Source: a virus
Strand: one strand, 5' to 3'
Length of the DNA: 31,829 nucleotides
Virus record (IMG/VR): IMGVR_UViG_3300029319_000272
Span: 1-31,829 of that record
The position numbers were made by a program, and so were the translations under genes. Shown piece by piece: positions 1-31,829 of the stretch. Each line of letters begins with the position of its first letter. The stretch's first letter is position 1. The notes under the pieces were generated by a model. That model ran no database searches. It had not been told where the DNA came from and saw only the letters and a list, made by a program, of their open reading frames with translations.

Positions 1-896
1 CGAACAGTACCACCTGTAATACCTGCTGCGATAGCAACATCTTCGTATACCTTGAATGCTTCTTCATCATCTATGGGAAGACCTGCTTGATATCGATTGA
101 TAATCTCTTGACCAATCTCAGTAGGCACTTCAGCTACAGTACCAACGCCCACTCCCTTTACTGCACGAGTAAATATACCACCTGATCTTATCGCTGATGG
201 ATTAAGAACTTTACCTATCAATAATCTATCAGCAATTGAGTCCAGTGCCGCTTGAGGAAGAGCAGCCAGAAATGCAGTGCCTTCACTCATCTCTGTTCTT
301 AGGCCACGATCAATTGCCTCTTTCTGTGCCTCGCGGTTATCACCATAAAAATATGGAATGTTTGCTAGTGCACCGCCAACGATAGCACCTATCGGGCCAC
401 CAACTAAAGCACCTGCACCTGCACCTGTTAAGGTTGTGCCAAGCTGCGGAACTTGTTGTCCTAATGTTTCTACAAAGAATGATGCCGCTTCGCCAACTGT
501 ATCTATATCCTCACGTCTGGTAAGACCTTGAGCTTTCTCCGCTATCTGCTTTTCGTTAGCTTCTATTACAGACTGACCGTAAGTTTCTAATCCTGTTAGG
601 CCAGTAAGCCCACCTATACCTTCAAGTGATGAGCCATATGCTTTCTGTAGCTGATCGATACCCATACCAACGGCAGTGCCAAAGCCGCCTTCTGGCTCTT
701 GCTCTACCACTTGTTCTTGAATTTCTGATTGAGGACTTGGAGCAAACCTGCCCTCTATTTTTCTTGCTAACTCAGTCTCTTTCTGAGTTATAAAATTATT
801 TATCCTAGCCTGCTCTTGTGGAGTAGGTGTTTCACCTGCAATGTTTATGCTGTAACGCTGTCCGAACTGTGGCCCAGATACTGATATAACGCCCAT
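1..896 (-). CDS. Putative internal virion (ejection) protein, 3' end cut by window edge
   Basis: Open reading frame from an ATG at 894-896 to the left edge with no stop (298 complete codons), so the C-terminal part is missing. An AGGG ribosome site lies about 7 nt upstream of the ATG, and the gene starts 8 nt after the stop of its upstream neighbour. The visible part has a polar, Gln/Glu-rich N-terminus, then a Gly/Ala-rich hydrophobic stretch around residues 150-182 (contains GAGAGALVGGPIGAIVGG) that could insert into a membrane, then a mixed helical region. Its place as the last of a run of five virion-like genes, and the glycine-rich membrane-active stretch, fit the large ejection proteins of podoviruses (T7 gp15/gp16 type). 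No transglycosylase motif is visible in this part. The function is inferred from context. Confidence 0.7.
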   Translation of the reverse strand, partial: MGVISVSGPQFGQRYSINIAGETPTPQEQARINNFITQKETELARKIEGRFAPSPQSEIQEQVVEQEPEGGFGTAVGMGIDQLQKAYGSSLEGIGGLTGLTGLETYGQSVIEANEKQIAEKAQGLTRREDIDTVGEAASFFVETLGQQVPQLGTTLTGAGAGALVGGPIGAIVGGALANIPYFYGDNREAQKEAIDRGLRTEMSEGTAFLAALPQAALDSIADRLLIGKVLNPSAIRSGGIFTRAVKGVGVGTVAEVPTEIGQEIINRYQAGLPIDDEEAFKVYEDVAIAAGITGGTV

Positions 897-904
897 AGTT
901 TTCC

Positions 905-2896
905 CTATTGTGTTGCGGTGGCATCAAACTGTACGTTTTGACCTGACCTCATTCTTTCTAGCTCTTGTAGTCTTTCAGATACTGCAATTATTTTTGCCTT
1001 TAAGTCTGGGGGAGTCATATCTATCACTCTATCTATAGTGCCTAAAGCCTCGTCTCCTTCAGCAACTCTTCTATATGACTTGGCTTCTGACTGCAAAGTA
1101 TTAAGATAAGCTCTATTATCATCAATCATTTCGTTTAATCTTTTTGATGTAAGGCCATAGGTAGATCTTAACTCTTCTTCTGCTAAATCTACTTCTCTTT
1201 CTTGAAGACCAAGTCTTCTTTCTGCCAAAGAGGCATCTCTTCTTGCTGCGTCTATATCTGCCTGTGTACTTAACAATCCAAGGATGTCTTTGTCGTACTG
1301 ATTACGAGCTTCTCTCATCTGACTTATACCAACGAGACCTGCCTCACCTAAAGCTGCACCCAATGTAGGTTTATCAGATGCCATCAACGCCATACCTGCC
1401 TGAGCAAGAGCTAACCACTTGTCTGACTCTGCTGACTTCTCACGATCTGCAAGCATTTGAGCGATACGACTCTCAAGTGCTCCATAAGAATCTCCGCCTG
1501 TTGGCATCATTGACCCTACATTTCCTTGATCACCTGCTGTATCCTCAATGATTGTGCTATCTGTAACATCTAAATCTCTTAGAACTGGAGACATAACTGA
1601 GCTAGGATCTATTGGCATTTCTGGTATAACCCCTGCCTGAGACACTTGATCAGCTTCAGACAATACAGTTGGAACATCTTTCTGCATGCCTTCGCCTAAC
1701 GGTTCCAACTCAAGCATACGCTCTCGTTGTTGCCTTCTTGCTATTGCTTCTGGATCTGTGTACCCACCGTAAATATCTTCAGGTAAACTACCGCCTTGAA
1801 CTTCAGCCAACCTTTTAAGAACAGTCATACCTTCCATTGAAGGATCAACAGGAGGCACATCTGTTGGATACGAATAGCCTTGTGTTGGGTCGTTGCTAAA
1901 GTTGTCACCACTTAAAGTAGACTCTTTAGGCTCTGTATTATTTTGTTCCTCAATTATTGCGCTAGAAATAATATCGCCTGCGGTGCTTGGCCCAATGCCT
2001 GCCAAATCTAGCATTTGATTCATTCTTTCTATTTCATCTGCTGTTTGACCGACAGTTGTTCTGCCATAGCTACCGATAGTGGCATCAGTAGGAGAGCTAG
2101 GTTCTGCGTTGGTTGCATCAAAATCAGGAACTATAGAGGAAGAAATATCGTCTGCCTGGGAAGGTATGCTAGGAATGTTCTCATCAAAAAATCCCTGACC
2201 AAAGCCACCCATTGCCTCAGTGCTAGGGTCTGAATCATCAAAGTCACCCATCGCTTGCCGCAGTTGTAAGTTTCTTCGTATCTCATCATTGGCAGCAAAT
2301 GCTGTGGGATCTGGGTCTATTTCTTGTAGGCTTGGCCCCTCATCCATAACCATAGGGCTTGGCATTAAACCTTCATCCGCTAAGACTCTTGGAACTTGAA
2401 AAGGCTGTGCCCCTCTAATCGCTCTTGATGCTGCGTCTGCTGATTTAAAATCAGGATATACGCCAGTGCCCTGAACCTGCTCACCGTTTTGTACAAGTAT
2501 GTAATTGCCACCGCCAGTAGGCTGCACACTTATAGCACCTCCACTGGCTAAACCAACAAGTCCACCTTCTGCCATCATCTGTGGCATACGAGTAGGCTCT
2601 CTCTTCACTGCCATGTCTGCACTTGTGTTTTGTGCAATTGAACTATTTGGAGCCATGTTTCTTGCGATTGCAGTCAAGCCCTCTTGTGGCGCACCTGCTG
2701 CGGTCATCACCTCTTCTGCAACCGTAGGCATATTAGCTGCCTGTTGACGCTTGTAATCATCACGCATACGTCTGCGTCTAGTAAGCTCACTGAGAACCAA
2801 GAACTGAGGCATGTTACCTGATGGAGATTGCATCTCTCTCATAAGCACATTGTCAGAAACGTCTTTGAGGTTGTCTTGAAGCTCTATTATATTCAT
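905..2896 (-). CDS. Putative internal virion or tail protein with AEGG motif and C-terminal coiled coil
   Basis: A 663-aa protein. The N-terminal 90 residues are helical and polar. Around residues 109-122 sits MAEGGLVGLASGG, a short motif I recall from large structural proteins of marine phages; a related YAEGGEV occurs in the gene at 4355-5473. The centre (about 150-470) is acidic, Pro/Ser/Asp-rich and looks disordered. From about 490 the sequence becomes Ala/Glu/Arg/Leu-rich and strongly helical (contains ASLAERRLGLQEREVDLAEE), consistent with a coiled coil. It overlaps the upstream gene by 4 nt (ATGA). No enzymatic motif is seen. Its position between other presumed ejection proteins suggests a virion-internal role; exact function unknown. 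Confidence 0.75.
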   Translation of the reverse strand: MNIIELQDNLKDVSDNVLMREMQSPSGNMPQFLVLSELTRRRRMRDDYKRQQAANMPTVAEEVMTAAGAPQEGLTAIARNMAPNSSIAQNTSADMAVKREPTRMPQMMAEGGLVGLASGGAISVQPTGGGNYILVQNGEQVQGTGVYPDFKSADAASRAIRGAQPFQVPRVLADEGLMPSPMVMDEGPSLQEIDPDPTAFAANDEIRRNLQLRQAMGDFDDSDPSTEAMGGFGQGFFDENIPSIPSQADDISSSIVPDFDATNAEPSSPTDATIGSYGRTTVGQTADEIERMNQMLDLAGIGPSTAGDIISSAIIEEQNNTEPKESTLSGDNFSNDPTQGYSYPTDVPPVDPSMEGMTVLKRLAEVQGGSLPEDIYGGYTDPEAIARRQQRERMLELEPLGEGMQKDVPTVLSEADQVSQAGVIPEMPIDPSSVMSPVLRDLDVTDSTIIEDTAGDQGNVGSMMPTGGDSYGALESRIAQMLADREKSAESDKWLALAQAGMALMASDKPTLGAALGEAGLVGISQMREARNQYDKDILGLLSTQADIDAARRDASLAERRLGLQEREVDLAEEELRSTYGLTSKRLNEMIDDNRAYLNTLQSEAKSYRRVAEGDEALGTIDRVIDMTPPDLKAKIIAVSERLQELERMRSGQNVQFDATATQ

Positions 2897-3939
2897 CCCA
2901 TTAGACCTTTATATAGACCTAGTGCAGATATACCTGCACCAAGTGCATCTTGTACGGGGTTTCTACGCTGTAATTGCTGTATGTTTTCGTTAACTCCTGC
3001 GGGAAGTCCCCTGAGTATTGCAGCTATACGCTCATACTGTTGTTGTGGGAACTCACGCTGACGGATGAAGTCTTCGTAAGCTAGGTCAAGACGGCCTTGA
3101 TCCTCAGCCCTAATGTCACGACCAATAGTATCAAGTAGCTGTGCTCCCTGTATGTCAGCGGCTCGTTGACGTTCACCCAAGCTTGCAAGACCTGCGCCTA
3201 TGTTGGCAAACTGTTGCCCCATACCGCCTAATTGACTTGCCGCACCTAATGCTGCTTGCTCACCTGCAAGCCTTTGACCTATACCAAACTGTCTGTCTGC
3301 ACGATCAGCCTCAAACTGACGAGCTGCCTGCTCAAAAGCTTGTTGCTGCCCTGTGGCCTGTATCTCTCCAAGCTGTCTTTGCAATCCTTCTTGTGCCAAA
3401 GCATCAACAACTCCCCTACGAGAACCGCCAAATGCACCTGCGCTTACAGCGTCTGCATCTCTGCCTGCTTGAGATCTAGCAAAGTCTCTTCTGGCCTGTT
3501 CTTTCTGAACATCCACAACATTTTGCATGTATGGAGACATATACTGACTGACCGCACTGCCTGTAAAAGTTGTGGGATCATATTGACCTGCGGCTCTAAG
3601 CCTGCCAACTGCTTGATCTGTAAATCCAATACCACGACCTGAAGCAGCCATCCCTCGCCTGCCTGCCTGCATAGCCTCTGGCATACCTGCAATACCTTGT
3701 TGAGCAATGCCTCGTGTCATAGCGCGAGATGCACCTATGTCTCCATACATAGATGATTCAGCTATTCTTTCCCCAGGATAAGGCGTGTATCTAGATCGTC
3801 CAGTATACGGATCAAAGGGCAGCATTGCATCTTCAGCGCCCTGAAGCATTCTACGATAGTACGGATCTGAAAACTCAGGCATACTCACTGTACGTGTGGT
3901 AGTATCCGTAGGTATATTTTGACCGCCGCCTTTGCCCAT
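2893..3939 (-). CDS. Putative internal virion protein, Gln/Ala/Arg-rich helical
   Basis: A 348-aa protein. The N-terminus is Gly-rich, followed by a Pro/Tyr/Arg segment with PFDPYTG and YTPYPGERIAE. The middle carries YMSPYMQNVVDVQKEQARRD and a Gly/Ala/Ser patch (GAFGGSRRGV). The C-terminal two thirds are rich in Gln, Ala and Arg and predict as long helices. A short hydrophobic tail ends in LGAGISALGLYKGLMG-like composition. I associate this pattern, especially the MSPYMQ and FGGSR segments, with conserved structural proteins of marine podoviruses, usually of unknown function. It starts 1 nt downstream of the GNAT-like gene and overlaps the next gene by ATGA. A role in the ejectosome is inferred from position. 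Confidence 0.75.
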   Translation of the reverse strand: MGKGGGQNIPTDTTTRTVSMPEFSDPYYRRMLQGAEDAMLPFDPYTGRSRYTPYPGERIAESSMYGDIGASRAMTRGIAQQGIAGMPEAMQAGRRGMAASGRGIGFTDQAVGRLRAAGQYDPTTFTGSAVSQYMSPYMQNVVDVQKEQARRDFARSQAGRDADAVSAGAFGGSRRGVVDALAQEGLQRQLGEIQATGQQQAFEQAARQFEADRADRQFGIGQRLAGEQAALGAASQLGGMGQQFANIGAGLASLGERQRAADIQGAQLLDTIGRDIRAEDQGRLDLAYEDFIRQREFPQQQYERIAAILRGLPAGVNENIQQLQRRNPVQDALGAGISALGLYKGLMG

Positions 3940-3940
3940 T

Positions 3941-4354
3941 TTATAACTCCATTCGGTAAGCTATGTATTCAGGATAAAATCCGTATTTCTTCAAAGCTCT
4001 ACCCCAACCTTTTCTTCCGTAGCCTTCTAGATGACTACATCCTAACTCATTTCCGTAACGCTTCATAGTGTCAATCAACTGATCTTCCCACTCTTTCATC
4101 TGCGTTCCGCCTACCCAATCTAATGCCAGTGCTCTACGTCTAGGATATTGTATTAGTCTTGTGGTAAATGCAGCTACTATCTTATCATCTTCATTCATCA
4201 CAACCCAAAGAACATACATGCCTTCATAAATCCCAGTTAATATATCAATCACTTCTGATTTATCTTTGACTGTATCTACTGCTCTTTTTAATATCCCATC
4301 AACGTCCTTCCATACACTGCCAATTGCCTCTTGAGGCACTAAGCTAACTCTCAA
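3941..4354 (-). CDS. GNAT-like protein related to T7 gp13-type internal virion protein
   Basis: A 137-aa protein with an acetyltransferase-like layout: an N-terminal helix region, strands around 46-66 (MYVLWVVMNEDDKIVAAF), a central strand ALALDWVGG (75-83), an amphipathic helix, and a C-terminal GYGRKGWGRALKKYGF segment (111-126) before the last strand. In T7-like phages, gp13 (internal virion protein A; the Pfam DUF2833 family, from memory) has the same size, the GRxGWxRxLxxxGF-like end and a location among ejection genes. Whether it keeps acetyltransferase activity is doubtful because the classical acetyl-CoA P-loop (Q/RxxGxG/A) is not obvious. It lies directly between two presumed virion genes, with 0-1 nt spacing on each side. 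Confidence 0.7.
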   Translation of the reverse strand: MRVSLVPQEAIGSVWKDVDGILKRAVDTVKDKSEVIDILTGIYEGMYVLWVVMNEDDKIVAAFTTRLIQYPRRRALALDWVGGTQMKEWEDQLIDTMKRYGNELGCSHLEGYGRKGWGRALKKYGFYPEYIAYRMEL

Positions 4355-5473
4355 TTATCCCACCATTTGTTCAAGTTTCTCAGGAGCATCCTCTTCAGCA
4401 CGATTAATAATATCAAGGAAGCCACCACCATATGCCTTCTCCAGAGCATCAGTAGTATTCTTCCTCAGCACAAACTCCCCATCAGACAGGAGAACATCTT
4501 GCTCCCCCTCAAGTGTTGCAGGAACCATGTCATCAACTCCAGAACCATCTCCTGGGCCTCTCACCATTCCTTTATCACCCTCTGCAAAACGAGCCACAGT
4601 ATCATCTAACTCACCCGACTGCACTCGTCCGACAAGATCACGTAATGCGTCCTCGCCGTACTTCTGAACAAACATAGCTAATACTATCTCTGGTTGATCA
4701 GACATTCCTTTAATTGCTTTTATAGCCTCGACAATAACATCCTTCTCATTCATGCCATTGTCTTCCATCATCTCATCGACCTCTACTTCGCCACCTTCTG
4801 CATAATAATATGGGTACTTAGGTGTGCTGCCATCTGCTCTAGGCCTTCTTTGATACTGAAAATAAAGACCTTCCCCAGGGCTTCCCGCGTAAGGATTGGG
4901 ATTAAAAGTTCTTACCATTGGGTTTGGCATAGGTGGTCTTGTTTCTTTATCCTCGTCATCGTCATCTTTTTTTGCTGCACGATTCTCAATCATCTGCATA
5001 TCTGCCATAGACTGACCAAGCATAGCAGGTATAAAAGCTTGTTGCCCTGCTGTGAATGCACCGCCCTTAGTGCCAGTGCCAAAGGGCATTGCTGCATTTG
5101 CTGTCTCTGTGCCAAGAAATTTAGTCGCTAGATCAGATGCACCACCACTAACAACAGAGGTTGCTGATGGGCTTGGTTGGAAAGCAGCTTGTAAAAACCC
5201 ACCCTGCGGTGCTGCTGCGGCAGGTGCTCCTTGAGCTGCTGCTGCTGCCGCTCCACTTGTAGATCCAGACAAACCCCCTAGTATTTTACCGCCAAGGAAA
5301 GATGTCATACCTGTCTGTATGCCTTTACCTATGTCTCCTGTCTGTACAAATGATCCTAATCCTGCCCCTATCCCTGCCAATGCAGGCACTGACATGGCTC
5401 CAAGGGTAGCCCCAAGCGCACCTGTGCCTGCTAATGCAGGTAGTCCTAAGCTAAATAGTAGAGGAAGAACCAT
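4355..5473 (-). CDS. Putative virion protein with Gly/Ala-rich hydrophobic N-terminus and LSDGEFVLR motif
   Basis: A 372-aa protein. Residues 1-75 are hydrophobic and Gly/Ala-rich (LPALAGTGALGATLGAM), then comes an Ala/Gln/Pro low-complexity stretch, an acidic/basic KKDDDDEDKE patch near 170, a Pro/Tyr segment, and YYAEGGEVEVDE around 225. The C-terminal part holds VRGPGDGSGVDDMVPATL followed by LSDGEFVLRKNTTDALEKAYG, a module I recall from many marine phage virion proteins. Its ATG follows a GGAG ribosome site and a near-palindrome at 5485-5502. It begins the block of ejection-like genes directly after the endolysin gene. The biochemical role is unknown; membrane interaction through the N-terminus is an inference. 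Confidence 0.75.
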   Translation of the reverse strand: MVLPLLFSLGLPALAGTGALGATLGAMSVPALAGIGAGLGSFVQTGDIGKGIQTGMTSFLGGKILGGLSGSTSGAAAAAAQGAPAAAAPQGGFLQAAFQPSPSATSVVSGGASDLATKFLGTETANAAMPFGTGTKGGAFTAGQQAFIPAMLGQSMADMQMIENRAAKKDDDDEDKETRPPMPNPMVRTFNPNPYAGSPGEGLYFQYQRRPRADGSTPKYPYYYAEGGEVEVDEMMEDNGMNEKDVIVEAIKAIKGMSDQPEIVLAMFVQKYGEDALRDLVGRVQSGELDDTVARFAEGDKGMVRGPGDGSGVDDMVPATLEGEQDVLLSDGEFVLRKNTTDALEKAYGGGFLDIINRAEEDAPEKLEQMVG

Positions 5474-5484
5474 CTAAATCTCCA

Positions 5485-5502
5485 AAAGTTCTATTGAACT
5501 TT
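5485..5502. repeat. Near-palindrome, variant of AAGTTCAATTGAACTT
   Basis: Plus-strand arms AAAGTTC and GAACTTT (7 nt each) flank a 4-nt centre, TATT. The arms match the perfect palindromes at 11153-11166 and 26459-26474; only the centre differs. It sits in the 53-nt gap between the endolysin stop and the ATG of the next gene, a few nt upstream of the GGAG ribosome site. It could be a DNA operator or an RNA hairpin with a 4-nt loop. Confidence 0.7.
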
Positions 5503-5526
5503 AACATCAAAAGTCCAAACTATCAA

Positions 5527-6135
5527 TTATGTTAACCATTCATATATCTTTTTAGTCTCTTCTTTACGGTGCTTTAACCCGTTGTATCCACCGTTAATAC
5601 GTTTCGTCAGGCGTTTGATTGTGTCATCGTTAACACCCTCATCACAAATTTCCCATAAATTGTTTCTCTTAAAGAACCAAATGGCACTCTCCATCGGGTA
5701 CTTTGTAGCCACAAGATCAGGATCTTTCATGATCTCTGGCAGGTTCATATCATTTGCAAACATAGCGTAATTTTCTTTAAACGTGCATTGCAGAAATCCG
5801 CGACCACGCCACAGATATCCCTGTCCTTCATTGCCGTAACGGTGTCCATAAACTCGATCAGCTAATGCCTGTGGATTGCGAGCACAGCTTTCCGCTTCGC
5901 CCTCTGTTTTAAAGTATTTGCCAAAAACTTTAAGGATAGCTTCTTTAGAGTAGTTTAGATTCTCTTCAACATATCTAAACGTGCCGCTCTCATGCACAAG
6001 CTGCCCAAGAAAATGAGCACCACGCTCTGGGTTTAGTACATAATGATCGCATATCTTCTTTGCAGTATTAGGGCCAAACGCACCATCAGGTGTGGCTCCT
6101 ATCTTTTCTTGTAATGTCTTTAATGGTTCACTCAT
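5527..6135 (-). CDS. Endolysin, GH19 chitinase/lysozyme-like
   Basis: A 202-aa protein that should cleave the peptidoglycan glycan backbone at the end of infection. Residues 1-32 form a short peptidoglycan-binding-like helical start (contains ATPDGAFGPNTAKKI). The catalytic domain shows the GH19 pattern: QLVHESG with the likely acid Glu49, a second Glu at about 58 (EENLNYS), VYGHRYGN (95-102), GRGFLQCT plus NY (111-123), and a late RINGGYNG (179-186). No signal peptide is seen, so export would rely on the holin. It overlaps the nuclease gene by 8 nt and closes the lysis cassette. Family assignment is strong; bond specificity is inferred. Confidence 0.9.
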   Translation of the reverse strand: MSEPLKTLQEKIGATPDGAFGPNTAKKICDHYVLNPERGAHFLGQLVHESGTFRYVEENLNYSKEAILKVFGKYFKTEGEAESCARNPQALADRVYGHRYGNEGQGYLWRGRGFLQCTFKENYAMFANDMNLPEIMKDPDLVATKYPMESAIWFFKRNNLWEICDEGVNDDTIKRLTKRINGGYNGLKHRKEETKKIYEWLT

Positions 6136-6529
6136 CTGGAGCTTTCCTTCTATCTCTCAAGGTCTGCAAGTCCTTTTCTTTCTTGCCGCCGTCATACTCC
6201 CAAGCGTAACCTTGCTCTATCATTACTTCGTTTATAGAATACTTTGACTCTTGATCTTTATAAAACCAACCAAGCATTCTGCCATACTTGCCTTCTTTTT
6301 CTGTCCTGACTATCAGCTTATCAGCGCCCTCAAGCATACCTGTAAGGTGATCTTTTGCCTCAAGACCCATAGCTTTTTCTTCTAAGTCTCTTGTTCTGCT
6401 TTCTGGAGTGTCTATTCCTGCGAGCCTTACCCGTTCCTTCTTCGTTAAATCAAAGCCAAGATCGATGATCACATCTACCGTATCACCATCTACAACCCTA
6501 TCTATTGAAGAAACAAAGTAAGTATACAT
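6128..6529 (-). CDS. Staphylococcal nuclease-like (SNase/thermonuclease) protein
   Basis: A 133-aa single-domain protein of the Ca2+-dependent SNase family. The sequence contains RVVDGDTVDV (Asp14, Asp16), VRLAGIDTPESR (Arg35, Asp40, Glu43), GKYGRMLGW (Arg84) and INEVMIEQGYAW. These correspond to the metal and catalytic residues of staphylococcal nuclease (Asp21, Arg35, Asp40, Glu43, Arg87), so activity is likely. The C-terminal helix is shorter than in the secreted bacterial enzymes. There is no signal peptide, so it would act in the cytoplasm or be released at lysis. It sits between holin and endolysin with a TAATG start overlap. It could degrade host DNA or RNA, or reduce debris at lysis; the substrate is not determined by sequence. 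Confidence 0.88.
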   Translation of the reverse strand: MYTYFVSSIDRVVDGDTVDVIIDLGFDLTKKERVRLAGIDTPESRTRDLEEKAMGLEAKDHLTGMLEGADKLIVRTEKEGKYGRMLGWFYKDQESKYSINEVMIEQGYAWEYDGGKKEKDLQTLRDRRKAPDE

Positions 6530-6912
6530 TATTTCCTCTTAAAGAATGCTGTTGCTCCACGCACACCGAAACTGGCTGAAATTGCAATTCCAAGACTGTA
6601 AAAATACCAGTCTGGGGCTTTTGAGAGTTGTTCAAAACCACGGTCAACCCAACCTTCTGCGCCTGGAATGAAGGCTAAAATAAGCGGGATAGACAGGACA
6701 ATAACAAACCATTCGTCTTTCCAACTCGACCTTGATCCTTGAGCCATGATGCGCTCCCAGTCGGCGATTGATGTCTCTTTTGAGAGCATTATTTTCGCTT
6801 TCGCTTCCGCCTCTGTTAGCTTTAATTTTGCATTTGCAGCATTTGCGTCTGCCTTACCTTTGAGCCAACCGCCTGCAAGTTCGGCTATCGGCCCTATCAT
6901 CTGAGCAATCAT
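6529..6912 (-). CDS. Holin, 3TM type (gene-transfer-agent holin family)
   Basis: A 127-aa membrane protein expected to permeabilise the inner membrane for the endolysin. It has a hydrophobic/amphipathic N-terminus (MIAQMIGPIAELAGGWLKG), a charged helical linker rich in Ala, Lys and Glu (20-50), an SSWKDEW junction, then two clear transmembrane segments at about 68-86 (FVIVLSIPLILAFIPG) and 101-122 (WYFYSLGIAISASFGVRG), ending in basic FFKRK. The DEW entry and the WYxxSLGxxxxxxFGxR segment match the 'holin of 3TMs, for gene-transfer release' family as I know it. It overlaps the upstream gene by ATGA and the nuclease gene by TAATG. Confidence 0.82.
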   Translation of the reverse strand: MIAQMIGPIAELAGGWLKGKADANAANAKLKLTEAEAKAKIMLSKETSIADWERIMAQGSRSSWKDEWFVIVLSIPLILAFIPGAEGWVDRGFEQLSKAPDWYFYSLGIAISASFGVRGATAFFKRK

Positions 6913-7127
6913 GACTGACCACCTCTATCGGTTTTTGCTTCTTTGTTCATCCAGATGCCAAAACAACCAGTAAGCGCACCCATACATACAGACACCAGAC
7001 CTGCCTGACCATTTGTGGGATCGGGCAAAGACATGTACCAATGTACACTTTGATACGTTAAGATCGTAACGACTAGCATCATTAATCTAGGAAAGACTTT
7101 ATAGTCATCGATTATTGTAGCAGGCAT
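6909..7127 (-). CDS. Small two-TM membrane protein, possible second holin or antiholin
   Basis: A 72-aa protein with two hydrophobic segments: about 14-34 (RLMMLVVTILTYQSVHWYMS) and 42-60 (AGLVSVCMGALTGCFGIWM), joined by a short PDPTNGQ turn, and a charged C-terminus. Size and topology fit a class II holin or antiholin. It starts in a TAATG overlap with the upstream gene and is followed by the 3TM holin with an ATGA overlap, so it belongs to the lysis cassette. I do not recognise a specific family; the role is inferred from position and topology. Confidence 0.75.
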   Translation of the reverse strand: MPATIIDDYKVFPRLMMLVVTILTYQSVHWYMSLPDPTNGQAGLVSVCMGALTGCFGIWMNKEAKTDRGGQS

Positions 7128-8704
7128 TAGAACATTCCACCCATGCCGCCCATAAATGCGCCAAGTCCACCTGCCATACTACTAGCCATACCTTGAGGCA
7201 TAGGTCTTCCCATACCTTTGCCGCCACCGCCGCCAACCATGTTTCTAAAATAATCAAACTGATTGTAAGGTGAGTTGTAGTTAGGCGTATTAAAGTTACT
7301 TCCCATGTTCATGATTTCAGCACGTTCTCTTGCGCTCATCATTTCTATTGGTCTTGCTCTAGTTCTCTGCATACCACCAAGTATATCATAGTTTCTAGCG
7401 GCATGCATAAACGCAGGACTCATATTTGGAGTCATGGCATTTCTAGCTGCTGCCATATAATATGGAACTTGGCCTGCGCCTTGCTGAGATTCATACCTCA
7501 TTAGATCAGGACTATAGCCAAAACCACCACCCATCATACCACCACCTGGGCCTACAGGAGGAGTCATTGGAGGCTGCATTGGAGGCTGCATTGGCGGCTC
7601 CATTGGAGGCTCTGAAGGAGGCTGTGAAGGAGGCTGTGAAGGAGGCGTGGTAGTTGGGGGTTCTGAAGGAGGTCTTCGAGGAGGATCTGGATTTGTCCCC
7701 CTTGGAGGCGGAGGAGTTCCTGATCCACCAGATCTTGGGGGGATAACGAATCCTGGTTCGCCCCCTATAAGGTTACGAATACCACTCATAATTTGTTGGC
7801 CTACAGTGCTTCTGTTTTCATCACCTGCAACATTTCTTTGTCCTGCGCCAAGAAGAGACTCAGCCGCCTGCTGATTAGCTGCTGATGTAGATGTACTACT
7901 TCTGCCGCCTGTGGGTGTTCCTGTAAGATCTCTTATACCTGCCGATCTCATTGACTGAGCTGCTTGTCTATTAGCTTCTGCTGCTCTTCTTTGATTTCCT
8001 AATCTCTGAGCTTCTCTTCTAGCTATGTTAGCCTGTGCAGCTAATCTTCTTTCTGACAAAGGTGCTGTTGAAGTTCTTGCAGGGGTCTGGTTTGCAGACA
8101 TCATACGACTTGCGGCAGCATTTCTAGCTGCCACCACACTTGGCCTTGCAGCATCTCTTCTTGCTGCTGCCAATCTTGCGCTTGAGGCTCTTGCTGCTGC
8201 TCTTGCTCTATCTAATGCTCTTTGTCCTGAAGCTTTTCTTTGAGCACGTCTTGTCGCAACATTTGAGGTTGATCCTGTTCGCACACCTGATCTAGAGGAA
8301 CGTGCAGCTTCGGCAGCACGTCTTGCTGCCGCTTGTGCGGGGCCGCGACCACTAGTTCTTGAGCCTGTTCTTGCTGCTGATCTAGAAGAACGTGCTGCTG
8401 AAGCCGCTGCTGCTCTTCTTACGCTAGGTCTCGCTGCATCTCTTCTTCTAGCCGCTGCTGACGCTCCACCAGTTCTTGAACCAGTACGAGCGCCTGACCT
8501 AGATGATCTAGCTGTAGAGGCTGCTCTCGACCTCCTTACGCTGGGTCTCGCAGCGTCACGTCTTCTAGCCGCCGCCGCTCTTGACCTAGCTCTTGCTGCC
8601 GATCTAGCTCTTCTTGAGGCTGCTCCTCTGTTTGCTCGTGAAGTTGATCTTCTTGTTGACGAAGATCTTTTTCTTCCAGTCGATGTTCTTCCTCTAGGTG
8701 GCAT
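7127..8704 (-). CDS. Arg/Ala-rich repeat protein with Pro-rich linker and Gly/Met-rich C-terminus
   Basis: A 525-aa mosaic protein. Residues 1-260 are extremely rich in Arg, Ala and Ser, with RDAARPSV at about 49-56, 88-95 and 183-190 and ARSSRSxxRTGS near 65-76, 104-116 and 134-146, giving a partial repeat of about 39 residues. Residues 331-388 are proline-rich, with repeated QPPS, EPPM and QPPM units. The C-terminus holds a less biased segment (ARNAMTPNMSPAFMHAARNY) and ends in Gly/Met runs. The basic half looks protamine-like and could bind DNA or RNA, or coat phospholipid. Genes on either side are tail accessory and holin genes. I know no function for it. TAATG overlaps at both ends support expression. 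Confidence 0.75.
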   Translation of the reverse strand: MPPRGRTSTGRKRSSSTRRSTSRANRGAASRRARSAARARSRAAAARRRDAARPSVRRSRAASTARSSRSGARTGSRTGGASAAARRRDAARPSVRRAAAASAARSSRSAARTGSRTSGRGPAQAAARRAAEAARSSRSGVRTGSTSNVATRRAQRKASGQRALDRARAAARASSARLAAARRDAARPSVVAARNAAASRMMSANQTPARTSTAPLSERRLAAQANIARREAQRLGNQRRAAEANRQAAQSMRSAGIRDLTGTPTGGRSSTSTSAANQQAAESLLGAGQRNVAGDENRSTVGQQIMSGIRNLIGGEPGFVIPPRSGGSGTPPPPRGTNPDPPRRPPSEPPTTTPPSQPPSQPPSEPPMEPPMQPPMQPPMTPPVGPGGGMMGGGFGYSPDLMRYESQQGAGQVPYYMAAARNAMTPNMSPAFMHAARNYDILGGMQRTRARPIEMMSARERAEIMNMGSNFNTPNYNSPYNQFDYFRNMVGGGGGKGMGRPMPQGMASSMAGGLGAFMGGMGGMF

Positions 8705-8934
8705 TATAAAGTCCCTCCGTCCATAGCTTGAGGCATTGTTACTGTGATTGCAGTGTGCCGTTTAGTTTTTTCCGTCCAAGACTCTCCGCAATCTGGACAA
8801 TTTCCATCTGGGTATGTAGCAACTTCTTCTGGTGTGTCTACTAAGTTGTCACAATTGTGGCACTGTATAGTATCTACAGATGATGAAGGTCTCCACTTAG
8901 ACCCATTGCTCATTATAAGAATTGTATCACTCAT
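8704..8934 (-). CDS. Small zinc-ribbon protein
   Basis: A 76-aa protein with two CxxC knuckles, CHNC (Cys25, Cys28) and CPDC (Cys46, Cys49), separated by 17 residues, typical of a zinc ribbon. The ends are short and polar. It overlaps the upstream gene by ATGA and the Arg-rich gene by TAATG. The ribbon might bind nucleic acid or stabilise a structural partner; sequence alone does not tell. Confidence 0.75.
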   Translation of the reverse strand: MSDTILIMSNGSKWRPSSSVDTIQCHNCDNLVDTPEEVATYPDGNCPDCGESWTEKTKRHTAITVTMPQAMDGGTL

Positions 8935-9227
8935 GTCGTTGTCACCGTTACTGTTCCTACCGCACCTGTCGCCCCAGAACCACGAACATGCGGCTTATCG
9001 ATTAATGCTATCTTAACAAATCCATCCTGTTGAAACAATGCTCCATTTTCTAAACCTGAATCATCGGTCTGTAAGTCTGTTAAGGTAAGTCTTGTTGCCC
9101 TTTCTTCTCCTGGGTTCTGTTGCTGTTCCATATATACAGCAAAACTTCTTGTCAGGTTAGCAAAATATTGCTGATCGTACTGTGTTGGTGGTACAGCAAA
9201 GAAGGGTAGAATAAGATTTCTGGACAC
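8931..9227 (-). CDS. Small tail-associated protein, GTG start
   Basis: A 98-aa protein. It starts with GTG inside the stop of the nozzle gene (TAGTG overlap), preceded by a GGAGGAGG ribosome site only 2-5 nt away. No in-frame ATG lies nearby, so GTG is the best start. The N-terminal half (LPFFAVPPTQYDQQYFANLT, then RSFAVYMEQQQNPG) is followed by a short beta region and a C-terminal GATGAVGTVTVTTT. That end resembles the repeat unit of the gene at 18772-19692 and the tail of the gene at 23001-23441. It is always translated with the nozzle gene by its overlap, so a tail-tip role is plausible. No known family name. Confidence 0.72.
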   Translation of the reverse strand: MSRNLILPFFAVPPTQYDQQYFANLTRSFAVYMEQQQNPGEERATRLTLTDLQTDDSGLENGALFQQDGFVKIALIDKPHVRGSGATGAVGTVTVTTT

Positions 9228-11137
9228 TACCTCCTCCCATCAGGGCGTATATCAAGTCTTGGAGAACCTAACCTCCAACCAACTCCAGAAGCTGTAGACT
9301 CAATACGCATTGCAAAACTACGCCCACGTAATCTTAGATGAACTTGATCTGTAAATTGTTCTACAGGCACAGATGCAGACTTTGTTATAGCACTATCTGT
9401 AGTATGTAAGTAATTACCCCCAGGAAAGTTTCTGGTTTTTACTGTTAGATTAGCAGATGGGCTACCTGCTGTAGATCCTCGAAAGGTTAAGTCAGGTATC
9501 ATACGCTTGATAAAAGCAAACTGTTCTCCGTCTCCTATGTCCATTTGGCTTGATTCAATATATGCAGTAAATGCAGACCCATCGTCATCAAATCCAGACT
9601 CTTGAGTGTAGAGATAGTTGTTTGGCCCTGCTGCAATAGGGTTGTCGAAGATACCACGATCCATCCAATAGCTTCTTGAAAGTGTTCCATAATACCAAAC
9701 CTGTTGCTCATAATTATAAACTACATATCTGTCATTGGTGTCGCTAGATCCAGAAGGATAGAACCACCATATCTCAGAAAATGCTGTATTAGTTGCAGCT
9801 ACAACTTTTTCTCTTTGCAAGAGATTAAAGTCATCAAAGACAAAGTCTCTTACAGTACATGGTAGACGCTGCACTGTACCACCGTAAGAATAGAACTCTT
9901 TTAGACCCATCCAGAAAACGTTATCTTCAACAGCAGCAGCAGATAGCGGCCCCATTATTGTAGTGTTTTCTGATACTAAATTTACACCAAATGTAAACGG
10001 TGGCCCTAAGAACTGCATGGCATAAAGAGACTCATCTGTGTAAACAAGTATTTGCTGTCTTGTTTCTACGGCTGCGATGATTTCAGATCCAGAGCCTATT
10101 TTAAGCTCTCCTGCCGTATTGTCTGGTCTTGTTGCCCATTCAGTCAAAGACTCTTGAGATGAGAAACGTATTAACAAAGGATCTTGCACCCCAGGACTAA
10201 GCTCTGAATCACAGCCAAATGCTATAATATGTCTGTCTCTATCAGAAACCATAATCTGTTTAGCTATGGTTGGTGCACTTGTAGATCCTGAAAGAGAATC
10301 TAAACTTACGGCTCTCGTAGCAAAACCACCTGTTTTATCCCAGTAGTATATGCCGCCATTACGCACGTTAATAAGAAGATCTTCACCAAAGTTATCATGT
10401 GACCAGATACGCAAGGTGTTTGTAACAATCGGTGTGGTAGCCGCTAGACCCCAACCATCACTACCCCAAGTGCCAACGCCCCAACCTGCACCTGTTGCAG
10501 TTGTGTCTAGCCCAACACTTACCTGATAAGTTCCCACCACAGAACTGCCACCGTTTCCTGAGTCTGATCCACTTGCGTTTACTAAGCTAGGAGCTAAAGC
10601 TCCGTTTACAGTTATACTGGATATGGTTGTGCCTGCGGCACGAGCAGAAATTTTATAACTATTATCATTTATTATTTCAGTAATATTGTACTCTTGGTTC
10701 AGCACTGCCGCTGTAATGTTGCCACCAAGACTTGCGGCACCGCTAAATGTAACAAAATCATTTACCACTGCACCGTGCGCTGTATCTGTTACAGTAATTA
10801 CTGACGAGCCGTTAGTAGCAGAAAAGGTTACATCTCCTGCTGATGTTGTGCTTCTTATAGGAGTAACGTCATTAAACAGACCACTATCTTGGTTGATATA
10901 GTATTTAAGGGCTGTGCCAATACCTATCAATCGGCTATTGTCTAGACCAACCCAAGGATGCATTGCCCTTGCTGTGCCTAAGTATGATGCACTACTAAAC
11001 TTCTCCCACCCACCAATCTTCTCAGGCATACCAAAACGAAAACGTACCTTATCTACGTCAAACCAACCACCTTCATTAGTGTAAGAAGTAGTCTCTCTAT
11101 TGACACCTGGGCGGAACTGAAGTTTTTGTAATGGCAT
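9227..11137 (-). CDS. Packaged-DNA stabilisation / tail nozzle protein (P22 gp10-like)
   Basis: A 636-aa beta-rich protein. The N-terminus, with LQFRPGVNRE, GGWFDVDKVRFRFG and EKIGGW, is what I recognise from gp10-like phage stabilisation proteins. In P22, gp10 extends the gp4 adaptor and plugs the portal channel after packaging. The C-terminal half has repeated strand segments, including ISFSSQ-like RFSSQESLTEWATRPDNTAG and a VVYNYEQQVWYYGTLSRSYW stretch. A Gly/Trp insert near residue 220 (GWGVGTWGSDGWG) resembles the N-terminus of the 18772-19692 protein. The gene follows a palindrome at 11153-11166 and an AGGA ribosome site, and ends in a TAGTG overlap. Family assignment is likely; the detailed structure is inferred. 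Confidence 0.82.
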   Translation of the reverse strand: MPLQKLQFRPGVNRETTSYTNEGGWFDVDKVRFRFGMPEKIGGWEKFSSASYLGTARAMHPWVGLDNSRLIGIGTALKYYINQDSGLFNDVTPIRSTTSAGDVTFSATNGSSVITVTDTAHGAVVNDFVTFSGAASLGGNITAAVLNQEYNITEIINDNSYKISARAAGTTISSITVNGALAPSLVNASGSDSGNGGSSVVGTYQVSVGLDTTATGAGWGVGTWGSDGWGLAATTPIVTNTLRIWSHDNFGEDLLINVRNGGIYYWDKTGGFATRAVSLDSLSGSTSAPTIAKQIMVSDRDRHIIAFGCDSELSPGVQDPLLIRFSSQESLTEWATRPDNTAGELKIGSGSEIIAAVETRQQILVYTDESLYAMQFLGPPFTFGVNLVSENTTIMGPLSAAAVEDNVFWMGLKEFYSYGGTVQRLPCTVRDFVFDDFNLLQREKVVAATNTAFSEIWWFYPSGSSDTNDRYVVYNYEQQVWYYGTLSRSYWMDRGIFDNPIAAGPNNYLYTQESGFDDDGSAFTAYIESSQMDIGDGEQFAFIKRMIPDLTFRGSTAGSPSANLTVKTRNFPGGNYLHTTDSAITKSASVPVEQFTDQVHLRLRGRSFAMRIESTASGVGWRLGSPRLDIRPDGRR

Positions 11138-11152
11138 TCCGTTATCCTAATT

Positions 11153-11166
11153 AGTTCAATTGAACT
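11153..11166. repeat. Perfect palindrome AGTTCAATTGAACT before the nozzle gene
   Basis: A 14-bp perfect palindrome in the 28-nt gap between the genes at 11166-11507 and 9227-11137. On the minus strand it begins with the last bases of the upstream stop codon (TAAGTTCAAT...), exactly as at the capsid gene end (26459-26474). The nozzle ribosome site follows about 7 nt later. Confidence 0.8.
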
Positions 11167-11507
11167 TATCCATTAAGTGCGGTCAAATCATCCCAAACAC
11201 GTTTTGCATGTGCAGCGGCGTCAAAATCAACTTCGTTGCCGTCTGCGTCAAAGTCTTTCCAACTACCCGCTGATGCCTGTGCAGCAAGATATGTTTGTAA
11301 ATCAGACTGAGAAGTTACTTCTTCTATCGCACCAGATATGTCTGCGCCATCGTCTGATATGCCAATCATAATCCAATCTTGTGGACTAGCGGTGCCACTA
11401 TCCGCAACTGGATACATACCACCTGTTGACTGTGATACACCAAACTTTAACCAAGTTGGTATCGTGCCATCTGATTCGAGTCTATACTTTACTACTTTAT
11501 GCGCCAT
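11166..11507 (-). CDS. Small structural protein of unknown function
   Basis: A 113-aa protein with an N-terminal beta part (KVVKYRLESDGTIPTWLKFG, then MYPV) and an acidic, helical C-terminus (DLQTYLAAQASAGSW, then AKRVWDDLTALNG). It overlaps the coiled-coil gene by 11 nt and is followed by the palindrome. I do not recognise the family. Its place between fibre-associated genes and the nozzle gene suggests a tail or fibre accessory protein. Confidence 0.7.
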   Translation of the reverse strand: MAHKVVKYRLESDGTIPTWLKFGVSQSTGGMYPVADSGTASPQDWIMIGISDDGADISGAIEEVTSQSDLQTYLAAQASAGSWKDFDADGNEVDFDAAAHAKRVWDDLTALNG

Positions 11508-12348
11508 CTGTCTTATCCTCTAGCTGTGGAGTGTTAGTCAAAGATGTCCTGTCCATGATATCAAAACCACGACTGTTTGCAAAGTCTGTTGGGCAGTGCG
11601 CCCACTTTTCTGCACACGCCTCTAACCACTGCACTGTGTGGTGATGCTCTGGTGCTTTGCCTTGTTTAATAATCTCGTTTTCCCACTGCAAATATGAGAA
11701 CACTTCTGCCTGTGCTTGCGCTGCATTAATTCCTAAATCAAAAATATAGATAAGATTGCCTTCATCTATCTGACCATTACGACTTCTAGCTGCGTTCAAT
11801 GCTTGCTTCATACAAGTCATAATGTGGTACTTAACTTCTTCTAACTCATAGTCTTCTTCGGTAAGCTCATCCTTGCCGATCTTCTTCATCAGGTTGTCAT
11901 ACTGATTGGTAAAGAAGTTTAACTTTCTTACCGCACCTTCTACATATCCACGAGAGCTTGCTGCCTGCGCTTGCTTTTCGTTAATCTTCACCTCAAGCAT
12001 TTCACGCTCAAGATCGTCTGTCTCAGTCTCAAGTTTACGTTCTAGCTTCTTGAGCTTTATTTCTTCTTTCTTCATCTTAAAGTAGCCTTCTTGCAAAGCT
12101 GCTTTGGTCTTTTCAATCTCAGCCAAGCTATGCTTGATAGAGCGGATAGGAGTAATAGCCGTGACATCGAGCGTCACGCTCATCATCTGTGAATGTGACT
12201 TATAGAAGTTACTAGATGCCTTTGCGATTGCAGGAGCTTTCTCCTGTATGTTTGCCAACATAGATTTGTATTCAGGCTTCGCTTGTGGAAGCTGAATGTT
12301 TATGTCGGGCGTAGTTAAAGCTACTTCTTGTGTTGTATCTTTAGGCAT
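11497..12348 (-). CDS. Coiled-coil protein of the tail/fibre region
   Basis: I choose the ATG at 12346-12348 (protein begins MPKDTTQEVAL, 283 aa), because it overlaps the upstream stop as TAATG, the junction used at many genes here. A longer reading to 12435 would read 29 residues through the end of the previous gene. Residues about 75-180 are Lys/Glu/Leu-rich heptad-like sequence (IKLKKLERKLETETDDLE), a strong coiled coil. The C-terminal third is mixed and helical, with ALNAARSRNGQIDEGNLIYI. Similar coil-containing proteins occur among structural genes of marine myo- and podoviruses. No enzymatic motif is seen. Confidence 0.75.
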   Translation of the reverse strand: MPKDTTQEVALTTPDINIQLPQAKPEYKSMLANIQEKAPAIAKASSNFYKSHSQMMSVTLDVTAITPIRSIKHSLAEIEKTKAALQEGYFKMKKEEIKLKKLERKLETETDDLEREMLEVKINEKQAQAASSRGYVEGAVRKLNFFTNQYDNLMKKIGKDELTEEDYELEEVKYHIMTCMKQALNAARSRNGQIDEGNLIYIFDLGINAAQAQAEVFSYLQWENEIIKQGKAPEHHHTVQWLEACAEKWAHCPTDFANSRGFDIMDRTSLTNTPQLEDKTDGA

Positions 12349-12866
12349 TATGACGGCTTCGTTGGCATGGTGTGAGTATGAGGCCATCCTGATGCAGTTG
12401 GCAAATCCCTGAGTGCTTGACGGTACGTTGCCCACTCAGCTTTCTTTTCTGTGCTCAAAGCAGTGTCGGAAAGCTGTGTCCAATCAGATTCATCAAGAAG
12501 TGCTGTTCTAGTGTTTCTTGCGCTTTCGGCGACTCTTGCATCTACATTAGCGCGATATGCTGTGGTCTGTGCATCAACCGTTTGTACATCACCATTTTCG
12601 TCTGTGTATTCCCTAAATACTGGCCCAACAGAATTGACCGTCATCCAGTTGCCATTAGAATCTTGTTCTACACCAGAGCGAAAACTAAATTCGTATGGTG
12701 GTGTTACTGAGGCTTGAGCACTCTCCATAACAGGATCTGCACCAAGGCCGTCTAGTCTTTCTTTAGTAAGCGTTGGTTCCAACGTAGGTCGGGTTTTCTT
12801 ATGCATGATACGGAAAGTTGTTTCCGTGACTACATCCCCTGTTTCTCGTATTCTAATTAGTCCCAT
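12348..12866 (-). CDS. Phage tail-assembly-chaperone-like protein
   Basis: A 172-aa protein. The C-terminal part, with ARNTRTALLDESDWTQLSD, KAEWATYRQALRDLP and WPHTHTMP, matches the short helical domain found in proteins next to tail fibre genes (the Phage_tail_APC type, from memory). The N-terminal part is beta-like and contains EFSFRSGVEQDSNGNW. It follows the LamG fibre gene by 17 nt, the usual place for a fibre chaperone or assembly factor. A role in fibre folding or attachment is inferred from this. Confidence 0.72.
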   Translation of the reverse strand: MGLIRIRETGDVVTETTFRIMHKKTRPTLEPTLTKERLDGLGADPVMESAQASVTPPYEFSFRSGVEQDSNGNWMTVNSVGPVFREYTDENGDVQTVDAQTTAYRANVDARVAESARNTRTALLDESDWTQLSDTALSTEKKAEWATYRQALRDLPTASGWPHTHTMPTKPS

Positions 12867-12883
12867 GACTAAACTCCTTTATG

Positions 12884-15526
12884 TTATGCTGCTATTGCGT
12901 AGAAGATGAACGTAGCACCAGAATTGTTAATACTTGCCCCACTGTGATTTACTATGAAACCTGCGTCATATGGGTCTAGCTTATCATCAGTGCTCGTTTC
13001 CGCACCATTTGAGTTAAGTTTTAAGAAAGGATCGTTCCCTGCAACAATACCTCTTTTAGTATCAAAAACCATCCAGTTTCCAGTGCTATCAGCACGTTTA
13101 ATAAGCACAAACTTAGCACCTGATGTAAAACCACAATCTATTTGCCTTCCATCTGTTGCATCGCCAGTATAGCTTCCCACCTTGGATACACCTGCTACGG
13201 TAGCGAAAAGGTAGGCTATATATGTTGTGCCAGAATTACTAACCTTACTACTATCTCCTAAACTAAACTGTGTTGCTGTGGGTGTTGTATTGTTCCAGTA
13301 TATCCTAGATGCAGTAGCATTATTTCCATTTAAAAACAAATTATCTGTATTACCCAAAGCAGAATGATATACCGCCCAATCGTCTGCCGTACTTCTACTT
13401 TTTACCCACATCATTTCAGGCACTACACCAAGATTATGATTAACTGTTTGTGCAGCCCCTGCCCCTACATAAGTAACCACATCAAAATAGCCAGGTGCAC
13501 GTTTCCACATCCATCCATAATAAGCATTAGCACTTCCAGTTGTATTATAAACACCATTCATAAAGTCATAATCTAAATTACTGTCTGCTACTTCAGCAGC
13601 AGTAGAATTGGTTTTCATATACAGGTTCTCTGTTAAACGAGAAGAGATAAACCAATCTCCCGTTCCATCAATCTTTTTTTCAAAATACATATCCACTGGA
13701 AAAGTTGATCTATAGGCAGGTGCTTTACTGTCTCCTCCTTGACCACTTGTAGATATAGCAAACACATCACTTGCACTCTCTGGCTCTGCGAGTGGGCCAC
13801 GTCGTATTGCCGTGTAGATGTAGTCACCTGATCCAAAATTTTTTGTTTCAAAACCTGTGGCTGTTGGAAAACCTACATCTACTGTAAATTCAGCTTCAGC
13901 AGCACTAGAGTTAGCGTATACATATGGGTCATTATTATTTCCCACATCGCCTACTTGCCACCCACGCATAGTATCCCACATGTACCAACCTGCGGAACCA
14001 TCTGTTTGTTTTACCATCAGCCATTGAGGTTCAAACCCAAGTGTTATGGTATCAGTGCCATCCGATGTGAATGAACCACATTTAATTATATCTTGATCTT
14101 GATTGGGGCCGAACCCACCATCATTATTGTTGTGTGCGAATAGGTAGGCTACGTATGTATCTCCATTATCATTTGTGCCACCAGCTGTTCCTACTGTAAA
14201 TTGTGTGCTTGTTGGTTCAGTATCATTCCATCTAGAAGTTTGAGTAAGAGCTTGATCTGTCGTATTTAAAAATATTACTTTAGTAGCGCCTAGTGACCTA
14301 TGAAAAACATTCCAAGATACTGAGCCATTTGTTTTCTTAACTAAAATCATGCCTGGAACTGAACCTAAGTTATGGCTAATATTTTGTGTAGAACCTGTGC
14401 CGCTATACGTCACAACATCAAAAAACTTAGGGGCTTTGCGGAATGTCCAAGCGACAAATTCGTGATTGTTTGCATTTGCCCTTGATCCAGTGCCTAAACT
14501 AAAACCATTTGAATTAAAAGCGATAACTCCTGCCCCTCCAGTGTGTTCAGCAATAGTATCACTTGATTCTAAAGCTTTATCAGCACCTCTTGCTGTATCA
14601 TATAATTGATGATCTCTACTATCACTTCTTTGTTTAGTCCAAACCAAACCACCTTCGCCAGTATTGCCAGTGAAAGGGCTAGATGATGAAGATTGTGGAT
14701 CGCCTTTTACTGTAAAAGAAATCTTATTTGGGCCTTCATCAAGTAAGTTGTTATCAGTGCAAATAAGAAGCTCTGTGCCAGATATTGCTGTCAATGGCCC
14801 AGTTGGTGCAGTAAAATTACTAGTATAAACAGCAGTCCCTAAAACCACCCTTACGTTAGATAACTTACCGTCAAACTCTAAGCCGTCTGATACACTTCGT
14901 TGACCTATCTCTAACACACTACTTGTATAGTTATTACTATCAGAATAGTCACTTCCAATCTGTGTTCCGTTTTTAAACATCTTTGTAGTGCCGCTAGATC
15001 GTGCAACTGCTATGTGATACCACTGACCAGTAGAAACAGTAGCAGAATCAACAATTCTATCTGCACTATCCCAATAAAACCTTATTTTAGTATCATTATT
15101 AATTCCAATCAAAAAACCAGTTGAGCCGCCTGACCTATTATCAAAAATATTAATAGTTCCAGATACACTATCTGGATACATCCAAAACTCTACAGTGAAA
15201 TCACCAGTTCCATAAGCAAAGCTGTGAGATGATGACTCAAGGCTATCACCAGTACCATCAAAATCTACAGAACCTGCAATATTATCACCAATATTTATTC
15301 CGTTGTTGATGTTCTGTGCAGTGCCATTTCCCTCATATAAAAAGGTTGAAAAAACATCCGTAATATCAGTAGTCACATTGCCAACCGTAGGCCATTTGTT
15401 TTTCTTCTGTAGCTCCATGACCTCATCTAACGACCACACCCCTGGAGCGGAGGTTGACTCTAAGTTATTAGCAGGCTCAACAGCCGTGGTTCTAATTATA
15501 TTTGCCTCGTATCGTTTATCCGACAT
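12884..15526 (-). CDS. Large tail fibre protein with LamG domain and four C-terminal repeat modules
   Basis: An 880-aa probable receptor-binding protein. The start has GVWSLDEVMELQKKNKWP (29-46), related to the GVWSL...WP start of the neighbouring propeller protein, which may be a common anchoring peptide. Residues about 85-245 form a LamG/concanavalin-like lectin domain (SVDFDGTGD, FTVEFWMYP, WYHIAVARSSGTTKMFKNG, SNVRVVLG). The rest is four related modules of the marine phage DUF7483 type as I recall it, each with a strand like FFDVVTYSGTGSTQNISHN or its diverged form, an (L/M)I/VK substrate line and a YLFA-type strand (VAYLFAHN, IAYLFAT). It shares a TAATG junction with the propeller gene. 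Carbohydrate binding is inferred. Confidence 0.83.
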   Translation of the reverse strand: MSDKRYEANIIRTTAVEPANNLESTSAPGVWSLDEVMELQKKNKWPTVGNVTTDITDVFSTFLYEGNGTAQNINNGINIGDNIAGSVDFDGTGDSLESSSHSFAYGTGDFTVEFWMYPDSVSGTINIFDNRSGGSTGFLIGINNDTKIRFYWDSADRIVDSATVSTGQWYHIAVARSSGTTKMFKNGTQIGSDYSDSNNYTSSVLEIGQRSVSDGLEFDGKLSNVRVVLGTAVYTSNFTAPTGPLTAISGTELLICTDNNLLDEGPNKISFTVKGDPQSSSSSPFTGNTGEGGLVWTKQRSDSRDHQLYDTARGADKALESSDTIAEHTGGAGVIAFNSNGFSLGTGSRANANNHEFVAWTFRKAPKFFDVVTYSGTGSTQNISHNLGSVPGMILVKKTNGSVSWNVFHRSLGATKVIFLNTTDQALTQTSRWNDTEPTSTQFTVGTAGGTNDNGDTYVAYLFAHNNNDGGFGPNQDQDIIKCGSFTSDGTDTITLGFEPQWLMVKQTDGSAGWYMWDTMRGWQVGDVGNNNDPYVYANSSAAEAEFTVDVGFPTATGFETKNFGSGDYIYTAIRRGPLAEPESASDVFAISTSGQGGDSKAPAYRSTFPVDMYFEKKIDGTGDWFISSRLTENLYMKTNSTAAEVADSNLDYDFMNGVYNTTGSANAYYGWMWKRAPGYFDVVTYVGAGAAQTVNHNLGVVPEMMWVKSRSTADDWAVYHSALGNTDNLFLNGNNATASRIYWNNTTPTATQFSLGDSSKVSNSGTTYIAYLFATVAGVSKVGSYTGDATDGRQIDCGFTSGAKFVLIKRADSTGNWMVFDTKRGIVAGNDPFLKLNSNGAETSTDDKLDPYDAGFIVNHSGASINNSGATFIFYAIAA

Positions 15527-16488
15527 TACTGAACCCCTCCACTATCATTGCAAGAAGCATTTACTGCATACCTCGCTACAGTAAGATCACCGAAGTCTTG
15601 TGCATTACCAGTGGATGCTATTGTAATATAGTCCATAGTATTTGTTACAGGGCCTCCTATTCCACCCCCAAAAATGCCTCTTGTATTTGTGCTTGCACCA
15701 TCAAAATAATGTCTTGCTACAGTAAGATCACCGAAGTCAGTCGCATTGCCTGTGGAGGCTATAGTAATATAGTCCATAGTAGTTTGAGCACTGCTAGTAT
15801 AACCACCACCAAAAACACCTCTAGTTGAAGAGTTTACTGCGCCATTACCATATCTAGCTTGTGTTAAATCCCCAAAGTCGGTTGCATTGCCTGTGGAGCC
15901 TATTGTGACATAATCCATCATGTTTGAATTGCCTCCTGCATCATAGCCACCCCCAAAAACAGCTCTGGTTGGGCTTGCAACACCTCCTGAAGCATAAGCA
16001 GTTGCTACTGTTCTATCTCCAAAATCTGTGGCATTACCTGTTGAGGCTATAGTAACATATTCAATAACATTTGAATAACTAGGATTAAGACCACCTGCAA
16101 CTAATCCTCTAGTTGCATTAGAAGCACCAGAACCATTTCCAGTAGCAGCGAGTAAATCACCAAAATCTGTAGCGTTTCCAAGAGTTGTATATGTAAAATA
16201 TTCAATTATGTTTACATAACCACCGCCTGTTGGTGCGCCCCCTCCTACAACACTTCTTGTTGTTGATCCAAAAGCTCCTGAGATATAATAACGAGCAGCA
16301 CTTAAATTTCCAAAATCTGTAGCGTTTCCAAGAGTTGCTGGGGTAATGTAATCAACTGTATCTAAAGCATTTCCTGTTGTTATTTCTAGACCACCGTAGA
16401 ATAAAGCTCTTTGAAAAACCAACGTAGGCCAATCTGAAACATTCTGCATCTGCGTTGTGAGCGACCATACACCTTGATAATTTGGCAT
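15526..16488 (-). CDS. Six-repeat beta-propeller fibre protein with GVWSL anchor
   Basis: A 320-aa protein. Residues 1-25 hold YQGVWSLTTQMQNVSDWP, akin to the LamG fibre start. The rest has six copies, about 47-50 residues apart, of a kelch-like unit with core TRGVFGGG, MDYITIASTGNATDFGDLT and a variable ARY loop. The last copy ends in an abbreviated SCNDSGG, which could pair with the first strand and close a six-bladed propeller. The DNA of neighbouring repeats is nearly identical in places (for example 15575-15597 and 15716-15738), showing recent duplication. It would be displayed on the tail as a receptor-binding or host-range module. It overlaps both neighbouring genes by TAATG. The propeller is inferred from repeat number. 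Confidence 0.83.
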   Translation of the reverse strand: MPNYQGVWSLTTQMQNVSDWPTLVFQRALFYGGLEITTGNALDTVDYITPATLGNATDFGNLSAARYYISGAFGSTTRSVVGGGAPTGGGYVNIIEYFTYTTLGNATDFGDLLAATGNGSGASNATRGLVAGGLNPSYSNVIEYVTIASTGNATDFGDRTVATAYASGGVASPTRAVFGGGYDAGGNSNMMDYVTIGSTGNATDFGDLTQARYGNGAVNSSTRGVFGGGYTSSAQTTMDYITIASTGNATDFGDLTVARHYFDGASTNTRGIFGGGIGGPVTNTMDYITIASTGNAQDFGDLTVARYAVNASCNDSGGVQ

Positions 16489-17666
16489 TATGAAAGTCCT
16501 CCGTGATTAGAAGATACTCCTGTTAAATAAGCTCTTGCTGAAGTTAAATCCCCGAAGTCAGTCGCGTTGCCTGTCGTATCTATTTCAACATAATCCATAA
16601 CATTTGAACTTGAATCACCACCTCCAAACACCGCTCTTGTTTTAGAACAAACGCCACCTCTACCATTTAAACTTACTGTAAGGTCTCCAAAGTCTGTGGC
16701 ATTTCCTGTTGAAGCAATTGTAATGTACTGAATAACATTTTGTTGAGAACTACCGCCTGCCATTAATCCCCGTGTCGCACTAGATGCCCCTGCCATGTAA
16801 TATTTGTTTGTTAACAAGTCTCCAAAATCTGTTGAGTTACCCGTTGAGGCCATAGTGATGTAGTCAATACGGTTTGTGTCAGTTCCTGCACCCTCACGAT
16901 AACCTCCCGCAGCAATTCCTCTTGTTGTGCTATTGACAGTTCCATCATGCATTGAACCACGATCCTGTGTTAGATCACCAAAGTCAGTCGCATTACCAGT
17001 AGATGCAGTAGTAAAGTAATCTATGGTGTTATATGATGTTGAGGAGTCTTTACCACCTTGAAAAATAGACCGCGTATCGTTTGAACATCCCATACCACCT
17101 GTTCTCGATAGCGTTAAATTTCCAAAATCAGTAGCGTTCCCTGTTGATGCTATTGTTATGTAATCAGCCCTATCTGTAGACTGAGTGCCACTTTCTCTAA
17201 AAGTAGATATGATTCCCCTCGTAGAGCTAGATGCTCCTGATAAGTCTGTTCCGCCTGCGGAAAGATCACCAAAGTCAGTGGCGTTGCCAGTGGTTGTAAT
17301 ATCTATATAATCCATCACATTACTATAACCACCCCCTGCAAACACACCTCGTGAAAAGGCAGGCGTTACACTCGTGCTTGCATCACTAGGCGCAGAATAA
17401 CCAAACGCATTGATTGCCCAGACATTAAATGTGTAGGCGGTGCCATTAGAAAGACCTGTAACATTAATCGGAGAAGAAGTCCCAGAAGCACCGACGCCCG
17501 TGTTTGACTGCGCTCTATATCCAGTAATTGCAGAACCACCAACGTCCGTCGGCGCGGTAAATGCAACACTAGCTGAAGTGTTTCCTGCTGTAGCACTAAC
17601 CCCTGTAGGGCTGTCTGGTGCATTTAGCCCGTCTTGACCTATAAAGCCGCCTCTACCTCTAGCCAT
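16488..17666 (-). CDS. Fibre protein: Fn3 domain plus six-repeat beta-propeller
   Basis: A 392-aa protein. The N-terminus is basic and Gly-rich (RGRGGFIGQDGLNAPDSP). A fibronectin type III domain covers about 18-104 (PTGVSATAGNTSASVAF, ITGYRAQSNTG, INVTGLSNGTAYTFNVWAIN, APSDASTSVTP). The remainder has six copies of the same unit as its neighbour (STRG...GG, ...DYITIASTGNATDFGDLT), again ending in a short closing strand (VSSNHGGLS). The two proteins are clearly paralogous in the propeller half but have different N-terminal domains, a sign of module swapping. Receptor binding is the likely role. Confidence 0.82.
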   Translation of the reverse strand: MARGRGGFIGQDGLNAPDSPTGVSATAGNTSASVAFTAPTDVGGSAITGYRAQSNTGVGASGTSSPINVTGLSNGTAYTFNVWAINAFGYSAPSDASTSVTPAFSRGVFAGGGYSNVMDYIDITTTGNATDFGDLSAGGTDLSGASSSTRGIISTFRESGTQSTDRADYITIASTGNATDFGNLTLSRTGGMGCSNDTRSIFQGGKDSSTSYNTIDYFTTASTGNATDFGDLTQDRGSMHDGTVNSTTRGIAAGGYREGAGTDTNRIDYITMASTGNSTDFGDLLTNKYYMAGASSATRGLMAGGSSQQNVIQYITIASTGNATDFGDLTVSLNGRGGVCSKTRAVFGGGDSSSNVMDYVEIDTTGNATDFGDLTSARAYLTGVSSNHGGLS

Positions 17667-17678
17667 GTGCGACTCCTA

Positions 17679-18056
17679 TTAGTCGGTGATTTGCTCGTAG
17701 CTTACAATTACTTCTAAATCGTTTGCTGTGCCCGCAGTTGCAGTTATCGAAGTATTCTCTTCTAAATAAATTGCGGTGCTTTTGTCCAACACAATCAATG
17801 ATGCATCAGCAGGTACAGACACGGTTGCAACAAGCGAGTATGCTGTGCCACCTCCTGATGCTGCGCTGTGTACATCTATGGTCACATCACAAGCATTTGT
17901 TCCATCTACGTTTGCAACTTGGATCATGTTCACTTTTAAAACATCATCACTCGATGCCGCGTTACTTAGAAGTGTAGTCTGTGATGTTGAACTCAATGCA
18001 ACCACTGCGGTTTTTCCTAGTATTGAGCTTACATTTACAATATTCGGTGCAGCCAT
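17679..18056 (-). CDS. Small beta-rich structural protein of unknown function
   Basis: A 125-aa protein made of short strands, Ser/Thr/Ala/Val-rich, with no charged clusters: GKTAVVALSSTSQTTLLSN, VLKVNMIQVANVDGTNA, SLVATVSVPADASLIVLD, TSITATAGTANDLEVIVSYE. The composition fits an immunoglobulin-like or jelly-roll virion protein. It sits between two fibre genes with 12-13 nt spacing. I recognise the type from marine phages but no function is established. Confidence 0.72.
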   Translation of the reverse strand: MAAPNIVNVSSILGKTAVVALSSTSQTTLLSNAASSDDVLKVNMIQVANVDGTNACDVTIDVHSAASGGGTAYSLVATVSVPADASLIVLDKSTAIYLEENTSITATAGTANDLEVIVSYEQITD

Positions 18057-18069
18057 ATCTTAGCCTCCT

Positions 18070-18759
18070 TTAACCAAAAACAATAGCCATAGCTATGGCT
18101 TTACCAGTTCCAATTCCAGCACTGCCGAAAGAAACAGTGCCACTGCCATTTGTAACCAACGCTTGCCCATTTGTCCCATCGGACGTGGGTAGGGTAAGAG
18201 CTGTTACAAAACTCTGTAGGTTTGCGTCATAAGCCAACACATCTGACCCAATCGCAACTCCTAAATTTGTTCTTGCTGTCGATGCGCTTCCAAGATCCGA
18301 CAAGTTGTTTGCAGCTAGTAAACCACCTGTAACAGGAACAGTAGCAAATGTAGATGTGAGATCTACCACCGCTGCGCCAGATCCTGCGCCATCAGCGTAT
18401 ATTATCGCAGACTTGCCGTTTGATACGCTTACATTAGCACCAGATCCTTGAGAGAACGTAGCTGTTTGACCTGAGTTATTCTTTACAAGATACAATCTTT
18501 TTGTATCATTCGGGCTAATTGTAATCGTATTTGTGCCAGAAGGTGAGCCGCCTAACACAAGAACATGATACTGACCATCAGATGTAGAGCCATCAGATGT
18601 AGTCAATGTGTGCGTCGTTCCTGATAGTGTTACATCTCCAACACCAACCGCCAAACGGTCAATAATATCAAAGTTTGTATTGGTTGACGTACCCCATGTT
18701 CCAGATTCATCACCTGTCGCAATCTTTTTAATACCGCCATTTGTTGTATAGGTTGCCAT
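18070..18759 (-). CDS. Tail fibre protein
   Basis: A 229-aa protein. The N-terminus, with GGIKKIATGDESGTWGTSTN followed by NFDIIDRLA, is a typical fibre base seen in marine phages. The middle is strand-rich (TNTITISPNDTKRLYLVKNN). The C-terminal part, with AANNLSDLGSASTARTNLGV and then YDANLQSF, matches the short repeated segment of tail fibre stalks. The very end is Gly-rich and hydrophobic (IGTGKAIAMAIVFG), which may fold into a tip or be an attachment point. It may trimerise. Role inferred from motifs and neighbours. Confidence 0.8.
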   Translation of the reverse strand: MATYTTNGGIKKIATGDESGTWGTSTNTNFDIIDRLAVGVGDVTLSGTTHTLTTSDGSTSDGQYHVLVLGGSPSGTNTITISPNDTKRLYLVKNNSGQTATFSQGSGANVSVSNGKSAIIYADGAGSGAAVVDLTSTFATVPVTGGLLAANNLSDLGSASTARTNLGVAIGSDVLAYDANLQSFVTALTLPTSDGTNGQALVTNGSGTVSFGSAGIGTGKAIAMAIVFG

Positions 18760-18771
18760 TTTTCCCTACCT

Positions 18772-19692
18772 TTACGCTGCTATTTCTGTCCAAGTTGTTC
18801 CTGGTGTAGGATCTATTTCCGCCCATGTACTATTGGGGTTAGGCGTAATATTAGACCAAGATGTTCCTGGAGCAGGAATTATATTACCGTAAACTAACAC
18901 AGATCCTACGCTTGCGCTAGTGCTTAAACCTGTAACAGTTACAGAGGATGGTGCAACGATTGTTACACTTCCAACTTGACCTGTTGCGGTTATGTCTCCT
19001 GCAAACGCAGGAACTCTTTGAAATGTATTGAGTGTGACAGTTCCAACGGACGCAGTTGCAGCAATACCTGTAACGGCTACATTTGGCGCATCTCCTGAAA
19101 CAGTCGGGCCTGTTAACTCTCCCGTCGCTGCAATACCTGTTGGCGTAACATCAACACCAACACCTTCACTAATTGTAACAGAACCAACACCGCCTGTAGC
19201 AGCAAGACCAGTAGGCGGAACATTGACTCCAATGATTATAGTTGTGCCTGACCCAAGCGCAGATGTTGCAGATACACCTGTTACGTTTACATTGACGCCA
19301 CCGCCTTGAACAACAACAGGAGTACCAACAAAGCCCTCACCCTCTAAACCTGTAACTGAAACAGTCTGTTCTGTAACAAGACTTACATCACCAACAGATC
19401 CTGTGGCGGCTATACCAGTAAGATCAACACTGTTGTTACCTTGTACTGTTACACTACCAAGACCCGAAGTTGCCGCCAGTCCCGTGACTGATACAGATAT
19501 ATCTTCTCGAACAACAGCAGTGCCAACCTGACCCTGCATGGCTGAAAGAGTAGATTTTTCACCACCCCAAGCGGTTTCACCCCAAGTTAATTCACCCCAA
19601 CCGTTGAGAGTGTGACCAACACGAACAGGAACCGCTTCACCCCAAGCGCCCTCACTCCATGTTCCACGACCCCAACCGTTGATGCTCGCCAT
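18772..19692 (-). CDS. Repeat-built fibre-like protein with GWG motifs and nine VTGxxATG repeats
   Basis: A 306-aa low-complexity beta protein. The N-terminus holds two Trp/Gly units (NGWGRGTWSEGAWGEA and NGWGELTWGETAWGG). The core consists of about nine units, roughly 22-30 residues apart, of the form VxVTGxAATGxxGSVTV (for instance VDLTGIAATGSVGDVSL). The C-terminus has three Pro/Trp units (TSWSNI, STWAEI, TTWTEI). One copy of the core unit occurs at the end of the genes at 23001-23441 and 8931-9227, and the GWG motif recurs in the nozzle protein. The repeats may form a stalk or an Ig-like fold. No enzyme motif is present. Confidence 0.78.
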   Translation of the reverse strand: MASINGWGRGTWSEGAWGEAVPVRVGHTLNGWGELTWGETAWGGEKSTLSAMQGQVGTAVVREDISVSVTGLAATSGLGSVTVQGNNSVDLTGIAATGSVGDVSLVTEQTVSVTGLEGEGFVGTPVVVQGGGVNVNVTGVSATSALGSGTTIIIGVNVPPTGLAATGGVGSVTISEGVGVDVTPTGIAATGELTGPTVSGDAPNVAVTGIAATASVGTVTLNTFQRVPAFAGDITATGQVGSVTIVAPSSVTVTGLSTSASVGSVLVYGNIIPAPGTSWSNITPNPNSTWAEIDPTPGTTWTEIAA

Positions 19693-19702
19693 AGCGAAAA
19701 CC

Positions 19703-20149
19703 TTACGCTATACGGATAATCGCGTTTGTTGCGTCAGCCGTTGGAAAAACAACTTGAAAGTCACCAGATGTAGAAGACTTATCAGATCCAAAGTCTAGAA
19801 CAACCACTGTGTTTGTTGTACCAGAACCACCGCCTGCTTGAGTATTATAAATTAATGCACCACGAGCAGTAATCGTTGCAGATGTAAAAGTAATATCTGC
19901 AAAATCAGTTAAAGCAGTAGTTCCTGACGTTGTGGGTGTTACGTTTGTAAGACTACCACCACCCGCAGAATACGAACCAGAGTTACTTACTTCGTTTGAA
20001 GTCGTATATGCTGTCGTTGCTGCTGTGAACGAAGCACTGTTAGTATACAAAGCAAGTTTATAAACGTCTTGCCCGTTAGTAAAATCGTGTTTTGCCTCCA
20101 AAAGTTCTTTTTTGAAAGAAGTACACATTGCGTTTCCAGTAAAGGCCAT
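19703..20149 (-). CDS. Small tail/structural protein
   Basis: A 148-aa protein. It begins with CTSFKKELLEAKHDFTNG and DVYKLALYTNSASFTAATTA, then SYSAGGGSLTNVTPTTSGTT, and ends with a DFQVVFPTADATNAIIRIA strand. I recall this arrangement from many marine phage genomes, where it lies in the tail region and is unnamed. It is beta-rich with a short N-terminal helix. It starts 1 nt after the stop of the next gene upstream and is likely co-translated. Function unknown. Confidence 0.75.
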   Translation of the reverse strand: MAFTGNAMCTSFKKELLEAKHDFTNGQDVYKLALYTNSASFTAATTAYTTSNEVSNSGSYSAGGGSLTNVTPTTSGTTALTDFADITFTSATITARGALIYNTQAGGGSGTTNTVVVLDFGSDKSSTSGDFQVVFPTADATNAIIRIA

Positions 20150-20150
20150 A

Positions 20151-20447
20151 TCAAAGTCTCCTTATAAGTTCAGCCAGTTGGGGATGACCTGCATCTTTTA
20201 TTGCATTGCATACAGTGGTGCGGTCACTACGAATAGCCTGTCTCATATAGTATTCGACAAGCTTTTCAACGTGCTTTGAGAAAGCACGAGCTTGATCTCT
20301 TATCCCAGGATGGGCGGTATCAGAGACCGAAATTACTTTTTCTACACACTGTTGCGCTAATTCCTCAGGTGTAAAACCTCGATTTTCTGTTGTTCTAACT
20401 CCAACAACAGGTTCGTCCTTTGGTATGCTTACGTCTATTTTAAACAT
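20151..20447 (-). CDS. Small helical phage protein of unknown function
   Basis: A 98-aa protein, mostly helical: ENRGFTPEELAQQCVEKVIS, HPGIRDQARAFSKHVEKLVE, YYMRQAIRSDRTTVCNAIKD and HPQLAELIRRL. It is conserved-looking, charged, and lacks signal or membrane segments. It overlaps the adaptor-like gene upstream by TAATG, so its translation is coupled. A chaperone or connector role is possible but unproven. Confidence 0.75.
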   Translation of the reverse strand: MFKIDVSIPKDEPVVGVRTTENRGFTPEELAQQCVEKVISVSDTAHPGIRDQARAFSKHVEKLVEYYMRQAIRSDRTTVCNAIKDAGHPQLAELIRRL

Positions 20448-21103
20448 TACATATCCATCCTTGGCTGACCATCACGATAGTTATCCCGCTTTAGCCTGCC
20501 CTCTCCTAAAACCATTAACCTTTGTAATGCTTCATCAAACTTTTCTTTATACATTGCAAGAACATCTTGTTCACCCTTCATAAAAATATAAGCATTTACT
20601 AAACTTCCATATAGCAACGCTTGCTCTGCATTATCTCCTAGCCATGACGTACTAGAAGTAACAATTGAGGGTGGATCGAAATAATAGTGCAATTGAACTG
20701 AATAAGTAGTGTCTGGTGTTGGCGCTACTATAAAGTTACCAGAAGAACTGGGAGATGTTACATCTCCATCAAACTCTGAGTAATACTTTGGTAACCCAGT
20801 TGTTGATTGATTAGGATATGCTTCACGCATAAAATTAACATCTTTCTCAATGAGAAAGTTATAGTTACTACTTCCGTCAATTACAGCAAAAGAAAACGGA
20901 GCTAGAAAATCTGAAGGTCTAGCAACGTATGGATTACTAGCAGTCATATTGGCAGTCACATTCTTTCTAAGCTCTGGAATCATTACGGTTCTATAGATCA
21001 ACTCTTCTGCCTGCCTCACAAACGTAGGTATCTCTGCAACAAAAGTTGTTTCGTTATTCTCTGTAAAGTCCTGTATGGACTGTAGTAACTCAGCGTAATT
21101 CAT
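20447..21103 (-). CDS. Head-tail adaptor-like protein (second gp4-type copy)
   Basis: A 218-aa protein. The N-terminal part has helices with FVRQAEELIYRTVMIPELRK, a motif-like start, then PSDFLAP, a beta region, and LPKYYSEFDGD. Further on, a strand-turn FIVAPTPDTTYSVQLHYYFD is followed by a C-terminal helix bundle (NAEQALLYGSLVNAYIFMKG and DEALQRLM). The layout parallels the protein at 23441-24124, with an early helical part, a P-D-TTY strand and C-terminal helices. I connect it with adaptor proteins that bind the portal (P22 gp4 or SU10 type). It begins with an ATGA overlap. Having two such proteins suggests one sits at the portal and the other serves as a tail-side connector. Confidence 0.72.
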   Translation of the reverse strand: MNYAELLQSIQDFTENNETTFVAEIPTFVRQAEELIYRTVMIPELRKNVTANMTASNPYVARPSDFLAPFSFAVIDGSSNYNFLIEKDVNFMREAYPNQSTTGLPKYYSEFDGDVTSPSSSGNFIVAPTPDTTYSVQLHYYFDPPSIVTSSTSWLGDNAEQALLYGSLVNAYIFMKGEQDVLAMYKEKFDEALQRLMVLGEGRLKRDNYRDGQPRMDM

Positions 21104-21780
21104 TCTTCAGCCTCATTATAAAGATTATCGAACACTCTATTTACATCCAGTGTATAGTCTAAATCAGATTTAGAATAATGTATATGCTGAGATGGCATAA
21201 AGTCAGGAGCACCCTTGCCTGTTTCAAACCATGCAGGATGCGTTACCCTTACACGATTATTTGGAAGTGCTACCACGTTGCCTGTCCATTCGCCTGCATC
21301 AAGAAGCTGCATTACATGGCTCTGCTTATGCTGTGCGGGATCATCTGCTATCTCGCTCTCTGCATAATCAACTGTAAACAAGTACTTTGCTGCATACATA
21401 CTACCATCTATTTTAGCTATCCAAGGACATGGAGTCGCTCTATCTAAAACATACACGGCATGATTGTAAGCTGAACAGTCCCAAGGCTGTGCGTCATGCA
21501 CCGCCATAGGTTCAGGCCAATCCTCTAATGGCTCATCAGCTACTAAAGCAGTTATTGGCATTCTAGCCCACATTGCACCACCGTGTACATTTTCTTCACC
21601 TTCTTCATCAGCTTCAGATCCTGTAAATATAACCTGAAAGCTTAGACACCTATTAGGCATCGTTGTGACCGCAATAGCCATCGCATGAAGGAACTCGCCA
21701 TGATAACGCTCGTGATTACAAGTATATTCACGGCGAACCCAACATTTGAAATGCGGTATGTTGCTTTGCAAATATGCCAT
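21100..21780 (-). CDS. Conserved phage protein of unknown function
   Basis: A 226-aa protein with HFKCWVRREYTCNHERYHGE near the start, WARMPITALVADEP, AQPWDCSAYNHAVYVLDRAT, a MYAAKYLFTVDYAESE segment and VRVTHPAWFETGKGAPDFMP near the end. It is mixed alpha/beta, with several Cys and His residues but no clear zinc pattern. It shares an ATGA overlap with the adaptor-like gene and follows the Lys-rich gene by 2 nt. I recall similar sequences in marine phages without a known role; a head-tail connector or virion protein is the most likely use. Confidence 0.72.
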   Translation of the reverse strand: MAYLQSNIPHFKCWVRREYTCNHERYHGEFLHAMAIAVTTMPNRCLSFQVIFTGSEADEEGEENVHGGAMWARMPITALVADEPLEDWPEPMAVHDAQPWDCSAYNHAVYVLDRATPCPWIAKIDGSMYAAKYLFTVDYAESEIADDPAQHKQSHVMQLLDAGEWTGNVVALPNNRVRVTHPAWFETGKGAPDFMPSQHIHYSKSDLDYTLDVNRVFDNLYNEAEE

Positions 21781-21782
21781 TC

Positions 21783-22319
21783 TTACCCATTGCGAGTAAA
21801 CTTCTGCGGCCTTGCTGCACCACTACCACGAGCTACTCCCCCTCTTGCTCTTCCTTTTGATTTCATTTTACCACCAATTTGTTTCTTCATAGCTCCACCC
21901 TTAGCCATGCCCTTCTTTTTCATCATGCCCCCGCGCATCTTCTTGACGGCTCCGCCCTTGGCGTAACCCTTCTTCTTCATGGCTCCTCCTTTAGCCATAC
22001 CTTTTTTCTTCATCATGCCGCCGCCCATTTTTTTAACAGCACCACCTTTAGACATGCCTTTCTTCTTCATTGTGCCGCCCATCTTCTTTTTAGCAACACT
22101 CTTTTTAGTTGTGCTTTTTTTCTTAGTAGCACCGCCTTTTTTCATTTTACCCACGCCATCAGCAGCAAAGAATGGAACTTTCTTCCCATCTTTCTCTACC
22201 ATTCTAAGCTTGCTACCTTTCTTCATAGCAATTGGTTTTTTCTTCATAGCTCCGCCTTTTGCGTAGCCTTTCTTTTTCATTGCGCCACCTTTGGCGTAAC
22301 CTTTTTTCTTCATAGCCAT
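21783..22319 (-). CDS. Lysine/glycine-rich repeat protein (MKKKGYAKGGA units)
   Basis: A 178-aa protein with at least seven copies of an 11-residue unit such as MKKKGYAKGGA or MKKKGMAKGGA, plus VKKMGGGM-type spacers. One less repetitive core at 35-60 (GSKLRMVEKDGKKVPFFAAD) looks folded. The C-terminus is basic and Gly/Arg-rich. The composition resembles histone H1 tails or DNA-condensing peptides. It lies next to the adaptor-like genes and close to several other basic small proteins. DNA binding in the virion or assembly is an inference. Confidence 0.75.
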   Translation of the reverse strand: MAMKKKGYAKGGAMKKKGYAKGGAMKKKPIAMKKGSKLRMVEKDGKKVPFFAADGVGKMKKGGATKKKSTTKKSVAKKKMGGTMKKKGMSKGGAVKKMGGGMMKKKGMAKGGAMKKKGYAKGGAVKKMRGGMMKKKGMAKGGAMKKQIGGKMKSKGRARGGVARGSGAARPQKFTRNG

Positions 22320-22343
22320 TTTAGTCTCCTTACAGTTGTGGCG

Positions 22344-22997
22344 TTAAACAATAGTTATATTTCCTACCATACTACTGTGGTTTGTGCATTGATATACCAA
22401 AGTTGTATCAGAAGGTTCATGAGGCACAATAAACTGTGTCAATCCTGTTGTTGAGTTATAGTTTTCTGTAACACCTGTTGTAAAAGCAGATCCACCGCTA
22501 GATGTTCTAATCTGCAAAGGGTGACTGCTTACATTTGCTGTATTGTCTATAAGATAAGTGTGACCTTTGTAGAAAGTAAAGTTTGGATTGTTACCCGCAG
22601 TGGCCCCAGGGCCAGTAAAAGTATATGCAGAAGAACCGCTTGTTCCTGCTACATATGTCGTTACAGGCCCAGATACTTCGTCGTTTAGTCTAATCCAGTT
22701 ACCACCGTGCGCGAAATACAGTCCCCCAGTCGCATGCACGTGCGCCACAGCGCCGTGGTATGTAGAAGCACTTGGTAAATCGCTTAAAGCTGCGTAATAG
22801 AAAACAATTTTGTTCGCACCAGAGCTAACATCAAATAAACCATTTGAATCAATTATATCAGTAAGAACATTAGAACTGTTGCCTAATGCAGCATAAATCT
22901 CATTAAAGTTATCATTTATTTTATCTGCACCTGCACGAAGAGTATCTCCTGATCCGTCATTTGCAGATGAGCCAATACCTACTGTTTGTTTTGCCAT
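22344..22997 (-). CDS. Fibre-like protein with cupredoxin-like C-terminal domain
   Basis: A 217-aa protein. The N-terminal GIGSSANDGSGDTLRAGADK followed by INDNFNEIYAALG is a common start of phage fibre or baseplate proteins. The C-terminal domain (about 120-217) has the blue-copper layout: TYLIDNTAN before SHPLQI, a later FIVPHEP strand, then LVYQCTNHSSMVGNITIV. His (in SHPL), Cys (YQC), His (NH) and Met (SSM) occupy the positions of the four type-1 copper ligands, with spacing C-x2-H-x2-M. Whether copper binds is unknown. The domain is known to me from marine phage structural proteins, where it may be only a stable fold. Confidence 0.78.
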   Translation of the reverse strand: MAKQTVGIGSSANDGSGDTLRAGADKINDNFNEIYAALGNSSNVLTDIIDSNGLFDVSSGANKIVFYYAALSDLPSASTYHGAVAHVHATGGLYFAHGGNWIRLNDEVSGPVTTYVAGTSGSSAYTFTGPGATAGNNPNFTFYKGHTYLIDNTANVSSHPLQIRTSSGGSAFTTGVTENYNSTTGLTQFIVPHEPSDTTLVYQCTNHSSMVGNITIV

Positions 22998-23000
22998 CTT

Positions 23001-23441
23001 TTATCCCTCGTCAAATGTCTGTGATGTTGAGTCTAATGTAATTGATGTGCTGTCAAAAGTTGCTGCAACTGATACCGTTACTGAACCAACAGCACCTGTA
23101 GCTGATACACCAGTAATTGCTTCTACCTCTGTTGTTGTTACAGACACCCTACCAACTGATGCAGTCATAAATATCGCAGCATTACCTACAGGGTCAAAGC
23201 CATATAAGGCTCTGCTCTCTAAAAGAGATGTGTCAGGTCTTGGGTTACGCAAAGACTGAGGATCATTTATTTTTATTCTACCAAGAAAGTTTTGTGGTTG
23301 ATCAGGATCAACAACATCTCTTCCAACAAGAAATCCTGTCTTAACTCCATTGTTATATTCAGGAACAAGATCTTTTAATGGGTACTTAAACCCTGTCTTG
23401 TCGCAGAAACCAAACGCATATTTAGCTTTTGCGTAGCTCAT
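23001..23441 (-). CDS. Small structural protein with one VTGVSATG unit at the end
   Basis: A 146-aa protein. The N-terminal 90 residues are distinctive: YAFGFCDKTGFKYPLKDLVP, KTGFLVGRDVVDPDQPQNFL, GRIKINDPQSLRNPRPD. I recall this domain from marine phage structural regions. The C-terminus contains ITGVSATGAVGSVTV, one copy of the unit that is tandemly repeated in the 18772-19692 protein, and ends with STSITLDSTSQTFDEG. It is translated in TAATG overlap with the adaptor downstream. A role at the head-tail junction is inferred. Confidence 0.75.
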   Translation of the reverse strand: MSYAKAKYAFGFCDKTGFKYPLKDLVPEYNNGVKTGFLVGRDVVDPDQPQNFLGRIKINDPQSLRNPRPDTSLLESRALYGFDPVGNAAIFMTASVGRVSVTTTEVEAITGVSATGAVGSVTVSVAATFDSTSITLDSTSQTFDEG

Positions 23442-24124
23442 TAGCCACCTGCCATAAAAGTATCAAAGGGAACAAACTTGATTGACGCTGTTTCTTCATC
23501 TTCCCCTGCCGCAAGCTGAAACTGAAACTCGTATTCCTGTTTCAACGGAGCTGCCCTATCAGCAACTTCTGGCTTCTTCATAGCTATATAATAAGCTAAT
23601 CCAGAAACTAGCGCAGGAACAAAGCGCGGAGGCACAGATGTAACGGTAGATCCTATACCAGAGGAAAGACCATCTATACCCTTTAGCCTATAATAAAAAA
23701 GCGTATAGGTTGTTGTGCTATCTGGTACAGGCCACAGAGTTACTTTCGTTTCTGTTGGGAGCCTTTGGACGAAGATTTGGGTCGGCCTACCTTCCGTTTC
23801 TTTGTTGGTTTGTTGGGCGTAGGTTGCGACACTGACCCTTTGGAGGGCGGTGTCGGTTTGATTTGTACCTGTGCCTGTGCGGATTTGGTGTTCGATGATG
23901 TCAATCGTGTCAGCGGGTAGCGTATAAGTCGAAGTACCTGCCGAAATGGATAGAGTATTAGATTCAATAGTGAAGAGATTAAGCCCACGGTTTTGCCACT
24001 CCAATGTTAAAATGTTAAGGCTCCTTCGAGCCGTTTTAAGATCATAGCCTGAACGCATTTCAAGACCTGCCCGTTCATAAGCTTCTTCAAATAATTCTGG
24101 TAGATCTGGTGTTACTACTGCCAT
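23441..24124 (-). CDS. Head-tail adaptor protein (P22 gp4-like)
   Basis: A 227-aa protein. The N-terminal helices contain LPELFEEAYERAGLEMRSGY and KTARRSLNILTLEWQNRGLN, followed by strands LSISAGTSTYTLPADTIDII, then IFVQRLPTETKVTLWPVPDS and TTYTLFYYRLKGIDG, and ending with helices VPPRFVPALVSGLAYYIAMK. This helix-strand-helix pattern is what I know from gp4-type adaptors that dock on the portal ring and carry the nozzle. The gp10-like nozzle lies downstream at 9227-11137, which supports the assignment. It follows the small basic genes and overlaps the next gene by TAATG. Confident as adaptor family. Confidence 0.8.
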   Translation of the reverse strand: MAVVTPDLPELFEEAYERAGLEMRSGYDLKTARRSLNILTLEWQNRGLNLFTIESNTLSISAGTSTYTLPADTIDIIEHQIRTGTGTNQTDTALQRVSVATYAQQTNKETEGRPTQIFVQRLPTETKVTLWPVPDSTTTYTLFYYRLKGIDGLSSGIGSTVTSVPPRFVPALVSGLAYYIAMKKPEVADRAAPLKQEYEFQFQLAAGEDEETASIKFVPFDTFMAGG

Positions 24125-24133
24125 GATAAATTC

Positions 24134-24397
24134 CTATGTAACTACACTTCTATATCGCTTGGTTTTTTTTGCAATTTTCTTAGGTTGAGCCACATACTGC
24201 TTGCCTGAAGCCTTGCCTCTTCTCTTTGCTCTTGAGGTAGCTGCATACTCACTGCTGCTAAGAGACTTAATAGCCGAAGAAGGTAGATACCGTTCACCAG
24301 TAGCATTAGGCCCTTGCGTAGACGGTTTGCCACTCTTGGTTCTCCACTTTTGCTTAGTCCATGCTTTAAGACTTTTTTGCGACTTTTTTAGCGCCAT
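24134..24397 (-). CDS. Small basic protein of marine phage type
   Basis: An 87-aa Lys/Arg/Ser-rich protein with LKAWTKQKWRTKSGKPSTQG, ERYLPSSAIKSLSSSEYAAT and GKQYVAQPKKIAKKTKRYRS. It overlaps the end of its upstream neighbour by 32 nt and has a GAGG ribosome site. I recall this sequence type as conserved in marine phages; I cannot name a function. DNA binding or a structural role is possible from composition. Confidence 0.75.
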   Translation of the reverse strand: MALKKSQKSLKAWTKQKWRTKSGKPSTQGPNATGERYLPSSAIKSLSSSEYAATSRAKRRGKASGKQYVAQPKKIAKKTKRYRSVVT

Positions 24398-24674
24398 GTT
24401 GTTTCCTCAAGCTCTCCTTAGCTTTCTTTGCTATCCTTGCTTGCTCCGTTTTTCCAGACACCTTACTTCTTTGCTCCATCACAGTTAGTATCTGTATCTT
24501 ACGAGCATAAGGTTTATTTATCCTTTTTACCTTTGCTGCTGTTGCCCTTGCATCTGCGGGCGTAGCATATTTTATCCTCACTGTATCCTTCGGGTTCTCG
24601 TCAGTATACAACCTGCGCCCAGAACCTTTTGGCTTTTTACCTGTTCCTACTCTTGGGTCTTTTCGCTTTGCCAT
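24366..24674 (-). CDS. Small basic protein, conserved type
   Basis: A 102-aa Lys/Arg-rich protein starting MAKRKDPRVGTGKKPKGSGR, then RLYTDENPKDTVRIKYATPA, DARATAAKVKRINKPYARKI and a basic helical end. It overlaps the small gene at 24637-24786 by 38 nt and the next gene by 32 nt, which is unusual and suggests tight coupling. It is helical after residue 40. I recall the family as common in marine viruses; role unknown. Confidence 0.75.
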   Translation of the reverse strand: MAKRKDPRVGTGKKPKGSGRRLYTDENPKDTVRIKYATPADARATAAKVKRINKPYARKIQILTVMEQRSKVSGKTEQARIAKKAKESLRKQHGAKKVAKKS

Positions 24675-24786
24675 TCCCTATTATGCCTTTCAAGGTTTTA
24701 GCTTGTTTTGCATGTGTCTTTGAAGCCTTGCTTAAACCCTTAACAACTTTTTTTACTTTTCTTCTATTTACATTAGTAAGCGCCAT
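24637..24786 (-). CDS. 49-aa basic microprotein
   Basis: A short gene below the usual ORF size cutoff. It starts with ATG at 24784-24786 inside the upstream stop (TGATG overlap) after a strong GGGGGAGG ribosome site, and ends with TAA at 24637. The protein runs MALTNVNRRKVKKVVKGLSK and then a KASKTHAKQAKTLKG-type helix, ending in KAKRPKSRNR. About one third of its residues are Lys or Arg. It overlaps the following gene by 38 nt. Reality is supported by its start signal, the coupling, and the match in character to its neighbours. Function unknown. Confidence 0.7.
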   Translation of the reverse strand: MALTNVNRRKVKKVVKGLSKASKTHAKQAKTLKGIIGNGKAKRPKSRNR

Positions 24787-25091
24787 CAATTTTTGTAACC
24801 TCCCCCTGCTTTTTTATAGGCTTGAGCGAGCATCTGAGCTTTTCTAGCAGACCACTGCCCAGGTGCACCGCCCTTACCCCCTGCCTTTATTCTATTAAAT
24901 AATCTTTTACGCATCCCTGGCTTGGTATAGTTACCTGCTTCGTTTACACGACTCTTGGTTTTGCCGCCTTTGCCCATACGAATTATGTTAAGGTCTTTAG
25001 CGTCATCACCAGTTGGATCAAATCCTGCTTTATCTAATTTCACTCTATTACCTTTCAATTGACTCTTCATTTGAGCGCGAGAAATAGCCAT
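24786..25091 (-). CDS. Small basic protein with WSARKAQ...GGGY motif
   Basis: A 101-aa basic protein. It starts MAISRAQMKSQLKG, whose first seven residues equal those of the capsid protein (26473-27378). The middle has NEAGNYTKPGMRKRLFNRIK, and the end GGKGGAPGQWSARKAQMLAQ followed by GGGYKN. The WSARKAQ...GGGY end is a small family I recall from phages and giant viruses (DUF5872-type, not verified). It ends in the TGATG overlap with the 49-aa gene. Possible nucleic-acid binding; not proven. Confidence 0.75.
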   Translation of the reverse strand: MAISRAQMKSQLKGNRVKLDKAGFDPTGDDAKDLNIIRMGKGGKTKSRVNEAGNYTKPGMRKRLFNRIKAGGKGGAPGQWSARKAQMLAQAYKKAGGGYKN

Positions 25092-25379
25092 CTAGCACTT
25101 CCATCTTTTTCTAGCTTGTCTAAGTCTACTGTTAGGATTCTTTGCTGCTTTAGGAAACATCTTCATCTGTCCTGCTGATCTTGCACAGAAAGACTTACGC
25201 CTTTTAGCAGCTTTGCTTCCTGGCTTAACTTTACCAGTAACAGCAGTTTTTAACTTAGACCCTGGATTCTTTCTGCGATAGGCTGCAACACCTGCCTTAG
25301 TCATTCCCGCCCCAGATTTAGTGGGACGGAAATTCTTTTTGTTGCGCTTAGGCATCTCAGCCTTTTTTCTATCAGCCAT
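25092..25379 (-). CDS. Small basic protein with conserved Cys near C-terminus
   Basis: A 95-aa basic protein: KNFRPTKSGAGMTKAGVAAY, RRKNPGSKLKTAVTGKVKPG, SKAAKRRKSFCARSAGQMKM and NPNSRLRQARKRWKC. Two Cys residues, one in SFCARS and the last residue, stand out. I recall the sequence type from marine phages. It begins 7 nt after the upstream gene and ends directly before the next start. Role unknown; the charge suggests nucleic-acid contact. Confidence 0.75.
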   Translation of the reverse strand: MADRKKAEMPKRNKKNFRPTKSGAGMTKAGVAAYRRKNPGSKLKTAVTGKVKPGSKAAKRRKSFCARSAGQMKMFPKAAKNPNSRLRQARKRWKC

Positions 25380-25386
25380 GACCTTA

Positions 25387-25656
25387 TCAGTTATAAAAGA
25401 CTGTCATTGCAGTAATGTTTGTAAACGCCGAAACATGTATGTCACTAACACGAATACCATCAGATGGAATGTTTACTGAATGAGAATCAGATGCTTTGAA
25501 ATCTAAATCAAGAACTGTAGCACCACCATTGCCATCTGTAATGGTTAAGCGTGGAGACCCAGATGTTGAAAGAACTTGAATCTGTCTTATTCTTGCAGGG
25601 CCTACAGCAAGAGATCCTGTGCCAGTAACACGTTTCGTTTGTACATCAGAACGCAT
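25387..25656 (-). CDS. Small beta-rich structural protein
   Basis: An 89-aa protein with alternating strands (RIRQIQVLSTSGSPRLTITD, GNGGATVLDLDF, HSVNIPSDGIRVSDIHVSAF, ITAMTVFYN). It is neutral, unlike its basic neighbours. The ribosome site AAGGAG overlaps the end of the upstream 53-aa gene. The size and fold type fit a minor capsid or decoration protein. No family name known to me. Confidence 0.7.
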   Translation of the reverse strand: MRSDVQTKRVTGTGSLAVGPARIRQIQVLSTSGSPRLTITDGNGGATVLDLDFKASDSHSVNIPSDGIRVSDIHVSAFTNITAMTVFYN

Positions 25657-25659
25657 ACT

Positions 25660-25821
25660 TTACTCCTTTTTCTTTGTGGGAGTTTTGCGTTTTACAGGTG
25701 CTTTACCACCCTCCCATGCTTCGTTTACGTCAGGAGTTGACGGATCATCACCTTTTAATGTCCCGTCTTTGTTCCTTGCACGAACCCTTTTAGGGGGTTT
25801 CATCGCAGTTAATTTACCCAT
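25660..25821 (-). CDS. 53-aa basic microprotein
   Basis: A gene too short for a 60-residue cutoff. It starts with ATG at 25819-25821, 7 nt after the upstream stop, and ends with TAA at 25660-25662, 3 nt before the next ATG. The protein runs MGKLTAMKPPKRVRARNKDG, then TLKGDDPSTPDVNEAWEGG, and ends in a Lys/Thr/Pro tail (KRKTPTKKKE). The gap it fills would otherwise be non-coding in a packed gene run. Its composition agrees with the neighbouring basic proteins. Function unknown. Confidence 0.68.
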   Translation of the reverse strand: MGKLTAMKPPKRVRARNKDGTLKGDDPSTPDVNEAWEGGKAPVKRKTPTKKKE

Positions 25822-25828
25822 AATTCAC

Positions 25829-26311
25829 CTATGAAACGGCTGCGCTAAACGGAGTAGCTTCTGATCCTGTTGCTGCTTGATTTATAAGAACACGAAATTT
25901 GTTTGATGCAACATCTTGAATTTCTATGTGACCACCAAGAATACCACCTGTTGTAGTGCCATCTAAAGTAATCGTGTCGCTGTCTGCTGCTGTCTCAAAA
26001 ATAGAGGCTGTAGCACCACCATCGTTTGCGACCACTGCAACGCCTGACATTGTGTCATTAGCGTTAGCAACTTGGATCTTATAATTGTTAGAAGTTACAG
26101 TTGTCTGAACAAAGAAACGGTATGTGTTTCCTGTACCTGAAGCCGCAGGCAGAGTTATAGTAACACCTGCTGCTTTATTTAGGTTCATTGTTCGACCTGC
26201 ATGTGCAGCAGCCGTAATTGTTGTGTCTGCTGTAATAGAAACCAGAGAATCTGAACCGCTGATAAAACCCGCAGTAGATGTCACTGGGCCTGAAAATGTA
26301 GTTGAAGCCAT
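25829..26311 (-). CDS. Probable decoration/structural protein
   Basis: A 160-aa Ser/Thr/Ala-rich beta protein. It contains FSGPVTSTAGFISGSDSLVS, MNLNKAAGVTITLPAASGTG, YRFFVQTTVTSNNYKIQVAN and IEIQDVASNKFRVLIN. The type is common next to capsid genes of marine phages, where I take it to be a head decoration or minor virion protein. It is the first gene after the capsid terminator, and its AAGGGG ribosome site lies in the leader hairpin described at 26315-26417, so its translation may be controlled separately from the capsid gene. Confidence 0.72.
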   Translation of the reverse strand: MASTTFSGPVTSTAGFISGSDSLVSITADTTITAAAHAGRTMNLNKAAGVTITLPAASGTGNTYRFFVQTTVTSNNYKIQVANANDTMSGVAVVANDGGATASIFETAADSDTITLDGTTTGGILGGHIEIQDVASNKFRVLINQAATGSEATPFSAAVS

Positions 26312-26314
26312 ATT

Positions 26315-26417
26315 AATACCCCTTGCACAAGGTTTAGCCTAGCAGTCTGTGCAACGTCAGGCGGGGCGGAATCCTGTCTGCAAGGCTTGTGTTACCCCAA
26401 ATGCAGAATAACATACT
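26315..26417 (-). promoter_or_regulatory. Leader with competing inverted repeats over the ribosome site
   Basis: Non-coding gap between the capsid terminator and the gene at 25829-26311. On the minus strand, the segment CCTTGTGCAAGG (plus 26321-26332) contains part of the AAGGGG ribosome site. It can pair in three ways: TGTGCAA (26323-26329) with TTGCACA (26348-26354), TGCAAGG (26321-26327) with CCTTGCA (26379-26385), or CTTGTG (26326-26331) with CACAAG (26386-26391). The pairings overlap and exclude each other. A promoter should exist here, but I see no convincing -35/-10 pair. Structure is inferred by eye, without energy calculation. Confidence 0.5.
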
Positions 26418-26454
26418 TTAAAAAAAAAGAAAGGGGCGAGTAAACCCGCCCCCT
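26418..26454 (-). terminator. Intrinsic terminator after the capsid gene
   Basis: On the minus strand, arms GGGGCG and CGCCCC (plus 26447-26452 and 26433-26438) enclose an 8-nt loop and are followed directly by TTTCTTTTTTTTT. This is a textbook rho-independent terminator, 21 nt after the capsid stop codon. It should limit read-through from the head operon into the tail block. Confidence 0.88.
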
Positions 26455-26458
26455 CTAA

Positions 26459-26474
26459 AAGTTCAATTGAACTT
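26459..26474. repeat. Perfect palindrome AAGTTCAATTGAACTT at the capsid stop
   Basis: A 16-bp perfect palindrome that begins in the capsid stop codon on the minus strand (TAAGTTCAATTGAACTT) and lies just upstream of the terminator. The same core occurs at 11153-11166, and a variant with intact arms at 5485-5502. As RNA it could form a 6-bp stem with an AAUU loop. Confidence 0.82.
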
Positions 26475-27378
26475 ATGCACCTGGAGATCCGTACATTCCT
26501 AATGGATCTGATACACCGAAAGAGTAACGTTCCCTAGCTTTGTAGCGAACATTACCTGTATCGAAGTCTCCATCCATAGATGTCTGCATCGGAGTACGCA
26601 CGAAGTGCTTCATCCCGTTTGGAACATCTGTAGTTAGGAAGAACGCATCAGTATCAGTTAGATAATGATTTACGCGGTAACCTTCTGGTATGGAGCCATT
26701 AGTGTTTAGTGCGTTGATATCATTATCGGCTGTTCCGACACGAAGATCTGTTTGCAACAAGCGAGTCGCAACAAACATCAATGCAGGCGGAACGATCAGC
26801 TTACGAGGACGTGCCGCAATCAATAGACCACGCTCATCAGTGAACGCAGCAATATCGATAACTGCTTGCTCTAAAGATGTTTCGTTCAGATCAGCCGCAA
26901 CCGCAGGTTCGTTTGCGTTTGTGCCACCCTCAACAGTTGGGTGGTCAGTTGCAAACAAGAACGATCCGTCACCTGATTTGAATGTGTCGAAGCCTGTATT
27001 AAGCAAAGATGCCGCCTTAACCTGCTTTGTATATGCCATAGCTCTAGCAAGAGCTTTAGTATAACGAGCAGATAGTGAATCATACAGGTTATCTTCCATT
27101 GCTTCTTCAGTAATAGAAAATCCCATTGCAACCGTTTCGTGGTTGTAACGAGCTGTGAATGATTCTTGTGCATTGTCGTAAGATATTGATGCACCTTCAG
27201 CTTTCACTGGAGCTGCGCCAAATCCTGACAACTTCACTTCTTCTTCAAAACTACGATCTGAGTTTTCTGTTTCATAGATCTCTGCATGCTCGCCTTCGTA
27301 CTTTTCGTACTCTAGGCCGAACAGAGCGTTAAGACCTGGTAGTAGCTCTTTAAGGAGCTGTGCGCGTGATATAGCCAT
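26473..27378 (-). CDS. Major capsid protein
   Basis: A 301-aa protein, likely of the HK97 fold in the Mu gpT-like family as I recall it. The N-terminus (LLKELLPGLNALFGLEYEKY, then FEEEVKLSGFGAAPVKAEGA) resembles the N-arm and E-loop region. Next come ARYNHETVAMGFSITEEAME and helix ARYTKALARAMAYTKQVKAA, then FATDHPTVEGGTNANEP, ERGLLIAARPRKLIVPPAL, and a C-terminal VRYKARERYSFGVSDP and MYGSPGA. The gene lies after portal, scaffold and decoration-like genes, as expected for a capsid gene, and is followed by a strong terminator, consistent with high expression. The ATG has AGGAGGTT-type spacing from the upstream gene. Confidence 0.9.
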   Translation of the reverse strand: MAISRAQLLKELLPGLNALFGLEYEKYEGEHAEIYETENSDRSFEEEVKLSGFGAAPVKAEGASISYDNAQESFTARYNHETVAMGFSITEEAMEDNLYDSLSARYTKALARAMAYTKQVKAASLLNTGFDTFKSGDGSFLFATDHPTVEGGTNANEPAVAADLNETSLEQAVIDIAAFTDERGLLIAARPRKLIVPPALMFVATRLLQTDLRVGTADNDINALNTNGSIPEGYRVNHYLTDTDAFFLTTDVPNGMKHFVRTPMQTSMDGDFDTGNVRYKARERYSFGVSDPLGMYGSPGA

Positions 27379-27390
27379 CGTCTAACCTCC

Positions 27391-28005
27391 TTATAAGCCA
27401 ACATTATTTGTCATTTGGTGAGCACCAGGATTGAACTTAACAAGAACATCTGGATAAGCATCACTTGGATCTGACACGTGAGCAACGATGCGAAATGCTG
27501 CCGCTGCTGTTTGCACAGTCGCATCCAATGCTGACGTAGAGTTGCCTGTAACTGTAGAACCAGTTGAGGTGCTCTGCGCTGCCGCAAAGAATGTGTTCGT
27601 GCCAATGATTGTTTGAGCGCCTGCTGCATCAAGCTGTGCTTGAAACAATACATTCGGATCATCAATCACATAGGCTTTAATCGCACTATTGCTACTGTTT
27701 GTACCAGAAGGATAGTACTGTGCCTGAACACGTTGACCTGAAGAGTTTACATATTCACAACCAACGAAAACGCCTACCGCGCCAACGCCTGAAGTGCCTG
27801 AGATGCTGTTGGAGGTTAGGTCTGCACCTGTACCTGTAGCCAACGCAATGTACCCATCCGCCCCTATGATAACGGCTTGACCATAAAATAGGTTTGTACC
27901 TTCACCTGCGGGATCGATGAGAAATTGGTTCGTAGAACCTGCATACGGCATTCCGTCAAATCGTCTGATCGGACGTAGACCGTAGGGAGCTGCTGTAGTA
28001 GCCAT
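27391..28005 (-). CDS. Head decoration-like structural protein
   Basis: A 204-aa protein. The start, TAAPYGLRPIRRFDGMPYAG, followed by NQFLIDPAGEGTNLFYGQAV and GYIALATGTGADLTS, is a signature I recall from proteins encoded beside marine phage capsid genes. The middle has VGVFVGCEYVNSSGQRVQAQ and YYPSGTN. The C-terminal half is Ala/Ser/Thr-rich with strands, ending in DVLVKFNPGAHQMTNNVGL. It lies immediately upstream of the capsid gene with 12 nt spacing. A capsid-decoration or head-stabilising role is inferred. Confidence 0.78.
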   Translation of the reverse strand: MATTAAPYGLRPIRRFDGMPYAGSTNQFLIDPAGEGTNLFYGQAVIIGADGYIALATGTGADLTSNSISGTSGVGAVGVFVGCEYVNSSGQRVQAQYYPSGTNSSNSAIKAYVIDDPNVLFQAQLDAAGAQTIIGTNTFFAAAQSTSTGSTVTGNSTSALDATVQTAAAAFRIVAHVSDPSDAYPDVLVKFNPGAHQMTNNVGL

Positions 28006-28053
28006 GTCTCATACTCCTAAAAGTTTAAAATTACGACAAGCTACCCTTTCGAG

Positions 28054-28497
28054 TCACTTGCCAAACGAAGATCGTGTGCTTCGCTCTGGATTTAGAACGG
28101 GCATACGAGGGTCTGAGTTACGCAAGTAGCTGTTATCCACAGCATCCATTTGGCTTTCAGCCTGTTGGAGCTGCGCTTCACGTCTAGCCTGCACATTTTC
28201 GGCAGCATTCTGACATAGCAGTAATCCACCGACCTCAATATTGTCTGTAAATCGAGAATCGATATCAGACACAACTTGAAGGTTTGGGTGATCCTCTTTA
28301 CGAACAGGTGTCCATCCCTCACGAAATCTAGAAGAAACATTCGTATTGTCAGTCTGTCCAAGTGTTGATGTGCGAATCCAACGGTATTCAATACCTTCTC
28401 TGGGTTCGGGGACAGGTAACATCGAAGGTCTCGTCCATGACACCTTACGTTTCGACTCTTCACGAGTCTGTGTGTTGCGTGAGTTTCGGTTCGTCAT
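28054..28497 (-). CDS. Conserved phage protein of unknown function
   Basis: A 147-aa charged protein: KRKVSWTRPSMLPVPEPREG, YRWIRTSTLGQTDNTNVSSR, FREGWTPVRKEDHPNLQVVS, and a helical, Gln-rich stretch with ARREAQLQQAESQMDAVDNS, ending in SSFGK. The start overlaps the scaffold stop (ATGA). I recall the WxPVxxEDHP-like segment from other marine phages. It may be a head accessory protein; nothing more can be read from the sequence. Confidence 0.75.
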   Translation of the reverse strand: MTNRNSRNTQTREESKRKVSWTRPSMLPVPEPREGIEYRWIRTSTLGQTDNTNVSSRFREGWTPVRKEDHPNLQVVSDIDSRFTDNIEVGGLLLCQNAAENVQARREAQLQQAESQMDAVDNSYLRNSDPRMPVLNPERSTRSSFGK

Positions 28498-29480
28498 CGT
28501 TTCACTTCCTTCATTAATTGCGCCGCATATTGCTCATTTGTCAGACCAAGCCTCTTGGCGAGAGAGACTTGCGTTGAGGTCAGTTGCACTTTGCGTGGTT
28601 TTTTTCCACTTCTAGCAGCGGGGGCAACCACGTTGCCTGCTTGACGTTGAGGTGCGGGTTCCTCAAAAGGCTCATCGTCAAACTCATCTGGGAAGACGCG
28701 ACGCATCGCATCATCAATTTGATTATAGTACTCTTCGGTGTCTGGCGCAATACCGCTTTTAATAAGTTTTTCATGAACGCCAAAAGCATACCCCGTCATT
28801 TCAGGATCATACTGGTCACTCCACTCACCAAACCAAGGATTATCTTCTGCCCATTCTACACCCATTTGACTAGGTTTTCTTGGCTGAATGTTTTCCTGTT
28901 GATACTGCGGCTGTGGCGCAGGCTGTGGTGCAGGCTTAGGTTTGTATGAATCATACTTATCTTTTTCTACACTTAGCTTTGCTATTGCTTCTTGAGCTTC
29001 GATAAGAGCATCAGAGTCACCAGTCTCATACGCTGACTTGTAAGCGGCTCTAGCTTTTTCTAGCTGTGCGTCTACACGACCTTTGGCTTGATTAACCAAA
29101 ACTGCTTCGCCATCTGTAAGAGTTTTCTTTAGTCTGTCGTTCTCTTGTTTGATTTGCTCTGCATAGCGTAATGCTTCATCCTGAAGTCGAGCAGCTTCTT
29201 CTTTTGCTCTTCTTTCTTCATGATACTCAAACTTTAATTGTTTAATGCGTTTTTGAACATTCTCATTATAGTTTTCTATTTCTTCATCATTAGGAATCTG
29301 TGGCTCCGCGCCATCAGCCCTTCTAGGTTTTCCCCTATCTTCTTCTGGAGTATCGTCAACAACCTCTATTTCAAAGCCATCGTCTTGATCATCTTCTCCA
29401 GAATCAACAGTTGCAGACTCAATAGCCTCTGCTACTGTCTCTTCTTCAAACTCTGTTTGCTGTTCTGCTGCTTGGTTCAT
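28494..29480 (-). CDS. Capsid scaffolding protein
   Basis: A 328-aa protein with the usual features of a scaffold: an acidic N-terminus (1-75, many Glu/Asp), a long coiled coil at about 76-178 (KRIKQLKFEYHEERRAKEEA and onward), a Pro/Gln linker (PKPAPQPAPQPQ) at 181-193, a mixed region with NPWFGEWSDQYDP, and a basic C-terminus at 291-328 (SGKKPRKVQL, then LTNEQYAAQLMKEVKR) that could bind the capsid subunit. It sits between the GroES-like gene and the capsid region and overlaps both neighbours by ATGA. Assignment rests on layout and position. Confidence 0.82.
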   Translation of the reverse strand: MNQAAEQQTEFEEETVAEAIESATVDSGEDDQDDGFEIEVVDDTPEEDRGKPRRADGAEPQIPNDEEIENYNENVQKRIKQLKFEYHEERRAKEEAARLQDEALRYAEQIKQENDRLKKTLTDGEAVLVNQAKGRVDAQLEKARAAYKSAYETGDSDALIEAQEAIAKLSVEKDKYDSYKPKPAPQPAPQPQYQQENIQPRKPSQMGVEWAEDNPWFGEWSDQYDPEMTGYAFGVHEKLIKSGIAPDTEEYYNQIDDAMRRVFPDEFDDEPFEEPAPQRQAGNVVAPAARSGKKPRKVQLTSTQVSLAKRLGLTNEQYAAQLMKEVKR

Positions 29481-29845
29481 ATTCTTGTGTACCCCCTTGG
29501 ATCTTCGACCACTGCCTCAACAGTGTCATCATTGATAAGACGAAACTCTTTTCCATGTATTTTGAATCGAGTGCCTGAATAAGATCGAAAGATTACAAAA
29601 TCTCCTTTCTTGCAGTACTCTCCATGTGGGAATTTGTCTTTGTCAGCATAGGCATCTGGGCCTAGTTCCATAACAAAACCAATAATAGAAGCAGTTTCTT
29701 CTGCGGCCTTTAGACCGTCAGGCATAAACACCCCACCCTCTGTTTTGTCGCTGATTTCTGGTACGCCTATTAGGATCTTATATCCTTTTGGCTGTGGTAG
29801 CTGATTAGCTACTTTTTCTTCTGTAGTCGTATTTCCTGTATACAT
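29477..29845 (-). CDS. GroES-like co-chaperonin
   Basis: A 122-aa Cpn10-type protein. The fold is visible as PKGYKILIGVPE (19-30), a mobile loop with TEGGVFMPDGLKAAEE (36-50) that matches the GGI-V-L contact segment of GroES, IGFVMELGPDAY (55-66), and GDFVIFRSYSGTRFKIHGKE with FRLINDDTVEAVVE (81-114). It likely works with host GroEL to fold capsid or other virion proteins, as T4 gp31 does. The gene overlaps the scaffold gene by ATGA and follows the 90-nt gap at 29846-29935, so it is co-expressed with head genes. The assignment is secure; which substrate needs it is unknown. Confidence 0.88.
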   Translation of the reverse strand: MYTGNTTTEEKVANQLPQPKGYKILIGVPEISDKTEGGVFMPDGLKAAEETASIIGFVMELGPDAYADKDKFPHGEYCKKGDFVIFRSYSGTRFKIHGKEFRLINDDTVEAVVEDPRGYTRI

Positions 29846-29935
29846 TTCAATACCTTGCAGTGATTTAAAGGTTCACAGTCACCTTGCGTGGACATCCACG
29901 AATACTCCCTGATTTGGACAATAGTAAAAAAATTT
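29846..29935 (-). promoter_or_regulatory. 90-nt gap with short inverted repeat upstream of the GroES gene
   Basis: Non-coding gap in a packed gene run. It contains an AT-rich stretch (AAAAATTTTTTT on the minus strand) and CGTGG/CCACG arms at 29887-29900 around a 4-nt centre. No T-tract follows, so it is not a typical terminator. An AAGG ribosome site lies about 8 nt before the GroES ATG. It could carry a promoter or a control site, but I cannot define one. Confidence 0.35.
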
Positions 29936-30124
29936 TTAACTTTCAATATATCTTTTCTCTATATCCTCTAAATCTTGTCGTATGATTTTTACAAGATCAC
30001 ATCGTCCCACCAAACGATTGTAAGAACTAAGATCTTCTGCCTGACCAGACGCAAGATATGTCTTAATATCCTCCTCATACTCGTCAAGCTTTCGCCCTAA
30101 CAGCGAAAACACAGTATCACTCAT
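29936..30124 (-). CDS. Small helical protein following the portal gene
   Basis: A 62-aa protein (MSDTVFSLLGRKLDEYEEDI, then KTYLASGQAEDLSSYNRLVG and a helical end). Its ATG overlaps the portal stop by 8 nt, so it is probably translated together with it. It is charged and helical without a known motif. I recall small helical proteins at this position in other podoviruses but no function. Confidence 0.72.
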   Translation of the reverse strand: MSDTVFSLLGRKLDEYEEDIKTYLASGQAEDLSSYNRLVGRCDLVKIIRQDLEDIEKRYIES

Positions 30125-31829
30125 CTCCCTTTACAAGCTCCTTCGCTATTTCGATACCCAGTTTTGCGCCCTCTTTCTGGTCTTCACGCTGTGATTTATC
30201 CAGATCGGTGGCTAGTTTTACGCCAAGACGTGCACCCTCACGTTGGTTCTCAGCGGAAATACGTTCCTGTTGAATTTGTGCATTTGAACTTTTTGCCATC
30301 GCATCAAGCTGCAACTTCTGCGTATCCATTTGGATCTTGTGCTCTAGTTCTCTTTGCTTCATTTGTAGTTCTGCCTGTTGCATTTGTACAACAGGATCTT
30401 GCTGTTGCTGCTGAATCTGCTCTTGTTGAGCTTCTCCTTGGCTCTTCTGCAACAGTTTTTCTGACGCTTCTTTTGCGAGTCTTGAGATCTCCACCTCTAC
30501 ATCTTCTGGTAGTGGCTGATCTTCGTTTGGCATCTCGACACCAAGCATTTTCTCAATCTCACGCCTGTACTGGAAAGCAACATGCTCTGTGACATGTGCA
30601 GCCATAGCCGCCCCGATAGCCTGTGCAAACGGTGACTGCCCTACAAGCTCTCGCATCTTAGGATCTTCTATCGCAGCCATGTGCACCGCTATGTGCGCTT
30701 CGTGATCTTGATACTTGAATGCTTTAGTTGGCTCTTGCTTGAGCATCATCATGTTTTCTGTGACAGGATCAGCAGGCTTAATATCATCAGGTAATTTAAC
30801 AATATCGCTTGCGTCCTGTATTCCCAACACCTCTAGCATCTGACGATGCAGCTTTCCCATATCGTATAATTGGGGAGCCTGTTGAGAAAGCTGCAACGCC
30901 GCCTGATACTGCATAATCCTTTGGGACATCGTAGCAGCATTAGGATCTGAAACAGGTATAACATCAACACGAGCATCAAAATCTTTCTGTCTATTGAAGT
31001 CACCATCCATCTCATAAGCATATTCTGCGGGCATGTAGTCACGAATAATCTTTGCCAACAGTCGTAGCTCGTTTTTCATAGCGGCGTGCATACGGGCCTG
31101 CACACCAGACATAACTTTCATACTGCGCTCAAGTAGAGCGAGCGTTGTGCCTACAGGTGCTTGAGCATTCATGTCTCCGACCTGTATATCTGCAACAGAA
31201 CCTATCCTGCGTCCTTCTTCGACAATGTTGCCAAGTAACGAGTAGAGAACTCCTGATGGCTCTTTGTAAGGGATGAACGTAATTGAATCCCGTATCGCAC
31301 CACCTGGAACGTCCACGTCCCTGAACTCACCTGGCATAAGCGGAGTGTCATCACCTTTAATACGGAGACCGCGAGCTTTAAGACCCGCAGGCAAATTAGA
31401 TAATGTACCCGCATCAATAAGTTGGCGAAGTATTGACGTTGCAGATTTAGCCAATCCACCGATGAGATGGATAAGACCTGTGCCGTAGAAACCCAACCCA
31501 GGTAGGTATTTGTAATGTACGAAGTGTAATCTTTTCTTTTTCTTTGCATCTTCCTCATACCAGTTTTTTCTAATTGCTAATATCTCACGAGAAGATTTAT
31601 CAATTGTAATTACATAGGGTCTTGCTATTCCATCTGGATCATCAAACTCATCTGGCATGTTCATGGTTACGTGCATCTCAAGAATCGTATGACGATCATC
31701 ATCCTCTATGACTGCGCTCTCTCCATCAAGCTCATCATATTTTTCCTGAATGTCTGAGAAGTCTGGCTCTGGTTCAGGAAGATCAACCTTTTTATAGAAT
31801 CCTGCCACCTGTAGTTCTAGGATTTCGTT
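30117..31829 (-). CDS. Portal protein (P22 type), N-terminus outside the window
   Basis: The reading frame is open to the right edge (570 visible codons). The GTG at 31806-31808 is not the real start, because the residues before it (NEILELQ) continue in frame. The protein shows portal features: HFVHYKYLPGLGFYGTGLIH, LIDAGTLSNLPAGLKARGLR, RDVDVPGGAIRDSITFIPYK, and SVADIQVGDMNAQAPVGTTL near LLERSMKVMSGVQARMHAAM. P22 portals are about 725 residues, so roughly 150 residues may be missing. The C-terminus is a long Gln/Glu/Lys-rich helix (KLLQKSQGEAQQEQIQQQQQ and onward), like the barrel of P22 gp1. The gene opens the visible head operon. Confidence 0.87.
   Translation of the reverse strand, partial: NEILELQVAGFYKKVDLPEPEPDFSDIQEKYDELDGESAVIEDDDRHTILEMHVTMNMPDEFDDPDGIARPYVITIDKSSREILAIRKNWYEEDAKKKKRLHFVHYKYLPGLGFYGTGLIHLIGGLAKSATSILRQLIDAGTLSNLPAGLKARGLRIKGDDTPLMPGEFRDVDVPGGAIRDSITFIPYKEPSGVLYSLLGNIVEEGRRIGSVADIQVGDMNAQAPVGTTLALLERSMKVMSGVQARMHAAMKNELRLLAKIIRDYMPAEYAYEMDGDFNRQKDFDARVDVIPVSDPNAATMSQRIMQYQAALQLSQQAPQLYDMGKLHRQMLEVLGIQDASDIVKLPDDIKPADPVTENMMMLKQEPTKAFKYQDHEAHIAVHMAAIEDPKMRELVGQSPFAQAIGAAMAAHVTEHVAFQYRREIEKMLGVEMPNEDQPLPEDVEVEISRLAKEASEKLLQKSQGEAQQEQIQQQQQDPVVQMQQAELQMKQRELEHKIQMDTQKLQLDAMAKSSNAQIQQERISAENQREGARLGVKLATDLDKSQREDQKEGAKLGIEIAKELVKGDE

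Follow-up and report, generated by a model that had tools for sequence, protein, structure and literature searches.

The 31.8-kb window (the whole stretch of 31,829 nt that was analysed) comes from an uncultured virus and carries genes for a portal, a major head protein, an endolysin and tail proteins on the minus strand. The portal and a virion structural protein have their nearest relatives, at ~30–45% identity, in phages such as Pelagibacter HTVC027P/HTVC023P, Roseobacter CRP-901/902 and DSL-LC04; judged by these nearest isolates, the source phage is probably marine. The features considered here are collected in Table 1. The 880-aa protein listed there also matches PHROGs profiles of tail fiber and of virion structural protein. 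Two other repetitive proteins are encoded in the window. At 21783–22319 lies a very basic protein of 178 aa, most of which consists of MKKKG-AKGGA repeats. The other (18772–19692, 306 aa, no PHROGs match) has a WG-rich start followed by V-G(L/I)AATG-VG-V repeats and may be a tail component.

Table 1. Features of the gene array and its flank in the window
Feature	Positions	Strand	Basis
P392, Fn3-mounted six-blade propeller protein, 392 aa, array slot 1	16488..17666	-	ORF, six units, Pfam fn3, predicted model
Mount 1: MARGRGGFIGQDGLNAPD tail and one Fn3 domain, aa 1-105	17352..17666	-	Pfam fn3; conserved in relatives, where it bears other heads
P392 propeller head, aa 106-392, six units	16491..17351	-	Unit HMM, predicted model
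TAATG stop/start overlap, P392/P320	16486..16490	-	Sequence
P320, short-GVW-mounted six-blade propeller protein, 320 aa, slot 2	15526..16488	-	ORF, six units, predicted model
Mount 2: MPNYQGVWSLTTQMQNVSDWPTLVFQ, aa 1-26	16411..16488	-	Conserved in relatives; bears propeller or glycine-rich heads
P320 propeller head, aa 27-320	15529..16410	-	Unit HMM; DNA match to L001
TAATG stop/start overlap, P320/LamG/DUF7483 protein	15524..15528	-	Sequence
Slot 3, long-GVW-mounted 880-aa protein; LamG 90-227, DUF7483 281-575 and a second stretch	12884..15526	-	Pfam
Tail-fibre assembly (chaperone-like) gene, directly downstream of the array	12348..12866	-	PHROGs 4912, 4628, 188

The ORFs of P392 and P320 are both intact. 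Behind their unlike N-termini, each protein has exactly six units of 44–51 aa (64–82 bits per unit by HMM), in agreement with the six kelch-like repeats reported in a preliminary description of this DNA. The core given there, GNATDFGDL, is shared by the two proteins, with single-residue variants (GNATDFGNL, GNATDFGDR, GNAQDFGDL and GNSTDFGDL). Across the whole propeller P320 and P392 are 44.7% identical (E 6e-67); the pair of six-unit repeats is real, and chance is excluded as its source. In both proteins the last unit ends after the would-be inner strand of blade 1. The two anchors named in that description were recovered as well: Pfam fn3 matches residues 18–98 of P392 (E 1.3e-8), and P320, with its MPNYQGVWSL start, has GVWSL in common with the LamG/DUF7483 protein (SAPGVWSL...WP). 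The latter likeness is short, about 20 aa, and taken as one pair it is weak (45% over 20 aa, E 0.011). A weak Pfam HNH match to P320 (E 0.016) and antibody matches among PDB sequences (E 0.02) were taken as chance.

The fold was predicted with AlphaFold as monomers, from alignments of 64–66 sequences. The models have pLDDT 93.1 and pTM 0.89 for P320, 91.0 and 0.82 for P392. In each, six four-stranded blades form a closed ring, as in kelch-type propellers; with models of this kind and a fixed number of units, an open solenoid, the outcome that together with any other fold was to count against the preliminary description, is ruled out. In structural searches (Foldseek, VIA-align) the top solved matches were the kelch domains of human KLHL12, KLHL17 and Keap1 and the designed SAKe6 propellers, with Z of 35–40 over the whole head. 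The P320 head superimposes on SAKe6BE at 1.9 A (Z 39.7, 278 residues) and the P392 head at 2.0 A (Z 36.8, 271 residues); KLHL17 and Keap1 rank just under it. The repeat itself has the features of a kelch repeat (44–56 aa, a double Gly and conserved aromatics): the unit has 47 columns, GG is conserved in 85/91% and Y in 80%, and F (96%) stands where kelch usually has W. Neither protein matches a Pfam Kelch family at E <= 1.

In the models, strand B of blade 1 opens the head, and the head's C-terminal strand (310–313 in P320) takes the place that strand A of blade 1 has in Keap1. This strand would thus supply strand A of blade 1, and the ring would close as it does in Keap1. The earlier suggestion that the incomplete last unit could close the ring is therefore right so far as a model can tell. 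No obvious trimerising segment was seen in P320 or P392; many known fibre tips are trimers.

The number of units is strict among relatives. Intact proteins from IMG/VR number 466 with six units, 77 with 12 and four with 18, counts that are not independent events as the loci are metagenomic and partly related. The first sample (complete ORFs from 285 loci) gave 331 proteins with six units, 47 with 12, one with 18 and none with 7–11. The second was fetched by a DNA pattern for one 8-residue motif and is free of length bias because the pattern covers that single motif only; among its proteins absent from the first sample, 135 have six units, 30 have 12, three have 18 and 23 have other numbers. 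Several of these 23 have a unit-length stretch lacking a match and several are parts of split genes. Likewise, among the few proteins in which 5, 7 or 11 units were detected, several show an unmatched unit-length stretch or one very weak match. In 73 of 79 12-unit proteins the longest gap follows unit 6, and these proteins are thus taken as two rings. The 935-aa, 18-unit protein at L262:1757–4561, on a GVW-type mount, may hold three six-blade rings in one chain. Such counts fit an obligatory six-blade ring.

Some propeller genes are split. We found 12 junctions (two of them, in L146 and L188, near-identical), with the units cut 1+5, 2+4, 3+3 or 3+9, so that the sum is always 6 or 12. All 12 lie in the BC loop, which joins strands B and C, and the stop and start codons overlap there or are close. 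Examples are at L129:3729–4808, L106:3799–4775, L139:6597–7636, L146:434–1602 and L210:2509–4567, in L371 and elsewhere. Sequencing error is unlikely to be behind the splits: the junctions vary (TAATG, TAAATG, ATGA or longer) and so do the blades, while the loop is constant. The two chains of a split propeller would complete each other's blade.

Variation is concentrated on one face of the ring. Over 2,550 aligned units the entropy is ~3.0–3.4 bits in the columns of the BC and DA loops vs ~1.2 in those of AB and CD; changes of length occur in the BC loop. A four-stranded propeller has its BC and DA loops on one face, with AB and CD on the opposite one; GNATDFGDL starts in the CD loop, which is part of the conserved face. 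Sixteen independent pairs of closely related heads give, at similar synonymous divergence in all parts, dN/dS of 0.59 for BC, 0.47 for DA, 0.18 for AB, 0.15 for CD and 0.13 for the strands; values below 1 in the BC and DA loops fall short of showing positive selection. The ligand of Keap1 is bound by its DA and BC loops. Strand B begins on the AB side; the N-terminal mount therefore exits the conserved face, and the variable face would then point away from the virion. We suggest that the mount, leaving by the conserved AB/CD face, docks on the virion and that the variable BC/DA face would contact the host surface.

Mount classes in relatives were assigned by HMM or regular expressions. Where the gene after an Fn3-mounted gene bears a mount, it is nearly always of the short-GVW class, in 81 cases with a 6-unit head. 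The short-GVW gene is often followed in turn by a long-GVW gene, which bears a 6- or 12-unit propeller or a DUF7483 head. P392, P320 and the LamG/DUF7483 protein on its long GVW mount form one such ordered array of three slots. On Fn3 mounts there are 134 six-unit heads, with glycine-rich and DUF7483 heads few in number; the heads on GVW mounts are propellers, glycine-rich or of the DUF7483/LamG kind. The preliminary description was right to see two heads on different mounts, but its 'two receptor options' was incomplete, as the array has three ordered slots. The glycine-rich heads on these same Fn3 and GVW mounts are of at least two kinds, with ends such as FPSTNTGDL and TFTGSGSITF (in genes starting at L183:4094, L022:8396 and L089:4683), and resemble adhesin tips.

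Swaps of repeats or anchors among related phages had been proposed as a check, and heads are indeed traded between mounts. In another phage, L001, the Fn3 mount bears a head with 95% identity to that of P320; at the DNA level the identity is 96.5% over window positions 15524–16410, from the first residue of the head through the stop codon, and the mounts differ. Further pairs with the same head on different mounts are found at 80–91% identity (e.g. L097 v. L102, L090 v. L101 and L084 v. L148). On a tree of 277 heads with three mount labels the label changes 99 times, with a minimum of 2 and a mean of 118.5 after shuffling; the association of head and mount is therefore weak, though not nil. 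Well-supported branches alone force at least 11–18 changes per mount.

The same data bear on the idea, put forward in the preliminary description, of a duplicated module. A recent tandem duplication within the source phage could have given two copies of one receptor-binding module, as is suggested by two adjacent genes with like folds and 44.7% identity. Yet heads in slots 1 and 2 of the same genome have a median identity of 45.7%, vs 45.2% between genomes. Heads of one genome are thus as unlike as heads of different genomes, which argues for independent draws from a pool and against duplication in place; moreover, the nearest relative of the P320 head sits on the other mount in another phage, and the slot order is old and common to many phages. 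We regard a recent tandem duplication as extremely improbable, the identities of head pairs refuting it. There may have been an ancient duplication, since blurred by exchange.

In architecture the proteins are like receptor-binding proteins with an N-terminal anchor and an exchangeable distal domain: mounts are constant and heads are exchanged. Exchangeable receptor-binding heads are the best explanation of the observations, the shortness of the mounts being a point against it. Host recognition is suggested by the replacement of propellers by lectin-like and glycine-rich heads, the adjoining tail-fibre assembly gene, the variable face and the frequent exchange. It is highly likely, in our estimate, that P392 and P320 serve a podovirus-like phage as tail-attached receptor-binding proteins, being closed six-blade kelch-type propellers on slot-specific mounts in a three-slot array with pooled heads. 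A place on the virion, binding to a receptor and a glycan or protein as the ligand are what we infer for both proteins. Each head, starting from strand B of blade 1 and closed by a strand A added from the C-terminus, would be drawn from a shared pool by recombination, and one phage would therefore show up to three unlike binding surfaces.

Propellers in phages may also be enzymes, and P392 and P320 could be sialidase- or lyase-like depolymerases cutting host surface polysaccharide, as in some tailspikes: among the depolymerases predicted for Klebsiella phages, propellers with six blades are common (PMC11448410), and coliphages such as K1F have propeller endosialidases (PMC4901313). However, the closest structural matches of our heads are binding kelch domains, and no blade-specific conserved catalytic residues were present in either alignment. 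The conserved polar residues belong to the sixfold structural core; the sole exception, a C-terminal His (91–95%), is absent from P320. Enzymatic function thus appears very improbable. Fn3 domains are known in decoration proteins, so that the propellers might decorate the virion or serve in particle adhesion (cf. Ig-like decorations), holding it near a surface without choosing a host. This we consider very improbable, given that the array adjoins a tail-fibre assembly gene, that LamG/DUF7483 and glycine-rich heads replace propellers, and that rapid exchange, like the variable face, fits recognition at the strain level.

For the receptor-binding reading, the wider picture is rather probably that of a widespread, undescribed array of marine phages, with three slots, in which a slot-specific mount may take any head from the pool (6- or 12-blade propellers, glycine-rich or DUF7483/LamG heads) and some propellers are made of two separately translated chains zipped within a blade (1+5, 2+4, 3+3). 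How uncultured marine phages choose their hosts is an open question, to which the array would bring a readable code: one finds the slot and reads the head, and the expected site of specificity is marked by the variable face. Unit numbers fixed at 6, 12 or 18, together with gene splits that recur in the BC loop, make a natural experiment on propeller closure and on break-tolerant loops.

A tblastn search of 50,697 phage records turned up nothing closely related to either propeller, against hundreds of matching contigs in IMG/VR; the family has therefore probably gone unnoticed in cultures. Among cultured phages P320 has no match at 1e-5; for P392, with a limit of 1, there are matches to the Fn3 region and one weak match in S-SKS1. 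Seven loci, most of them MAG contigs, came from scanning the genomes of bacteria and archaea. In the stretches examined, the three closest isolates have no propeller heads. In the tail-region stretch examined of phage DSL-LC04 (OR003939), which has no propeller head, the long-GVW mount occurs twice, once with a glycine-rich head and once with a multi-LamG one. We found no published description of this propeller family or slot array in the part of the literature covered by our search; marine phage islands are known to be rich in host-recognition genes (PMC3909814).

Propeller domains have been proposed as the receptor-binding part in phi11 Gp45, PRD1 P2 and PhiKZ gp131C (PMC4901313). These have five blades (phi11 Gp45; distorted in PRD1 P2) or seven (PhiKZ gp131C), unlike the six of P320 and P392, and neither interchangeable mounts nor split genes are described for them in that paper. 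There phi11 Gp45 was shown to be a trimer, whereas P320 and P392 are known here from monomer models. Jumbo phage CBB has, like our source phage, propellers in the form of kelch-domain proteins, one of which (CBB_552) was found in the mature virion; a slot array is not reported in that study (PMC5259590). Predicted models of kelch-domain proteins of S-SKS1 and BcepSaruman match P320 at about 22–24% identity. To the kelch domains of KLHL12, KLHL17 and Keap1 and to SAKe6 our heads are alike in their six four-stranded blades, in a whole-head fit of ~2 A and in the C-terminal strand that closes blade 1. They differ in sequence (11–18% identity), in the F for the usual W and in the absent Pfam Kelch match, and where KLHL12, KLHL17 and Keap1 have BTB/BACK, P320 and P392 have phage mounts.
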